DNA of 64,000 nucleotides from Mycobacterium sp. ITM-2016-00316 (GTDB lineage Bacteria; Actinomycetota; Actinomycetes; Mycobacteriales; Mycobacteriaceae), in NCBI RefSeq assembly GCF_002968335.2, contig NZ_CP134398.1, positions 4,588,001 through 4,652,000 on the forward strand. Direction: 5' to 3'. Below, piece by piece: positions 1 through 64,000 of the stretch. Positions within the stretch are counted from its first letter, which is position 1. Each line of letters starts with the position of its first letter. Position numbers and translations under genes: made by a program. A model generated the notes under the pieces. That model was not told where the DNA came from, did no database searches, and was given only the letters and a program-made list of their open reading frames with translations.

Positions 1-663
1 CCGTCGGCGGTCTACTACATGCACAAGATCGCCGTCGGCCCGGACGCCGCCGACGCCATCGACATCACCGCGCCGATCGCCGAGAACATCAAGAACGTCG
101 CCAAGATCAAGAAGTCCAGCGTCGCCGACCTGACCGTCTGCATCCTGGACCGGCCGCGGCACGCCCAGCTGATCGCCGATGTCCGCGAGGCCGGCGCCCG
201 CATCCGGCTGATCTCCGACGGCGACGTCGCCGGTGCCATCGCCGCCTGCCGCCCCGGGTCCGGCACCGACATCCTCGTCGGTATCGGCGGCACCCCCGAG
301 GGCATCATCGCCGCGGCGGCCATCCGCTGCATGGGTGGCGCCATCCAAGCCCAACTCGCCCCGACCGACGACGACGAGAAGCAGAAGGCCCTCGACCGTG
401 GCTACGACCTGGACCGGGTCCTGCTCACCGAGGACCTGGTCTCCGGCGAGAACGTGTTCTTCTCGGCCACCGGCGTCACCGACGGCGATCTGCTCAAGGG
501 CGTCCAATACTCCGGCGGCGGCGCGACCACCCAGTCCATCGTGATGCGGTCCAAGTCCGGCACCGTCCGGATGATCGAGGCCTACCACCGGCTGTCCAAG
601 CTCAACGAGTACTCCTCGGTGGACTTCACCGGGGACCTGTCCGCAGCACATCCTCTCCCCTGA
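1..663 (+). CDS. glpX: Class II fructose-1,6-bisphosphatase, C-terminal part (5' end outside window)
   Basis: The reading frame is open from base 1 and gives the last 220 residues of a GlpX-type enzyme; about a third of the protein lies upstream of the window. GlpX hydrolyses fructose-1,6-bisphosphate to fructose-6-phosphate in gluconeogenesis and is the main FBPase of mycobacteria. The stretch [20 protein letters not shown] and the following [20 protein letters not shown] are conserved GlpX signatures. It ends in TGA 30 bp before fum on the same strand, so the two are probably cotranscribed, matching the glpX-fum order in M. tuberculosis (Rv1099c-Rv1098c). Confidence 0.95.
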
Positions 664-693
664 CCGCATCAGCGACCCACGAAAAGGACCCAG

Positions 694-2100
694 ATGACCG
701 ACAGTGACGTCGAGTACCGGATCGAGCACGACACGATGGGTGAGGTCCGGGTTCCGGTCAACGCCCTGTGGCGGGCCCAGACTCAGCGGGCGGTGGAGAA
801 CTTCCCGATCTCCTTCCGTCCGCTCGAGCGCACCCAGATCCGCGCGATGGGCCTGTTGAAGGGCGCATGTGCCCAGGTCAACAAGGACCTCGGGCTGCTG
901 GCCGCCGAGAAGGCCGACGCCATCATCGCCGCCGCCGCCGAGATCGCCGACGGCCTGCACGACGACCAGTTCCCCATCGACGTCTTCCAGACCGGGTCGG
1001 GCACCAGCTCGAACATGAACGCCAACGAGGTCATCGCGTCCATCGCGGCGGCCAACGGTGTCGTGATCCACCCCAATGACGACGTCAACATGTCGCAGAG
1101 CTCAAATGACACCTTCCCCACCGCCACCCATATCGCGGCGACCGAAGCCGCTGTGCGCCATCTGATCCCGGCGCTGGAGATCCTGCACGAGTCGCTGGCC
1201 GGCAAGGCACGGCAGTGGCGCACCACCGTCAAGTCCGGCCGCACCCACCTGATGGACGCCGTGCCCGTGACACTCGGCCAGGAATTCGGCGGTTACGCCC
1301 GTCAGATCGAGGCAGGCATCGAGCGGGTGAAGGCGACGCTGCCCCGTCTGGGCGAGCTGGCCATCGGCGGTACCGCGGTCGGCACCGGCCTCAACGCCCC
1401 CGAAGGCTTCGGCGCCAAGGTGGTCGATGTGCTGGTCGATCAGACCGGACTGGGCGAACTGCGCACCGCCGCCGACTCTTTCGAGGCTCAGGCCGCCCGC
1501 GACGGGCTGGTCGAGGCGTCCGGCGCGTTGAAGACCATCGCGGTGTCGCTGACCAAGATCGCCAACGACGTGCGCTGGATGGGCTCGGGCCCGCTGACCG
1601 GTCTGGGCGAGTTGCAGCTGCCGGACCTGCAGCCGGGCAGCTCGATCATGCCGGGCAAGGTCAATCCGGTGCTGCCGGAAGCGGTCACCCAGGTGGCCGC
1701 GCAGGTCATCGGCAATGACGCCGCGGTCACCGTCGGCGGGCTGTCCGGCGCGTTCGAACTCAACGTCTACATCCCGATGATGGCGCGCAACGTACTGGAG
1801 TCGTTCACCCTGCTGGCCAATGTCTCGAAGTTGTTCGCCAGCAAGTGTATTGACGGGTTGGTGGCCAACGAGGCGCACCTGCGCGAGCTGGCCGAGTCGT
1901 CACCGTCCATCGTGACGCCGCTGAACTCGGCGATCGGCTACGAGGAGGCCGCCAAGGTCGCCAAGGAAGCACTCAAGGAGCGCAAGACCATCCGCCAGAC
2001 GGTGATCGACCGCGGACTGATCGGCGACAAGCTGTCCGAGGCGGAACTGGACAAGCGCCTCGACGTGCTGGAGATGGCGAAGGTCAAGCCGGGCGACTAG
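694..2100 (+). CDS. fum: Class II fumarate hydratase
   Basis: A 468-residue class II (iron-independent) fumarase, converting fumarate to malate in the TCA cycle. The fumarase/aspartase signature [11 protein letters not shown] lies at residues 315-325 and contains the catalytic Ser loop; [12 protein letters not shown] and [10 protein letters not shown] are the other two conserved active-site segments. Length is normal for the family. An AAAGGA motif about 8 bases before the ATG serves as ribosome binding site. It follows glpX by 30 bp and probably shares its transcript. Confidence 0.97.
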
Positions 2101-2103
2101 CGG

Positions 2104-2571
2104 CTAGCGCGTCGGCTCCGGATCCTCGAAGGTGTCCGGGTGCTGGTTCTCCGCCGGTGACCACGCCGCGGTGTTGACCGCGGTCCCGCCCATACCGGCC
2201 GCGGCCGCGGCGATGTCCAGTGCGGTGGAGTGCGGCGCCGGTGGCTGCGGCGCCTCCGGCTGCGCCTCGTCGAGCCGATAGTGCCGGGACAGGCGGTCGG
2301 CTTCGTCCATGGTGATGCCCTCGCCGACGCGCACCTTCGGCGCCTCCTTGACCGCGGCCTTGCTGACCGTGAGCGTCACCGCCCGGCCCTCCTGGCGCGA
2401 ACCGCCCAGCGGGATCAGCATCTGGGACTTCCGGAACACACCGGTATGCACCTCGGCCCACTTCGGTTCGCGGCTACGACCGTCGACGAAGAGCCTGCCG
2501 ATCTTGCCGATCTTGTCGCCCGAAACGTCGTAGGCGGTGGCGCCGACGTATTGATCCACCAGACTCGTCAT
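2104..2571 (-). CDS. PRC-barrel domain protein
   Basis: A 155-residue protein starting MTSLVDQYVGATAYDVSGDK. Its first 80-90 residues have the PRC-barrel look (short beta strands, G-D-K-I-G-K-I motif, VDGRSREPKWAEV); the C-terminal third is rich in Pro and Ala and probably disordered. PRC-barrel proteins act in RNA maturation or as general ligand modules, so no specific role can be given. I chose the ATG at 2571 over an upstream ATG at 2604 because the domain begins there and the extra residues overlap the region next to the phoH2 terminator. It converges on fum with a 3-bp gap. Confidence 0.75.
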   Translation of the reverse strand: MTSLVDQYVGATAYDVSGDKIGKIGRLFVDGRSREPKWAEVHTGVFRKSQMLIPLGGSRQEGRAVTLTVSKAAVKEAPKVRVGEGITMDEADRLSRHYRLDEAQPEAPQPPAPHSTALDIAAAAAGMGGTAVNTAAWSPAENQHPDTFEDPEPTR

Positions 2572-2620
2572 GAGCGGGGAGTAGCCATCGCGGCGCGGTG
2601 GCAAACATCACGACCCCTGC

Positions 2621-2669
2621 GATTTCGGCGTGATCGGCTGCGCTCACCGCAGCCGATCACGCCGAAATC
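2621..2669. terminator. Perfect 22-bp inverted repeat behind phoH2
   Basis: Arms at 2621-2642 and 2648-2669 are exact reverse complements with a 5-base loop (CTCAC). The element starts with GATTT and ends with AAATC. It lies 5 bp past the phoH2 stop (minus strand), so its obvious role is transcription termination of phoH2 before the next minus-strand gene. There is no long U tract, as is usual for mycobacterial terminators. Confidence 0.75.
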
Positions 2670-2674
2670 ACTTC

Positions 2675-3988
2675 TCAGGGCAGGGCGTCGGGGGTGATCT
2701 CCTCCAGCATCTCGGTGACCAGTGCAGCGATCGGGGACCGCTCGCTGCGCATCAGCGTGATGTGGGCGAACAACGGATGCCCCTTCAACTTCTCGATCAC
2801 GGCGGCGACACCGTCGTGCCGGCCGACCCGCAGGTTGTCGCGCTGGGCGACATCGTGGGTGAGCACGACCCGCGATCCCGACCCGAGCCGGGACAGCACC
2901 GTCAGCAGCACATTGCGTTCCAGCGACTGCGCCTCGTCGACGATCACGAACGAATCGTGCAGCGACCGCCCGCGAATATGGGTGAGCGGCAAGACTTCCA
3001 GCATCCCGCGGGAGAGCACCTCCTCCAGCACCGCCGGGCTGGCCAGTCCCTCCAGGGTGTCGAAGACGGCCTGTGCCCACGGGCCCATCTTCTCGCTCTC
3101 GCTGCCGGGCAGGTAGCCGAGATCCTGGCCGCCGACCGCGTACAGCGGCCGGAAGACGACCACCTTGCGCTGGGTGCGGCGTTCCAGCACCGCCTCCAGG
3201 CCGGCGCACAGCGCCAGCGCGGACTTTCCGGTGCCGGCCTTGCCGCCGAGCGACACGATGCCCACGGATTCGTCGAGCAGCAGATCGAGGGCGACGCGTT
3301 GTTCGGCTGACCTTCCCCGGAGGCCGAACACCTCGCGATCGCCACGGACCAGCTGCACCCGTTTATCCGCGTTCACCCGGCCCAGCGCCGAGGAGTTGCC
3401 GCCGAGCAGCCGAACCCCGGTGTGGCAGGGCAGGTCCCGCGCGGCCGCCAGGTCGAGGTCGCCCTCGGCGAACAGGGCGTCGATCTCCTCGGGTGCCGCG
3501 TCGAGCTCGGTCATACCCGTCCAGCCGGAGGTGACGACGTCCTGGGCGTGGTACTCGTCGGCGTCCAGGCCGACCGCTCCCGCCTTGACCCGCAACGGGA
3601 TGTCCTTGCTCACCAGCGTGACGTGCTTGCCCTCGGCGGCCAGGTTGGCCGCACAGGTCAGGATGCGCGCATCGTTGGTGTCGGTGCGGAAGCCGACCGG
3701 CAGCACCGTGGGGTCGCTGTGGTTCAGCTCGATGTGCAGCACACCGCCGTGTTTACCGACGGGAATGGGCTGATCGAGGCGCCCGTGTTCCAATCGCAGA
3801 TCGTCGAAAAGACGTAGAGCCTGGCGGGCGAACCAGCCAAGTTCGTGATGGTGCCGTTTGGCCTCCAACTCGCTGATAACCACGAGAGGGACAACCACCT
3901 CATGCTCGGCGAACCGTGTGCATGCCCAGGGATCGGACAGCAGCACGGAGGTGTCGAGCACGTAGGTCCGGATCGGCGAATCGGTCAC
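2675..3988 (-). CDS. phoH2: PhoH2: PIN-domain RNase fused to PhoH-type RNA helicase/ATPase
   Basis: A 437-residue two-domain protein. Residues 1-135 are a PIN nuclease domain with the acidic residues expected for metal binding (D12 in YVLDTS, E40, D106 in TNDARIL). Residues 215-437 are a PhoH ATPase with Walker [11 protein letters not shown] (248-257, Lys255) and Walker B FVIVDEAQ (347-354). Mycobacterial PhoH2 is known to unwind and cut RNA in an ATP-dependent way and to act as the toxin of a toxin-antitoxin-like pair. The start is a GTG with AGGAG about 6 bases upstream. The desA2-phoH2 order matches Rv1094-Rv1095 in M. tuberculosis. Confidence 0.95.
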
Positions 3989-4118
3989 GAGGCGCTCCTA
4001 GACCTCCGCGGCCCCGCGGAAGCGTTTCGGCGGGCACCGCGGTACCGAGGACCGGGGCCGGTCCCGTTCTCGCGAAAAGATCGGTACCGCCCGGACAGCA
4101 AAGCAATTCGCTAGCCAT
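3900..4118 (-). CDS. Candidate small ORF preceding and overlapping phoH2 (possible phoAT)
   Basis: An open frame of 72 codons starts at an ATG at 4118 ([14 protein letters not shown]...) and runs 89 bp into phoH2 in another frame; a longer form from a GTG at 4181 would begin 6 bp after the desA2 stop. The family literature reports a small antitoxin gene, phoAT, just before mycobacterial phoH2, and this is the only reading frame in the right place and strand. I do not recognise the sequence itself. The product is basic and has no clear domain. It could equally be a chance frame in GC-rich DNA. Confidence 0.3.
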
Positions 4119-4187
4119 CGGAATCGACGCTACTCCCGCTCTACGGGATGCGCTTGGCAGGCGCGCCGGGCCAACCGGCACAACAGG

Positions 4188-5018
4188 TTACGCGCCGGTG
4201 AACTCTCGTAACTCTGGTTCCTCGGCGACGCCCCATGCGGCGATCCGGTCGGCGATAACAGCACGTCGGGCGGCTTCGTCGAAGATGCCGGCCTCGGCGA
4301 CGGTGGCACGCTTGTCGGCGTAGGCCTCGATGTCCCCACCGAGGACGTCGAGCTCTGCGGCGCGGCGGGCGATGGCGCTGACGGTCTCGGCGCGGGTGTC
4401 GGTGGCCAGGCAGTGCGCCACCAGGTTGGCGAAGAACTCCTCGTGGCGTTCCTCGTCGGCGGCGATCCGGCCGATGAGGCCCTTGAGGGTGGGCTCGGTG
4501 ATCTGCGCCTGCAGGTTGCGGGTGAACACCGCGTGCTCGCGCTCGAAGAACGTCATGAACACCAGGGTCTCGATCTGGGAGAAGCGATCGGCCCGGTAGC
4601 CCTTCATGACGTGCTCGACGCGCACGTCCTCATTGGCCGACGGGTCGATCTCGCGGGTGACCACCAGGTAGTTGCGCAGCGCGATGGCGTGCAGGTGCTC
4701 CTCGGCGGTCCAGCGGCCGATCCAGCGGCCCCACTTCTCCTCGAGGATGAAGTGCTCGACGATCTCGCGGTGGTGCGCGGCGAGGTTGTCCTTGGTGATG
4801 AGCAGGATCTCGCAGGCATCGGTGACCGGCTTGGGCAGGGTCACCTGAGACGGATCCCAGTCCTTGCCGCCCAGGAAGGCGAAGTTCTCGCCCTGGTCGA
4901 AGGGCACATAGTCGTGGCCGTACCAGGGCTCCTCGGTCGCGAGGTGTCGCGACAGGTTCTCCGCCACGACCGGCTCGAGCTCAAGGATCAGCGCGTTGGC
5001 AACGGGTTTCTCAGCCAT
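4188..5018 (-). CDS. desA2: Acyl-ACP desaturase family protein DesA2
   Basis: A 276-residue protein beginning MAEKPVANALILELEPVVAE, which matches what I recall of M. tuberculosis DesA2 (Rv1094) nearly residue for residue in several blocks. It belongs to the soluble ferritin-like di-iron acyl-ACP desaturases; the ligand-bearing helices include WTAEEHLHAIALR and ADEERHEEFFANL. The role is in fatty acid or mycolate precursor metabolism, although desaturase activity of DesA2 itself is doubtful. I set the start at 5018 rather than the in-frame GTG at 5039 because MAEKP is the conserved N-terminus. It lies between glyA and phoH2 on the same strand. Confidence 0.93.
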   Translation of the reverse strand: MAEKPVANALILELEPVVAENLSRHLATEEPWYGHDYVPFDQGENFAFLGGKDWDPSQVTLPKPVTDACEILLITKDNLAAHHREIVEHFILEEKWGRWIGRWTAEEHLHAIALRNYLVVTREIDPSANEDVRVEHVMKGYRADRFSQIETLVFMTFFEREHAVFTRNLQAQITEPTLKGLIGRIAADEERHEEFFANLVAHCLATDTRAETVSAIARRAAELDVLGGDIEAYADKRATVAEAGIFDEAARRAVIADRIAAWGVAEEPELREFTGA

Positions 5019-5071
5019 AAAAGTAACTGTAACCCGCATTCACACGTTTCTAAAAATCCGCCGACGGCGTG

Positions 5072-6538
5072 TCAGAGGGTGAGTCCCGGGTAGAGCGGGT
5101 TGGCCGCCAGGATCTCCGCCGACGCGGCGTGAACCCGGTCGGCGACCCCGTCGGCCAGCTTGTACTTGGCCTTTGACGGGCCGCTGGAGGCGGCGGCGGG
5201 CTCGGTGTTCTTCAGCACGTCGACGACGAGTTCGGCCACCCGATCGAACTCGGCGGCACCGAAGCCGCGGGTGGTCAGCGCCGGCGTGCCGAAACGGATG
5301 CCGCTGGTGTACCAGGCGCCGTTCGGGTCGGCCGGGATGGAGTTGCGGTTGGTGACGACGCCGGCGTCCAGCAGCGCCGATTCGGCCTGCCGGCCGGTCA
5401 GCCCGAACGAGGTGACGTCCAGCAGCACCAGATGGTTGTCGGTGCCGCCGGTGACAAGTCGCGCCCCCCGCTTGAGGAAGCCGTCGGCCAGCGCCTTGGC
5501 GTTGTCGGCGACGGCCTGCGCGTACTCGCGGAACGCGGGCTGACGCGCCTCGGCCAACGCAACGGCCTTGGCCGCCATCACGTGCGAGAGCGGTCCGCCC
5601 AGCACCATCGGGCAGCCCTTGTCGACGGCGGGGGCGTACTCCTCGGTGGCCAGCACCAGGCCGCCGCGCGGTCCGCGCAGCGACTTGTGCGTCGTGGTGG
5701 TGGTGACGTGCGCGTGCGGCACCGGATCTTCGTCGCCGGTGAACACCTTGCCGGCCACCAGACCGGCGAAGTGGGCCATGTCGACCAGCAGCGTGGCGCC
5801 GACCTCGTCGGCGATCTCGCGCATGGTGGCGAAGTTGACCCGGCGCGGGTAGGCCGAATAGCCGGCGACCAGGATCAGTGGCTTGAACTCGCGGGCCGCG
5901 GCGGCCACGGCGGCGTAGTCGATCAGGCCGGTCTCCGGGTCGGTGCCGTAGCTGCGCTGGTGGAACATCTTGCCGGACACGTTGGGCCGGAAGCCGTGGG
6001 TGAGGTGGCCGCCGGTCTCCAGCGACATGCCGAGCAGCCGCTGGTTGCCCAGCTTGGCGCGCAGCGCCTCCCAGTCCTGTTCGGACAGGTCGTTGACGTT
6101 CTTGGCGCCGAGTTCGGCCAGGCCCGGAGCCTCGATCCGGGTCGCCAGAATGGCCCAGTAGGCGACCAGGTTGGCGTCGATCCCGGAGTGCGGCTGGGCG
6201 TAGGCGTAGGGGGCGCCGAACAGTTCGCGCGCGTGCTCGGCGGCGAGCGCCTCGACGGTGTCGACGTTCTGGCAGGCGGCGTAGAAACGGTGCCCGATGG
6301 TGCCCTCGGCGTACTTGTCGGAGAACCAGGTGCCCATGGTCAGCAGCACCGCCGGGGAGGCGTAGTTCTCGCTGGCGATCAGCTTGAGCGAATCCCGCTG
6401 ATCGGCAAGCTCTTTGCGGGTCGCGGCGGCGATACGGGGCTCGACCGACTCGATCACGGCCAGCGCGGCCCGGTAGGCCTCGCTGGCGGTGGCGGCGTAC
6501 TCAACACCCGGAGCGGTCAACGACGAGTCGGCAGTCAT
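5072..6538 (-). CDS. glyA: Serine hydroxymethyltransferase, long form
   Basis: A PLP enzyme that converts serine plus tetrahydrofolate to glycine plus methylene-THF. The Schiff-base Lys is K285 in [14 protein letters not shown], and [18 protein letters not shown] and [18 protein letters not shown] are standard SHMT blocks. At 488 residues it is about 60 longer than usual bacterial GlyA (about 425). The extra length comes from an insert at about residues 131-168 and a longer C-terminus ([11 protein letters not shown]...). Position next to desA2 and coaA fits glyA1 (Rv1093). It may belong to the separate long SHMT clade rather than being a plain orthologue. Confidence 0.93.
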
Positions 6539-6561
6539 GCCGCCAGCCTATCGCCCTGGAA

Positions 6562-7770
6562 TCACCGCAGGCTGGACGGGATCAGCGGCTCGTCGAGCAG
6601 CCGGCCGAACCGCTCGGTCAGCGAGACCCCGGCGGGCCGGTCGTCGATCCACGCCCGCAGCAGCCGGTACCCCTCGACATAGGTGCTGGTGTAGGCGCGC
6701 CACAGCGGGGAGGACAGAAAGCGCAGCATCTGGCGCGCCCGCTCGTCGCTGACCAACAGCCATCGGCTCAGGTAGGCCGCGACATCGTCGATGTCGCGGT
6801 GCTCGTCGTGCAGCATCAGGGCCGCGTCCTGGCGCACATCGGCCAGCGCCGCGGCCGCCTCGGAGATGGCCGCCGAACGGTCACCGTCGAACCGCAGGCC
6901 CAGATCGGCGTAGATCTCGGCGGCCCAGCCGCCCCAGGACGGACCCTGCACGGCGTACAGCGCCAGATCTGCCAGCCCCTCGGCCATCAGGCATTGCGGG
7001 GTGTTGACCAGGAAGATGGTCTGCTCGTCCTGGTGCAGGCCGGCCACCAACCCGGCCTCCTTGCGGCAGTGCTCGGTGTGGTGGCCGGGATAGGACTCGT
7101 GTGCGACGAGACGCGGCAGGTTCGACATCTGCTGTTTGAGGTCGGCGTTGACCGCGACGGTCGAGGTGTAGTCGCCGAGGTAGTAGTTGAATCCCGACCA
7201 CGGTTTGTCGGTGACCACCTCGTAGGTGATCGTCTCGCTCTCGGGCAGCGGATAGGTGGCGCGCACCGTGTCCCGCAGCGCCGAGGAGAACGCGTGGATG
7301 CACTCCTCGAGGCGGTCCGGCGGGATCTCCTCGCCGACGCGGTAGGCCTGTAGCCGCTGCGCCAGCGGACCGCTGCCGCCCAGCGCCTCGTCGAGCTTGG
7401 TGTGGGCGTCGCGATAGCGATCCGGGTCGCCCTTGGCGATATCGACGTCGAAGTATTCGCGGACCTCCTCGACGAATCCGACCTGCTCCCCGGCGAACTT
7501 GCGGCCGGCACACGCCAGCGCCTTCAGGTGGGCGGCAAGGTAGCCGGCGCGCTGCGCGTCGAGACCCTCGGTGCCCGGCACCTCGGCCAGCAGTCGCCGG
7601 GCCTCGCGCGCCAGGTCGGCCGGGTCCGGGGTGGGCTCGTCGGCGACCTGGCGGCGCAGCGCCGGGTCGCCGGTGAAGGAGTCGACATAGCCCTCCTCGA
7701 CCCTGTCGAACCGCAAGCCGAGCAGCAGGTACTCACGAATCAGCGTGCCCGAATCCATACCGGCGTTCAT
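6562..7770 (-). CDS. DUF885 family putative metallopeptidase
   Basis: A 402-residue protein with the DUF885 hallmark [11 protein letters not shown], a zinc-peptidase-like motif in the second half; a downstream Glu needed as third ligand is plausible but not proven here. There is no signal peptide, so it is probably cytosolic. The upstream frame extends to 7890 but would overlap coaA heavily, so the ATG at 7770 ([20 protein letters not shown]) or the one at 7758 is the likely start. Only about 31 bp separate it from divergent coaA, so the two promoters must overlap. Confidence 0.82.
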
Positions 7771-7801
7771 ACCCGTCAACGTTAGATGCAAGACTTGCGA
7801 T

Positions 7802-8734
7802 ATGCCGCGGCCCAGCGAGCCGAGCCCATATGTGGAGTTCGACCGGACCCAATGGCGCTCGCTGCGCATGGCGACGCCGCTCGCACTCAACGAATCCGAA
7901 CTGACCGGCCTGCGTGGCCTCGGTGAGCAGATCGACCTGCTGGAGGTCGAAGAGGTCTATCTGCCGCTGGCCCGGTTGATCCATCTGCAGGTCGCCGCGC
8001 ACCAACGGCTGTTCGCCGCCACTGCGGAGTTCCTCGGCGAGCAGCACACCGACCGGCCGGTGCCGTTCGTCATCGGGGTCGCCGGCAGCGTGGCCGTCGG
8101 CAAGTCGACCACAGCTCGTGTGCTCAAGGCGCTGCTGGGCCGCTGGGAGCACCATCCTCGCGTCGACCTGGTGACCACCGACGGATTCCTGTACCCGAAC
8201 TCCGAGCTGCTGCGCCGGAACATCATGCACCGCAAAGGTTTTCCGGAGAGCTACGATCGCCGGGCCTTGATGCGTTTCGTCACCGCGGTGAAATCGGGTG
8301 CCGACAAGGCTTGCGCCCCGGTCTATTCGCACCTGATCTACGACATCGTGCCCGGCGAGTTGCAGATGATCCGGCAGCCCGACATCCTCATCCTGGAGGG
8401 CCTCAACGTGCTGCAGACCGGCCCGGCGCTGATGGTCTCGGATCTGTTCGACTTCTCGCTGTATGTCGATGCGCGCGTCGAGGACATCGAGCAGTGGTAC
8501 ATCTCGCGGTTCCTGTCGATGCGGGCCGGGGCGTTCGCCAATCCGGCGTCCCACTTCCACCACTATTCGACGCTCACCGATGAGCAGGCGGTGTTCGCCG
8601 CCCGCGACATCTGGCATTCGATCAACCGCCCCAACCTGATCGAGAACATCCTGCCGACCCGGCCGCGCGCCACCCTGGTGCTGCGCAAGGACTCCGATCA
8701 CTCCATCAACCGGCTGCGCCTGCGCAAGCTCTGA
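7802..8734 (+). CDS. coaA: Pantothenate kinase, type I
   Basis: A 310-residue type I pantothenate kinase, first step of coenzyme A synthesis. Walker [10 protein letters not shown] is at residues 95-103 (Lys101); [25 protein letters not shown] and the C-terminal [19 protein letters not shown] are CoaA signatures. The N-terminus [18 protein letters not shown] aligns with M. tuberculosis CoaA (Rv1092c), which fixes the start at 7802 rather than 7745. It diverges from the DUF885 gene with almost no intergenic space, so its mRNA is leaderless or nearly so. Confidence 0.96.
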
Positions 8735-8740
8735 CACAGC

Positions 8741-8789
8741 GATTTCGGCGCGCTCGCGATCGCCAGGCGAACGCCAACGCGCCGAAACC
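8741..8789. terminator. Inverted repeat between convergent genes
   Basis: Arms 8741-8752 (GATTTCGGCGCG) and 8778-8789 (CGCGCCGAAACC) pair with one mismatch, and the interior can fold further (TCGCGATCGCCAGGCGA). It sits exactly between the stops of coaA (plus) and the small membrane protein (minus), so it probably terminates both. The left arm shares its first 10 bases with the repeat at 2621. Confidence 0.65.
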
Positions 8790-8794
8790 GAGGC

Positions 8795-9199
8795 TCAGAT
8801 GCGGCGCACGCCGACGTACTGCAACTCGGCCATCACCAGGGTGTAGACGCCGGTGCCGAGCACGAGGATCACCCCGGTCGTGGTCAAGGGCCACACCCCG
8901 GCCAGCACCACGACCACCGTGAGCACGCTGAAGAGCAGGTTGCCGATGGCCAGCAGCAGCCCGGATGTACGCACAGCGGGGCGGGCGGCCAGGAACAGCA
9001 CGACGGCACTGAAGCCCACGAAGAAGGCGCCGGTCGCGTACTCGACTGCCGCGGTGGTGCCCGACACTTCGGCCACCTGACGGGCCAGCAGGAGAAGTCC
9101 GACGCCGGTGGCGCCACTGATGAGCGCGTCGGCGCGCATGGCCAGGCGCAGGAATGCGTCGGGACGAGTGGATACGGCGGGGGCGGTGATGGCGGACAT
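8795..9199 (-). CDS. Small four-helix membrane protein, unknown function
   Basis: A 134-residue protein (MSAITAPAVSTRPDAFLRLA...) with about four hydrophobic helices: around residues 22-40, 52-70, 78-98 and 105-125. I do not recognise a named family. The start is fixed by a strong Shine-Dalgarno sequence, GAAAGGAAGATCC, directly before the ATG at 9199. The 200 bp upstream hold a perfect 14-bp palindrome and three GCTGCCA repeats, which hints at dedicated regulation. It is a single-gene unit ending in a shared terminator with coaA. Confidence 0.75.
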   Translation of the reverse strand: MSAITAPAVSTRPDAFLRLAMRADALISGATGVGLLLLARQVAEVSGTTAAVEYATGAFFVGFSAVVLFLAARPAVRTSGLLLAIGNLLFSVLTVVVVLAGVWPLTTTGVILVLGTGVYTLVMAELQYVGVRRI

Positions 9200-9266
9200 G
9201 GATCTTCCTTTCACGGGGCGGTCGGTGAGGGTTGTGACCGGTGTGGGACGCCGCCGCGTGCCTCGA

Positions 9267-9306
9267 CACCCGGGCATCTGCACCCCGGGTGCGCGGGACG
9301 TCCCGC
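9267..9306. promoter_or_regulatory. Stacked palindromes upstream of the small membrane protein
   Basis: Two elements sit side by side: CACCCGGG (9267-9274) pairs exactly with CCCGGGTG (9284-9291), and GCGGGACGTCCCGC (9293-9306) is a perfect 14-bp palindrome. They lie 68-107 bp before the ATG at 9199 and about 95 bp past the stop of the upstream minus-strand gene. They could be the terminator of that gene, an operator for the next, or both. Confidence 0.5.
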
Positions 9307-9401
9307 ACCGGTGGCCGGAACAGCTTCTGACCCCTTCGACACTGCTCTCCAAGGCGCTGCCAGTTCGACACCGGACGCTGCCAATCGCTGCCAGCCGCAG
9401 C

Positions 9402-10760
9402 TCAGCGCGCTTGGGACACCAGTCCGCCGCGCAGATCTGCGGCGATCACGCGGGCGGCCGCGTTCTGCCAGTTGTGCAGCGAGCGCTGCGGCACCTCGGT
9501 GACCAACCACTGCCAGGCTTGGCGGGCCACCGGGTCGAGGCCGGCCGCGGTCGCGTTCTGCGCGTAGGCGCGTACCCCGACCACATAAGGGAAGTACAGC
9601 GAGTTGTAGTGCCGCCACTGCTCGCTGGTACCGAAGTCGCTGCCGTCGCGCGGTTTGAGCGCGGCGATGCGGTCGGCGAGCAGGGCCTTCAGTTCGTTGG
9701 CCCGCTCCAGCGGCTGATCCGGCGCGCCGCGGGCGGCCAGCCGTTCATCGATGGCCGGCAGCGCGGTCAGCGGGCTGGCGACGAGTTTGGACAGATCTCC
9801 GTAGTGCCCGAGCGCGCGGCGGGTCAGCCGGACGAAGGTGTCGTCATCGACATCGTGGAGCGGGTTGGCCGACCGCAACGGCAGCGCCGCCTCGGTGCTG
9901 CGCAACGCGGCCCGCTCGGCCCGCAGCGCGGGTGCGCGGGAGAAGGCCAGCCGGTCCAGCACACCGGCCAGCGGGTCGGCCAGCACGTTGATCGCGATCG
10001 CGATGCCCAGGCTGGTGAACAGCAGCACGGTCAGCGCGGTCGCCGCGGACGGGCCCGCGACCGCCAGCCCGATGATCGCCTGCCCGCCGAACAGCACCGC
10101 GACGGCGGCCGTCGCCGTGAAGGACCTCAGCATGTCCGCGCGCAGCGCCTGCCCCTCGTCGAAGGCGTCCCACAGCGCCACCGCGATCCCGAGCAGCGCG
10201 ACGTCGAAACCGGTGGAGGCCAGCGCCAGTCCGCTCGGCAGCAACCCGAGCGGAATGATGAGGATCACGTTGGCCAGCGCGAAGAACAGCGTGGCCACCA
10301 ACACGAAGCGCACCACCGGCACCGGCTGCGCCGGACGCAACATGGCGGTGACCATGGCGCCCAGCGACGGCAGCGAGACCGCGGCGAACATCAGCCAATG
10401 ACCGAGCCGAAGCGGCCCGTCGACGTCACCGGCCAGGGCGGCGCCGGTGAGTGCCACCGCGGCGACCGCGCCCACCAGCGCGATCTCGCGCACCCGTCCG
10501 CGCCAGGTGTCCGGGGGCCGGGACAGTTCGACGAGCACCGCGAACCAGGCGATGCCCGGCAGCGCCATCAGGTAGATCTCGATGCGGCCCAGCACGTCCG
10601 ACTGGGTGACCACCCGCACCGCGTCGAGCGCGACCACCAGGGCGAAGCTGGTCAGACCGGCGGCCGCCAGGACCAGCACCGGTTTGCGAGGGTCCCGCGC
10701 GAGCAGGTAGAGCCCGAGCCACCAGCTGAGCGCGAACACGATCGCCGAGAGGCCCGCCAC
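9402..10760 (-). CDS. Polytopic membrane protein with soluble C-terminal domain, unknown function
   Basis: A 452-residue protein with about eight to nine hydrophobic segments in the first 290 residues and a soluble helical C-terminal part of about 160 residues (from LDRLAFSRAPALRAERAA). The membrane part resembles the 7TM sensor halves of actinobacterial regulators, but I see no kinase, GGDEF or HTH motif. The start is a GTG at 10760, 5 bp after the stop of the prenyl synthase, with GGCAGG as a weak ribosome site; the longer frame upstream is only a shadow of that gene. It is therefore the second gene of an operon with the prenyl synthase. Confidence 0.75.
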   Translation of the reverse strand: MAGLSAIVFALSWWLGLYLLARDPRKPVLVLAAAGLTSFALVVALDAVRVVTQSDVLGRIEIYLMALPGIAWFAVLVELSRPPDTWRGRVREIALVGAVAAVALTGAALAGDVDGPLRLGHWLMFAAVSLPSLGAMVTAMLRPAQPVPVVRFVLVATLFFALANVILIIPLGLLPSGLALASTGFDVALLGIAVALWDAFDEGQALRADMLRSFTATAAVAVLFGGQAIIGLAVAGPSAATALTVLLFTSLGIAIAINVLADPLAGVLDRLAFSRAPALRAERAALRSTEAALPLRSANPLHDVDDDTFVRLTRRALGHYGDLSKLVASPLTALPAIDERLAARGAPDQPLERANELKALLADRIAALKPRDGSDFGTSEQWRHYNSLYFPYVVGVRAYAQNATAAGLDPVARQAWQWLVTEVPQRSLHNWQNAAARVIAADLRGGLVSQAR

Positions 10761-10765
10761 CGCAG

Positions 10766-11563
10766 TTACCTGCCGTGCCTGCGGTGCCGCATGGTGTAGT
10801 CGCGCAGCGCGCGCAGGAAGTCGACCCGGCGGAACGCCGGCCAGTGCGCCTCGGTGAACCACATCTCCGAATAGGCGCTCTGCCACAGCAGAAATCCGGA
10901 GAGACGTTGCTCACCGGAGGTCCGGATGACGAGATCGGGGTCAGGCTGGCCCGAGGTGTACAGGTTTTCCGAGATCGCCTCGACGGTCACGGATTCGATG
11001 AGTTGCTCGGCGCTGGCACCGTTGGCCAGCTGCTTGCTCAGCAGCCCGCGCACCGCGTCGACGATCTCCTGGCGGCCGCCGTAGCCGACGGCGACGTTGA
11101 CCTGAAGCGCGCCGGGTGCCGCCGAGCCCACCGTGCCCTCCACGGCGTCGCGGAGCCGGCGGGCCGGCTCCTCGCCCAACAATTCCAGGTCACCTACGGT
11201 GCGCACACTCCAGCGGTTGGCGGGGTCGCAGATCTCCTCGACGACATCGGTGATGATGTCGATCAGTGCGCCCAGCTCGTCGGGGTCCCGCTGCAGGTTC
11301 TCCGTCGAGAGCAGGTAGACCGTCGTCAGCTCGATACCCGCGGCCTGGCACCAGCGCAGCATCTCGGCGATCTTCGCCGCGCCCTTGCGGTAGCCGTAAC
11401 TGACATCGTCGAACCCGGCGTCACGGGCCCAGCGGCGATTTCCGTCACACAACACCGCGATGTGACGCGGGAGCTCAGACCTGGCCTGCGCCAACTCTCT
11501 ACGCAACCGCAATTCATAGAGCCGGTAAGCCGGCTCCTTGAGTCGCGGCGGAATGATCTCCAC
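10766..11563 (-). CDS. Short-chain Z-isoprenyl diphosphate synthase (Z-farnesyl diphosphate synthase)
   Basis: A 265-residue cis-prenyltransferase orthologous by sequence and context to M. tuberculosis Rv1086, which makes Z,E-farnesyl diphosphate, the precursor for decaprenyl phosphate used in arabinogalactan assembly. IAVLCDGNRRWAR holds the catalytic Asp; RTSGEQRLSGFLLWQSAYSE is the C-terminal signature. The start is taken as the GTG at 11563 (VEIIPPRLKEP), where Rv1086 begins; an in-frame ATG at 11605 would add 14 residues. It diverges from the hemolysin III gene across about 56 bp. Confidence 0.93.
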   Translation of the reverse strand: MEIIPPRLKEPAYRLYELRLRRELAQARSELPRHIAVLCDGNRRWARDAGFDDVSYGYRKGAAKIAEMLRWCQAAGIELTTVYLLSTENLQRDPDELGALIDIITDVVEEICDPANRWSVRTVGDLELLGEEPARRLRDAVEGTVGSAAPGALQVNVAVGYGGRQEIVDAVRGLLSKQLANGASAEQLIESVTVEAISENLYTSGQPDPDLVIRTSGEQRLSGFLLWQSAYSEMWFTEAHWPAFRRVDFLRALRDYTMRHRRHGR

Positions 11564-11619
11564 AGCCAACAAGACTACTGTGATGAGCGGGTTGGTCCGT
11601 GCCACTCAGGGGAGGTGAC

Positions 11620-12393
11620 ATGACGGAATCGAGAAGCGCAGCGGGATCGCGCACCGAACCCGGGTCGATCGACACAAGCCGGCCGTACCGGTCAGCGGCG
11701 GTGCATCAAGCCGAAGACCTGCCCGAGGCCTTCGCCGACGGCGTCGCACAATTCCTGGGCCGGCCACGCGCACGCGGCTGGATCCACGTGTACTCGGCGG
11801 TCGTCGCGTTCATCGCCGGGGCCGCGCTCGTCGCGGTGTCGTGGTCGCTGGAATCGACGCGCGCCGGGCTGGCGACGCTGCTCTACACGTTCACCATTGT
11901 GGCGATGTTCGCCGTCAGCGGTACCTATCACCGGGTGACATGGCAGTCGCCCAAGGCGCGCAAATGGATGAAGCGCCTGGACCATTCGATGATCTTCATC
12001 TTCATCGCCGGCAGCTACACGCCGTTCGCGCTGCTGGCACTGCCCGAATCCAAGGGCATGGTGCTGTTCTGGATCGTCTGGGGCGGCGCCATCGCCGGGG
12101 TGTTCCTCAAGATGTTCTGGCCGTCGGCGCCGCGCTGGGTGGGCGTGCCGCTCTACTTGCTGCTGGGCTGGGTCGCGGTGTGGTTCATCGGGCCGATCAT
12201 GGACGGCGCCGGGCTGGCCGCGGTGGTGCTGCTGATCGTCGGCGGCGCGCTCTACAGCGTCGGCGGGGTGCTCTACGGGCTCAAGTGGCCCAACCCATGG
12301 CCGACCACGTTCGGCCACCACGAGTTCTTCCACGCCTGCACCGCGGTCGCGGCCATCTGCCACTACATCGCGATGTGGTTCGCGGTCTTCTAG
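11620..12393 (+). CDS. Hemolysin III family (PAQR-like) membrane protein
   Basis: A 257-residue seven-helix protein homologous to Rv1085c. The PAQR/HlyIII metal-site motifs are visible: [26 protein letters not shown] and [18 protein letters not shown]. An N-terminal soluble tail of about 45 residues precedes the first helix. The ATG at 11620 is preceded by AGGGGAGGTGAC, an excellent ribosome site, so the earlier ATG at 11599 is unlikely. True activity of the bacterial family is unsettled; lipid-modifying zinc hydrolase activity is the leading idea. Confidence 0.9.
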
Positions 12394-12400
12394 AGCCGGC

Positions 12401-12449
12401 GATTTGTGGAGTTTTCGTCGGACTCATTCTGACGAAAACTCCACAAATC
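12401..12449. terminator. Perfect 19-bp inverted repeat between convergent genes
   Basis: Arms 12401-12419 and 12431-12449 are exact reverse complements around an 11-base loop. The stem is unusually AT-containing (GATTTGTGGAGTTTTCGTC) and runs into the stop of the minus-strand gene at 12452. With the hemolysin III stop at 12393 on the other side, it serves both genes. Its ends, GATTT and AAATC, match those of the repeat at 2621 though the cores differ. Confidence 0.8.
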
Positions 12450-12451
12450 AC

Positions 12452-12820
12452 TCAAAGCTGGGTGATGTCCGCCGGACCCCAGAACGCCCGCATCGAGGTG
12501 ATCTGGCCCTCGGCGTTGAACGCCATGATCTCGATCGGCTCGATGCGCATGGCGCCGCCGACGGTGATGGCGAAGACGAACGCCGCCTCGCTGCCGCCTG
12601 CGCGGAACGACAGCAGCTCGGTCTTCACCTCGACGCCGCTGACGTTCTTGTAGAACCCCGCGATCGCCTGACGGCCGATGTGCACCTCACCACCGCCCAC
12701 CGGGTCCTCCAGGGTGGCGTCCTCGGCGTAGAGGGCGGCCACGTCATCGGCGCTGCCGGTGACGACGGTGTCCAGGTAGCGCTGGACGAAACCTTGCAAG
12801 ACATCCGGCTCGAAGCTCAT
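12452..12820 (-). CDS. SnoaL/ketosteroid-isomerase-like protein
   Basis: A 122-residue NTF2-fold protein: MSFEPDVLQGFVQRYLDTVVTGSADDVAALYAEDATLEDP is the usual opening of steroid delta-isomerase-like proteins, and the fold continues with the cone-shaped beta sheet to FWGPADITQL. The substrate cannot be predicted; catalytic Asp residues of true ketosteroid isomerase are not clearly placed. The start at 12820 was chosen because upstream residues overlap the next gene, whose stop lies at 12831. It is probably cotranscribed with that gene. Confidence 0.82.
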   Translation of the reverse strand: MSFEPDVLQGFVQRYLDTVVTGSADDVAALYAEDATLEDPVGGGEVHIGRQAIAGFYKNVSGVEVKTELLSFRAGGSEAAFVFAITVGGAMRIEPIEIMAFNAEGQITSMRAFWGPADITQL

Positions 12821-12830
12821 GAGCGGCAGG

Positions 12831-14829
<1,999 letters not shown>

Positions 14830-14858
<29 letters not shown>

Positions 14859-15087
14859 CTGCCGTGCCCTCGTCGACGGCCTGATCGGGTTCGGGATGCT
14901 CCGGGTCGAACGATTCCGGCAGCCGCTTGAGGTGCCGGTTCATCGACCAGACCAACGCGAAGGTGCCGATCAGCAACAGCACCAGCACCAGCAGGCCCAC
15001 CGGGCTGGCCTTGCCGAAGTCCGGACCGGTCTGGCGCGGCCCCTCCTCGGCCAGCAGGCCGGCGGCGATCAGGAATAGGTCGGTCAT
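14830..15087 (-). CDS. Small single-helix membrane protein (Rv1083-like)
   Basis: An 85-residue protein, [16 protein letters not shown]..., with one clear membrane helix ([21 protein letters not shown]) followed by a charged tail. It matches the position of Rv1083 between mca and Rv1084. Its ATG overlaps the mca stop as ATGA (15084-15087) and its end overlaps the next gene by up to 29 bp, so all three genes are translationally coupled. Function is unknown; a membrane tether or partner for the thiol-related neighbours is only a guess. Confidence 0.85.
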
Positions 15088-15950
15088 GTTGTGATCCCTG
15101 CGAAGAGGTCGGTCTCGGGCAGCCGCACCGGCACACGGGACCGCGCGAGCTCGAATTCCTCGGTCGGCCACAGCCGCTGCTGCCACTCCATGGGCGTGGT
15201 GAAGAAGAAACTCTTCGGGTCGATCTGGGTGGCATGCGCGAGCAGGGCCTCATCGCGCTGCGCGAAGAACTTCGCGCACTCCACCCGGGTGGTCACCCGC
15301 GCTTCGATCACGTCCTCCTCGGCATCCCAGTTCTCCAGCCACTTGGCGAACGGGCCGTCCTGGCCGTGCTTGGCGAACTCGTCCTGCAGGACCTGCATGC
15401 GCTGCCGCAGGAAACCGTGGTTGTAGTACAGCTTGGACACCGCCCACGGTTCCCCGGCTTCGGGGTAGCGAAGGTGGTCGGCCGCGGCCTCGTAGGCGGC
15501 GACGGACACCTCGTGGCACCGGATGTGATCCGGGTGCGGGTACCCGCCGTTCTCGTCGTAGGTGGTCAGCACGTGCGGGCGGAACTCGCGGATCACCGCG
15601 ACCAGCGCCTCGGTCGGCCCGTCCAGCGGCACCGTGGCGAAAGAGCCCTCCGGCAGCGGCGGCAGCGGGTCGCCCTCGGGCAGCCCGGAGTCCACATAAC
15701 CCAGCCATCGGTGTTCGACACCCAGGATCTCGGCCGCCTTGGCCATCTCGTCGCGGCGCACCTCGTGGATGCGTCCGTGCACCTCAGGGATGTCCATCGC
15801 CGGGTTCAGGATGTCACCGCGTTCACCGCCGGTGAGGGTCACGACCATGACCCTGGCACCTTCGGCCGCGTACCGGGCGGTGGTGGCCGCGCCCTTGCTG
15901 GACTCGTCATCGGGGTGGGCGTGTACCGCCATCAAGCGCAATTCAGTCAT
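15084..15950 (-). CDS. mca: Mycothiol S-conjugate amidase
   Basis: A 288-residue zinc amidase that cleaves mycothiol S-conjugates to a mercapturic acid and GlcN-Ins, the detoxification step unique to mycothiol-producing actinobacteria. The LmbE-fold zinc motif AHPDDES (residues 11-17) and the second site [14 protein letters not shown] are present. It aligns closely with M. tuberculosis Mca (Rv1082) over its whole length. It is the first gene of a coupled three-gene operon and diverges from the DUF4307 gene. Confidence 0.96.
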
Positions 15951-16012
15951 CGTGTCTGATCCAACGAGGCGTCCCTCTCGCGTATGCCCACCGCTCTATA
16001 GTTCCAGCTGTA

Positions 16013-16471
16013 GTGGAACCAACTGACCGACGGGCACCCTTAACCTTGACCATCGAGCGTCCCACCGCCCGTTACGGGCGGCAGAAGTTGTCCCGACGCA
16101 CCCGTCGCCGAGTGGTGATCGGGTTGTTCCTGCTGATTGTGACGGCAGGAGTGGTGATCGCGCTCATCGCGTTCCAGCGGTTCGGGACCGGCGACGTCAA
16201 AGGCGAGCTCGGCGGCTACGAAATTGTCGACGACGAGACCGTGGCGGTGACGATCACCGTCACCCGCACCGATCCGTCGGTGCCCGCGGTGTGCATCGTG
16301 CGGGCCCGTTCCATCAGCGGCGACGAGACCGGCCGCCGCGAGATTCTGGTGCCGCCGTCCACCGAATCGTCGGTGGTGATCGACGTGGTGGTCAAATCCA
16401 CGAAACCGCCGGTGGTCGGCGATATTTATGGCTGCGGCATCGATGTGCCCGGGTATCTGGTGGCGCCCTAG
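16013..16471 (+). CDS. DUF4307 family membrane-anchored protein (Rv1081c-like)
   Basis: A 152-residue protein starting at a GTG. One membrane helix (around residues 33-52, VVIGLFLLIVTAGVVIALIAF) follows a basic N-terminus, and the C-terminal domain of about 95 residues is exported or exposed and holds two Cys (one in VCIVRARS, one in YGCGIDVPG) that may form a disulfide. It fits DUF4307, known from actinobacteria only. A TATAGT hexamer at 15997-16002 lies 10 bases before the start, so the mRNA has almost no leader. Function unknown. Confidence 0.85.
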   Translation: MEPTDRRAPLTLTIERPTARYGRQKLSRRTRRRVVIGLFLLIVTAGVVIALIAFQRFGTGDVKGELGGYEIVDDETVAVTITVTRTDPSVPAVCIVRARSISGDETGRREILVPPSTESSVVIDVVVKSTKPPVVGDIYGCGIDVPGYLVAP

Positions 16472-16541
16472 AGACGTCCGCGGGACGAACAGCGAACTGC
16501 GAAATCGTGAAAACGGGTTGACTCTGCGGTGGTAGGCTCGG

Positions 16542-16575
16542 GCAATACACGGTTCCGGCTGGAGCCGTGTATTGC
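16542..16575. promoter_or_regulatory. Strong hairpin in the greA leader
   Basis: Arms 16542-16556 (GCAATACACGGTTCC) and 16561-16575 pair over 15 bp with a single G-T wobble around a 4-base loop (GGCT). It lies about 100 bases before the greA ATG and just after TAGGCT (16533-16538), a plausible -10 box. It could be the terminator of the upstream DUF4307 gene or an attenuator controlling greA. Confidence 0.6.
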
Positions 16576-16675
16576 TGCATTAGCGCGCTGCCACGGCGCT
16601 TGCGATCGCGGCAATACATGACATTCCCACGCGATACAGCGCGCGAGAAAAGATCAACGACAGGAGCGCGAGGAC

Positions 16676-17170
16676 ATGACCGATACCCAGGTCACCTGGC
16701 TGACCGAAGAGGCTTTCGACCGTTTGAAGGCGGAGCTGGACCAGCTGATCGCCAACCGTCCCGTCATCGCCGCCGAGATCAACGATCGTCGTGAAGAGGG
16801 CGACCTGCGCGAGAACGGTGGCTACCACGCCGCCCGTGAGCAGCAGGGCCAAGAAGAAGCGCGCATCCGTCAGCTCCAGGAGCTGCTGAACAACGCCAAG
16901 GTCGGCGAGGCCCCCAAGCAGTCCGGTGTCGCACTGCCCGGTTCGGTGGTGAAGGTGCAGTACGGCGACGACGAGGACGACACCGAGACGTTCCTGATCG
17001 CCACCCGCCAGGAGGGCGTCAGCGACGGCAAGCTCGAGGTGTATTCGCCGAAGTCACCGCTGGGCGAGGCCCTGCTCGACAAGCGCGTCGGCCAGAAGGC
17101 CACGTACACGATTCCCAATGGCAGCACCGTCACGGTGACCTTGCTCAGCGCGGAGCCGTACCACTCCTGA
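16676..17170 (+). CDS. greA: Transcription elongation factor GreA
   Basis: A 164-residue GreA, which rescues backtracked RNA polymerase by stimulating transcript cleavage. The N-terminal coiled coil carries the conserved tip acidic residues in [20 protein letters not shown], followed by the C-terminal FKBP-like domain with [18 protein letters not shown]. Length and order match mycobacterial GreA (Rv1080c). GACAGGAGCGCGAGGAC before the ATG supplies the ribosome site. The long leader with a 15-bp hairpin suggests regulated expression. Confidence 0.97.
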
Positions 17171-17205
17171 GGCCGTCCGCCGCGGCGGGACGATAGGTTT
17201 CTCCG

Positions 17206-17871
17206 GTGGCCCAGATCGCCGAGGACCTGCTCCTGCTGCTGCTCGACAACGCGTCGGCGCAGCCCGGGCTGGATCGGCAGCGTCGGCGACGCGTGCTCGG
17301 CGCGGCCATCCTGCTGGACCTGGCCTGGGCGTGCCGCGTCCGGCCAGCAGTCCATGGCGAGCCGGTCGAAACCGGGCGTCTCGTCGCCCTGACCGGTTCG
17401 GGCCCGTTGGATCCCGTCACCGGACCGGCCTTGCAGCTGCTCTCGAAGCGGCCGTTGCGACCGGCGTCGGCCATCGCCAAGCTGAGCAGGCATGCCGAGG
17501 AAGCGCTGGTCGCACACCTGGAATGTAGCGGGCAGATCCGGCGGATCCCGTTGCCCTCCAAGGGCTTCAAGAAGGCAACAGCGTACCCGCTGGTGAGCCG
17601 CGATCGCGTCGGCCCGGCCCGATCGGCGCTGCTGTCGGCCCTGTTCGACCGGCGCCCACCCACCCCGCCGACGGCGGCGATCATCTCGTTGCTGCACGCC
17701 ACCGACGGTCTGGGCGCGCTGCTGAGCCTCAACGACCGGGGCTGGCGCTGGGTGCATGCCCGGGCCGGCGAGATCGCCCTGGGCAGCTGGGTCGACGAGT
17801 CCCCCACCGCACTGCCCGAGGTCAATCTGGCCGTCACGGTGTCCGCGCTGCGGCCCGCCCTGGGCTCCTAG
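17206..17871 (+). CDS. GPP34/GOLPH3 family protein
   Basis: A 221-residue protein of the GOLPH3/GPP34 fold: MAQIAEDLLLLLLDNASAQP at the start, SRHAEEALVAHLECSGQIRR and TPPTAAIISLLHATDGL later. In eukaryotes GOLPH3 binds phosphatidylinositol-4-phosphate; actinobacterial homologues are common but uncharacterised. It begins with GTG 35 bp after greA and may be cotranscribed. Its stop overlaps the stop of convergent metB by 4 bp. Confidence 0.85.
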   Translation: MAQIAEDLLLLLLDNASAQPGLDRQRRRRVLGAAILLDLAWACRVRPAVHGEPVETGRLVALTGSGPLDPVTGPALQLLSKRPLRPASAIAKLSRHAEEALVAHLECSGQIRRIPLPSKGFKKATAYPLVSRDRVGPARSALLSALFDRRPPTPPTAAIISLLHATDGLGALLSLNDRGWRWVHARAGEIALGSWVDESPTALPEVNLAVTVSALRPALGS

Positions 17872-19040
17872 CGCAGCGCCTGCTCCAGATCGCCCAGCAG
17901 GTCGGCGGCCTCCTCGATACCGACCGACAGCCGGACCAGATCCTCGGGCACCTCGAGCTGCGACCCCGCGGTGGAGGCGTGCGTCATCGCACCGGGATGC
18001 TCGATCAGAGATTCCACGCCACCCAGCGATTCGGCGAGAATGAAGATCTCTGTTCGGGCGCAGAATTCCTGGGCCGCGGCCCGGCCGCCGCGCAGTCGCA
18101 CCGACACCATGCCGCCGAAACCGGACATCTGCTTGGCCGCGACCTCGTGGTTGGGGTGGCTGGGCAGACCGGGATAGAGCACCGTGTCGATCGCCGGGTG
18201 CTCGACCAGGAATTCGGCCACCTTGGCGGCGTTCTCGCTGTGCCGCTGCATGCGCAGCACCAGGGTCTTGAGACCCCGCATGGTCAGGTAGGCGTCGAAC
18301 GGACCCGGTACCGCACCGGCGCCGTTCTGCAGGAACGCGAACGCGGTGTCGAGTTCCTCATCGCTGGTCAGTAGTGCGCCGCCGACCACATCGGAATGCC
18401 CGCCGATGTACTTCGTCGTCGAGTGCAACACGATATCGGCGCCGAGGGTCAGCGGCTGCTGCAACGCCGGAGAGGCAAAGGTGTTGTCCACCAGCAACTT
18501 CGCACCCACCCGGCGGGAAATCTCGGAGATCCCGGCGATATCGGCGATGGACAGCAGCGGGTTGGTGGGCGTCTCGACCCAGACCAGCTTCGTCTTCTCG
18601 GTGATCGCGGCCGTGACGGCATCCAGATCACTCAGCGCCACCGGTGTGTAGTGAATCCCCCACTGGGTGAACACCTTGTCGATGAGGCGGAAGGTGCCAC
18701 CGTAGGCGTCATCGGGGATGACGACGTGGTCGCCCGGACGCAGTACGGCGCGCAGGGCACAGTCGGTGGCGGCCATGCCCGAGGCGAAGGCGCGGCCGTG
18801 GTCGGCCTGCTCGACGGCGGCCAGCGAGGCCTCCAGCGCGGCGCGGGTCGGGTTGCCGGTGCGGGCGTACTCGTAGCCGCCCCGCAGCCCGCCCACCCCG
18901 TCCTGGGCGAAGGTGGAACTGGCGTAGATCGGGGCGTTGACGGCGCCGGTGGCCGGGTCGGGCCGGAAGCCGGCGTGGATGGCCCGGGTCGCCAGACCCT
19001 GCCACCGGTGTGCGTCATGTGCGGAGCGCTGTTCACCCAT
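17868..19040 (-). CDS. metB: Cystathionine gamma-synthase
   Basis: A 390-residue Cys/Met-metabolism PLP enzyme, orthologous to Rv1079. The PLP Lys lies in LHSTTKYIGGHSDVVGG and NAPIYASSTFAQDGVGGLRG is the conserved N-terminal block. In mycobacteria MetB joins O-succinyl-homoserine with cysteine and also has gamma-lyase activity; with cbs nearby it forms a transsulfuration pair. The ATG at 19040 (MGEQRSAHDAHRW) is preferred to an ATG-like start 19 codons upstream that lies in the terminator region. Confidence 0.95.
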   Translation of the reverse strand: MGEQRSAHDAHRWQGLATRAIHAGFRPDPATGAVNAPIYASSTFAQDGVGGLRGGYEYARTGNPTRAALEASLAAVEQADHGRAFASGMAATDCALRAVLRPGDHVVIPDDAYGGTFRLIDKVFTQWGIHYTPVALSDLDAVTAAITEKTKLVWVETPTNPLLSIADIAGISEISRRVGAKLLVDNTFASPALQQPLTLGADIVLHSTTKYIGGHSDVVGGALLTSDEELDTAFAFLQNGAGAVPGPFDAYLTMRGLKTLVLRMQRHSENAAKVAEFLVEHPAIDTVLYPGLPSHPNHEVAAKQMSGFGGMVSVRLRGGRAAAQEFCARTEIFILAESLGGVESLIEHPGAMTHASTAGSQLEVPEDLVRLSVGIEEAADLLGDLEQALR

Positions 19041-19074
19041 GCGGACAAGGGTAGTGGGGCCCGCACAAACGAAA

Positions 19075-19101
19075 CGGGGTGGACCGTCTCGGCCCACCCC
19101 G
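19075..19101 (-). terminator. Intrinsic terminator of the first proline-rich membrane gene
   Basis: CGGGGTGG (19075-19082) pairs with CCACCCCG (19094-19101). On the minus strand the stem is followed by GTTTCGTTTG, a modest U tract. It lies about 19 bp after the stop of the gene ending at 19120. Confidence 0.6.
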
Positions 19102-19119
19102 CTTCTTGCGTACCTGCCG

Positions 19120-20115
19120 TTACGGCGTCAGCGGTGCGACCTGTCCGCCGGTGAGCCGCCGGAAGGCGTAGACCTCGAACAGGATCGCGACCGGGGCGGC
19201 CACGATGATGCCGATACCGCACAGCAGCGATCCGACGAAGATGATCACCGCGAACAACAGCCAGGTGATCAGCACCTGGACGAAGTTGTTCTTGGCGATG
19301 TCGATGCTCGCCTTGATCGCGTCGATCGCCGAGAGGTTGCGGTCCAGCAGTGCAACGGTGGTGAAGAACGCGAAGATCGACACGATCAGACCGGGCAGAT
19401 AGCACAGGGCGTTGCCGATCGCCGTCGCGACACCGACGAGCACGGTGGCGATGATGACGGGTCCGATGAGCCTCGGCTTGAAGAACGACCCTGCCGTCAC
19501 CGGAACGCCGTTGGCGATATCCAGGATGCCGCTGATGTAGGCCGACGAGATCGCCGCCAGCAGCACCAGCAGGATCAGGCCGCCGAGGGCGAGCACGATG
19601 AAGCTGGCCACCCCGAATCCGGCGCTGTACTCGTAGCTGAAGCCCGAGTCGTAGGAGTCATAGGTCGTCACGCCACTGGGCGCCAGTGCGAACGCCAGAC
19701 CGTAGACGATGCCGCCGACGATGCCCACGACCAGCGCGTACACCAGCGTCGGGACGATCAGCGCGGCGGCGTTCTTGCTGAACTTGTTCCACGCCCACGA
19801 GAACGCATCGCCGACGCTGTACTGCGCCGGCCCGCCGGGATAGCCCGCGGGCGGGTATCCGGCCGGCGGCGGGGGCGCGAAACCACCCTGCGGCGGAGGC
19901 GGCGGCGGGTAACCGCCCTGCGGGGGCGGTGGATAGCCGCCCTGCGGAGGCGGTGGGTAACCGCCCTGCGGAGGCGGTGGATAGCCGCCCTGCGGAGGCG
20001 GCGGGTAGTTGCCTTGCGGCGGTGGGTAATTACCCGGTGGCGGATAGCCGCCCGGGGGCGGGACGTTCTCGGGCGGCGGCGGGAATCCGCCCGGCGGGGT
20101 GGGTGGTTGAGTCAT
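19120..20115 (-). CDS. Proline-rich N-terminus plus multi-helix membrane protein (Pra-like paralogue 1)
   Basis: A 331-residue protein. Residues 1-100 are low complexity with a run of PPPPQGGYP units; the rest holds about six membrane helices opening with YSVGDAFSWAWNKFSKNAA and ending APLTP. The membrane domain is shared with the next gene (same SWAWNKFSKNAA entry, GSFFKPR, DRN, AYRKLTGG-type ending) but not with Pra, so these two are paralogues of each other. Start and ribosome site GAGAAGGTGAC are identical in both. Function unknown; likely cell-envelope. Confidence 0.85.
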   Translation of the reverse strand: MTQPPTPPGGFPPPPENVPPPGGYPPPGNYPPPQGNYPPPPQGGYPPPPQGGYPPPPQGGYPPPPQGGYPPPPPPQGGFAPPPPAGYPPAGYPGGPAQYSVGDAFSWAWNKFSKNAAALIVPTLVYALVVGIVGGIVYGLAFALAPSGVTTYDSYDSGFSYEYSAGFGVASFIVLALGGLILLVLLAAISSAYISGILDIANGVPVTAGSFFKPRLIGPVIIATVLVGVATAIGNALCYLPGLIVSIFAFFTTVALLDRNLSAIDAIKASIDIAKNNFVQVLITWLLFAVIIFVGSLLCGIGIIVAAPVAILFEVYAFRRLTGGQVAPLTP

Positions 20116-20245
20116 GTCACCTTCTCGTGGGACTGGTAGCTGACAGTGAAACTCCGGCCCGCGCCGGATCTACGCGGGCCGATGCCTGCAGTGAGCCTAT
20201 GACACTCCGGCCCGCCTGCGGCTTTCATGATCACTTTCATGATCA

Positions 20246-21190
20246 CTACGGTGTCAGCGGCGCGACGTAACCCCCGCTGAGCTTGCGGTAGGCGTACACC
20301 GTGACCAGCGCGATCACCGGGTACGCGACGATCAAACCGACCAGACACGCCAGCACGCCCAGGATGCCGATGCCGATGGTCGTCAACCAGGTGAGTGCCA
20401 CCGGGCCGAAGTTGGCCTTGGCCATGTTGAAGCTGGTGCTCAGTCCGTCGATCCCCGATACGTTGCGATCGACGACGACGGCCGTGGTGAAGAACAGCAT
20501 GATGGTGGCGATCACGCCGGGCACGATGCACAGCAGCACACCGATGGCCACGATGATGCTGGACAGGACCGACGCGATGATGACGTTGACGACATTCCGC
20601 GGTTTGAAGAACGAACCGATCTCCACCGGTTGCCCGTTGGCGATGTCGAGCATGCCGCCGATATAGGCGGATTGGACCACTGCCGCCACGATCACCGTGA
20701 TGATGCCGCCGATGACGGAGACGACGATGCCGCCGAGGCCCATCGAGATGCTGGCCGAATAACCGTCCCCGTAGGACGAGCTGTCCACGGTGCTGAATGC
20801 GGTGGAGATCGTTTGAATCACGCCCTGCAGCACCGCATAGACCACACCGAACACCAGGGTGGGAACCAGGATGGCCGCAGCGTTCTTGCTGAACTTGTTC
20901 CATGCCCAGGAGACCGCTTCACCGACCCGGTAGGCCGGTGCGCCGAATCCGGGCGACCCCGGCACCGGGTATCCCGGCGGCGGGTAATTGCCTTGCGGCG
21001 GCGGGTAGTTCCCCGGCGGGGGTGGGTAGCCACCCGGTGGAGGGTATGCACCCGGAGGTGGCGGGTAGCCACCTGGCGGTGGGTAAGCGCCCGGCGGCGG
21101 TGGGTAGTTGCCTTGTGGCGGCGGGTACCCGCCGGGAGGCGGGGTGTTCTCCGGGGGTGGCGGGAATCCGTCCGGTGGTGGTTGAGTCAT
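20246..21190 (-). CDS. Proline-rich N-terminus plus multi-helix membrane protein (Pra-like paralogue 2)
   Basis: A 314-residue tandem paralogue of the preceding entry. N-terminal residues 1-80 repeat PPPGGYPPP-type units; then about six membrane helices, with EAVSWAWNKFSKNAA, GSFFKPRNVVNVI and GLIVAYPVIALVTVYAYRKL. The leader is also duplicated: both genes have GAGAAGGTGAC before ATG and an AGTGAAAC-CCGGCCCGC block further up. It has its own short intergenic spacers on both sides (130 and 95 bp), so each copy may have its own promoter. Confidence 0.85.
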   Translation of the reverse strand: MTQPPPDGFPPPPENTPPPGGYPPPQGNYPPPPGAYPPPGGYPPPPGAYPPPGGYPPPPGNYPPPQGNYPPPGYPVPGSPGFGAPAYRVGEAVSWAWNKFSKNAAAILVPTLVFGVVYAVLQGVIQTISTAFSTVDSSSYGDGYSASISMGLGGIVVSVIGGIITVIVAAVVQSAYIGGMLDIANGQPVEIGSFFKPRNVVNVIIASVLSSIIVAIGVLLCIVPGVIATIMLFFTTAVVVDRNVSGIDGLSTSFNMAKANFGPVALTWLTTIGIGILGVLACLVGLIVAYPVIALVTVYAYRKLSGGYVAPLTP

Positions 21191-21285
21191 GTCACCTTCT
21201 CTTTGCGTTGTGGCGGAGAGTGAAACACCGGCCCGCAGAAGTCAATCCGCGGGCCGGCGCTTCCGGGAATCCTGCTGCTGCGGTG

Positions 21286-21915
21286 TCAGAGCGGCAGACA
21301 GACCGTCTTGACGATCTTGTCGGCGATCGTCTGGCGCTTGGCGTCCCAGAGCGGGAACAGGTAGCCGATGTAGCAGATGACGGCGTCCACCACGTGCGCC
21401 AGCTGCCGCACGATGGACATACCGAATCCTATTGGCTGGCCGGTGTTTTCGCTGACAACCTTGAACTTCAGAATGCCCTTGCCGATGCTCGACCCGGTCG
21501 TTCCCTGCCGGTAGCCGTAGTTCCAGATGATATAGGCGAGCGCCAGAATCCAGGTGATCGCGAACGATACCTGGCCCAGCGTCGAGGCGCCGGTGGCACA
21601 GAACTCACCGAGGTCGTATTCCGAGGTGTCGGTGACACACACCGTCTCTCGGGTTCCGAGCAGCAGGCCGTAGCCGATGCCCTCCAGGATCGCCACCGGG
21701 ATGATGTCGATGATCCACGCCAGCACCCGGGTCAGCCACGGCGTGTAGGCCTCTTTGGGCAGTCCCCCACCAGGGGGCGGTCCACCGTATCCACCGCCGG
21801 GCGGCGGAGGTGGAGGCGGGAATCCACCCTGCGGAGGCGGTGGGTAACCACCGGGCGGCGGAGGCGGAGGAGGCGGCGGGTAATTCCCGGGAGGTGGTGG
21901 CGGTTGCTCGGTCAT
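21286..21915 (-). CDS. pra: Proline-rich antigen homologue with RDD domain
   Basis: A 209-residue protein: a proline-rich N-terminus (MTEQPPPPPGNYPPPPPPPP, about 60 residues) followed by an RDD membrane domain with about three helices (YTPWLTRVLAWIIDIIPVAI, WNYGYRQGTTGSSIGKGILK, DAKRQTIADKIVKTVCLPL). It matches M. tuberculosis Pra (Rv1078) in both parts and in position beside cbs. The ATG at 21915 follows a GGAAGGCGCCA ribosome site. Role unknown; the leprosy homologue is a T-cell antigen. Confidence 0.93.
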   Translation of the reverse strand: MTEQPPPPPGNYPPPPPPPPPGGYPPPPQGGFPPPPPPPGGGYGGPPPGGGLPKEAYTPWLTRVLAWIIDIIPVAILEGIGYGLLLGTRETVCVTDTSEYDLGEFCATGASTLGQVSFAITWILALAYIIWNYGYRQGTTGSSIGKGILKFKVVSENTGQPIGFGMSIVRQLAHVVDAVICYIGYLFPLWDAKRQTIADKIVKTVCLPL

Positions 21916-22069
21916 TGGCGCCTTCCAGGTGGGGAAACTAGCTGGCTCTGCGGCGAGTAACCCTACCTGAGAATATGCACAGCGTGGCCTCGCTCGCGCC
22001 AACTTCATCTACTGGATACGGCACCGATGGAAACCTTGCTTGCCAACGCAATCAGTGCGATTCGCCCGG

Positions 22070-23464
22070 TCAGCGCTGCGGGCCACCCTCGGACAGCGAT
22101 CCCAACAGGTCGTGCCGGGTCAGCACGCCGATGGGCTTGCCGTCCTCGACCACCATGACGGCGTCGCAGTCGCGCAGCTCCTTTGCCGCGGTGCCGAGCA
22201 GCTCGCCGGATCCGATGAGCGGCAAGGGCTCACTCATGTGTAGCGCCACGGCGTCGGCCAACTTTGCTCGCCCTTCGAAAACCGCTGAGAGCAACTCCCT
22301 TTCGGATACGCTGCCGGCGACCTCGCCGGCCATCACCGGCGGTTCGGCACCCACCACCGGCATCTGCGACACCCCGTATTCGCGCAGGATGCTGATCGCG
22401 TCACGCACCGTCTCGGATGGATGGGTGTGCACCAGGTCCGGCAGCGCACCGGACTTGCGGCGCAACACCTCTCCGACGGTGACATCCTCGACCGATCCGT
22501 CCAGCCTGCTGCGCAGGAAACCGTAGGACGACATCCAGGCGTCGTTGAAAACCTTTGACAGGTAACCGCGCCCGCCATCGGGAAGCAGCACCACCACCAG
22601 CGCGTCGGGGCCGGCCTCCTGTGCCACCTTCAACGCGGCCACCGCCGCCATCCCGCACGACCCGCCGACCAGCAGCGCCTCTTCGCGGGCCAGCCGCCGG
22701 GTCATCTCGAAGGAATCCGCGTCGGAGACAGCGATGATCCGGTCCGGGACGGCGGGATCGTATGCGCTGGGCCAGAAATCCTCACCGACGCCCTCCACGA
22801 GGTAGGGACGACCGGTGCCTCCCGAGTACACCGAGCCCTCCGGATCGGCACCGATGACCTGCACGCGACCGTCCGACACCTCCTTGAGGTAACGGCCGGT
22901 GCCGGTGATGGTCCCGCCGGTGCCCACCCCCGCGACGAAATGCGTGATCTTGCCGTCGGTGTCTGCCCAGATCTCCGGGCCGGTGGTCTCATAGTGGCTC
23001 TCCGGGCCCATCGGGTTCGAGTACTGGTCGGGCTTCCAGGCACCGTCGATCTCCTCGACCAGCCGGTTGGACACGCTGTAGTAGCTCGCCGGATCATCCG
23101 GGGCGACGGCGGTCGGGCACACCACCACCTCGGCGCCGTAGGCCCGCAGCACGTTGCGCTTGTCCTCGCTGACCTTGTCCGGGCAGACGAAGACACACCG
23201 GTAGCCGCGCTGCTGAGCGACCAGGGCCAGCCCGACACCGGTATTTCCGGAGGTGGGTTCGACGATGGTGCCGCCGGGTTTGAGCTCCCCGGATGCCTCG
23301 GCGGCGTCGATCATCTTGATCGCGATGCGATCCTTGGCGCTCCCACCCGGGTTGAGGTACTCGATCTTCGCCGCGACCAGGCCCGACCCCGGTGCAACCA
23401 CCGAGTTCAGCTGGACCAGCGGGGTATTGCCGATGAGCTCACTGATGTGCCTGGCGATACGCAT
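22070..23464 (-). CDS. cbs: Cystathionine beta-synthase
   Basis: A 464-residue PLP enzyme of reverse transsulfuration, joining serine and homocysteine. PLP Lys44 sits in LNPGGSAKDRIAIK; EPTSGNTGVGLALVA and GTGGTITGTGRYLKE bind the cofactor phosphate and substrate. Two C-terminal CBS repeats (from about residue 335) form a regulatory Bateman module. There is no N-terminal haem domain, as expected for a bacterial enzyme. Orthologue of Rv1077; 29 bp downstream of lipU on the same strand, so likely one operon. Confidence 0.95.
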   Translation of the reverse strand: MRIARHISELIGNTPLVQLNSVVAPGSGLVAAKIEYLNPGGSAKDRIAIKMIDAAEASGELKPGGTIVEPTSGNTGVGLALVAQQRGYRCVFVCPDKVSEDKRNVLRAYGAEVVVCPTAVAPDDPASYYSVSNRLVEEIDGAWKPDQYSNPMGPESHYETTGPEIWADTDGKITHFVAGVGTGGTITGTGRYLKEVSDGRVQVIGADPEGSVYSGGTGRPYLVEGVGEDFWPSAYDPAVPDRIIAVSDADSFEMTRRLAREEALLVGGSCGMAAVAALKVAQEAGPDALVVVLLPDGGRGYLSKVFNDAWMSSYGFLRSRLDGSVEDVTVGEVLRRKSGALPDLVHTHPSETVRDAISILREYGVSQMPVVGAEPPVMAGEVAGSVSERELLSAVFEGRAKLADAVALHMSEPLPLIGSGELLGTAAKELRDCDAVMVVEDGKPIGVLTRHDLLGSLSEGGPQR

Positions 23465-23493
23465 AACACCATCGTCTCAGGCCGGTGATCAAC

Positions 23494-24549
23494 TCACCAC
23501 GTCGCCTCACGAATGTAGTCGCCGATCTGGCGCAGCGAGCGCGTCGCCTCGCTGACGATGGGTGAGCACAGCTGGAATACGTGCATCTGACCGGGCCAGA
23601 TACGCACCTCGACCGGAACTCCGGCCTCGGCCAGCATCCGGGCGGCCTTGCGCGCGTCATTGAGCAGGACCTCTGACCCGGACACATGGATCAGCGTGCG
23701 GGGCAGCCCCGGCTCGATGTGCTCCAGCGGCTCGTAGATCTCCTCGCCCTGCCGCTTGGCCGCGCCGTCGATCATGTCGACCAGGGCGTCGAACGCCTTC
23801 GGCGGGAACATCGCATCGGTGCGCGCGTTCGGGTGCTGGGCGCGATTCGTGTTGTCGATCTCGAACAGCGGGGACATGGTGACGACGGCGGCGGGCATCT
23901 CGGCATCGGTTCCCTCGGCCTGCAACCGCTGCGCCAATGCCAGCGCCAGGTAGCCACCGGCCGAGTCACCGGCCAGCACGATGTTCTCGGGTGCGTAGCC
24001 GGTCAGCCGCAGCCACTTGTACGCGTCGTAACAGTCGTCGAGAGCCACCCCGATCGAGTGCTTCGGGATCATCCGGTAGTTCACGACGAACACCGGGCTG
24101 TCGGCGAACCGGGACAGCTCGGTCGTCAGCCGGCCATGGGTGTTCACCCCGCAGGTGAGGAAGGCGCCGCCGTGCAGGTAGAGGACGACGCTGCGTTTGC
24201 CGTCGGCGGGCAGCACCCCGGCCGCACGTACCAACTGCGCGGTGCAGTGCGGCAGCGCGATCGTGGCACGCACCGTGCCCGGTGCGGGGCGCAGCACCCG
24301 GGCAGCGAAATCCAGCAGGCCGAACGGCCAGGGCAGTTTGGGGATCTGACTACCGATTGCCAAAGTCGGCCTGATGGTCATCATGGCAACTAGCCCGGCG
24401 ATCCGGCCCGCGATGCTGGCGCCGTCCTCGACGACCTCGACCGGCCGCCAGTCCCCGACCGGGAATCGCCGGGATTGCCGTGCTCTAGCTGGGCTTATCG
24501 CTGCGTGCGGTGAGCCTGAGACCCTGCTTGGTGCCGTCATCGCCACCAC
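23494..24549 (-). CDS. lipU: HSL-family esterase/lipase LipU
   Basis: A 351-residue alpha/beta-hydrolase of the hormone-sensitive lipase group. The oxyanion motif HGGAF (YLHGGAFLTCG), nucleophile motif GDSAGG and a C-terminal His in GQMHVFQL complete the catalytic set. The position upstream of cbs corresponds to lipU (Rv1076). The start is a GTG-GTG-GCG-ATG stretch at 24549-24538; the true start codon within it is not certain. Divergent from the SGNH hydrolase across 158 bp that contain two ACTTAGC direct repeats. Confidence 0.9.
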   Translation of the reverse strand: MVAMTAPSRVSGSPHAAISPARARQSRRFPVGDWRPVEVVEDGASIAGRIAGLVAMMTIRPTLAIGSQIPKLPWPFGLLDFAARVLRPAPGTVRATIALPHCTAQLVRAAGVLPADGKRSVVLYLHGGAFLTCGVNTHGRLTTELSRFADSPVFVVNYRMIPKHSIGVALDDCYDAYKWLRLTGYAPENIVLAGDSAGGYLALALAQRLQAEGTDAEMPAAVVTMSPLFEIDNTNRAQHPNARTDAMFPPKAFDALVDMIDGAAKRQGEEIYEPLEHIEPGLPRTLIHVSGSEVLLNDARKAARMLAEAGVPVEVRIWPGQMHVFQLCSPIVSEATRSLRQIGDYIREATW

Positions 24550-24707
24550 TTCCTACGACGTTGTAGTACCCGTTGCTGATAATTTACTTAGCCAACCGGG
24601 GTAACTTAGCTTGCGCCTGCGTCAACAGGTTCAACAATCAAAGAATCCGTTTGGTTCCGGACTTGATACCCCACCGTGACCGCGCCTAGCCGCCCGCAAC
24701 ACTGACA

Positions 24708-25691
24708 ATGCGGAAATCGGCTCCTAATATCGTTTCCGTGGGCAGTCGCGGATCGACCATCGCCCTGGCGGCCGCCGCCTTGGCCTCGACGGGTTCGGCC
24801 TATGTCGGGGCCCGCAACCTACTGAGCGGCCAGGCCGACCAAGCTCGCCAGGTCATACCCAAATCCTGGGACGTCCCACCCCGCGCCGATGGCGTGTACG
24901 TCGCCGGCGGCGGCCCGGTGCAGCGCTGGACCCGCGATGTCCCGTTCGATCTGCACCTGATGATCTTCGGCGACTCGACCGCCACCGGATACGGCAGTTC
25001 CTGCGCCGACGAGGTGCCTGGGGTGCTGCTGGCCCGCGGTCTCGCCGAAGAATCCGGCCAACGGATCCGGTTGAGCACCAAGGCCATCGTCGGCGCGACC
25101 TCCAAGGGACTGTCGGGTCAGATCGACGCGATGTTCGTCGCCGGCCCTCCGCCGGATGCCGCGGTGATCATGATCGGGGCCAATGACATCACCAAACCCA
25201 ATGGGACCTGGCCCTCGGCGCGCCGGGTCGGCCGGGCCGTGCAGCGCCTGCGAGCGGCGGGCGCGGTGGTGGTCGTCGGGACCTGCCCCGACTTCGGCGT
25301 CATCAAGGCGATCCCGCAGCCGCTGCGCTGGGTGACGCGCAGCCAGGGACTGCGGCTGGCGCGTGCCCAGGCGGCCGAGGTGCGGGCGGCCGGCGGAGTG
25401 CCGGTGCCCTTCTCCGACCTGCTGGCACCGGACTTCTACAAGGCGCCCGAGGTGCTGTTCTCGCAGGACATGTTCCACCCGTCGGGTGCGGGCTATCGGC
25501 TTGCTGCCCAGCAGCTGCTGCCCGCGTTGTGTAATGCGCTGGGCGACTTCGTATCTGACGTCCCGATGGAGGCGGCGCTGGAATCGCGCACCGATGAGGG
25601 TGGCTCGTTGCTGACCCGGATCGGCAACGTGACCCGGCTCTGGCGTCGCACAACCGGGGTCCCCGCACCCATCGTGGTGACCGCGAGCTAG
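24708..25691 (+). CDS. Exported or membrane-anchored SGNH/GDSL hydrolase (Rv1075c-like)
   Basis: A 327-residue SGNH hydrolase: block I FGDSTATGYGSS (nucleophile Ser), block III GANDITK, block V DMFHPSGAGY with catalytic Asp and His. A hydrophobic N-terminal stretch (STIALAAAALASTGSAYVGA) acts as signal or anchor. Activity is likely an esterase or lipase on acylated substrates. The start could also be the GTG at 24738, ten codons in. The next gene fadA3 follows after 46 bp but has its own operator. Confidence 0.88.
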   Translation: MRKSAPNIVSVGSRGSTIALAAAALASTGSAYVGARNLLSGQADQARQVIPKSWDVPPRADGVYVAGGGPVQRWTRDVPFDLHLMIFGDSTATGYGSSCADEVPGVLLARGLAEESGQRIRLSTKAIVGATSKGLSGQIDAMFVAGPPPDAAVIMIGANDITKPNGTWPSARRVGRAVQRLRAAGAVVVVGTCPDFGVIKAIPQPLRWVTRSQGLRLARAQAAEVRAAGGVPVPFSDLLAPDFYKAPEVLFSQDMFHPSGAGYRLAAQQLLPALCNALGDFVSDVPMEAALESRTDEGGSLLTRIGNVTRLWRRTTGVPAPIVVTAS

Positions 25692-25697
25692 GTTTTG

Positions 25698-25711
25698 TGC
25701 AACACGTTCTA
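25698..25711. promoter_or_regulatory. KstR-type operator before fadA3
   Basis: TGCAACACGTTCTA fits the KstR consensus TNNAACNNGTTNNA at every fixed position. It lies 26 bp upstream of the fadA3 ATG. KstR is the TetR-type repressor of sterol catabolism, so fadA3 is probably induced by cholesterol-derived ligands. Confidence 0.65.
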
Positions 25712-25737
25712 GATGTATTGAGTCCCGAGGAGCCGTC

Positions 25738-26955
25738 ATGCCCGAAGCCGTCATCGTCGCCACCGCCCGCTCCCCCATCGGACGCGCCGTCAAGGGATCG
25801 CTGGCCACCATGCGTCCCGACGACCTGGCCGCCCAGATGGTGCGTGCGGTGTTGGACAAGGTGCCCTCGCTGGATCCCCGCGATATCGACGACCTGATGA
25901 TGGGCTGCGCGCAGCCCGCCGGTGAGGCCGGCTACAACATCGCCCGCGCCGTGGCCGTCGAACTCGGCTACGACTTTCTGCCCGGCACCACAGTCAACCG
26001 GTACTGCTCGTCGTCGCTGCAGACCACTCGGATGGCCTTTCACGCCATCAAGGCCGGCGAGGGTGACGTGTTCATCTCCGCCGGTGTCGAGACGGTGTCG
26101 CGCTTCGGCGTCGGCGCCGCCGACGGAGCGCCCAACAGCAAGAACGCCCTGTTCGAGGAGGCCCAGGCGCGCACCGTCACGCAGGCCGAGGGCGACATCC
26201 CCTGGCATGACCCGCGCGAGGACGGTCTCATCCCCGACGTCTACATCGCCATGGGCCAGACCGCCGAGAACGTCGCCACCTACACCGGCATCAGCCGCGA
26301 AGACCAGGACCACTGGGGCGTGCGGTCGCAGAACCGGGCCGAGGAAGCCATCAAGAGCGGGTTCTTCGAGCGCGAGATCTCGCCGGTGACGCTGCCCGAC
26401 GGCACCGTCGTGTCCACCGATGACGGCCCGCGCGCGGGCACCTCCTACGAGAAGATCAGCCAGCTCAAGCCGGTGTTCCGCCCGAATGGCACGATCACCG
26501 CCGGTAACGCGTGTCCGCTGAACGACGGCGCGGCCGCCGTCGTCATCATGAGCGACACCAAGGCCAAGGAGCTGGGCTTGACCCCGCTGGCGCGCATCGT
26601 CTCCACCGGCGTGTCCGGGCTGTCCCCGGAGATCATGGGCCTGGGCCCGATCGAAGCCATCAAGAAGGCACTGGCCAAGGCCGGCAAGACCATCTCCGAT
26701 ATCGACCTGGTCGAGATCAACGAGGCCTTCGCCGTTCAGGTGATCGGCTCCGCGCGTGAGCTCGGCATCGACGAGGACAAGCTGAACGTCTCCGGTGGCG
26801 CGATCGCGCTGGGGCACCCCTTCGGTATGACCGGTGCCCGCATCACCGCGACGCTGCTGAACAACCTGGCCACCCACGACAAGACCTTCGGCATCGAGTC
26901 GATGTGTGTCGGCGGCGGCCAGGGCATGGCGATGGTCGTGGAGCGGCTCTCCTGA
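25738..26955 (+). CDS. fadA3: Acetyl-CoA acyltransferase (thiolase) FadA3
   Basis: A 405-residue degradative thiolase, orthologous to Rv1074c, cleaving 3-ketoacyl-CoA. The acylated Cys is in [15 protein letters not shown], His in [16 protein letters not shown], and the second Cys in [11 protein letters not shown]. Ribosome site CGAGGAGCC. The KstR box just upstream places it in the sterol or long-chain acyl-CoA degradation regulon. purT follows after 4 bp. Confidence 0.95.
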
Positions 26956-26959
26956 CCCG

Positions 26960-28162
26960 ATGACCACCCTCGGAACCCCTCTGTCGCCGCACGCCACCCG
27001 GGTGATGCTGCTCGGCTCCGGTGAACTCGGCCGTGAGGTCCTGATCGCGCTGCAGCGCCTGGGCGTGGAGACCATCGCGGTGGACCGGTACCCGGACGCA
27101 CCGGGGCATCAGGTCGCGCACCACGCGCGCACCATCGCGATGACCGATCCGGAGGCGTTGCGGGCGCTGATCGAGGCCGAGAAGCCCGATCTGGTGGTGC
27201 CCGAGATCGAGGCGATCGCGACGCCGGTGCTGGAGGCCCTCGAGGACGCCGGTGCGGTCCGGGTGATCCCGACCGCGCGGGCGGCCCGCCTGACCATGGA
27301 CCGGGAGGGCATCCGGCGCTTGGCGGCCGAAACACTCGGTGTGTCCACCAGCCCGTATCGCTTCTGCGATTCGCTGTCGGAGTTGCAGGAAGCCATCGAT
27401 GGCGGCATCGGCTATCCGTGTGTGGTGAAGCCGGTGATGAGCAGTTCGGGCAAGGGCCAATCCAAGATCGACGGACCCGACGATGTCGCGGCTGCCTGGG
27501 AGTACGCGATGTCGGGCAGCCGGGTGAGCAATACCCGGATCATCGTCGAGGGGTTCATCGACTTCGACTACGAGATCACGCTGCTGACGGTGCGGAGTGT
27601 CGGCGCGTCCGCCGCAATAGAAACACAGTTCTGCGAGCCGATCGGGCACAAGCAGGTCAGCGGCGACTACGTGGAGAGCTGGCAACCGCATCCGATGTCG
27701 GACACCGCACTGCAGCGCGCCCAGCAGATCGCCGGCAAGGTGACCGAGAATCTGGGCGGGCAGGGCATTTTCGGTGTCGAGCTGTTCGTCAAGGGCGACC
27801 AGGTGTGGTTCAGCGAGGTCAGCCCGCGGCCGCATGACACCGGCATGGTGACGATGGTGACGCAGTGGCAGAACGAGTTCGAGCTGCATGCGCGGGCGAT
27901 CCTCGGCCTGCCGGTCGACACCACGCTGAAGTCACCGGGTGCCAGCGCGGTGATCTACGGCGGGGTCGACGCCGAGGGTGTCGTCTTCGACGGGGTCGAG
28001 GCCGCGCTGGCTGTGCCGCACACCGATATTCGGCTGTTCGGAAAGCCGGAGAGCTTCGTGAAGCGCCGGATGGGTGTGGCGCTGGCCTACGACGCCGATG
28101 TGGACGTGGCCCGCGCCAATGCCGTCGAGGCGGCGAGCCGGGTATCGCCCCGGGTGCCCTAG
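26960..28162 (+). CDS. purT: Formate-dependent phosphoribosylglycinamide formyltransferase PurT
   Basis: A 400-residue ATP-grasp enzyme that formylates GAR with formate and ATP, an alternative to folate-dependent Pur[21 protein letters not shown] is the N-terminal nucleotide-like fold; [16 protein letters not shown] is the ATP-grasp loop; [14 protein letters not shown] closes the active site. The ATG at 26960 begins 4 bp after the fadA3 stop, so purT is read from the fadA3 transcript, an odd coupling of purine synthesis to a KstR-type promoter. In M. tuberculosis purT lies elsewhere. Confidence 0.94.
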
Positions 28163-28176
28163 CTGCGCGCCGTTGG

Positions 28177-28237
28177 CTTGACTTTGCGTCCACGGCGCAA
28201 AAGTGCGGGTGGGCCGCGCCACCACCGCAGAGTCAAG
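28177..28237. repeat. Imperfect inverted repeat after purT
   Basis: CTTGACTTTGCG (28177-28188) pairs with CGCAGAGTCAAG (28226-28237) with one mismatch; the 37-base interior can fold further through GGCGC/GCGCC. It lies between convergent purT and the Bax-inhibitor-like gene and probably ends the purT transcript. Confidence 0.45.
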
Positions 28238-28255
28238 ACCATATCCGCGCATGAA

Positions 28256-28284
28256 AAAGGGCGCCCACGTGGTGGACGCCCTTT
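28256..28284. terminator. Bidirectional intrinsic terminator
   Basis: AAAGGGCGCCCAC (28256-28268) pairs with GTGGACGCCCTTT (28272-28284), 12 of 13 positions, with a 3-base loop. Both strands have T-rich flanks (CCCTTTTTC on the minus strand), giving a classical intrinsic terminator 15 bp past the stop of the minus-strand gene. Confidence 0.8.
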
Positions 28285-28298
28285 CTCTCGCCGACGTA

Positions 28299-29147
28299 CT
28301 AGTCGTTGTTGAAGTAGCTCAGCAGGCGCAGGATCTCCAGGTACAGCCACACCAGGGTGACCGTCAGCCCGAGGGCGACGCCCCAGGCGGCCTTCTCCGG
28401 AGCACCGGCGCGGATCATCTGGTCAGCCGAGTCGAAGTCGATCAGGAACATGAACGCCGCAAGACCGATGCAGACCAGCGAGAAGATGATCGCCAGCGGG
28501 CCGCCGCTGCGCAGGCCGAAGCCCTCGCCGCCGCCGACACCGAAGAGCGCCAGCACCATGTTGAGCAGTGCGATGGCCACGACGCCGAAGAGCGCCGCCA
28601 CCATCATCCGGGTGAACTTGGGGGTGACCCGGATGGCTCCGGTCCGGTAGACCACCAGCATGCCGACGAAGACGCCGACGGTGCCGAAGATGGCCTGCGC
28701 GATCATCCCCGGGCCACCGGTCGAGACCAGGTTCGCGAAGAGGAACGAGGCGGCACCGAGGAACACGCCCTCCAACGCCGCGTAGCTCAGCACGATGGCC
28801 GGGTTGTCCTGCTTGCGACCGAAGGTCGCGATCATGATCAGCGCGAAGCCACCGAGACCGCCGACGAGCACGAACGGCATCATCAGGCCGGGGCTCATGG
28901 ACACCATGAAGTAGGACAGAACGCCGAGAGCCGTCACCACCGCGAGGGTGATGCCCGTCTTCGTGACGACGTCGTCGATGGTCATCGGCCGGGAAACGCC
29001 GGCCTGCTGCTGATCCGGGTACTGCGTCGCGTAGGGCTCCGCCTGCACCTGCTGCGCACCGAAGCTTGCGGCTCCGGTACCGAACTGCGCGTATCCGCCC
29101 TGCCCCTTGGGCAGTGATCGGAATACCGGGTTGCTGCTTTCGCGCAC
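28299..29147 (-). CDS. Bax inhibitor-1/YccA-like seven-helix membrane protein (Rv1072-like)
   Basis: A 282-residue integral membrane protein with a soluble Gln/Tyr-containing N-terminus of about 60 residues and seven hydrophobic helices starting at GITLAVVTALGVLSYFMV. The C-terminal pattern FDSADQMIRAGAPEKAAWGV...LYLEILRLLSYF is typical of the actinobacterial Bax1-I family. Related proteins form pH-sensitive calcium leak channels; activity here is inferred only. The start is a GTG at 29147 after GGAGAGGACCTACG. Divergent from echA9. Confidence 0.88.
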   Translation of the reverse strand: MRESSNPVFRSLPKGQGGYAQFGTGAASFGAQQVQAEPYATQYPDQQQAGVSRPMTIDDVVTKTGITLAVVTALGVLSYFMVSMSPGLMMPFVLVGGLGGFALIMIATFGRKQDNPAIVLSYAALEGVFLGAASFLFANLVSTGGPGMIAQAIFGTVGVFVGMLVVYRTGAIRVTPKFTRMMVAALFGVVAIALLNMVLALFGVGGGEGFGLRSGGPLAIIFSLVCIGLAAFMFLIDFDSADQMIRAGAPEKAAWGVALGLTVTLVWLYLEILRLLSYFNND

Positions 29148-29318
29148 CGTAGGTCCTCTCCTGAGTACTGGTGGTTCGATTGACGAACACACGTTCAACG
29201 ATCAACGGTCCGATCAGGTTCCCATGCCCAGCCGGTCACGACTGAGAATGTTCTCAGGAAACGTCCAGGTTGATCGGTGCAAACCCTACCCGTCGTGTGT
29301 CACACGGAGGCTACGAAC

Positions 29319-29324
29319 TAGATT
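29319..29324 (+). promoter_or_regulatory. -10 box for a leaderless echA9 transcript
   Basis: TAGATT ends 6 bases before the GTG of echA9, the spacing at which transcription would start on the start codon. Leaderless mRNAs are common in mycobacteria. No clear -35 is needed for this class. Confidence 0.5.
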
Positions 29325-29330
29325 GCAAAC

Positions 29331-30365
29331 GTGGCAGAAAACGAGGACATCCTAGTAAGTGTCCGCAACGGTGTCGGGGTCGTCACACTGAACCGTCCGA
29401 AGGCGATCAACTCGCTCAACGACGTGATGGTCGACGGTCTGCAGAAGGCCCTGACGACCTGGGAGAACGACGCCTCGGTGCGCTCGGTGCTCCTCACCGG
29501 CGCGGGCGAGCGCGGCCTGTGCGCCGGCGGAGACGTCGTCGCGCTCTATCACAGCGCCAAGGGCGACGGCTCCTACGCACGCAAGTTCTGGTGGGACGAG
29601 TACCGGCTCAACGCCCACATCGGCCGCTACCGGAAGCCCTACATCGCACTGATGGACGGCATCGTCATGGGTGGCGGCGTCGGCGTCGCGGCGCACGGCA
29701 ACGTCCGGGTGGTCACCGACAAGACGAAGATGGGCATGCCCGAGGTCGGCATCGGCTTCATCCCCGATGTCGGCGGTACCTACCTGCTCTCGCGCACCCC
29801 TGGCCTGCTCGGCGTGCACGCCGCGTTGACCGGAGCCCCGTTCTCCGGTGCGGACGCCATCGCCCTCGGCTTCGCCGACCACTTCGTCCCGCACGAGCGG
29901 CTTGCCGACTTCGCCGAGGCCGTCGTCGCCGACGGACACGAGGACGCGTTGAACTCCTACGCCGAGGAGCCGCCGGCCAGCGAGCTGCTCGCGCAGCGCG
30001 AGTGGATCGACACCTGCTATGCCAGGGACACCGTCGCCGACATCGTCGACGACCTGCGCCGCCAGGAAACCGAAGCGGCCGACGCCGCCGCCCACCTGAT
30101 CGGCACCCGCTCACCCATCGCGCTGTCCGTCACGCTCACCGCGGTGCGCCGCGCGGCCCACCTGCACTCCCTGGAAGAGGTTCTGCAGCAGGAGTTCCGG
30201 GTGTCGGTCGCCTCGGCGAAGTCGCACGATTTCGTCGAGGGTATCCGCGCGCAGTTGGTCGACAAGGACCGCAACCCCCAGTGGTCGCCGGCCACGCTCG
30301 AACTCGTCGACGAAGCCGCCATCGACGCCTATTTCGCCTCCGCCCATCCCGATCTGACGTTCTGA
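29331..30365 (+). CDS. echA9: Enoyl-CoA hydratase/3-hydroxyisobutyryl-CoA hydrolase family protein
   Basis: A 344-residue crotonase-fold protein of the longer ECH_2 group that includes 3-hydroxyisobutyryl-CoA hydrolases of valine breakdown. [15 protein letters not shown] is the CoA/oxyanion loop, [16 protein letters not shown] and [20 protein letters not shown] carry the active-site Glu and oxyanion Gly. It is the homologue of Rv1071c. Starts with GTG and lacks a Shine-Dalgarno, consistent with a leaderless mRNA. echA8 follows 11 bp later. Confidence 0.92.
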
Positions 30366-30376
30366 GGAGTGCCGCC

Positions 30377-31150
30377 ATGAGCTACGAGACCATTCTGGTG
30401 ACCCGCGACGGCCGGGTGGCCACAATCACGCTGAACCGGCCCAAGGCGCTCAACGCGCTCAACAGCCAGGTGATGCACGAGGTCACCGCTGCCGCAGCAG
30501 AACTCGACGCCGACCCCGGCATCGGCGCCATCATCCTGACCGGCAGCGAGAAGGCGTTCGCCGCCGGCGCCGATATCAAGGAGATGGCCGACCTGTCCTT
30601 CGCGGATGTGTACAGCCAGGATTTCTTCGCGCACTGGGGCACGTTCGCCGCCACCCGCACCCCCACCATCGCCGCGGTCGCCGGGTACGCCCTCGGCGGC
30701 GGATGCGAGCTGGCGATGATGTGCGATCTGCTGATCGCCGCGGACACCGCGAAATTCGGCCAGCCCGAGATCAAACTGGGCGTGCTGCCCGGTATGGGTG
30801 GCAGCCAGCGACTGACCCGAGCCATCGGTAAGGCCAAGGCGATGGACCTGATTCTCACCGGCCGCACCATCGACGCCGCCGAGGCCGAGCGCAGCGGCCT
30901 GGTCTCCCGGGTGGTCCCGGCGGACACCCTGCTCGACGAGGCGAACGCCACCGCCGCAACGATCGCCGGGATGTCGCTGTCGGCGGCGCGGATGGCCAAG
31001 GAGGCCGTCAACCGCGCCTTCGAGTCGACGCTGGCCGAGGGGCTGCTCTACGAGCGGCGGATCTTCCACTCGGCCTTCGCGACCGAGGACCAGAAGGAAG
31101 GCATGGCCGCGTTCACCGAGAAGCGCGCGGCGAACTTCACCCATCGCTAA
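30377..31150 (+). CDS. echA8: Enoyl-CoA hydratase EchA8
   Basis: A 257-residue crotonase hydrating trans-2-enoyl-CoA in beta-oxidation. [20 protein letters not shown] binds Co[16 protein letters not shown] and [19 protein letters not shown] hold the two catalytic Glu. Length and sequence fit EchA8 (Rv1070c). GAGGAG sits 7 bases before the ATG, and the gap to echA9 is 11 bp, so one operon. Confidence 0.95.
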
Positions 31151-31159
31151 AGTCGAGCG

Positions 31160-32842
31160 GTGAATGTCGCCGCCGCTGAACCGGAAGCCACCGAAGCGCC
31201 CGCCAGACGCGATTGGTGGACCAGGCATTACACCTTCACCGGCACCGCTGTCGGTTTGGTGTTCATCTGGCTGTCGCTGACCCCGTCGCTGCTGCCGCGC
31301 GGGCCGCTGTTCCAGGGGCTGGTGAGCGGCGCGGCCGGCGGTATCGGCTACGGCCTCGGGGTTTTCGGCGTCTGGCTGTTCCGGTACATGCTGTCGCGGG
31401 AGGCCACCCCGGCGCCGCCGAAGTGGGCCTGGCTGGTCCTGCTCGTGGTCGGCGTCATCGGGCAGATCGCGGCGATCGTCTACTTCCACGTCTGGCAGGA
31501 CGATATCCGCGATCTGATGGGGGTTCCCAGGCTGGCCTTCTGGGACCATCCGTTGACCGCGGTGCTGGCCATCGTGTTCCTGTTCGTGTTCGTCGAGATC
31601 GGCCAGCTGGTAGGCAGATTGGTCCGGTACCTGGTGCGCCAGCTGGAACGGGTCGCACCCCCGAGGGTGTCCGGTGTGATCGCGGTGGCGCTGGTCCTCG
31701 CACTCACGATCGCCTTGCTCAACGGCATCGTGGTCCGTTTCGCGATGAGCACCATCAACAGCACGTTCGAGAACGTCAACAACGAGGATGATCCCGACAA
31801 TCCCGCTCCCACAACCGCTTTGCGTTCCGGCGGGCCGCAGTCTCTGGTGAGCTGGGAGTCGCTGGGGCATCAGGGCCGCAACTTCGTGGCCGGCGGACCG
31901 TCGGTGGCCGAGCTCACCGAATTCAACGGCTCCCCCGCCACCGAACCGATCCGTGCCTATGCCGGGTTGAACTCCGCCGACGGCATCAAGGCCACCGCCG
32001 CGCTGGCCGCCCGGGAGCTCCAGCGCACCGGCGGGCTCGAACGCGATGTGATCGCCGTCGCCACCACCACGGGTACCGGCTGGATCAACGAGGCCGAGGC
32101 CTCCTCGCTGGAGTACATGTACAACGGCGATACCGCGATCGTCTCGATGCAGTATTCGTTCCTGCCCAGCTGGATCTCCTTCCTGGTCGACCAGGAGAAC
32201 GCCCGGCAGGCCGGTCAGGCGTTGTTCGAGGCGGTCGACGCCCTGGTGCGTGAACTGCCCGAGGCCGGTCGCCCGAAGCTGGTGGTGTTCGGCGAGAGTC
32301 TGGGCTCGTTCGGCGGCGAGACACCGTTCCTGGCGTTGAACAATCTCATCGCGCGCACCGACGGGGCGCTGTTCTCCGGGCCCACGTTCAAGAACACGAT
32401 CTGGACGAACCTGACGATCAACCGCGATGAGGGTTCCCCGCAGTGGCTGCCCATATTCGACAAGGGCGAGAACGTCCGGTTCTCGGCCGTCGCTTCGAAA
32501 GATCTCGGCCGCCCGGACGATCCGTGGGGACAACCGCGGGTGGTGTATCTGCAACACGCCTCGGATCCGATCGCGTGGTGGAACCCCGATCTGCTGTTCG
32601 CCAAACCGGATTGGCTGCGCGAGCCGCGCGGGTACGACGTGTCACCGCGGATGGAGTGGATCCCGGTGGTGACTTTTCTGCAGGTGTCCGCCGACATGGC
32701 GGTCGCCGTCGACGTCCCCGACGGACACGGTCACGTCTACGTGCGCGATGTCGCCAATGCGTGGGCGGCGATCCTGCAGCCCCCGGGCTGGACGCCGGAG
32801 AAGACCGAGCGGCTGCGCCCGACGCTACGTTCCGACGAGTGA
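31160..32842 (+). CDS. Membrane-anchored alpha/beta-hydrolase family protein (Rv1069c-like)
   Basis: A 560-residue protein. About four membrane helices occupy residues 20-195 (TGTAVGLVFIWLSLTPSLLP, WAWLVLLVVGVIGQIAAIVYF, AVLAIVFLFVFVEI, VSGVIAVALVLALTIALLNG); the C-terminal 350 residues are an exposed alpha/beta-hydrolase with nucleophile motif GESLGSFGGE. Homologue of Rv1069c. It follows echA8 by 9 bp and could be the last gene of that operon. Its 3' end overlaps the convergent rhodanese gene by 18 bp. Confidence 0.88.
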   Translation: MNVAAAEPEATEAPARRDWWTRHYTFTGTAVGLVFIWLSLTPSLLPRGPLFQGLVSGAAGGIGYGLGVFGVWLFRYMLSREATPAPPKWAWLVLLVVGVIGQIAAIVYFHVWQDDIRDLMGVPRLAFWDHPLTAVLAIVFLFVFVEIGQLVGRLVRYLVRQLERVAPPRVSGVIAVALVLALTIALLNGIVVRFAMSTINSTFENVNNEDDPDNPAPTTALRSGGPQSLVSWESLGHQGRNFVAGGPSVAELTEFNGSPATEPIRAYAGLNSADGIKATAALAARELQRTGGLERDVIAVATTTGTGWINEAEASSLEYMYNGDTAIVSMQYSFLPSWISFLVDQENARQAGQALFEAVDALVRELPEAGRPKLVVFGESLGSFGGETPFLALNNLIARTDGALFSGPTFKNTIWTNLTINRDEGSPQWLPIFDKGENVRFSAVASKDLGRPDDPWGQPRVVYLQHASDPIAWWNPDLLFAKPDWLREPRGYDVSPRMEWIPVVTFLQVSADMAVAVDVPDGHGHVYVRDVANAWAAILQPPGWTPEKTERLRPTLRSDE

Positions 32843-33202
32843 GGCAGCTTTGAGTGCGTGATAGCCGCCGATGACATCGGTGGCCTTGCGCAGACCGAGG
32901 TCCTGCAGGGCGGCGGCGGCGAGGCTGGACGTGTAGCCCTCCGAGCACAGCACGATCCATTCGACGTCATCGTCGATGGCCTCGGGGATGCGGGCGTCGC
33001 TGGTGGGATCGCAGCGCCACTCCAGATGATTGCGTTCGATCACCAGTGCGCCCGGGACGTCGCCTTCGGCGGCCCGCTGCCATCCCGGCCGGATGTCGAC
33101 CAGCAGCGCCCCGCGTTGCACCGCGGCAGGTACGTCGACTGCCTCGATCCGCTGCAACCGGGCGCGGGCGGCGTCGAGCACCGCGTCGATACGACTGGGC
33201 AT
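32825..33202 (-). CDS. Rhodanese-like sulfurtransferase
   Basis: A 125-residue single rhodanese domain with catalytic Cys in LCSEGYTSSLAAAALQDLG; LLVDIRPGWQRAAEGDVPGA is the conserved opening loop. It transfers sulfane sulfur, which fits its partner 4 bp upstream, a cysteine dioxygenase: the pair handles surplus cysteine sulfur. The stop lies inside the end of the plus-strand hydrolase gene (18-bp convergent overlap). Confidence 0.9.
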   Translation of the reverse strand: MPSRIDAVLDAARARLQRIEAVDVPAAVQRGALLVDIRPGWQRAAEGDVPGALVIERNHLEWRCDPTSDARIPEAIDDDVEWIVLCSEGYTSSLAAAALQDLGLRKATDVIGGYHALKAASLVGT

Positions 33203-33206
33203 ACGA

Positions 33207-33803
33207 CTATCCCTCCGGAGCGTCGGTGAGCTCGGTACGGCTGCGACGCAATGCGTTCCGCTCGGTCACACCGTAGTAGGACATGGCCGTCAGCGGCGGC
33301 GAGTAGGCGTGCACGCTGAGCGTCACCGGGGCCGGGGTGGGCAGTGCCGATCCCACGGTCGCTACGCTCTCCCCCGCAAGCGGGAGGTGCCCCCAGCCCG
33401 CCGGGGCCGCCCACACCACATCGTGCACCCAGCCCAGCGGGAACCCCGCCTGATCACCGGCCCTCAACTTGCGGCTGCGCAGACCGTGACCGTCCCAGCG
33501 GGTTTCCTGCAACGCACCGGAGACCACTGTCAGCGCGCCCAGCGAGCCGCCATGGTCGTGCAGTTCGGTCGACTTGTCCGGCACCCAGCTGATCAACCAG
33601 ATGTCGAGCTCGTCATCGCCGTAGAGCCGGTTGTACCAACGCTCGTCGGTGGGCAGCCGGGCACCGGCGAGCAGTCGGTCGTAGCGTCCGGACAGCACGT
33701 CGTCGGCGCAGCGGTCGGTGGCCTGCAACAGATCGGGTACGCGGAGCCGGGTCGGCGCCGAGACGGCGGGCGAAAGGGTGGGGGCCAGCAGTGGGGCAAC
33801 CAT
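33207..33803 (-). CDS. Cysteine dioxygenase family protein
   Basis: A 198-residue cupin of the type I cysteine dioxygenase family, oxidising cysteine to cysteine sulfinate with non-haem iron. The iron ligands appear as H-x-H in TELHDHGGSLGALTVVSGAL with a third His in LSVHAYSPPL. The ATG at 33803 has GGAGTTCCCC before it; residues upstream in the same frame belong to the leader. It forms an operon with the rhodanese gene. The leader carries a Cys-Cys short ORF and a terminator-like stem. Confidence 0.88.
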   Translation of the reverse strand: MVAPLLAPTLSPAVSAPTRLRVPDLLQATDRCADDVLSGRYDRLLAGARLPTDERWYNRLYGDDELDIWLISWVPDKSTELHDHGGSLGALTVVSGALQETRWDGHGLRSRKLRAGDQAGFPLGWVHDVVWAAPAGWGHLPLAGESVATVGSALPTPAPVTLSVHAYSPPLTAMSYYGVTERNALRRSRTELTDAPEG

Positions 33804-33813
33804 AGGGGAACTC

Positions 33814-33886
33814 CAGAAAACGAAAACGGACGGGTGGTCGGCGCTCACGCAGCCCGACAACAGCCCCGAATCGTGGTCCCGTCCGT
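33814..33886 (-). promoter_or_regulatory. Putative cysteine attenuator: stem with U-rich tail in the dioxygenase leader
   Basis: On the minus strand ACGGACGGG (33886-33878) pairs exactly with CCCGTCCGT (33834-33826), and the second arm is followed at once by TTTTCGTTTTC (ending 33814-33816), a terminator-like tail. The first arm lies in codons 2-4 of a short ORF with two adjacent Cys codons. Inner GTCGG/CCGAC pairing is possible as an alternative. The layout suits a switch between terminated and read-through leader RNA. Confidence 0.6.
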
Positions 33887-33889
33887 CAT
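33845..33889 (-). CDS. Leaderless short ORF with Cys-Cys, leader peptide of the dioxygenase operon
   Basis: A 14-codon ORF, MTDGTTIRGCCRAA then TGA, begins at the ATG at 33889, 86 bp before the dioxygenase start. There is no Shine-Dalgarno, and AACACT ends 7 bases before the ATG, fitting a leaderless transcript. Leaderless short ORFs with consecutive Cys codons are known in M. smegmatis as cysteine-responsive attenuators of sulfur operons; this one sits before a cysteine-degrading operon. The peptide itself is unlikely to have a function. Confidence 0.6.
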   Translation of the reverse strand: MTDGTTIRGCCRAA

Positions 33890-33905
33890 GGCCGCGAGTG
33901 TTGCA

Positions 33906-33911
33906 TAGATT
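33906..33911 (+). promoter_or_regulatory. -10 box for a leaderless lpqV transcript
   Basis: TAGATT ends 6 bases before the lpqV ATG, the same hexamer and spacing as before echA9. Only 28 bp separate this ATG from the divergent cysteine leader ORF, so the two leaderless promoters overlap. Confidence 0.5.
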
Positions 33912-33917
33912 GGCGGT

Positions 33918-34337
33918 ATGCGCCGCCACCCGATCCTCGTGACCGCAGCCGCCGCAGCCCTCCTGAGCGGGTGCTCGCCGAGCACCGAGGAGCCGGCCGG
34001 CGACACCTCCGCACCGAGCCCCACGACCTCGGAGGCCGCGCCGTCGCCGGAGGCGCAGGTGCCCGACGGCGCCGTCCAGGTGTCACCGGGCGGTGTCACG
34101 ACGGGTGTCGGCGCCCCGGCCGATGCCACCGAATCCGGCTATGGCCAGGCCTGTCTTGCCGCTCGGGCCTGGTTCGACGCACAGAACGGCACGGTCGAGG
34201 CCTACCTGCAGACGGTGCAGACCCCCGGCGCGCCCGGTCCGGGCAGCTTCAACATGGCGTGGTCCGAGCTGACACCGGGGCAGCAGGCCGCGGTCATCAT
34301 GGCCGCCAATGCCGCCGCCAACGAGGAGTGCGGCTGA
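33918..34337 (+). CDS. lpqV: Lipoprotein LpqV
   Basis: A 139-residue lipoprotein: signal peptide MRRHPILVTAAAAALLSGC with the lipobox LLSGC, lipidated Cys19, then a Ser/Thr/Pro-rich linker and a small domain (GYGQACLAARAWFDAQNG...AANEECG) with two Cys that may pair. Length and position before two patatin genes match M. tuberculosis LpqV (Rv1064c, 139 residues). Function unknown. Confidence 0.9.
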   Translation: MRRHPILVTAAAAALLSGCSPSTEEPAGDTSAPSPTTSEAAPSPEAQVPDGAVQVSPGGVTTGVGAPADATESGYGQACLAARAWFDAQNGTVEAYLQTVQTPGAPGPGSFNMAWSELTPGQQAAVIMAANAAANEECG

Positions 34338-34409
34338 CATTCGAATCACGGCGAGCCGAACCGCCACAGTGATGTCGATGGCCGCCGGCGGGTGCACCAC
34401 AATGGAGCC

Positions 34410-35372
34410 ATGCGAATTGCGCTGGCGCTGGGCAGCGGAGGTGCGCGCGGCTACGCGCACATTGGGGTCATCAACGAACTGACCGAGCGTGGCTACGACA
34501 TCGTCGGCGTCGCTGGGTCCTCGATGGGCGCCCTTGTCGGCGGATTGCACGCCGCCGGCAAACTCGACGAATTCGCGCAGTGGGCGGGGTCATTGACACA
34601 ACGGGCGGTGTTGCGCTTGCTGGATCCGTCGTTGACGTCGCCGGGGGTGTTGCGGGCCGAGAAGATCCTCGACGCGGTGCGCGACATCCTCGGCGATGTC
34701 ACCATCGAATCGCTGCCCATCCCGTACACGTCGGTAGCCACCGACCTGATTGCCGGGAAGTCGGTGTGGCTGCAGCGCGGTCCGCTCGATGACGCGATCC
34801 GGGCGTCGATCGCGATCCCGGGCATCTTCACACCGCACGTGCTCGACGGACGGCTGTTGGCTGACGGCGGCATCCTGGATCCGCTGCCGATGGCGCCGCT
34901 CTCGGCGGTCAACGCCGACATGACCATCGCGGTGAGCCTGTCCGGGGGCGATCCGGCGGTTCGGCTGAGCGAACCCGAACCCCGGGTGACCACCGAGTGG
35001 TTGGGCCGGATGTGGCGTAGCACAACGGCTCTGCTGGACACGTCCACGGCGCAGCGGGTGATGGACAGCCCGGCCGCCAAGTCGGTGCTCAGCCGGTTCA
35101 GCAGCTCCCTGGAAGACGGAGCCGACACCGCCGAGGCGTTGAGTGACAGCGGGATCCCGGAGCTACCCCGGCTGGGCAGCTTCGAGATCATGAATCGCAC
35201 CATCGATATCGCCCAGTCGGCGCTGGCCCGGCACACGCTGGCCACCTACCCACCCGATCTGCTGATCGAGGTGCCGCGCAACGCCTGCCGCAGCCTGGAG
35301 TACCACCGCGCCGAGGAGGTCATCGAGATCGGCCAGGAGTTGGCCGCGGCCGCCCTGGACGCGCTGGGCTAG
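34410..35372 (+). CDS. Patatin-like phospholipase (Rv1063c-like)
   Basis: A 320-residue patatin-family acyl hydrolase. Oxyanion loop GSGGARGYAHIG, nucleophile motif GSSMG, and catalytic Asp in LADGGILDPLP are all present, so the enzyme should be active on lipid esters. No signal peptide. The ATG at 34410 has GGAG 3-6 bases before it, closer than usual; an ATG at 34392 lies six codons upstream. It converges on the second patatin gene with a 3-bp gap. Confidence 0.9.
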   Translation: MRIALALGSGGARGYAHIGVINELTERGYDIVGVAGSSMGALVGGLHAAGKLDEFAQWAGSLTQRAVLRLLDPSLTSPGVLRAEKILDAVRDILGDVTIESLPIPYTSVATDLIAGKSVWLQRGPLDDAIRASIAIPGIFTPHVLDGRLLADGGILDPLPMAPLSAVNADMTIAVSLSGGDPAVRLSEPEPRVTTEWLGRMWRSTTALLDTSTAQRVMDSPAAKSVLSRFSSSLEDGADTAEALSDSGIPELPRLGSFEIMNRTIDIAQSALARHTLATYPPDLLIEVPRNACRSLEYHRAEEVIEIGQELAAAALDALG

Positions 35373-35375
35373 CTG

Positions 35376-36224
35376 CTAGCCGGCCAGAAACGCCCCGACG
35401 GCGGTGGCCACCCGACGGCCCTGCGCACGTCCGGCGATCGCGGCCGGCCGGCGGCACCGCGGATCCAGCGGGTTGTTCCCGAACGCGACAAGCGCATCGT
35501 CATCGGCGAACACCGTGAACGTCGCGCCGGGAAAGGCGGCGATCTCGGCTCCGGCACCGTCGCCGAACGGGGACGGTGCGTTCGCACCGGCGGGCACCAG
35601 CACCACCGCCGCGGCGCAGTCGGCGGCGACGGTCATGTTGACCGCGCTGCCCACGCCGCCGTCCATGAAATTGCGGGCCCCGATGGTGACCGTCGGCCAG
35701 GCGCCGGGCACCGCGCAACTGGCGGCGACGGCGTCGACCAGCGCGACGCCGGAATTGCGGGTGAAGACCACCAGTTCACCTGTCGCGGTGTCGATGGCGG
35801 TGATACGCAGATCCCGGTGCGGCCAGTCGTGCGATGGCAACCGGTGCGCGATGACCTCGCGGCGGACCTGCTCGGGGACGGTGTCGGCGGCCAGCGCGAT
35901 GCCGCCGATGCGACGCAACCGCTCCAGGGTGCTGCCGGCCTCGCCCAGCGCGCTGACAAATACCTCGGTGAGGTCGTCGATGGTGACCCCGGAGTCGATC
36001 TCGTGGGATTCTTCGGCGATCTGGCGCGCGTACAGCTCGGCCAGGGATGTGCCACTGCCGAGCTGGGCCGACACTGCCGATCCGGCCGAGGTACCCAGCA
36101 GCACATCGGAATTCAGCAGCGCGTCGGCGGTCTGCGGTGACTCGTCGGCGATCCCGGTCAGTACACCTGTCTCCCAAGCGATACCCGCCAGCCCGCCACC
36201 GGCGAGGATCAGCGCGCGTGCCAC
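35376..36224 (-). CDS. Patatin-like phospholipase (Rv1062-like)
   Basis: A 282-residue patatin-like protein facing the previous one. LILAGGGLAGIAWETGVL is the oxyanion loop, LGTSAGSAVSAQL the nucleophile site and NFMDGGVGSAVNMT the Asp site. It is homologous to Rv1062. Start is a GTG; the SRPBCC gene ends 3 bp upstream on the same strand, so they are coupled. Confidence 0.9.
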   Translation of the reverse strand: MARALILAGGGLAGIAWETGVLTGIADESPQTADALLNSDVLLGTSAGSAVSAQLGSGTSLAELYARQIAEESHEIDSGVTIDDLTEVFVSALGEAGSTLERLRRIGGIALAADTVPEQVRREVIAHRLPSHDWPHRDLRITAIDTATGELVVFTRNSGVALVDAVAASCAVPGAWPTVTIGARNFMDGGVGSAVNMTVAADCAAAVVLVPAGANAPSPFGDGAGAEIAAFPGATFTVFADDDALVAFGNNPLDPRCRRPAAIAGRAQGRRVATAVGAFLAG

Positions 36225-36227
36225 CGG

Positions 36228-36710
36228 TCAGCGCACCAGCTGATCCGACAGTGCCTCCAGCGACTGCCGGGCGTAGCCCTTCCACAACCGGCCGAACACC
36301 GGCAGCGCCACCGCCGTCAGCGCCGAGCGCGGATGGATGGTCCACCGCCAGGTCAGTTTGGTGCCGGTGCCGATCGGGTCGAAGATCCACATCCCTTCGA
36401 CGTGCCCGACCAGCGGCGCCAGCGGGCCCGTCACCTGGGTGAGCGTGTACCCGAACGACCGCGGCGCATCGTAGGAGGTCAGCTCCTCCCGCATGCTGCC
36501 GCCACCGGTGAGCACCACGGTGCGGCTCTGCCCGACGGCATCCCAGTCCCCGGTCTGATCGCGGGTGTCCTTGATCGGCGGGATCGGCCCGTACCAGCGA
36601 CGGAACAGCTGGGGCAGCGGCATCGGCACCATGCCCGCGAACAGGTCCGCGGGCGCGAGCGGAATCGCCCGTGATTGCTCGACCACCAGAGGTTGCGCCA
36701 TGATGGCCAT
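36228..36710 (-). CDS. SRPBCC (polyketide cyclase/START-like) family protein
   Basis: A protein of 157-160 residues with the START-like fold: LVVEQSRAIPLAPADLFAGM opens it and the pattern GGGSMREELTSYDAPRSFGY, GTKLTWRWTIHPRS and a C-terminal helix (GRLWKGYARQSLEALSDQL) are typical. It probably binds a hydrophobic ligand. Start is ATG 36710 or ATG 36701 (MAQPLVV). A long frame continues far upstream, but that is antisense to the alcohol dehydrogenase. Divergent from that gene by 18 bp. Confidence 0.8.
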   Translation of the reverse strand: MAIMAQPLVVEQSRAIPLAPADLFAGMVPMPLPQLFRRWYGPIPPIKDTRDQTGDWDAVGQSRTVVLTGGGSMREELTSYDAPRSFGYTLTQVTGPLAPLVGHVEGMWIFDPIGTGTKLTWRWTIHPRSALTAVALPVFGRLWKGYARQSLEALSDQLVR

Positions 36711-36728
36711 ACTAGCGACGGGAGCAAG

Positions 36729-37781
36729 ATGAGTACCCAGACTCAGACGATGCGCGCCCAACGGTTCTACACTGATACGAAAACCATTGTGGTCGAGGAT
36801 GTTCCGATTCCGAAGCCGGGTCCGGGGGAAGTCCTGGTGAAGGTGGCGTTCTGCGGTATCTGCCACTCGGACCTCAGCCTCATCAACGGCACCTTCCCGT
36901 CCCAGCTGCCGGTGGTCACCCAGGGCCACGAGGCATCCGGCACCATCGCTGAACTCGGCCCCGGTGTGACGGGCTGGGCCGAGGGCGACCGGGTGGTGGT
37001 GGCTGCCGGCCGGCCGTGTCAAAGCTGCCCCAACTGCGCCCGCGGAGACTTCGGCAACTGCCTGCGGATCCGGCTGATGGCCTTCGCCTATGACGGCGCC
37101 TGGGCGCAGTACACCGTCGCGCAGGCCTTCGGGCTGACCCGGGTGCCCGACAATGTGCCGCTGGAACAGGCGGCGATCCTGGCCGACGCGGTATCGACAC
37201 CGTACGGCGCCGTGGTGCGCACCGGGAAGGTGGGCATCGGCGAGTCGGTGGGTGTGTGGGGTGTCGGCGGGGTCGGGACCCACATCGTGCAGTTGGCGCG
37301 ACTGGTCGGGGCGGCGCCCATCATCGCCGTCGATATCAAACCGGCCGTGCTGGACCGGGCACTCGCGCTGGGCGCGGACTACGCCTTTGACGCCCGCGAT
37401 GAGGCCCTGGGCGAGAAGATCGCCGCACTCACCGGGGGCCGCGGCCTCGACATCGCCTTCGACGCAGTCGGTCTCGGTTCCACTTTCGACCAGGCGCTGG
37501 CCAGTCTGACGATGGGCGGGCGGCTGGTGGGGGTGGGCATGAGCGCCGACGCACCGAGCATCGGGCCGACCTCGTTGTTCAACCTGACCCGCAAACAGGT
37601 TTTGGGCCATCTGGGCTACCAGAATGCCGACATCGCGACGCTGGCCAACCTGCTGTCACTGGGACGCCTCGACGTCAGCCGGTCCATCAGCGAGATCGTG
37701 TCGCTGGAAGATGTGGCCGCCGGCATCGAGAAGCTGGAGCGCGCCGACGGCGACCCGATCCGGATTCTGGTACAGCCCTGA
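36729..37781 (+). CDS. Zinc-dependent alcohol dehydrogenase
   Basis: A 350-residue MDR-family alcohol dehydrogenase. Catalytic zinc ligands lie in FCGICHSD and QGHEASG, structural zinc Cys in PCQSCPNCARGDFGNC, and the NAD(P) Rossmann motif is GVWGVGGVGTHIVQLA. Ribosome site GGGAGCAAG. Its stop directly abuts the stop of the convergent reductase-like gene. Substrate cannot be predicted from sequence. Confidence 0.93.
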   Translation: MSTQTQTMRAQRFYTDTKTIVVEDVPIPKPGPGEVLVKVAFCGICHSDLSLINGTFPSQLPVVTQGHEASGTIAELGPGVTGWAEGDRVVVAAGRPCQSCPNCARGDFGNCLRIRLMAFAYDGAWAQYTVAQAFGLTRVPDNVPLEQAAILADAVSTPYGAVVRTGKVGIGESVGVWGVGGVGTHIVQLARLVGAAPIIAVDIKPAVLDRALALGADYAFDARDEALGEKIAALTGGRGLDIAFDAVGLGSTFDQALASLTMGGRLVGVGMSADAPSIGPTSLFNLTRKQVLGHLGYQNADIATLANLLSLGRLDVSRSISEIVSLEDVAAGIEKLERADGDPIRILVQP

Positions 37782-38831
37782 CTATCTCAGCTCGGGTGCG
37801 GCCTTTGCGCTGAACAGCGGCAGATCCAGGTAGGTCGCGACCCCGGGCGGTGCGGCACACACCGCCGGTATGGAGTTGACACAGTGCGCGGCGGTCGCCA
37901 CGACGCCAGGCTCAGGACCGTCCTCCCCGACCTCACCCTGGAAACCCTTGATGGAGACCGTGAAATCGGGGTTGCCGCGCACTTCCATCTCGTAGCGCTG
38001 CCCTTCGGGCCCGAAATCCCATGCCGGAGCCAGGTTCTCCTCGCCCATCAGCCAGTTGACCGTCACCCGCACCACCACCTGGTCGCCGACCACGGCTTCC
38101 CAGTGAAACTTGCGGGCCGCGACCTGCCCGGGTTCGATGACCCCGATCGGGGAATCGATCGGCGCCGTGGCCACGGCGATCTCTTGGCGAGCAACGATTT
38201 TCGGGTCGGCGTTGAATCCGAATTCGTCGACGCACATCCGCACGGCTTGGATGAATCCGCCGTCGAGCAGCTTCTGCATGGGGCCGGACAGCGCCTTGTC
38301 GGGGGTGTCGCCGAACCCCATGACATGGCGCACCACATCGGGTGCGTCATAAGTGCGCAGGTCGGAGAATTCCTCGGCCCGCACAAAGGTCACGCCGGTG
38401 GACATCACCGAGAACAGCAGCGGGAACTTCTCACTGATGCCGCCGGGGGCGATCCCGGTGCCGTGCAGCGTCGCGCCACCGGAGAGACCGGCCGCCCGCA
38501 GCGGTGCGGCCTGTTTCTCGCTCGGATAGACCCAGCCGACCGGGGTGACGACGTTCTTTCCCGACCGCAGTAGCGCGGCCACCTCGTCGGCGTTGGGCAT
38601 CAGCGGCGCATAGATGACGGCGTCCGCGTCCAGTGCCAGGATCTCCTCCACACTGCTGGTCGCGGTGATCCCGAGCGGTTCGCCACCGATGAGTTCGCCC
38701 ACGTCACGTCCGTGCTTGGCCTGCGAATGCACCCAACAACCGATCAGTTCCAGGTCAGGGTGCTCAAGCACACCCTTGATGGCGGCGACGCCGACACCAC
38801 CCGTGGCCCACTGCACAACCCGCAATGCCAT
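37782..38831 (-). CDS. Dihydrodipicolinate reductase-like NAD(P)-binding protein (Rv1059-like)
   Basis: A 349-residue protein with a Rossmann N-terminus (VVQWATGGVGVAAIKGVLEHPDL) and HGTGIAPGGISEKFPLL, a pattern of mycobacterial dihydrodipicolinate-reductase-like oxidoreductases. Lysine synthesis is an unlikely role; a perfect KstR palindrome 22 bp upstream of the ATG points to steroid or related lipid metabolism. Position between alcohol dehydrogenase and fadD14 region suits Rv1059. Ribosome site GAAGGGCGG. Confidence 0.85.
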   Translation of the reverse strand: MALRVVQWATGGVGVAAIKGVLEHPDLELIGCWVHSQAKHGRDVGELIGGEPLGITATSSVEEILALDADAVIYAPLMPNADEVAALLRSGKNVVTPVGWVYPSEKQAAPLRAAGLSGGATLHGTGIAPGGISEKFPLLFSVMSTGVTFVRAEEFSDLRTYDAPDVVRHVMGFGDTPDKALSGPMQKLLDGGFIQAVRMCVDEFGFNADPKIVARQEIAVATAPIDSPIGVIEPGQVAARKFHWEAVVGDQVVVRVTVNWLMGEENLAPAWDFGPEGQRYEMEVRGNPDFTVSIKGFQGEVGEDGPEPGVVATAAHCVNSIPAVCAAPPGVATYLDLPLFSAKAAPELR

Positions 38832-38853
38832 AACCCGCCCTTCCACACAAAAC

Positions 38854-38867
38854 TAGAACACGTTCTA
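38854..38867. promoter_or_regulatory. Perfect KstR palindrome
   Basis: TAGAACACGTTCTA is a perfect 14-bp palindrome and an exact match to the KstR consensus TNNAACNNGTTNNA. It lies 22 bp upstream of the reductase-like gene (minus strand) and 47 bp before the EmbR-like ATG, so KstR could affect either. Confidence 0.75.
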
Positions 38868-38914
38868 CCACTTTGCGGGCACGGTTCGCGGGGATCCGGG
38901 CACAATAGTGAGTC

Positions 38915-40042
38915 ATGAGCGGCGTCGACTTCGGGGTGCTCGGCCCGCTGCAGCTCAGCGTGAACGGATCGCCGGTAGCGCTGGGTACGCCGAAGCAACG
39001 CGCGGTGCTGGCCATGCTGGTGATGAGCCGCAACCGCCCGATCAGCAGTGACGCACTGGTCGGCGCGGCCTGGGAACAGTTCCCACCGCCGGAGCCCAAG
39101 GCCAGCCTGCATTCCTACATCTCCAACCTGCGCAAGCTGATCAGCGGCGGCGGTTCGGACGGCCGGATGATCCTGGCCAGCGCGCCGCCGGGTTACCGGC
39201 TGACCGTCACCGACGACGGATGCGACCTCGGACGTTTCGTGGCGGCCAAGAACGCCGGCGTGCAGGCTGCCGCGGCCAGCCAGTTCGAGCAGGCCAGCAC
39301 TCACCTGTCCGAGGCGCTGGCGCAGTGGCGCGGACCGGTGCTCGATGACCTCCGCGATTTCGAGTTCGTCGGCCCGTTCGCCACCGCGCTCATCGAGGAC
39401 AAGGTTGTCGCTCACACCGCGCACGCCGAGGCCGAAATCGCCTGCAACCGAGGCCATGCCGTGATCGGAACACTGGAATCACTGGTGGCCGAGCACCCCT
39501 ACCGTGAACCGCTGTGGACACAGCTGATCACCGCGTACTACGTCAGCGAGCGGCAATCCGACGCACTGGACGCCTATCAGCGGCTGCGCAGCACGCTGGC
39601 CGAGGATCTCGGTATCGACCCGGGCCCCACGGTGCGCGCGCTGTCCGAACGTATCCTGCGCCAGGAACCCATCAACACCCGCCGGGCCGCCCGCACCACG
39701 GCCGTGCACAAGATCGACATCGACATCCGCACCGCGACCGGCGCGCAGTCCGCACCCGCGCAGATGCGGGCTGCCTCCGGGCGGGTGTATCCGCTGCTGT
39801 CGGCCGCGACGCGGATCGGCCGGCTGCCCGACAACGACATCGTGCTCGACGACCTCAGCGTCAGCCGCCACCACGCGGTCATCATCGACACCGGCACCAG
39901 CTACGTCATCACCGACCTACGATCGGCCAACGGCGTCGAGGTGGCCGGGCACCGCATCCGTGGTACCGCCACGCTCACCAGCGGCGACCGTGTGCGGGTG
40001 TGCGACCACGAGTTCGTGTTCGAGATTGCGCCGGCCCGCTGA
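38915..40042 (+). CDS. EmbR-like SARP transcription regulator with FHA domain
   Basis: A 375-residue regulator with three parts: winged-helix DNA-binding domain (residues 1-100, FGVLGPLQLSVNGSPVALGT), bacterial transcription activation domain (105-250) and C-terminal FHA domain (about 285-375) with the phosphothreonine-binding pattern RIGRLPDNDIV...SVSRHHAV. This is the EmbR architecture; EmbR binds phosphorylated PknH through its FHA domain. The kinase gene 70 bp downstream makes this a self-contained regulator-kinase pair, maybe a paralogue of the true embR. Confidence 0.9.
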   Translation: MSGVDFGVLGPLQLSVNGSPVALGTPKQRAVLAMLVMSRNRPISSDALVGAAWEQFPPPEPKASLHSYISNLRKLISGGGSDGRMILASAPPGYRLTVTDDGCDLGRFVAAKNAGVQAAAASQFEQASTHLSEALAQWRGPVLDDLRDFEFVGPFATALIEDKVVAHTAHAEAEIACNRGHAVIGTLESLVAEHPYREPLWTQLITAYYVSERQSDALDAYQRLRSTLAEDLGIDPGPTVRALSERILRQEPINTRRAARTTAVHKIDIDIRTATGAQSAPAQMRAASGRVYPLLSAATRIGRLPDNDIVLDDLSVSRHHAVIIDTGTSYVITDLRSANGVEVAGHRIRGTATLTSGDRVRVCDHEFVFEIAPAR

Positions 40043-40112
40043 GCTTCCCCTGTGGGCGCTGCGCCGAACCGTTAATGTGATGGGCCGACACACTCCAGGA
40101 GAAGCAGGGGAA

Positions 40113-41738
40113 ATGACCGGGCCGACGTCGCGTGAGGGTACCGATTTCGGCCGTTATCGACTGCGCCGACTCATCGGGCGCGGCGGCATGGGCGAAGTCT
40201 ATGAAGCCGAGGACACCGAGAAGGACCGTATCGTCGCGCTGAAACTGCTGCCCGAAGGTGTGTCCCACGACCCGGTGTTCCGCAAACGGCTACAGCGCGA
40301 AGCACATTCGGCGGGCCGGCTGCAGGAACCGCATGTGGTGCCGATCCATGACTACGGCGAGATCGACGGCGTGCTCTACGTCGACATGCGGATGATCAAC
40401 GGGGCCGATCTGCGCAAGATCCTGAAGAGCTACGGTCCGATGACGCCGGCCCGCGCGGTCGCCATCGTGCGCCAGATCGCCTCGGCGCTGGACGCCGCGC
40501 ACGAGAGCGGCATCATGCACCGCGACGTCAAACCGGAGAACATCCTGATCACCCGGGATGACTTCGCCTATCTGGTGGACTTCGGCATCGCCAACGCCGC
40601 CAGCGATGAGAAGCTGACCGAATTGGGCACCGCGGTAGGCACTTACGCGTACATGGCACCGGAGCGGTTCACCAGCGACCAGGTGACCTACCGCGCCGAC
40701 GTGTACGCGCTGACCTGTGTACTGCACGAATGCCTGACCGGATCGCAGCCCTATCCCGGCGACAGCGTCAGCATGGTGATCACCGCGCATCTGATGCAGC
40801 CGATCCCGGCCCCGAGCCAGGCTCGGCCCGGTATCCCGGCCGCGTTCGACCGCGTCGTCTCCCGCGGGATGGCCAAGAAACCCGCCGACCGGTTCGCCAG
40901 CGCCGGAGATCTGGCCGCGGCGGCCACCGATGCCCTGAGCGTGCGTGACCAGGACCAGGCGGCACACATCGTGCAACGCGGTGAAGACGCCAACCGCCCC
41001 GGTCAGCGGTTCGGCGGGCCACCCCCGCCACCGCCGTACGGGGCAACACCCCCACCAGGCTCCACTCCTGCCCCGTTCTACGCCGCACCGCCACCGAACT
41101 GGCACACCCCGCCACCCGGCCGCCCGCCGCAGCCCAAGAAGACGACGCCGTGGTTGCCCATCGCGGCCGCCGCCGGTGTGCTGGTCCTGGTACTGGGCGC
41201 GGTGGGCGTCTACTTCATGGTGAAACCCGAGGACACCAAGGCCGCCCCGTCCACCACAACCTCGGCGGCCACCACCGCCGCCGAGCGGACCACCCGCACC
41301 CGGGCCCCCGACCCGGGGACCTTGCAGGATCGTCTGTTCGGCATGCTGCCGCAGGGGTATGACCCGGGCGTGTGCCAGCCGGTCGATCCGCCGGTGCCCG
41401 GTGCGCTGGCGACCGTGGACTGCGGGCCGTCGAGCATGCCGGGCGGTCCCGTCGCCTCGCGGTACTCGACGTTCCCCGACCAAGGCGCCCTGCGGGCCAA
41501 CTTCGACGAGGCGATCGGCGAGACCGCCGAGCTGATGCCGTGCCCGAACAGCACCATGGACTCCCCCACCACCTGGCACTACACCGACACCCCGCAGAAG
41601 GCCGAGGGCTCCATCGCCTGCGGCACCTACAACGACAGCCCGGACCTCACCTGGACCAAGAACGACGGTCTGCTGCTCGGCAACGCCCAGGGCCCGAGCC
41701 TCGACGAGTTGCATCAATGGTGGCTGGCCTACGGCTGA
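40113..41738 (+). CDS. PknH-like transmembrane Ser/Thr protein kinase
   Basis: A 541-residue kinase. Kinase domain residues 13-275: glycine loop GRGGMGEVY, Lys44 (VALKLL), HRD at 136-138 (MHRDVKPEN), DFG at 156-158; activation loop Thr169, 173 and 177 could be autophosphorylated. Then a Pro-rich juxtamembrane linker, one membrane helix (about 388-411), a Thr-rich stalk and an extracellular sensor domain of about 115 residues with Cys pairs, like the PknH sensor. ATG at 40113 after AGGAGAAGCAGGGGA. Its natural partner is the EmbR-like protein upstream. Confidence 0.93.
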   Translation: MTGPTSREGTDFGRYRLRRLIGRGGMGEVYEAEDTEKDRIVALKLLPEGVSHDPVFRKRLQREAHSAGRLQEPHVVPIHDYGEIDGVLYVDMRMINGADLRKILKSYGPMTPARAVAIVRQIASALDAAHESGIMHRDVKPENILITRDDFAYLVDFGIANAASDEKLTELGTAVGTYAYMAPERFTSDQVTYRADVYALTCVLHECLTGSQPYPGDSVSMVITAHLMQPIPAPSQARPGIPAAFDRVVSRGMAKKPADRFASAGDLAAAATDALSVRDQDQAAHIVQRGEDANRPGQRFGGPPPPPPYGATPPPGSTPAPFYAAPPPNWHTPPPGRPPQPKKTTPWLPIAAAAGVLVLVLGAVGVYFMVKPEDTKAAPSTTTSAATTAAERTTRTRAPDPGTLQDRLFGMLPQGYDPGVCQPVDPPVPGALATVDCGPSSMPGGPVASRYSTFPDQGALRANFDEAIGETAELMPCPNSTMDSPTTWHYTDTPQKAEGSIACGTYNDSPDLTWTKNDGLLLGNAQGPSLDELHQWWLAYG

Positions 41739-41779
41739 GGCCGCACCCCAAGAATTCATCAAGAACGTCGTTGGACGCT

Positions 41780-41815
41780 GATGTCACCCCCGGATCACGC
41801 CGGGGCTCAGACATC
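41780..41815. terminator. Two-tier hairpin after the kinase gene
   Basis: CCCCGG (41788-41793) pairs with CCGGGG (41800-41805) and the flanking GATGTC (41780-41785) with GACATC (41810-41815). It lies 42 bp past the kinase stop and ends 14 bp before the DUF732 ATG, so it is either the kinase terminator or part of the leader of the next gene. Confidence 0.5.
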
Positions 41816-41828
41816 CAGGGGAGAAACG

Positions 41829-42164
41829 ATGTTCGCTGTTCAGCGCCTGATCCAGTCCGCAGGCCTCGCACTGGTGGCCGGTTTGTCCGGCCTCGCCACC
41901 GCCGGCACCGCGAGCGCCATCACCTCCGCCGATGATGCGGCGTTCCTGGCCGATATCCGCTACGAGGGCATCTCCTACGAGTCCGCGGTCCAGGTCATCT
42001 CGAACGCTCATGAGGTGTGCGCCGAGCTGGACTCCGGGGTCCAGGCCACCGATATCGGCCTGGACATCCTGGAATACACCGACCTGAACACCCGGCAGGC
42101 CGCGGCGTTCATCGTCATGTCGATCGGCTACTACTGCCCGCAGCACACCGGCGCATTCGCTTGA
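41829..42164 (+). CDS. Secreted DUF732 family protein
   Basis: A 111-residue secreted protein: signal peptide to about residue 31 ([10 protein letters not shown]), then a compact DUF732 domain ([36 protein letters not shown]) with two Cys, one in HEVCAEL and one in GYYCPQH, that likely form a disulfide. DUF732 proteins are numerous in mycobacteria and of unknown role. The ATG at 41829 follows AGGGGAGAAACG. Confidence 0.9.
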
Positions 42165-42208
42165 CGGTTATGTTGAGGCCCAACGCAACGGAGCGAAAGG
42201 GGCCACAG

Positions 42209-43399
42209 ATGGCCAATCGGGTGTTTGTCGTCGGTGTCGGGATGACCAAGTTCGAGAAGCCGGGCCGGCGCGAGGGCTGGGACTACCCCCAGATGGCCAA
42301 CGAGTCGGGCACGAAGGCACTCGCCGACGCCGGGATCGACTACAGCCAGGTCCAGCAGGGCTACGTCGGATACTGTTCCGGAGATTCCACCTCGGGCCAG
42401 CGCGCGCTGTACGAACTCGGCATGACGGGTATCCCGATCGTCAACGTCAACAACAACTGCTCCACCGGGTCGACCGCGCTCTACCTTGCCGCACAGTCGA
42501 TCCGGGGTGGACTTGCCGACTGCGTGATCGCACTGGGCTTCGAGAAGATGCAGCCCGGCTCGCTCGGCGGTGGCGCCGACGACCGCGAGTCACCACTGGG
42601 CAGGCATGTGAAGGCGCTGGCCGAGATCGACGAGTTCGCCTTCCCGGTGGCGCCGTGGATGTTCGGTGCGGCCGGCCGCGAACACATGAAGAAGTACGGA
42701 AGCACTGCTGAACATTTTGCAAAAATCGGCTACAAGAACCACAAGCATTCGGTCAACAACCCGTACGCCCAGTTCCAGGACGAGTACACCCTCGACGACA
42801 TCCTGGGCGCCAAGATGATCTCCGACCCGCTGACCAAACTGCAGTGTTCCCCGACCTCGGACGGTTCCGGTGCCGCGATCGTGGTGAGCGAGGACTTCGT
42901 GGCCAAACACGGACTTGCCGAGCAGGCCGTCGAGATCGTCGGTCAGGCGATGACCACAGACTTCGCCTCCACCTTCGACGGCAGCGCCGCCAACATCATC
43001 GGCTATGACATGAACGTCCAAGCCGCGCAGCAGGTCTACTCGCAGTCCGGGCTCGGACCGGAGGACTTCCAGGTCATCGAGCTGCACGACTGCTTCTCCG
43101 CCAACGAGCTGCTGCTGTACGAGGCGCTGGGCCTGTGCGGCCCCGGTGAGGCGCCGAAGTTGATCGACGACAACGACACCACCTACGGCGGCCGCTGGGT
43201 GGTCAACCCGTCCGGCGGGCTGATCTCCAAGGGGCATCCGCTCGGCGCGACCGGCCTGGCACAGTGTGCGGAGCTGACCTGGCAGCTGCGCGGCACCGCC
43301 GACAAGCGTCAGGTCGACAATGTCAGTGCCGCCCTGCAGCACAACATCGGACTCGGTGGCGCGGCCGTCGTGACGGCCTACCAACGCGCCGAGCGCTAG
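42209..43399 (+). CDS. Lipid-transfer protein/SCP-x-type thiolase
   Basis: A 396-residue thiolase-superfamily protein of the sterol carrier protein-x group (mycobacterial Ltp). [18 protein letters not shown] carries the active Cys, [19 protein letters not shown] and [17 protein letters not shown] the His and second site residues. Members act in thiolytic or retro-aldol cleavage of sterol side chains; a role in steroid or branched lipid breakdown fits the KstR sites nearby. Ribosome site GCGAAAGGGG. The stop overlaps a convergent small gene by 4 bp. Confidence 0.92.
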
Positions 43400-43728
43400 G
43401 GTTTGCCGCGGCTCGGCGTCTGCTGGGCGACGCCGTGCCGCAACGGTGAGGTGGCCTGGGCCGCCGTCGACTCCTGGACCGGAGATCCGCCCTGTCCGCC
43501 CACGACCCGCGGTGCGTTGGCCGGATTTCCCTGCGACGGCGTGGCGCCGGATTCGAGTTCGCGCTGCCGGGCTTCCAGTACCTCGAGCACCGGCACCCTC
43601 GCGGCGTGGCCTGCTTCGTGGGTCAGGACAGCGGTCAGTTGCTCCAGGTCGAGAGCCCGGACCCGGTGACGCAGGTCGCCGAGTGAGATCTGGTCATAGT
43701 CCGGGATCGGTAGGTCGGAATCGGTCAT
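43396..43728 (-). CDS. Conserved small hypothetical protein
   Basis: A 110-residue protein without membrane helix. The N-terminal half is helical and acidic ([29 protein letters not shown]) with an [22 protein letters not shown] segment; the C-terminal half is Gly/Ser/Gln/Pro-rich and probably disordered. HEAGH looks like a metalloprotease motif but the context is a short helix in a small protein, so I read nothing into it. Coupled to the upstream gene through ATGA. Confidence 0.75.
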
Positions 43729-44096
43729 GGCTCATCGCTCCTTCTCGTCACATCGTCGATTACCGGGAACAGTGATTCGCCGTCTTCGGGGACACCGTCG
43801 ATCTGGCCGTGGTGCACGCCGGGTGGGCCACTGGCGACATCGGAGCCCTCGACAACCTCCGGAACGATGTCGGGTTCTTCCTCGGCGAGGCGATGGTCCA
43901 GGGTGTCGCCCTCACGCTGTTCGTCGGTCGACATGCCGAACTTGTCGGCACCGCTCCAATCCTCGGGCGGGTCGACCACCTCGTCACCGTCGGCGTTGCG
44001 CACGTCGTCGGAGTCGGTGGCCTCCATGGGGCTCAACAGATCGTCGGCACCGCCGAGATCGTTGGCGGACGTGGTGTCGATATTTTCGGTACCCAT
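43725..44096 (-). CDS. Acidic DUF5709-type protein
   Basis: A 123-residue very acidic, probably disordered protein (MGTENIDTTSANDLGGADDLL...). Segments such as SPMEATDSDDVR and DPPEDWSGADKFGMSTDEQREGDTLDHRLAEEEPD match the actinobacterial DUF5709 pattern. Its TGA overlaps the next ATG (43725-43728), so the two small proteins are made together. Function unknown. Confidence 0.82.
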   Translation of the reverse strand: MGTENIDTTSANDLGGADDLLSPMEATDSDDVRNADGDEVVDPPEDWSGADKFGMSTDEQREGDTLDHRLAEEEPDIVPEVVEGSDVASGPPGVHHGQIDGVPEDGESLFPVIDDVTRRSDEP

Positions 44097-44148
44097 CCCA
44101 CCAGGGTTGCCATCTGGCGCCGGCCTAAACAGTTCGCATCACGTGGGA

Positions 44149-45777
44149 TCACACAGTGGTGATCTCGTAGTCACCGGCGGCGTGCCGGGCGCGGATGGTC
44201 TTCTTGTCGTACTTGCCGACGCTGGTGCGTGGCACCTGGTCGACGAAGGTCCACCGCTCCGGTAGCCACCAGCGAACCACCTTGTCGGCCAGGAACTCCC
44301 GCAGCTCCTCGGGCGCGTGGCTGGCGCCCTCCTGCAGCACCACCACGGCCAGCGGGCGCTCCTGCCACTTGTCGTCGGGCACCCCGACGACGGCGGCCTC
44401 CAGGACGCCCGGGTGACCGATCAGATGGTTCTCCAGTTCCACCGAGGAGATCCATTCACCGCCGGATTTGATCACGTCCTTCGCCCGGTCGGTCAGCGTC
44501 ACGAATCCGTCGGCATCGATGCGACCGACATCACCGGTGCGCAGCCACCCGCCGTCGAACTTCTCCGCATCCCGGCCAAGGTAATAGCCACCGGTGATCC
44601 AGGGTCCTCGAACCTCCAACTCGCCCACCGACTCTCCGTCGGTGGGTACCGGGTCACCGGCGTCGTCGACGACGCGGACCTCGACACCGCACATCGGCCG
44701 GCCCTGGGTGGTACGCATCACCCAGTGCCGATCCTCGGTGACACCGGGTAGGGGTTTGGCCACTGTCGCCAGCGGCGAGGTCTCCGTCATGCCCCAGGCC
44801 TGCTGGATGTACACCCCGTGTTGCTGCTCGAACGTCTGCATCAGCGACAGCGGCACCGCCGATCCGCCGCAGGCGACCAGTCGCAGTGACGAAACATCAT
44901 GTCCCGGGCTTCTTTCCAGGCAGTGCATCACATCGTTCCAGATCGTCGGCACCGCACCGGCCACGGTGGGTCTGCGCGACTCGATCAGTTCGATCAACGA
45001 CGCTCCGTCCAGGAAGCGGTCCGGCATCACCAGATCGGCACCGGCCATCAGGGCCGCGTAGGCCAGCCCCCAGGCGTTGGCATGGAACATCGGCACGATC
45101 GGCAGCACGACATCATCGCTGCCGACGTCGAGGGCACTGGCGGTGCACGCGGTCAGTGAATGCAGGTAGGTCGAGCGATGGCTGTAGACAACACCTTTGG
45201 GGTTTCCGGTGGTGCCGCTGGTGTAGCACATCGCCGCCGCGGAGTTCTCGTCGACATCGGGCCAGTCGAACTGCCCCGGCTGCCCGGCCAGCACATCGGC
45301 GTAGCGCAGCACCGTCACGCCGGCATCGTCGAGCGGTCCGGTGTCGCCGTCACCGGCGATGATGACGGTGTGCACCGTGCTCAGCAGCGGCAGGACGGGA
45401 GCCAGCAGCGGTATCAGCGAGGCGTCGGCGACGATGATCTGGTCCTCGGCCTCGTCGGCGATGAAGGCGATCTGTTCGGCAGCCAGCCGGATGTTCAGCG
45501 TGTGCAGCACTGCGCCCATGGCGGGGACGGCAAGGTAGACGGCGAGATGCTCGGCGTTGTTCCACATGAAGGTGCCGACCCGCTGGTCGCCGGTGATGCC
45601 GAGACCACGCAGCCCGTGCGCCAGTCGGGCCGTCTGTTCACCGAGTTCGCGGTAGGTGGTGCTGCGGTATCCGCCCTGTCCGGTGGCGGTGGTGACGACG
45701 CGGTCGCCGTTCACTGCGCAGGCGTGCCGCAGGATGGCGGCGATGGTCAGGGGCCAGCTCTGCATGGTGGACTGCAC
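44149..45777 (-). CDS. fadD14: Long-chain fatty-acid-CoA ligase FadD14
   Basis: A 542-residue acyl-CoA synthetase. AMP-binding P-loop [17 protein letters not shown], the motif [12 protein letters not shown] and the C-terminal [12 protein letters not shown] and VGKYDKK Lys are present. Length and position between the Rv1059- and Rv1057-like genes fit FadD14 (Rv1058, 543 residues). The start is set at the GTG at 45777, giving the usual FadD opening MQSTMQ; an in-frame GTG at 45816 would add 13 residues. No Shine-Dalgarno is visible. Confidence 0.88.
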
Positions 45778-45881
45778 GCGGGCGATGTTAGTGCTCACCG
45801 AGACGCGGTTTGTCACGTTTCGCCATCTGGCGGCGATGTACAGGGCAGAACAGTTTCAGCACCTCAGACAGGGGGCGCGCC

Positions 45882-46196
45882 ATGCGTCCGATCGCAGTGA
45901 CCACCGGATTGCTCGCCGCCGCGGTGCTGGCGGTACCGCCGCCGGCCTCGGCCGAGCAAACCGCCCTGGAGACCATCGGGATGCTGGGGTCCCAGGGCTA
46001 CACCGTGAACGTCGACCGGATCGGCAGCGCACCGCTGGAGCAGTGCACCGTCACCGGGATCCGCAATCCTCAGCAGGTCACCCGGTGGGTGAGCGTCGAG
46101 GACGACGGCTGGGACAAGCACGGCGACGACGACACCGACCTGGTGGAAATTGTGGTCAGCCAGTCGATTTCGGTATCGCTGGACTGCAACCGCTGA
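45882..46196 (+). CDS. Small secreted two-Cys protein (family member 1)
   Basis: A 104-residue exported protein: signal peptide MRPIAVTTGLLAAAVLAVPPPASA, then about 80 residues with exactly two Cys (EQCTVTGIRN and the C-terminal LDCNR). It shares the pattern GxxVxVxRxGSAPLxxCxVTxI and the end TLDCxR with the protein at 57501-57800, so the two are paralogues. The mature chain differs by an acidic insert (DDGWDKHGDDDTD). Function unknown. Confidence 0.85.
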   Translation: MRPIAVTTGLLAAAVLAVPPPASAEQTALETIGMLGSQGYTVNVDRIGSAPLEQCTVTGIRNPQQVTRWVSVEDDGWDKHGDDDTDLVEIVVSQSISVSLDCNR

Positions 46197-46206
46197 GCCG
46201 CGGAGT

Positions 46207-47229
46207 TCAGACCCCGACCGGTGCCAGCTCACGCACCGCGTCGAATGCCACGGCGTCGAACGGCGAGTACATCGGTGCCGGCGCGGCCACCCGGAATGCG
46301 GTGACATTGCCCTCGACATCGGCGACATAGAGCCGGTCACCCTGAGCGTTCAGCGCGGCAGCCGCCGGGCGGGCGCCGACGGTGATGGTCTCCACGACCT
46401 CGTGGGTGACCGTGCACAGCACCGCGACCTGGTCGTAGTCGACGACATAGGCGCGCGCACCGTCGGCCGACAGCGCCATCTGGATCGGCAGGGTGCCTGC
46501 ACCGATGCTCGCCGTGACGGTGAAGGTCTTCGGATCGACGACCTCGATGACGCCGCGGGCCTGCAGATCGGAGGTCAGTGCGTAGACGGTGCCGTCGGCC
46601 GCGACGGCCAGGTCCCGGATCGGTGCGCCGAAGGCGATCGACTTACGCGCCTTGGCGGTTTCGGTGTCGACGACCACCACGCGGCTGCCACGGCTGGTGG
46701 TCACGGCCGCGTAGAGCCGCCGGCCGGACGGATCCGCGGCGAGGGCGTCGATGGTGGATCCGGCGCCTGCGCCGATGTCGACGGTGCCGACGCGGTCGGC
46801 GGTGATGTCGATGACGGCCACGTCCACATGGTCGTGTCCGGCGCGGGCGGCGTAGGCACGCTTACCGTCGGGGCTGGCCGCCACCGCGGTGACCGAGAAC
46901 GCCAGCGGGTAGTGGCCCACCACCGAGTTGGTGCGGGTGTCGATCACCTGGACGGCGTCGGCGTCGAGATCGCTGGTTACCACGAAGGCACGGTCATCGG
47001 TCAGCGCGACCGCGAAGGGCTCGCCCTCGACGGGCACCACGGCCGGCGCCCCGGCGCTGTCGGGCCGGACCACCGTGATGCTGTTGTCGCCGTAGTTGGC
47101 CACCACGATGGTGTCGGCATTGGCCGTCAGGTCGGCGATCGGGCCGCGGTCGATCGCGACCGAGCCCGCGAAAGCGGTTTGCGAGTCATTCAGCGCTGCC
47201 GCATTGGCGCGCACGAAAACACTTGCCAT
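46207..47229 (-). CDS. YncE-like beta-propeller protein (Rv1057-like)
   Basis: A 340-residue protein made of repeated beta-propeller blades: TIVVANYGDNSITVV, RAYAARAGHDHVDVAVID, RLYAAVTTSRGSRVVVVDTE, RAYVVDYDQVAVL and RLYVADVEGNVTAF. It fits Rv1057, a stress-induced seven-bladed propeller protein under MprAB and SigE control. No signal peptide is evident. GGAGGTGTCGAAGAG precedes the ATG. The upstream region has two CTCAG repeats one helical turn apart that might be an MprA site. Confidence 0.85.
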   Translation of the reverse strand: MASVFVRANAAALNDSQTAFAGSVAIDRGPIADLTANADTIVVANYGDNSITVVRPDSAGAPAVVPVEGEPFAVALTDDRAFVVTSDLDADAVQVIDTRTNSVVGHYPLAFSVTAVAASPDGKRAYAARAGHDHVDVAVIDITADRVGTVDIGAGAGSTIDALAADPSGRRLYAAVTTSRGSRVVVVDTETAKARKSIAFGAPIRDLAVAADGTVYALTSDLQARGVIEVVDPKTFTVTASIGAGTLPIQMALSADGARAYVVDYDQVAVLCTVTHEVVETITVGARPAAAALNAQGDRLYVADVEGNVTAFRVAAPAPMYSPFDAVAFDAVRELAPVGV

Positions 47230-47635
47230 CTCTTCGACACCTCCGCCGGATGACTATCCCGGCACTTGATTCAGTCGCCAGCGCCCGAGTTGAGCGCGTT
47301 TGGGACGAGTCTAGCGACGAAAAAACCTACCCAAAGCGGCCGTCGGCCGCTTGCCGAGTTCACCGACGTTACACCTCTCAGACATCCCTCAGGAAAATAT
47401 CGTTATCCAGTTGTGACCTATCTGGAGCAAAGAGCAAGATGCGTTATCAACGTCTACTTTTCTGACTACAGCAAACTGCCATCGGGCCTCAAACCACACC
47501 CGTCACACACAGGATTCTCAGACCTCGCCGGGAAAATGCAATACAGATCACAGCCGACACGTCAGCAAACTTCTCGCGTCGGCAGTCAACGGCCCGAGGC
47601 TGCGTAGTTGACGTAGCTGAAAAATTAGCGGGGCG
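47230..47635. other. 406-bp intergenic region, unusually AT-rich in part
   Basis: It separates the propeller gene (reading left) from the stop of the SH3/CHAP-like gene. Between about 47390 and 47640 the sequence is far richer in A and T than the rest of the window (for example AGGAAAATATCGTTATCCAG). Direct repeats TCTCAG (47376-47381) and CCTCAG (47387-47392) lie 147-163 bp before the propeller start. Short reading frames here show no codon bias or ribosome site, so I call no gene. Confidence 0.6.
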
Positions 47636-48403
47636 TCAGGGCAACAGAATGTAGGACAGCTCCGGAACCGCCTGCACCGTGCGCCCCGACCAGATATGCG
47701 GCGCCTTGTCGGTCGCCGCCATCTCGGTGATCCGCAAGTACATCTCGTCCCCGCGACGGGATGTGGCATCCACCCACGCGACGTGACCGGCGCCCGGGGC
47801 GTCCAGCACACCGGGCGGTATCACCACCACGGCGCGGTCCCGGGGTTCGGCGACGACGGTCCAGCCCGCCGCCCGCGCCGATGCCGCCAGATCGCGTGGC
47901 GCGCCCTCGACCGCCGGGTAGGAGCGCTTACCGGAGGCGAAGTACCACTTCTCCATGGCGCCCCACAACGCGGATCCCTCTTCCCCGGGGTTGCTGTCCA
48001 CGGTTTCACCGTTGGCCCGCGGCTCGGCCGGACGCATCGATTCGGTGGCACATGGTGGCACAACAGGCTCATTGGACCCGGTATCGAGCATCGCGTCGGT
48101 GACGTAGCCACCGTCGGCCAGCTTGTTCCACAGATCGGTGGATATGTCGTAGGGCCCCCCGCTGAACACCGTCCCGCGCGCGTAGCAGGTGATGGTGATC
48201 CGGGCGCCATCCGGGATACGGCCGACCCGCTGGCTCGCCGTGGACGGCGCCGAGCGCACGTTCAGATCTCGGCTACCGGTGTTCACCGTGACCGTGGCCG
48301 AGCTCTCCGCCGATTCCGGTGCCGCCAGCGCGGGCGCGGCCGGCACCAGCAAGGCCGCCGCAGCCAGCAGCGGCCACCGTCGATAGATCCCAGTCGTGTG
48401 CAC
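47636..48403 (-). CDS. Secreted SH3-like plus CHAP-like domain protein, no obvious catalytic Cys
   Basis: A 255-residue exported protein: signal peptide (to about PAAPALA), a bacterial SH3-like domain (RDLNVRSAPSTASQRVGRIPDGARITITCYARG) and a C-terminal domain with the CHAP-like HVAWVDATSRRGDEMYLRITE. The Cys expected at the start of a CHAP active site (around NPGEEGSALWGAMEKWYF) is missing, so peptidase activity is doubtful. Start at the GTG at 48403 (AAAGG 6 bases upstream) is preferred to the GTG at 48421. Confidence 0.75.
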   Translation of the reverse strand: MHTTGIYRRWPLLAAAALLVPAAPALAAPESAESSATVTVNTGSRDLNVRSAPSTASQRVGRIPDGARITITCYARGTVFSGGPYDISTDLWNKLADGGYVTDAMLDTGSNEPVVPPCATESMRPAEPRANGETVDSNPGEEGSALWGAMEKWYFASGKRSYPAVEGAPRDLAASARAAGWTVVAEPRDRAVVVIPPGVLDAPGAGHVAWVDATSRRGDEMYLRITEMAATDKAPHIWSGRTVQAVPELSYILLP

Positions 48404-48534
48404 AGCAAGCCTTTCGGACACCGGTCCGGAAAATCATAAATCGGGCCAGATCAATTTGCTGGCAGCACACGAAGTATTTGCCGAGTCGATATCCGACCTG
48501 CCGGCCCGGCCGCACTTCTGCCCTGGTGGCGGCC

Positions 48535-49224
48535 TCAGCGCCACTGATAACGCGTCTTGGGCCGCCCGGCCTTGCCGTAATCGGTGTTGCGGGTGACCGT
48601 GCCCTCATCGGCCAACCGCTCCAGGTAGCGCCAGGCCGTCACCCGGGACACCCCGACCTGCGCGGCGGCCTCATCGGCGGTCAGGCCGGCCGGGCAGTCA
48701 CGGACCGCCCTGGCGATCTCATCGGTGGTCTGCGGGGCCGCACCCTTCGGGGCCACCGCCCGGTCGGCGCCGATGCGCAACTCGGCCATCGCCCGGTCCA
48801 CCTCGGCCTGGCTGGCCGCCTCGGTACCGGCGGGCAACGCGGTGCGGTAGCGCCGATACCGCTCCAGGCGGTCCCGGAACGCCGCGAAGGTGAACGGCTT
48901 GAGCAGATAGGCCAGCGCCCCGTGCGAGACCGCGGCGCGCACCATCTCCAGATCACGCTCGGAGGTGATGGCGATGATGTCCGGGGCGGGGACCAGACCG
49001 GACAGCCCGGAGGCCAGCGAGATGCCGCTGGCATCGGGCAGTCCGAGGTCCAGCAGCACCAGGTCGATCGGCTCCCCCGCCGCCGCCGCGGTGGCCGCCG
49101 CCCGCATCCCGTCGCGCGCCGTGTGCACCACTGCTGCCGACGAAAAGCCTTCCAGGCGACCGAGATAGGTGCGATGCGCCTCGGCGATCAACACATCGTC
49201 CTCGACGATCAGGACACGGATCAC
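48535..49224 (-). CDS. CitB/DcuR-type response regulator
   Basis: A 229-residue regulator. Receiver domain with acidic pocket Asp9/Asp10, phosphorylation site Asp59 in VLLDLGLPD, Thr in AITSERD and Lys in LLKPF; the C-terminal part has a helix-turn-helix (TADEAAAQVGVSRVTAWRYLERL). This is the CitB/DctR family that controls di- and tricarboxylate uptake. GTG start overlaps the kinase stop as GTGA (49221-49224). Its likely target is the dctA gene across the kinase gene. Confidence 0.92.
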   Translation of the reverse strand: MIRVLIVEDDVLIAEAHRTYLGRLEGFSSAAVVHTARDGMRAAATAAAAGEPIDLVLLDLGLPDASGISLASGLSGLVPAPDIIAITSERDLEMVRAAVSHGALAYLLKPFTFAAFRDRLERYRRYRTALPAGTEAASQAEVDRAMAELRIGADRAVAPKGAAPQTTDEIARAVRDCPAGLTADEAAAQVGVSRVTAWRYLERLADEGTVTRNTDYGKAGRPKTRYQWR

Positions 49225-50756
49225 CGGCCGATCACCACCGAGACCACCGATCCGTAGGTCACATCGGTGCTCAGCGTGCCGCCGTGGCGGTGCACCACCT
49301 GAGCCACCAGCGCCAGCCCGATGCCGTGCCCGTCGGCATTCTTGGTCGAGTACCCGCGGCGCTGCGCCTGGGCGAACACCTCGGCATCCATCCCGGAACC
49401 GCTGTCGGCGACGATGATTCGCAAGGCGTCTGCGTCCTGGGCCACCGTCACCTCGACCCACGGGTCGTCCCGGTCGCACGCATCCATCGCATTGTCGATG
49501 AGGTTACCCAGCACGGTCACCAGTTCCTGCCCGGTCAGGGCGACATTCGAGGGCAATTGGGTGTCCTCGGTGACGGTCAGCGAGATACCGCGTTCGTCGG
49601 CCTGAGCGGTCTTGCCGAGCAGCAACGCCACCAGGGCCGGTTCACCGACCGCTTCGGACAACCGGTCCACCAACCGTTGGGACAACTCCAGTTCCCTGGT
49701 CGCCACCGCGACGGCGTCCTGCGGGCGGCCCATCTCCACCATGGTGATCACGGTGTGCAGCTTGTTGGCCGACTCATGGGCCTGCGCGCGCAGCGAGTCG
49801 GCGAGCACCTGCAGCGAGCTGAGTTCGCCCAGGGCGCCCTGCAATTCGGTGCGGTCCCGGACGGTCACCACCTCGCTGCCCGAGTCGGGCACCTTCGCGC
49901 GGTTGACCACCAGCACCCGCTCGTCGGTCACGTGCAGTTCGTCGCGAACCCCGGGATCGGCGACCTGCAGGAACTCCGGCAGATCGGCACGGGACACCGG
50001 TCCGGGCGGCAGCGCCAGCAGCCGACGGGCCTCGTCGTTGACCAGCACCACACCGTCGCGGTCCAGCACGATCAGGCCCTCCGAGACCGCGTGCAGGATC
50101 GCGTCGTGGTGGTCGTACATCACCCGGAGTTCGTCGGGACGCAGGCCACGGGTCTGACGCAGCAACCTGCGCCGGATACCCCACACCCCGACAAGCGAAA
50201 CAGCAAGAGCAACAAGGCCTACCGCCGCGATCACCACCCATTGCTCGCGCCAGCGTTCGGCCAGGCTCTGCTGCAGGATCCCGGCGGCGACCAGACCGAT
50301 GACATGGCCGTCGGCATCGTGCACGGGGGCCACCGCGCGGATCGAGGGCCCCAGCGTGCCGGTGTACACCTCGGTGAAGGATTGACCGTGCAGGGCCGGT
50401 TCGATGTTGCCGAGGTAGTCACCGCCGATCTGGGTCGGGTCGGTGTGGGTGTAGCGGGTGCGGTCGGGCGCCATGATGGTGATGAACGCGATGTCGGTGT
50501 GCCTGCGCACCAACTCGGTGACCGGTTGCAGGGTCGCGGTCGCCTCGCCGTCCACGATCGACTGTGCGGTCGACGGTGAATCGGCCAGCGAGGTGGCGAT
50601 GCCCAGTACCTGCGCCTCGGCGGCGGCATCACCGTCCTGGCGGGCGTCGAGCAGCGCCAACCCACTGCCCGCCACCACGATCAGCGCAATGACCAGGATC
50701 TGCAGCGCGATCGCCTGGCCCGCCAGCGACCACCGCGACAATCGGTCGGCCACCAC
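49221..50756 (-). CDS. CitA/DcuS-type sensor histidine kinase
   Basis: A 511-residue membrane kinase: helix 1 (AIALQILVIALIVVAGSGLAL), extracytoplasmic PAS-like sensor (about 40-175), helix 2 (WVVIAAVGLVALAVSLVGVWG), cytoplasmic PAS, the CitA-type dimerisation box AQAHESANKLHTV with the phospho-His, then HATPase motifs NLIDNAMDAC, DSGSGMD and GHGIGLAL. It should sense C4-dicarboxylates or citrate. Start at GTG 50756, with GGGAGG 8 bases upstream; a GTG at 50765 sits on that ribosome site. Confidence 0.92.
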   Translation of the reverse strand: MVADRLSRWSLAGQAIALQILVIALIVVAGSGLALLDARQDGDAAAEAQVLGIATSLADSPSTAQSIVDGEATATLQPVTELVRRHTDIAFITIMAPDRTRYTHTDPTQIGGDYLGNIEPALHGQSFTEVYTGTLGPSIRAVAPVHDADGHVIGLVAAGILQQSLAERWREQWVVIAAVGLVALAVSLVGVWGIRRRLLRQTRGLRPDELRVMYDHHDAILHAVSEGLIVLDRDGVVLVNDEARRLLALPPGPVSRADLPEFLQVADPGVRDELHVTDERVLVVNRAKVPDSGSEVVTVRDRTELQGALGELSSLQVLADSLRAQAHESANKLHTVITMVEMGRPQDAVAVATRELELSQRLVDRLSEAVGEPALVALLLGKTAQADERGISLTVTEDTQLPSNVALTGQELVTVLGNLIDNAMDACDRDDPWVEVTVAQDADALRIIVADSGSGMDAEVFAQAQRRGYSTKNADGHGIGLALVAQVVHRHGGTLSTDVTYGSVVSVVIGR

Positions 50757-50790
50757 CCGGCGCACCTCCCGTGAACGAAATGAACTAAAA

Positions 50791-50806
50791 CGTGACCTGG
50801 CTCACG
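50791..50806. promoter_or_regulatory. CRP-like palindrome between the kinase and dctA
   Basis: CGTGACCTGGCTCACG keeps the core GTGA-N6-TCAC of the mycobacterial CRP site TGTGANNNNNNTCACA and is itself a palindrome in its arms. It lies 21 bp before the dctA ATG and 35 bp before the divergent kinase start, so cAMP-CRP could act on both. Confidence 0.55.
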
Positions 50807-50826
50807 CCGTACCCGACCATCCTTAC

Positions 50827-52230
50827 ATGACTACTTCCCAGCAACCGTCTCCGGCGATGCCGCCGCAGGACGCCCCGCCACAGGGTCCGCCCAAAACCAA
50901 GCGGGACCGTACCCACTGGCTCTACATCGCCGTGATCATCGCGGTCGTCGCCGGTGTCGCCGTCGGCATTCTCGCCCCGGATGTGGGCAAGAGCGTCGGC
51001 GTGCTCGGCACCATGTTCGTCGCGCTGATCAAGATGATGATCGCCCCGGTCATCTTCTGTACCATCGTCTTGGGCATCGGGTCGGTGCGCAAGGCGGCGA
51101 CCGTCGGCAAGGTGGGCGGGCTGGCCTTCGTCTACTTCCTCGCGATGTCCACCTTCGCGCTCGGGATCGGCCTCGTCGTCGGCAACCTGCTGCACCCGGG
51201 CGAGGGACTCAATGTCACCGCGAACGCGGGTAAGGGCGCCGAACTCGCCGACAAGGCCCATGAGGCCGGCGGTCTGCTGGACTTCGTCCAGGGCATCATT
51301 CCGACCTCGTTGTTCTCGGCGCTGACCGAGGGAAGTGTGCTGCAGGCGCTGTTCGTCGCGCTGCTGGTCGGGTTCGCGATCCAAGGTCTCGGCTCGGTCG
51401 GCGATCCGATCCTGCGCGGTATCGAGCACCTGCAGAAGCTGGTCTTCAAGGTGCTGGCGATGATCCTGTGGCTGGCCCCGATCGGCGCGTTCGGCGCCAT
51501 CGCCAACGTCGTCGGGCAGACCGGCTGGGCGGCGGTCGGCCAGCTGATGACCCTGATGGTCGGCTTCTACCTGACCTGCGCGATCTTCGTGTTCGGCGTG
51601 CTCGGCACGCTGCTGCGGGTGGTGTCCGGCGTGTCCATCTTCAAGCTGGTCCGATACCTGGCCCGCGAGTATCTGCTCATCGTCTCGACATCCTCTTCCG
51701 AGTCGGCGCTGCCGCGCCTCATCGCGAAGATGGAGCACCTGGGCGTCGAGCGCTCCACCGTCGGCGTGGTGGTCCCCACCGGGTATTCGTTCAACCTCGA
51801 CGGCACCGCCATCTACCTGACGATGGCCTCGCTGTTCATCGCCGGCGCCCTCGGCGATCCGCTGAGCGTGTCCGAGCAGATCGGCCTGCTGGTGTTCATG
51901 ATCGTCGCCTCCAAGGGTGCCGCCGGTGTCACCGGTGCCGGGCTGGCGACGCTGGCCGGCGGTCTGCAGGCACACCGCCCCGACCTGCTCGACGGCGTCG
52001 GCCTGATCGTCGGCATCGACCGGTTCATGTCCGAGGCTCGCGCACTGACCAACTTCTCCGGCAACGCGGTGGCCACCCTGCTGGTCGGGTCGTGGACGAA
52101 GACGATCGATCGGGACAAGGTGGACGCCGTCCTGGGCGGATCCGATCCGTTCGACGAGATCACCATGGTCGACGATCACCCGGCACGGGCCACAGAACCG
52201 GCATCGGAGAAAGTCCCGGTACCGGCATAA
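50827..52230 (+). CDS. dctA: C4-dicarboxylate:cation symporter DctA
   Basis: A 467-residue member of the dicarboxylate/amino acid:cation symporter family. A Pro/Gln-rich cytoplasmic tail of about 28 residues precedes the first helix. The hallmark segments are present: the serine-rich reentrant loop STSSSESALPRLIAKME, the unwound helix GYSFNLDGTAIYLTMASLFIA and SKGAAGVTGAGLATLAGGL. Beside a CitA-type sensor it is most likely DctA, importing succinate, fumarate and malate. A 20-bp terminator stem follows. Confidence 0.93.
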   Translation: MTTSQQPSPAMPPQDAPPQGPPKTKRDRTHWLYIAVIIAVVAGVAVGILAPDVGKSVGVLGTMFVALIKMMIAPVIFCTIVLGIGSVRKAATVGKVGGLAFVYFLAMSTFALGIGLVVGNLLHPGEGLNVTANAGKGAELADKAHEAGGLLDFVQGIIPTSLFSALTEGSVLQALFVALLVGFAIQGLGSVGDPILRGIEHLQKLVFKVLAMILWLAPIGAFGAIANVVGQTGWAAVGQLMTLMVGFYLTCAIFVFGVLGTLLRVVSGVSIFKLVRYLAREYLLIVSTSSSESALPRLIAKMEHLGVERSTVGVVVPTGYSFNLDGTAIYLTMASLFIAGALGDPLSVSEQIGLLVFMIVASKGAAGVTGAGLATLAGGLQAHRPDLLDGVGLIVGIDRFMSEARALTNFSGNAVATLLVGSWTKTIDRDKVDAVLGGSDPFDEITMVDDHPARATEPASEKVPVPA

Positions 52231-52245
52231 GGCCCGGCGTAAGAC

Positions 52246-52289
52246 CCTGCGGCGTCGGAACCACCTTTGGGTGGGTCCGGCGCCGCAGG
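52246..52289 (+). terminator. 20-bp stem terminator after dctA
   Basis: The segment 52246-52265 pairs with 52270-52289 at 18 of 20 positions around a 4-base loop (TTTG). It starts 16 bp past the dctA stop. No U tract follows. Confidence 0.75.
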
Positions 52290-52341
52290 CGTATTGCCCT
52301 CCTGCCCACCGGATCACCCCTCGATATGCGACCATCTGCCC

Positions 52342-53079
52342 ATGAATCCGCAGGACGACCCGGAAGCCCGGATCCGTGCGCTGGAGCCCACCGAACTCGG
52401 CTCCGAGAACGCCAGTCCGACAACGTACGGATACGGCGCTCCGCCGCCGACCCAGCCCTGGCCGGACCAGTCGCCCTACGTCCAGCCGCAGTACGGCCAA
52501 ACCCCTTATGGTGCACAGCCTTACGGCACCAGCTATGCCTTGCCCTACCCGCCCGAACCCTCGGGCTCCGGTTTCCGGCCGTGGATGGCGGTCGTCCCGG
52601 TCGTGCTCGTGTTCCTCCTGCTCGCCGGCGGCGCGGCGGCGTACTTCATGTTCACGAACACCTCGGCACCCGAGGCGCCCGGTATCGCCGGGGGCGGAGA
52701 TGTGCTGACCGACGGGCCCGAGGCGCCGGTGTTGCCCTCATTGCCCTCGCTGCCCACGATCATCACCATCCCGACCGACATCGCCGAGCCCCCGTCGGGC
52801 TCGGCGCCGGAGCCGGGCACCACCCTGACGATCAGCGGCATCGGCACAAACAAGTCGGTGACCTGTAACGACAACATTGTGATCATTTCCGGTGCGAACA
52901 ACACGGTGGATATCACCGGTCACTGCACCGCCGTCACGGTGTCGGGATTCGAGAACATCGTCACCGCCGAGTCCACCCGGGAAATCGCCGTGTCGGGGTT
53001 CGACAACACGATCACCTACCGCACCGGGGAGCCTCAGGTGAGCGAGTCCGGAAGCGGCAACTCCATCACTCGGGAGTAG
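52342..53079 (+). CDS. Membrane-anchored DUF3060 protein
   Basis: A 245-residue protein. The N-terminus (1-75) is acidic then Pro/Tyr/Gln-rich, a single helix (PWMAVVPVVLVFLLLAGGAA) anchors it, a Pro-rich stalk follows, and the C-terminal 90 residues are a DUF3060 domain with repeated Gly-Asn turns (ISGANNTVDITGHCTAVTVSGFENIVTAES) suggesting a small beta-helix with a Cys pair. Type II orientation would expose DUF3060 outside. Function unknown. Confidence 0.87.
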   Translation: MNPQDDPEARIRALEPTELGSENASPTTYGYGAPPPTQPWPDQSPYVQPQYGQTPYGAQPYGTSYALPYPPEPSGSGFRPWMAVVPVVLVFLLLAGGAAAYFMFTNTSAPEAPGIAGGGDVLTDGPEAPVLPSLPSLPTIITIPTDIAEPPSGSAPEPGTTLTISGIGTNKSVTCNDNIVIISGANNTVDITGHCTAVTVSGFENIVTAESTREIAVSGFDNTITYRTGEPQVSESGSGNSITRE

Positions 53080-53188
53080 GGCGCCGCGGACCGGCGGCAC
53101 CGTCTTTTCATGTCACGACGGTGCGAATCGAGCAAAACGATCGTGATGCGTTCGCCGAACCAGCACCGGGCACAGCTGATGCACAGAT

Positions 53189-53207
53189 TCAACTTAGCTA
53201 AGCCTTA
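53189..53207 (+). promoter_or_regulatory. Degenerate IdeR-type iron box and -10 region
   Basis: TCAACTTAGCTAAGCCTTA matches the IdeR consensus TTAGGTTAGSCTAACCTAA at 12 of 19 positions, with a TTAGCTAA core. TAGATAAT (53207-53214 region) directly after it is a strong -10-like sequence, so bound IdeR would block the promoter. It lies about 90 bp before the formyltransferase ATG. The match is imperfect. Confidence 0.35.
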
Positions 53208-53296
53208 GATAATCTGTTAACTTGTCTTTGACATTCCGCGCGGGACATCCGTCCCACGGACGAGACACGGTCACATTCAGCAAGGTCGGTGGGGTT

Positions 53297-54235
53297 ATGC
53301 GTATCGTTTCATTCGGCTTCCAGACATGGGGAGTCCGAACCCTCCAGGCACTCGTCGACCTGGGACACGATGTCGCGCTGTCCGTGACGCATCCGGCCAG
53401 CGACGATTCCTACAAAGGGATCTTCTCCGATTCGGTCGAAGAACTCGCGCACAGCTACGGCATTCCCGTTCATCTCACCGAGCGGGTCGACCACGACACC
53501 ATCGACCTGGTCAAGCGCGCCGAACCCGACGTGATCGTCGTCAACAGCTGGTACACGTGGATGCCTCCGGAGCTCTATAACCTGCCGCCGCACGGCACCC
53601 TGAACCTGCACGACTCGCTGCTGCCCAAGGGCACCGGATTCTCTCCGGTGATCTGGTCGCTGATCAGCGGCGAATCTCAGATCGGCCTGACGGTGCACCG
53701 GATGGACGAGAGCCTGGACACCGGGGATGTCCTGGTTCAGCACTCGCTGCCGATCGGACCGAACGACACCGGCACCCAACTGGTCGAGCGGGGCATCGAG
53801 TTGATTCCGGGCGCGCTGAAAGAAGCACTGAGCGCACTGGAGTCCGGCAACCCGCAGTGGCGCCCGCAGGACAAGGCGACCCGCACCTACTTCCACAAGC
53901 GTTCCGAGCGCGACAGCCTGATCGACTGGACCTGGCCCGCCGAAGATCTGGAGCGGCTGGTTCGGGCGCTGTCGGACCCCTACCCCGCCGCGTTCACCCA
54001 CTACCGCGGCGAGCGGATCGAGATCCTGGAGGCGAAGGTCTCCGAAATCCGTTACGGCGGAACGCCGGGACGCGTGATCGTGCAGGAGGGTGGCGGCGCG
54101 GTGGTGTGCGGGCCGGCGGCCTACCGCGGCGGCAACCTCGGACTGGTGATCACCCGGGTACGGTCGGCCGGCGGTACCGAGCACTCCGGCGACACGTTCT
54201 TCCGCCGCGGCGGGTACCTCACCAGCCAACCCTGA
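53297..54235 (+). CDS. Formyltransferase family protein resembling exochelin FxbA
   Basis: A 312-residue formyltransferase related to methionyl-tRNA formyltransferase. The catalytic triad is recognisable: Asn103 and His105 in TLNLHDSLLPKGTGFSP and Asp141 in MDESLDTGDVL; the C-terminal domain is shorter and different from true Fmt. In M. smegmatis the related FxbA is needed for the formylated siderophore exochelin. A possible iron box upstream and an iron-box synthetase 5 kb away support a siderophore role, not translation. Confidence 0.8.
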   Translation: MRIVSFGFQTWGVRTLQALVDLGHDVALSVTHPASDDSYKGIFSDSVEELAHSYGIPVHLTERVDHDTIDLVKRAEPDVIVVNSWYTWMPPELYNLPPHGTLNLHDSLLPKGTGFSPVIWSLISGESQIGLTVHRMDESLDTGDVLVQHSLPIGPNDTGTQLVERGIELIPGALKEALSALESGNPQWRPQDKATRTYFHKRSERDSLIDWTWPAEDLERLVRALSDPYPAAFTHYRGERIEILEAKVSEIRYGGTPGRVIVQEGGGAVVCGPAAYRGGNLGLVITRVRSAGGTEHSGDTFFRRGGYLTSQP

Positions 54236-55084
54236 TCAGACGATCCGGAGCCGCAACGCGGCAGCGGTCGCCGGGCCGACGATCCCGTCCACCTTGAGTC
54301 CGCCGAAGCGGCGCTGAAATTCACGCACGGCTCGCTCGGTGTCGACGCCGAACACCCCGTCGATGACGAGATCCCCCGCGTAAGCCGCATAGGCCGCCTT
54401 GAGCCTGCGCTGAAGTTCGGCCACCTGTGGACCCGCGCTGCCACGGTGCAGCAATATCTCGGTGTACTCGCCGACCGGCACCGGTGGCCGCGGCGCGCGC
54501 CCCGCGGCGAAGTCCGCGGCCATGCGCTCGGCGACATCTCGGCGCAGGATGTCCATGTCGATGGCACCGGGATCCCACTTGCCCTGTGCGCGGCCCGCGT
54601 ACTCCTTGTGCCCGATGGTGCGCGCCGATGGCTGCCCCAGCCGCCGGTTGATTGCCGCGCAACTACCGACCAGCGCGAAATACTGTGCGTCCGGCCAGTT
54701 CCGGCGATGCGGGGCGGATGGACTGGTGCCACTGTTGGCGCATTCGATGCCGATCAGGTGCCAGTTGCCCATGTTCGCCGGCACCCACGGATACATCCCG
54801 ACACCGGCATGCCAGGCAACCCCCGCGGCCACCACGGTGACCGTCCCGTCTCGGGCGATGTGCACCTGCGACAGCGGACCGGCCAGATCAGGGCGTCCCA
54901 CGGCGATGGATGTCGCACTCGCCCGATCCGAGCCGGTGTGGTGCACCATCACCCCGCGGATGTCCTTGAAGCCGCCGTGCCCGCGGTCACGCCAGCCCGG
55001 GAACTCTGTGACGTCCAACCCCTCGGCGCGCAACGCCGAGGCAAGCCAGGTCGGGTTACCGGCAGGCGGCTTTCTCTGAGGCAC
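54236..55084 (-). CDS. N-acetylmuramoyl-L-alanine amidase with peptidoglycan-binding domain
   Basis: A 282-residue protein: Amidase_2 domain (about 38-195) with zinc ligands His48/His49 in VMVHHTGSD, a later His in the RTIGHKEYAGRAQGKWDPG block and its Asp; then a PG_binding_1 domain (about 210-280, GSAGPQVAELQRRLKAAY...IDGVFGVDTERAVREFQRRF). No signal peptide is visible, as in phage lysins and in the Rv3594 type. It is the last gene of an operon with an amino-acid ABC transporter, 6 bp after the ATPase gene. Confidence 0.9.
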   Translation of the reverse strand: MPQRKPPAGNPTWLASALRAEGLDVTEFPGWRDRGHGGFKDIRGVMVHHTGSDRASATSIAVGRPDLAGPLSQVHIARDGTVTVVAAGVAWHAGVGMYPWVPANMGNWHLIGIECANSGTSPSAPHRRNWPDAQYFALVGSCAAINRRLGQPSARTIGHKEYAGRAQGKWDPGAIDMDILRRDVAERMAADFAAGRAPRPPVPVGEYTEILLHRGSAGPQVAELQRRLKAAYAAYAGDLVIDGVFGVDTERAVREFQRRFGGLKVDGIVGPATAAALRLRIV

Positions 55085-55090
55085 TGCCCG

Positions 55091-55864
55091 TCAGAGTACC
55101 TTCGACAAGAACTCCTGCAACCGTGGGTGTTTGGGGTTGTCGAAGAGTTCGGCGGGTTGGGCATCCTCGACGATCTTGCCGCCGTCCATGAACAGCACCC
55201 GGGAGGCCACCTCTCGGGCGAAGCCCATTTCGTGGGTGACCACGACCATCGTCATGCCGCCGGAAGCCAGCGCGCGCAGCACCTCCAGCACATCGCCCAC
55301 CATCTCCGGGTCCAGCGCACTGGTCGCCTCGTCGAACAGCATGATGGACGGGTTCATCGCCAGCGCCCGCGCGATGGCGACGCGCTGCTTCTGCCCACCT
55401 GACAGCGTCGACGGCTTCACGTCCGCCTTCTCCGCAAGCCCGACCTGCTCGAGCAGTTCGCGCGCCTTCTTCTCGGCCGCGCCCTTGTCCATCTTCTTGG
55501 TCAACAGCGGCGCCAGCGTGACGTTGTCGAGCACCGTCATGTGCGGAAACAGATTGAAATGCTGAAACACCATGCCGATGTGCTGGCGCACCTTGTCCAG
55601 GTCGACCTTCGGATCGGTCAGGTCGTAATCATCGACGGTCACCCTGCCTCCCGTGATGTCCTCCAGTTTGTTGAGGCACCGCAGAAAGGTGGACTTGCCG
55701 GAACCGGAGGGCCCGATGACGCAGACCACCTCGCCCTGGCTGATGGTGGTGTCGATACCGTTGAGCACGTCGAGTTCACCAAAGGACTTCTTCAGCCCCT
55801 CGATGCGGATCTTGACGGTGCCTGCCGGCTCGGAAGCCGCGGATTCTGTTACCAGTTCACTCAT
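55091..55864 (-). CDS. Polar amino acid ABC transporter ATP-binding protein (GlnQ-like)
   Basis: A 257-residue ABC ATPase. Walker [11 protein letters not shown]-loop [17 protein letters not shown], signature [15 protein letters not shown], Walker [15 protein letters not shown] and switch His in [11 protein letters not shown]. Highly similar in pattern to GlnQ/HisP. Its ATG overlaps the stop of the permease gene (ATGA, 55861-55864). A short acidic N-terminal tail of about 18 residues precedes the domain. Confidence 0.95.
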
Positions 55865-57339
55865 TTCACGAGCCTCCTTTCCAGTCGATCCGAGAGTTTG
55901 GTCAGCGCCATGATGACCACGAAGTAGATGATGCCGACGATCAGCCACATCTCGAAGGCCTTGTAGTTACCCGCGATGATGATCCGGCCGCTCTGCGTGA
56001 GCTCGGCGATGCCGAGCACCGACAGGATCGAGGTGTCCTTCAGGGTGATGACGAACTGGTTGATATAGGACGGGATCATCGTCCGGATCGCTTGCGGCAG
56101 AATCACTTTTCGCATCGTCGGCAGATACCCGATGCCGAGGCTGCGGGCCGCCTCCATCTGCCCCTTGTCCACCGAGAGGATGCCGCCGCGCACGATCTCG
56201 GTCATATAGGCGCCGGCGTTGAGCGAGAGTGTGATGATGCCGGCGGTCACCGCCGACATCTGGAAGCCGAGCGCGGTGGGAATACCGAAATAGATGAAGA
56301 ACGCCTGCACGATCAGCGGTGTGCCACGGAAGATATCGACGAACGTGGTGCCGATGGCCCGCAGCCAGATGGACCGGGACACCCGCGCCAAGCCGAAGAT
56401 GATGCCCAGGATGAGCGCGAAGAAGATCGACGAGACCGTCAGGATGATGGTCATCTTCAGACCGGCCAGCAGCATCGGCGTGGTGCTCTTGATCAGCCCG
56501 AAGAACGAACTGTCGCTCGCTGCCGCGCCCTCACCGAGGTAGGTTGCCAGGATCTCGTCATAGCGGCCCGAAGCCTTGAGGTTTTCCAGCCCGGCGTTGA
56601 ACTTCTGCAGCAGCTCGGCGTTCTGCCCCTTGTTGACGGCGAATCCGTAGCCGGTCGGATCCTCCTTCGGTGTCACGGTTTTGAAGCCGTTGCCCTGTTG
56701 TATGGCGTACAGCAGCACGGGGTAGTCCTCGAAGGCGGCCACCGAGTTGCCGGTCCGCACCTCATCGAACATGGTGGACGAGTCGGCGAACGAGACCACC
56801 TCGAAGCCATACTGGTCCTTGATCGAATTCGCGAAATCCGCACCCTGGGTACCGTTCTTGACCGAGACCCGCTTACCGCGCAGATCCTCGTAGGACGTGA
56901 TGTCCTCGTTGTCCTCGAGCACCGCCATCTGGATGCCGGACTCGAAGTAGGGTTCGGAGAAGTCGAACACCTTCCGACGTTCGTCGGTGATCGACATGCC
57001 CGCGATGACACCGTCGACCTGGTTGGCCTGCACCGCCTGCAGCGCAGCATCGAAACCGAGCGGCTTGATGTCGACGCTGAAGTTCTGATCCTCGCCGATC
57101 GCCCGGATCAGATCCATGTCGATACCGACGAAATTGCCGCCGGCGTCCTGGAATTCGAACGGCGCAAAGGTCGTGTCGGTGGCGACGGTGTAGGTCTCGC
57201 CCTCCGCGGAGGCGGTTGCCGGCGCCAGCATCGCGGCACCGAACAGCCCGATGAGCAGACCCGTCAGCAGCACCGTGAGCCGCCGCCCGGGCCTGGTGGG
57301 TGGTTCGGGTCTACAGCCCGACGAGGTTTCGGCTCGCAT
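55861..57339 (-). CDS. Fused substrate-binding protein and permease of a polar amino acid ABC transporter
   Basis: A 492-residue fusion. Residues 1-47 are a signal/anchor ([25 protein letters not shown]), 48-270 a SBP_bac_3 domain ([35 protein letters not shown]), and 275-492 a His/Glu/Gln-type permease with five helices and the EAA loop [23 protein letters not shown] GlnH-GlnP fusion tethers the receptor to the channel. GGGAGACCAAC precedes the ATG. Probable substrate: glutamine, glutamate or another polar amino acid. Confidence 0.93.
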
Positions 57340-57500
57340 GTTGGTCTCCCGTTCAAAGTGCCGTGACGGATTCACGCTAGTGCTGCGATGCGCCCTGCGG
57401 GGGATCTCCAGACAATCTCCACGTCAGCTCCAAGCAACGCCACCCTCCCGGCGAGCACGATCGACACATCGAAACCGATCATCACCAGGAAGGAACGGTC

Positions 57501-57800
57501 ATGCGCATCGCACTCACCGTCGTCATCGCCTCCGCCGCCATCGGCGTGTTGGCCGGCACCGCGGCCCCGGCCCACGCCGAGTCCGCGAACCTCACCATCG
57601 ATCAGTTGGAGGCCCAGGGGTTCGACGTCCGCGTGAGCCGTCTGGGCAGCGCTCCGCTCGATGAATGTGAGGTCACCGATATCGGCAACGTGCAGGAGCA
57701 GAAGCGCCTGGTCAATGTCGAAGGTTTCAACGACCGCAACGCGATCGTGCCGATCGTCGTGAAGCGCACCATCACGGTGACGCTGGACTGCTCGCGCTGA
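57501..57800 (+). CDS. Small secreted two-Cys protein (family member 2)
   Basis: A 99-residue exported protein: signal peptide MRIALTVVIASAAIGVLAGTAAPAHA, then about 73 residues with two Cys (DECEVTDIGN and LDCSR). It is a paralogue of the 45882-46196 product: same GSAPLxxCxVTxI core and same C-terminal TLDCxR. AGGAAGGAACGGTC before the ATG is a strong ribosome site, suggesting abundant product. Function unknown. Confidence 0.87.
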   Translation: MRIALTVVIASAAIGVLAGTAAPAHAESANLTIDQLEAQGFDVRVSRLGSAPLDECEVTDIGNVQEQKRLVNVEGFNDRNAIVPIVVKRTITVTLDCSR

Positions 57801-57806
57801 CCGATA

Positions 57807-58697
57807 TCAGCCTGGTGGCGAGTACCCATGCAGATAGGGCGTTCTCGGCCGCGGGGACATGAAGGACGGCAACCGCGGCGGAAGGTCGGGTTTCAGCGCT
57901 GCCGGCCCGACCGAGGACCAGACCGTGGAGACCGCGCCCTTCGAGGCGTTGATGCCGAAATCGCGCGCCAGGTGCGGCCGGTAGGGCAGCGCGGGTCCGA
58001 GTAGTTCGTTGCCGGAATGATTCTCACCGGTGTCCACGTGGTACGCCGCCCCGGAGAACGGCAGCGGCTCCAGCACCCGGCCGCGGTCCTGCCACCATTC
58101 CAGCGAGTACCGATGATTGCCGAGAATCTGCTCCAGTCCGTCACCGAAACCCGCCGCGACCTGCTGCTGGGTCGCCGTCACGGTGAGGGCTTCGGGCACC
58201 TCGTATGCATCCAGGGGAACGATGAACGAGCTACCGCAGATGCGGAACAGTTTCCGCTGCAGCGTGTAGCAGTTGCGCGAGCGCGAATACATGACGCCGC
58301 GTTTGAGCACCCAGCCCGGATGACCGGGATGGCTATTGACAAACGAGACCAGGTCGCGGTGCACGAAATCATCCGCGTCGACCGGCATGACGTACTCGGG
58401 TCCGAACTCCCGTGCGGCGACCAGCCCGATCCCGACCTTGGTGCCCTTGTCCCACACACCGGGGGCCTTCCCGGTCTGTGGCGCACCGTCCAGCGACGGG
58501 GGCGCGAAATCCACCTCCACGAAATGCGTTCGCGTCGGCAGCGCGAAAGACGGCTTGCGATTGCCGACGATGATCACCACGTAGTCGGAGCACGTCTGCC
58601 TGGTCACCGAGGCCAGGGTGTCGCGCAACAGCGCCTCGACGCGGCCATAGTCGGCCGAGTTGTGCGGGTGACGCAACGTGGTGACGAAGGCCAGCAC
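57807..58697 (-). CDS. Putative glycosyltransferase (GT-A fold)
   Basis: A 296-residue protein with the features of family 2-like GT-A glycosyltransferases: an N-terminal MLAFVTTLRHPHNSADYGRV strand-helix unit, TCSDYVVIIVGNRKP, and the metal/nucleotide-binding VDADD at residues 106-110. No membrane helix. Acceptor and sugar unknown. Starts at GTG 58697. It is divergent from the A-T-TE enzyme; the iron box lies 240 bp upstream, nearer the enzyme. Confidence 0.78.
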   Translation of the reverse strand: MLAFVTTLRHPHNSADYGRVEALLRDTLASVTRQTCSDYVVIIVGNRKPSFALPTRTHFVEVDFAPPSLDGAPQTGKAPGVWDKGTKVGIGLVAAREFGPEYVMPVDADDFVHRDLVSFVNSHPGHPGWVLKRGVMYSRSRNCYTLQRKLFRICGSSFIVPLDAYEVPEALTVTATQQQVAAGFGDGLEQILGNHRYSLEWWQDRGRVLEPLPFSGAAYHVDTGENHSGNELLGPALPYRPHLARDFGINASKGAVSTVWSSVGPAALKPDLPPRLPSFMSPRPRTPYLHGYSPPG

Positions 58698-59005
58698 CGT
58701 GGTTTCCCCTATTCCGAAGTTCCAGCTAACTCACGGCCACTCGGACCTGAGGCAACTGACGACTGAGACAATGCGCGCTTCGCTGACCTGCCGCGCGCCG
58801 TGCGGAGCCAAAACCGCTCTCCTCTGCACGCGAAAACAACCTGCCGACCCGCCGTGGACCAGGCCATCCAGGCGGTGCCGTCGGCCCAGACCAAGGCCGA
58901 TGGCGCGGCGACGGCTCCCACAATTACCAGTTCACACACAGTTAGGCTAGCCTGCCCGAAGTTTCCATACCTAAGTACATCGATGGGCAGAGTCGGAGGG
59001 TCGGC
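58698..59005. other. 308-bp divergent regulatory region
   Basis: Lies between the glycosyltransferase (left) and the A-T-TE gene (right). It contains an IdeR-type iron box at 58937-58955 and GGAGGGTCGGC as the ribosome site before the ATG at 59006. The left half shows no feature I can name and no coding frame with support. Confidence 0.6.
58937..58955 (+). promoter_or_regulatory. IdeR-type iron box before the A-T-TE enzyme gene
   Basis: The 19 bases contain GTTAGGCTAGCCT; the central nine GTTAGGCTA are identical to the IdeR consensus TTAGGTTAGSCTAACCTAA, and 12 of 19 positions agree overall. It lies 50-69 bp before the ATG, where iron-bound IdeR would repress. This is the better of the two iron-box candidates in the window. 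Confidence 0.6.
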
Positions 59006-61804
59006 ATGTTCGACAGCGTCATCTGGTACCGAATGCGCCAATTCAGCAAACATTCCAGCACACCTGCTGCGGAACGGATGCCGCAGGTCAAACGCATTCC
59101 GTTGCGCGTCGGCAATCCGCTCGACAGCTCCGGCAGGCGTCCCGTGCACGCCCTGCCGTCCAGCACCGATGGCCGAATCCGACGGGCCGCAATCCTCGCG
59201 GCAGTGACCAGCGTCACGCTCACCGCCGCCGTCCTCGTTGCCCGATCCGGGCGCCGTGGCACCACGGCGCAGTCGGCCGAGCCCACCGGCGCGACCACCC
59301 CAGCACGCCCGATCGCACAAGCCCCCGCGCAGGAGGACACTCCCCTCGAACATCGTTCGGTACCCGCACATTTCGCGGCGACCGCACGCAGCAGACCTGA
59401 ACAGGTGGCCCTGCGCACCACCTCGGAATCGGTCACCTATCGCGAACTGCTGGACGCGGCGCTGGTGTCTCAGACGCGCCCCGACGTCGATGGACCCTGC
59501 GCCGCTGTGCTCGCCGCACCATCGACACCCCAGACCGTCGCGACCGTGCTGGGTCTGTTCGCGTCCGGGACTCCCGTCGTGGCCCTGGACCCGGCGATGC
59601 CGGCCAACCGGGCACAGAAGATCTCGTCGATCCTGATCGAGCACGGTTACCAGCCCTGGCCGGTTCAGGTCCCCGACCGACTGCCCGGCGGCGCCGACCT
59701 CGATGCGGAACTGGGCGCCGATTCCGACACCGACGATGTGACGAGCATCCAGTTCACGTCGGGTTCCACCGGCACCCCCAAGGCGGTGCTGCATCCGAAC
59801 GGACTGTGGCTCGCCGATGCTCAACTGCTCAACGACCGCTTCGGCCTGGGTGACGGCCGAAAGGTCGCACTCTGCATGCCGATCAGCTTCGCGGCCGGGC
59901 TCAACGTGCTGATCGCCTCTCTGCTGGGCGGGGCCGAGGTGATCGCGGTCGACCCTGCCAAGCACTCCGCGCGAGAGGCATTCGAGCTCATCACCGATTC
60001 GGGTGCACAGGCCATCACCTGTACACCGGCCTTCGTGGATGCTCTGCACACCGCCGCACGGGGCGCGACACTGCCCGCGGTGGAACGAATTGTGACCACC
60101 GGCGAGGCAGCACATGCGCGCCACGTACGACTGGCTCGCGAACTCGCCCCGGATGCGGTCTTCACGAACTGGGCAGGCTCGACCGAGACGCTCGCCATCG
60201 CGAGCTATGACATCCCGCCGAACGCCGCGCTGCCACACGGCGTCATACCGGTGGGAGTTCCCGCCCCGCACAAGCAGATCGACATCGATGCGAACGGCTC
60301 GGTATCCATCACCTCACGTCATCTCGCGCTGGGCTACCTGGATCCGGAGACTTCGGCCGCGGTGTTCTCGGTGCATCCGGATGGCGCGCGGACCTATGCC
60401 GGCGGCGACGTCGGGCGCTGGGATGAGCACGGCAACCTGGTGCTGTCCGGCCGGGCGGATGCCACCGTCAAGATCCGGGGCTATCTCGTGGAGCCCTCGG
60501 AGATCGAATCCACGTTGTTGAGCTATGACGACGTCCGGGAGGCCATCGTGGTGGCCGACACCACCGGAACGCCCACTCTGGCCGCCTACGTATCCGCGGA
60601 CCCAGATGCCCGCACACCGGCAGTGGCTGAACTGCGCACCCGCCTACACCGGGACCTGCCCCCCTATATGGTGCCCGCCTACATCGTGGTGCTCGGCGCG
60701 TTGCCGCGAGGCGATCGCGGCAAGATCGACCGAATGGCACTGCCACCGGTGGGCCGGCCTGAGTTCGATCCTCCGCGCGGAGAACAGGAATCATCCATCG
60801 CGCGGCTGTGGTCGGAGGTGCTGCACATCGACAGGGTCGGTCGCACCGACGGCTTCTATGCACTCGGCGGGGACTCGCTGAGCGTGACGCAGATGCTGGC
60901 GCGCGTGACCGAAGTGCACGGCGCCACACTCAATCCGTCGGATCTGGCCGGCGCGCCGACCGTGGCCGAGTTCGCGCAGAAGCTCACGCGTTCCAGCGGA
61001 CCCGCGCTGCCGCCGACCACCGTGGCATTGCGGCCGATATCTGCCGACACCGTGGGCACGCCGATTTTCTGCTTCTCCGGGGCCGGCGCCTCCTCGCTGT
61101 GCTTCGTGCCGTTCGCCGAACGGGTCGGTGACAAGACGGCGGTGTACGCCCTGGAGCCCAAAGGACTGGAGAAGCGCGCAATCCCGGATCTGTCGGTGGA
61201 AGCCGCGGCGCGCCGCCACGTCCGCAACCTGCGCCTTGTCCAGCCACGCGGCCCGTACATCCTGGTCGGTCATTCGTTGGGATCCCATATAGCTCTGGAA
61301 GCTGCTCGTCTGCTCGAAGATGCCGGCGCGACAGTCGAATTGCTCGTGATGCTGGACCCTTGGCTGTCCCCACAGGCGGCCAAGCAGGCGGGCGCCGGGC
61401 TTCCCGATGTCAGCGTCACGATCCAGGAGACGATGCCGACCGATATCAGGTCCTGGTGGGAGCATCAGAAGAAGGTGCCGTTGGCCGGACTGTTCGTCGG
61501 CGACCATCTGCGAAAGACTGCGGCAATCGAGGAAGTGGGCATCATGAGCGGCTTGCGGTTCGTCCCGCAGCCGTGGCGGGGACGCGCACTGGTGGTGCTG
61601 AGCCACCTCAACAAGGATGATCCCCGGCTGTGGCCGCGGATCATCACCGGCGAGTTGACCATCCGGCACCTGGAGTGCACCCATATGTCGATCGTCCGCG
61701 AGCCACATATCGGCGCCGTGGCCGACATGATCGATGAGGTGCTGGGCCACCAGCGCATCGGGAGGGCAGCGGCATCGCTGCGCCGCCCTCCCGATGTCGG
61801 CTAA
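59006..61804 (+). CDS. Membrane-anchored A-T-TE nonribosomal peptide synthetase-like enzyme
   Basis: A 932-residue protein. Residues 1-59 are basic, 60-80 form a membrane helix, then an adenylation domain (about 115-580): A3 TSGSTGTPKA (251-260), NWAGSTE (388-394), YAGGDVGRWDEHGNL, VKIRGYLVEPSEIES and Lys573 in PRGDRGKIDR. A carrier domain follows (Ser624 in LGGDSLS) and a thioesterase (Ser757 in GHSLGS, Asp784, a His in ECTHMSIV). No condensation domain. The Asp that binds the amino group in the FDxS motif is Ala296 here (ISFAAGLN), so the substrate may lack an alpha-amino group. The iron box suggests a siderophore-linked role. Confidence 0.88.
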   Translation: MFDSVIWYRMRQFSKHSSTPAAERMPQVKRIPLRVGNPLDSSGRRPVHALPSSTDGRIRRAAILAAVTSVTLTAAVLVARSGRRGTTAQSAEPTGATTPARPIAQAPAQEDTPLEHRSVPAHFAATARSRPEQVALRTTSESVTYRELLDAALVSQTRPDVDGPCAAVLAAPSTPQTVATVLGLFASGTPVVALDPAMPANRAQKISSILIEHGYQPWPVQVPDRLPGGADLDAELGADSDTDDVTSIQFTSGSTGTPKAVLHPNGLWLADAQLLNDRFGLGDGRKVALCMPISFAAGLNVLIASLLGGAEVIAVDPAKHSAREAFELITDSGAQAITCTPAFVDALHTAARGATLPAVERIVTTGEAAHARHVRLARELAPDAVFTNWAGSTETLAIASYDIPPNAALPHGVIPVGVPAPHKQIDIDANGSVSITSRHLALGYLDPETSAAVFSVHPDGARTYAGGDVGRWDEHGNLVLSGRADATVKIRGYLVEPSEIESTLLSYDDVREAIVVADTTGTPTLAAYVSADPDARTPAVAELRTRLHRDLPPYMVPAYIVVLGALPRGDRGKIDRMALPPVGRPEFDPPRGEQESSIARLWSEVLHIDRVGRTDGFYALGGDSLSVTQMLARVTEVHGATLNPSDLAGAPTVAEFAQKLTRSSGPALPPTTVALRPISADTVGTPIFCFSGAGASSLCFVPFAERVGDKTAVYALEPKGLEKRAIPDLSVEAAARRHVRNLRLVQPRGPYILVGHSLGSHIALEAARLLEDAGATVELLVMLDPWLSPQAAKQAGAGLPDVSVTIQETMPTDIRSWWEHQKKVPLAGLFVGDHLRKTAAIEEVGIMSGLRFVPQPWRGRALVVLSHLNKDDPRLWPRIITGELTIRHLECTHMSIVREPHIGAVADMIDEVLGHQRIGRAAASLRRPPDVG
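61756..61796. terminator. Hairpin embedded in the end of the A-T-TE gene
   Basis: CATCGGGAGGGC (61756-61767) pairs perfectly with GCCCTCCCGATG (61785-61796), with a second small stem AGCG-GCAT-CGCT inside. It ends 5 bp before the stop of the enzyme gene and lies just past the stop of the convergent gene, so it probably terminates both. Confidence 0.65.
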
Positions 61805-62247
61805 CGGAACAAGCTGCCGATATTGCGCACCAGGTTGCGACCCGCGGTCCCGGCGTTACGGGCCAGGTCGTTGCCGGCCCGGTTGGCGTTCTGCACCGCG
61901 TTGTCGGTGAAGGTGCCGCCGTTGATCAACAGATTCGTCCCGACACGGCCGAGGCCCTGCTGCGCGTCGCTGCCCACCTGCCCGGCATTGCGCTGCAGAT
62001 TGCTGCCGAAGCGGCCCAGGTTGCGCACGAGGTTGTCACCGAACTCTCCGACATCCTCGGGTGTCAGCCTGGCGGTCGATGCCGCGGTGCCGCGTTGCTG
62101 CGCGGCGACGTGCGCATCGGCGGCGCTCGTGTCTGCCGATGCCGTCCCGGCCCCTGCGAGCGCAATTCCGAGACACATTGTCGTGGTGGCACCAGCGAGC
62201 ACCATTGCCTTGATCATTGCGGGCTTCCCCGACCCGTTGCGATCCAT
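61801..62247 (-). CDS. Secreted 11-residue-repeat protein 1
   Basis: A 148-residue exported protein: signal peptide to about GAGTASA, a short linker, then seven uninterrupted 11-residue units from residue 67 to 143 (GEFGDNLVRNL, GRFGSNLQRNA, GQVGSDAQQGL, GRVGTNLLING, ...). Each unit has Gly first and hydrophobic residues near positions 3, 7 and 11, the hendecad spacing of amphipathic helices. GGAGGGAGACGAATC precedes the ATG. Its stop overlaps the stop of the A-T-TE gene by two bases. Paralogue of the 62698-63189 product. No family recognised. Confidence 0.85.
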   Translation of the reverse strand: MDRNGSGKPAMIKAMVLAGATTTMCLGIALAGAGTASADTSAADAHVAAQQRGTAASTARLTPEDVGEFGDNLVRNLGRFGSNLQRNAGQVGSDAQQGLGRVGTNLLINGGTFTDNAVQNANRAGNDLARNAGTAGRNLVRNIGSLFR

Positions 62248-62697
62248 GATTCGTCTCCCTCCAGCAAATTTCAAACGAACAGCCTGAAGTTAACACACAG
62301 TGTGTGCTCCAGATCACATTGCACCGGAACGAATCACCAACGGACGGTCACGATTTCACCCATGTTTCCCTTTGCTGAAGCGACGACCATAGGCTGGCTA
62401 TCGATCGCGGGTAACCTCCGCGGAGAGGGCCCCGAACTGCCATTACAGTGATCATGAAATACAGCAAGTATTTACGAATGCGACAATTGAGCGATTACCA
62501 GGCACTTGGGCGCAGAGCGCATCCACTGGCGCTACCGCCCGGCCCGCGATGACGGTCGTGGCAACGCTGCCCGCGTCGCCATCGACGGACCATCAGCAAA
62601 CAGCGACGGTGCCGAGGGATCCAGACCGGCCCCGGCCCCGACATGACGGCGGGCAGCGGGAGAAACCACCCGCTGCCCGGCCGCACTCGACGTCGAA
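62248..62697. other. 450-bp intergenic region between the repeat-protein genes
   Basis: Upstream of the 62247 start is ACACACAGTGTGT (62293-62305), a palindrome that could be an operator. The middle, about 62430-62480, is AT-rich (AATACAGCAAGTATTTACGA). The right end holds the terminator of the next gene at 62650-62679. I see no supported coding frame. Confidence 0.55.
62650..62679 (-). terminator. Terminator of the second repeat-protein gene
   Basis: CGGGCAGCGGG (62650-62660) pairs perfectly with CCCGCTGCCCG (62669-62679) around an 8-base loop. It lies about 18 bp past the stop at 62698 on the minus strand. No U tract. Confidence 0.7.
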
Positions 62698-63189
62698 CTA
62701 GTCGCCCAGAATATTGCCGACGAACCCGCCGAGGTTCTGCTGCGCGTTACTGGCCGCGGTGCCGCCGTTGACCAGCACGTCGGTGCCGACCTGGCCGAGG
62801 CCCTGCTGCGCGTCACTGCCGACCTGGCCGAGGCCCTGCTGCGCGTCACTGGCCGACGTTCCACCGTTGATGAGCAGATTGGTCCCGACAGTGCCGAGGC
62901 CTTGCTGGGCATCGCTGCCGACCTGCCCGAGGTTGCGTTGCAGATTGCTTCCGACGGTTCCGAGGTTGCGCTGCAGATTGCTGCCGAACCGGCCGATGCG
63001 CTGCAGCGGCGACCTGCTGGTGCTCGAGCTGGAGCTCGCACTCGAGCTCGAGCTGGAGGCGGTTTGCCCCGTATCCGCGTACGCAGCCCCTGCACCTGCC
63101 GTGGCCACTCCCATGGCCAAGGCGATCCCGCCCCCGGCGACGGCCGTCGCAGCGATCATCCGTACCGAGGTTCCCTGACGTCCCACCAT
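62698..63189 (-). CDS. Secreted 11-residue-repeat protein 2
   Basis: A 163-residue exported protein: signal peptide ending near AGAAYA, a serine run (residues 45-60), then eight complete 11-residue units and a partial one (66-163): GRFGSNLQRNL, GTVGSNLQRNL, GQVGSDAQQGL, GTVGTNLLING, GTSASDAQQGL, GQVGSDAQQGL, GQVGTDVLVNG, GTAASNAQQNL. Unit order partly repeats that of protein 1, showing common origin. AAAGGGAGATCAAC precedes the ATG at 63189. Function unknown; an amphipathic, possibly lipid- or wall-binding helix is an inference. Confidence 0.85.
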   Translation of the reverse strand: MVGRQGTSVRMIAATAVAGGGIALAMGVATAGAGAAYADTGQTASSSSSSASSSSSTSRSPLQRIGRFGSNLQRNLGTVGSNLQRNLGQVGSDAQQGLGTVGTNLLINGGTSASDAQQGLGQVGSDAQQGLGQVGTDVLVNGGTAASNAQQNLGGFVGNILGD

Positions 63190-63689
63190 GTTGATCTCCC
63201 TTTCAGCAAATTCCCCGACCAACGTCCCGAAGCTATCACGACCATTGCCTAGCAAACCAGACTCTGCGCCGAGATTTCTCAATTCGTGATTGACGGATAC
63301 GACAATTCGTTTGCCGCAGCGTCGCGGGCGACCGGCCGCGCCGGCTCTGCAGACCGCACTCGACCGCACCGTTCGCATTCGATAAAGGGCCATTTGATCA
63401 GTGCTTTCGGCGCCGTTGAGCGCCGACCGGAGTGCCGGAACCCCGATGCCGCGATCGCTTGCGGGTAGATAGCCAATGGCGATAGTCGCCGCGGCACCGC
63501 AGCTTCCTCTTGGCATTTGCCATTCCACTATCAAGATCAGCTGTTTCCGGTATTCAGCAAACTAAACATCAGGTTGGCGCACATGCTGTCCAGATGCCGC
63601 ACCGTGAACCTGTCCGTGCTGCGCAGCATCCCCCGGACACCAGGAAACCCGCCGGAGCCCGAGTGGTCCCGGCGTCGCTGACGACCGGG
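63190..63689. other. 500-bp intergenic region without a supported gene
   Basis: It lies upstream of repeat protein 2 and downstream of the partial gene at the right edge, both minus strand. The part near 63500-63570 is AT-richer and may hold a promoter. Reading frames on either strand lack ribosome sites and codon bias. No tRNA-like cloverleaf or inverted repeat stood out. Confidence 0.5.
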
Positions 63690-64000
63690 CTACTGGGAGC
63701 GGTACACCTTGACGCCCACGAACGGCCGCCAGGTCATGACTCCGCGCTGGAACATCACCCTGGTGGCGCCGTTGACCCATTTCTCCGAGGACGTCGCCAA
63801 CCCCAGCTCCGGCACCCATTTCTTGGCGAACTCCACACTTGCGGTGTGTAGGCCGGTCTCCGGCGAGTACCAGACCCGGAACGGCTGCCAGCCACCGAAA
63901 TCCTGATAGCCGTCTCTGAACGTCGTCTTCGGCAGGATCTTCTTCTTACGCACCAGATCGGCAACCGGCGTCGGGGACGCCACGATCGTGCCCGGCGAAA
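63690..64000 (-). CDS. C-terminal part of an unrecognised protein (5' end beyond window)
   Basis: The frame is open from the window edge to a TAG at 63690, giving at least 103 residues. The sequence (ASPTPVADLVRKKKILPKTT, GYQDFGGWQPFRVWYSPETG, WVPELGLATSSEKWVNGATR, GVMTWRPFVGVKVYRS) is Trp- and Lys-rich and looks like a real folded C-terminal domain. A GTG at 63983 could be a start, but the frame continues upstream with no stop, so I treat it as partial. I do not recognise the family. Confidence 0.6.
   Translation of the reverse strand, partial: SPGTIVASPTPVADLVRKKKILPKTTFRDGYQDFGGWQPFRVWYSPETGLHTASVEFAKKWVPELGLATSSEKWVNGATRVMFQRGVMTWRPFVGVKVYRSQ

Follow-up and report, generated by a model that had tools for sequence, protein, structure and literature searches.

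In Mycobacterium smegmatis, leaderless short open reading frames (sORFs) with runs of cysteine codons act as cysteine-responsive attenuators, and six responding loci were reportedly described by Canestrari in 2020. Three loci with Cys-rich leaderless sORFs, cysA2/Msmeg_5788, Rv0485/Msmeg_0932 and nirA/Msmeg_4527, are named in the extracts of Shell 2015 (PMC4633059), and extracts of two citing papers speak of cysteine-dependent translation attenuation and state that pairing of the uORF can occlude the Shine-Dalgarno (SD) site (PMC13236596, PMC9031893). Six sORFs of M. tuberculosis are treated as conserved with those of M. smegmatis in the excerpted PMC9094748; their codons number 145, or 120 without Cys, so that each sORF would carry about four Cys codons. 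Candidate cys leader peptides lacking terminators were described in Mycobacterium, Propionibacterium and Bifidobacterium, according to the extracts of Seliverstov 2005 (PMC1262725). Cys-rich leader peptides also make up the NCBIfam entries NF042933 (leader_Ms5788A) and NF042934 (cis_reg_atten).

Like the M. smegmatis attenuators, the leader analyzed here has a leaderless-looking sORF that carries adjacent Cys codons toward its end and stands in front of a sulfur-metabolism operon. It differs in having two Cys codons where those have a longer run, and in its target, a cysteine-dioxygenase-like (CDO) gene and a rhodanese gene; none of the three loci named in the extracts of PMC4633059 is a CDO-rhodanese locus. 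With the leaders of Seliverstov 2005 it shares the closeness of the Cys codons to the sORF stop and the lack of a conserved terminator, but theirs, in the extracted text, precede cys operons and cbs, and co-variation of leader arms was detected here (PMC1262725). The preliminary description, which took the M. smegmatis attenuators as its precedent, was right in kind, as judged from the extracts of PMC4633059 and of papers citing Canestrari 2020, and the leader is probably a member of the mycobacterial class of polycysteine leaderless attenuators, with an unexpected target. It may be among the six conserved sORFs of PMC9094748, as far as the extracts of that paper go. A literature search found no description of a Cys-Cys leader at the CDO-rhodanese locus, which is no proof of its absence from print.

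The locus and its cysteine codons

The leader and its operon are encoded on the minus strand; the genome (G000) measures 5.99 Mb, and we call the stretch of 64,000 nucleotides that contains them the window. The features, in the direction of transcription, are as follows.

33897 to 33902, minus strand: -10-like hexamer AACACT, 7 nt 5' of the ATG
33845 to 33889, minus strand: 14-codon leaderless-looking sORF MTDGTTIRGCCRAA, the proposed sensor
33878 to 33887, minus strand: predicted arm A, in the 5' part of the sORF, partner of arm D
33857 to 33862, minus strand: adjacent Cys codons TGT TGT, codons 10 and 11 of the sORF
33837 to 33858, minus strand: predicted small hairpin B:C around the sORF stop codon
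33825 to 33834, minus strand: predicted arm D, upstream of the SD site, partner of arm A
33815 to 33825, minus strand: T-rich stretch after arm D, TTTCGTTTTCT, not conserved
33811 to 33814, minus strand: SD core GGAG of the CDO-like gene
33207 to 33803, minus strand: CDO-like gene, 198 aa
32825 to 33202, minus strand: rhodanese-like gene, 125 aa

From the sORF stop it is 41 nt to the CDO-like gene, which starts at 33803; the rhodanese gene starts at 33202. The former matches PF05995 (E 4.5e-10) and cysteine dioxygenases in the PDB (best E 6e-11), and the latter PF00581 (E 2.1e-8), in agreement with the operon assignment of the preliminary description. Residues R55, H82, H84, H127, H165 and Y167 of the CDO-like protein are invariant in 13 aligned proteins, and the signature of Arg-type cysteine dioxygenases (His-X-His, a distal His, Arg and His-X-Tyr) is present. 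The Pfam and PDB sequence matches and the conserved residues suggest that the downstream gene is, by family, a putative cysteine dioxygenase. Its M. tuberculosis orthologue is presumably Rv1065. A search of 61 genomes gave a CDO homologue in 50, including 35 of 37 in the same genus (own genome counted), and the nearest named relative among the best 80 of 211 matching loci is that of Mycolicibacterium frederiksbergense, with a CDO-like protein 87% identical.

For comparison we collected 110 loci, from the searched genomes and the best 80 of 211 matching named loci, so the conservation reported below comes mostly from near relatives. L024 was excluded, as its contig begins inside the gene and provides no upstream sequence, which leaves 109 leaders; 108 remain without L097, which lacks adjacent Cys codons, and 103 of these are distinct, five leader sequences occurring twice. 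Two more (L030 and L093), in which the rule used found no SD-like motif, stayed outside the structure tests, for which 101 distinct leaders remained. Four records are titled only to a higher rank, three to Mycobacteriaceae (L076, L103, L106) and one to Actinomycetota (L061). The rhodanese gene is present in 106 of the 108 loci, the other two (L014, L074) being cut by contig ends.

The sORF extends from the ATG at 33889 to the last base of its TGA at 33845. Its start without a ribosome site, pointed out in the preliminary description, fits the distance of 7 nt between AACACT and the ATG, as would be expected for a leaderless start. Each of the 108 leaders has a hexamer of the form A....T 6-7 nt 5' of its start codon, against 4% at control offsets further upstream, a count that is partly circular, since start codons were picked partly by the score of this hexamer (those of L022, L070 and L100 were assigned by hand). 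The promoter spacing suggests that transcription would start at or adjoining the sORF start codon. The divergent neighbor is lpqV (PF17301), with its ATG at 33918. Just 28 nt (33890-33917) separate the two starts, so the promoters of the sORF and lpqV must overlap. A AATCTATGC-like motif is found upstream in 71 of 108 leaders, and lpqV is somewhere in the locus for 69 of these 71; 31 leaders with lpqV in the locus are without the motif.

A short ORF with adjacent Cys codons, tens of bases 5' of the CDO-like gene, is present in 108 of the 109 leaders (103 distinct). The sole exception, that of M. tusciae (L097), has two Cys codons which, read by eye, are separated. Adjacent Cys codons were also found in all five additional loci of the same genus (L175 to L179). 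The 14-codon ORF with TGT TGT at 33862-33857 was confirmed, and so was the conservation of its Cys codons across mycobacteria, which had been proposed as a check. Apart from these codons, no part of the 103 distinct sORFs is nearly invariant, and the other peptide positions drift. Two Cys codons are found in 70 of these sORFs, three in 30 and four in 3; the number two, at first regarded as setting this leader apart, is therefore the norm at the CDO locus.

The sORFs are 10-18 codons long. In 81 of 108 leaders the first Cys codon is codon 10, and the stop comes 1-3 codons beyond the second Cys codon (2 codons in 87 of 108). Among the 103 distinct sORFs, Cys-Cys is preceded by Glu in 75 and followed by Arg in 75 and then by Ala or Pro in 92; the Arg is sometimes replaced by Pro, Trp, Gln or Ala. 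Of 206 Cys codons in the 103 distinct sORFs passing the Cys-Cys scan, 195 are TGT, the minority codon in genes of the window (29 TGT vs 96 TGC in long GC3-rich ORFs). The sequence comparison supports the view that selection acts on the Cys codons of the sORF. Since all 75 Glu codons are GAG and 65 of the 75 Arg codons are CGG, constraint on nucleotides may contribute. GGAG lies directly 5' of the Cys codons in 62 of 108 leaders.

Within the CDO-like gene (33207-33803), a palindromic repeat, CTCCCCCGCAAGCGGGAGGTG, is found in frame at 33369-33389, where the protein has about 20 residues more than its closest relative, L031. A degenerate pattern of this repeat (at most 2 mismatches) has 12 matches in the genome, 4 of them free of mismatches, vs 1 for the reversed control.

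Folding and co-variation of the leader

The 9-bp perfect stem of the preliminary description is present in the window. Of all perfect Watson-Crick stems that the sORF can form with other parts of the leader it is the longest, joining 33886-33878 (sORF nt 4-12) with 33834-33826, and the predicted fold lengthens it to 10 bp by a G-U pair, with 43 nt enclosed in the loop. When the downstream part was dinucleotide-shuffled 5000 times, 2.6% of the shuffles gave a stem of at least 9 bp, which makes chance an unlikely, if possible, source. The stability of the whole leader is ordinary (-31.2 kcal/mol, z -0.39; 68 of 200 shuffles fold as well). As a conserved form the perfect stem did not hold up: in 101 leaders the longest stem reaches 9 bp only in L001 and L031, and is 5-6 bp in 79. 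The terminator that had been read from the stem and T-tract fared no better. At least 5 T within 8 nt after the stem were found in 3 of 101 leaders (L001, L031, L032), and a terminator scan of 33500-34200 gave 0 sites; an intrinsic terminator as the conserved mechanism was rejected on these two results. They also mean that a conserved terminator hairpin with a U-tract, as in a trp-type attenuator, was not found, nor was a mutually exclusive antiterminator of sORF arms, since A:B pairing fell below that of swapped segments (z +5.05). As far as sequence comparison goes, the leader is real and strongly conserved, and the stem/T-tract terminator is not its conserved part.

GGA of the SD core is invariant in alignment A1 (47 of 52 prepared sequences; L051, L070, L091, L103 and L106 were omitted for their odd lengths). 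RNAalifold on A1 returned no consensus structure and no pairs, and position-by-position pairing counts gave scattered enrichments only. Because neither indicated a fixed-register structure, we adopted a segment-swap test, in which predicted duplex energies of segments from within a species are compared with those of segments swapped between species. Segment A is the sORF before the Cys codons, B runs from the Cys codons to the stop, C is the 18 nt after the stop, and D is the last 20 nt before the SD. In predicted ensembles of the 101 leaders, at least 5 bases of A were paired with the post-stop region in 100 and at least 3 bases of B in 97; the SD core was mostly paired to something in 68, and the start codon mostly paired with the post-stop region in 20.

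With 55 representatives, own pairs were stronger than swapped pairs for A:D (z -6.95) and for B:C (z -5.51), and none of five control pairings (A:cds, promoter:CD, A:C, B:D, B:cds) reached significance. Smaller sets gave permutation p-values of 0.007 (20 representatives) and 0.005 (8 representatives); permutation p-values overstate independence, and a test on tree-disjoint pairs, in which changes are more nearly independent, is fairer. In that test A:D was stronger in 20 of 40 pairs and weaker in 12 (Wilcoxon p 0.0072, sign test p 0.11), with p 0.026 for the 33 pairs at a distance of at least 0.1, and 17 stronger and 6 weaker among the 25 pairs at a distance of at least 0.2 (p 0.0034). Results for A against the whole post-stop region were weaker (p 0.052, 0.16 and 0.25; 11 stronger and 14 weaker at a distance of at least 0.2), those for B:C gave p 0.12, 0.22 and 0.066, and the control pairings showed no significance on tree-disjoint pairs. 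Co-variation, which had been proposed as a check on the stem, is moderately supported between arm A in the 5' half of the sORF and the last 20 nt upstream of the SD (arm D); for the B:C hairpin it is weakly suggested. The A:D helix is predicted to end at a median of 4 nt from the SD. Direct sequestration of the SD by the arms was unsupported (A:SD z -1.39, B:SD z -0.80, CD:SD z +2.80), the SD region pairing less well with its own post-stop arm than with swapped ones.

Direction and level of control

On balance we favor a reading in which the sORF acts in cis as a sensor of cysteine supply for the CDO-rhodanese operon, mainly at the level of translation, with induction by cysteine lack. The transcript would start at or next to the sORF start codon, and ribosomes would load at its bare 5' end. 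When Cys-tRNA is plentiful, they would clear both UGU codons, finish and depart; the emptied leader would then fold, with A pairing with D just upstream of the SD of the CDO-like gene and the B:C hairpin forming around the stop, so that fewer ribosomes would initiate on the dioxygenase gene. Under cysteine shortage, a pause of the ribosome at codons 10-11 would hold the leader open and the operon would be made. We infer the pausing at the Cys codons, the sign of control and the action on translation rather than transcription.

We modeled ribosome occupancy of the 101 leaders in a simple form. Opening the downstream 30S site has a mean predicted cost of 14.4 kcal/mol, which fell to 10.8 kcal/mol when a ribosome occupied the Cys codons and to 12.7 kcal/mol when one occupied the stop. 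In the model the drop exceeded 2 kcal/mol in 66% of the 101 leaders. The window's own leader was left unchanged by the stalled ribosome (9.20 to 9.15 kcal/mol), because arm A is 5' of the assumed footprint, and for the part from the SD to the start alone the mean cost of freeing barely moved (6.65 to 6.60 kcal/mol). The modeled averages fit translational attenuation with the operon on at cysteine lack.

Induction of a cysteine-oxidizing enzyme by cysteine lack is physiologically odd. Under standard attenuator logic, scarcity of cysteine would turn on a 'cysteine-degrading' operon, which calls the annotated role into question; the oddity could mean another role for the enzyme or a reversed sign, as in tnaC. 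The TnaC leader peptide of E. coli also stands in front of an operon for amino-acid catabolism, and it stalls at the stop codon when free tryptophan is bound. By analogy, high cysteine would make the ribosome linger at the sORF stop through the nascent peptide and free cysteine, so that the leader opens and a cysteine-disposal operon is induced. That the downstream gene is a CDO by family, that the stop follows so soon after the second Cys codon, that E-C-C-R-[A/P] recurs, that relatives in the family f12 end in ECCR-stop or QCCR-stop and that a modeled ribosome at the stop also lowers the opening cost all speak for this sign. The opening is greater with the ribosome at the Cys codons, however, and residues outside Cys-Cys vary within a peptide of only 10-18 codons, while the Cys-rich sORFs of other families have little in common except Cys. 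We consider this reversal unlikely. Sequence alone is compatible with either scarcity or plenty as the inducer.

The same sensor with the same sign could also act through Rho-dependent, non-intrinsic termination in the leader instead of translation initiation, as the extracts of Seliverstov 2005 suggest for mycobacterial cys leaders that lack terminators (PMC1262725). The T-tract is not conserved, and the post-stop region is pyrimidine-rich by eye. A helix ending so near the SD suits control of initiation, though, and a leader of 75-104 nt, start codon included, is short, so Rho seems to us an improbable output, to about the same degree as the reversed sign. An intrinsic terminator is far less probable still: the stem and a T-rich stretch exist together in the window and in L031, but the T-tract is rare, no terminator-like site was found and the stem encloses 43 nt. 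Least probable of all is a small protein acting in trans, whose conserved Cys-Cys could conceivably bind metal, since only Cys-Cys is near-invariant, the length of the sORF varies and part of its sequence co-varies with the downstream RNA.

If induction by cysteine lack through translation is correct, a minimal two-codon cysteine sensor governs a thiol-oxidizing operon in nearly all sampled members of the genus, Cys-rich leaders recur at the same gene family in other families, and ribosome-read cysteine control extends past biosynthesis operons. This would also offer a direct test of the purpose of bacterial 'cysteine dioxygenase', as a true cysteine-disposal gene should not be wired to cysteine lack. 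We would give somewhat less than an even chance to a broader reading, in which the annotated cysteine dioxygenase across Actinomycetes belongs to a cysteine-starvation response and is switched on at scarcity by Cys-rich leaders that differ by family; its role would then be redistribution or salvage of sulfur from other thiols, not disposal of excess cysteine.

Cys-rich leaders in other families and in the same genome

Cys-rich short ORFs precede CDO-like genes in three other sampled families. In f5, two of three genomes have an sORF ending in RRGHLFDECC[R/P]-stop before a CDO gene and rhodanese 60-63% identical. In f12, one CDO paralogue per genome in all five genomes (5 of 18 loci) follows an sORF ending in ECCR or QCCR, and these loci are without a rhodanese match. 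In f33, a short ORF whose last 10 codons include 3 or more Cys, and whose stop is at most 250 nt from the CDO-like gene, was found at 18 of 33 loci. The bar of at least 3 Cys was reached at 21 of 59 scanned loci (3 of them same-genus), vs 70 of 2360 random windows from the same loci (3.0%, slightly inflated, as the windows were not kept clear of the CDO start), and loci within one family are not independent in these counts. Outside f1 and f33, 2 of 23 scanned loci (L217 and L225) reached it, which is near chance. L217 has a possible five-codon leaderless sORF, MRCCC-stop, at 1390-1404, about 30 nt before a CDO-rhodanese pair. In 8 of 9 f33 loci inspected (L227, L228, L239, L240, L243, L244, L259 and L262), the gene next to the CDO-like gene and its Cys-rich sORF resembles, by its sequence, cofD of F420 synthesis. 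The longer CDO-linked sORFs of other families had no match to NF042933 or NF042934 (0 of 6 and 0 of 10), and the 14-aa peptide of the window is below the 20-residue minimum. A DNA pattern for GECCR-stop was found in only 2 of 121 genomes of the order.

In the genome of the window, a 12-base poly-Cys pattern gave 82 matches vs 74 for the reversed control, mostly noise. Among 30 + 20 stretches inspected, only L123 and L143 looked like convincing poly-Cys leaders, and L141 was a false lead. Both have leaderless-looking poly-Cys sORFs (L123:1456-1530 and L143:1132-1218); L143 matches NF042933 and NF042934, and L123 matches neither. The gene after L123 is presumably an Rv0485-like ROK gene. The two are likely counterparts of two of the Shell 2015 loci. 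Elsewhere in the window, positions 4634-4700 match the ASdes sRNA family (RF01781, 65.6 bits).
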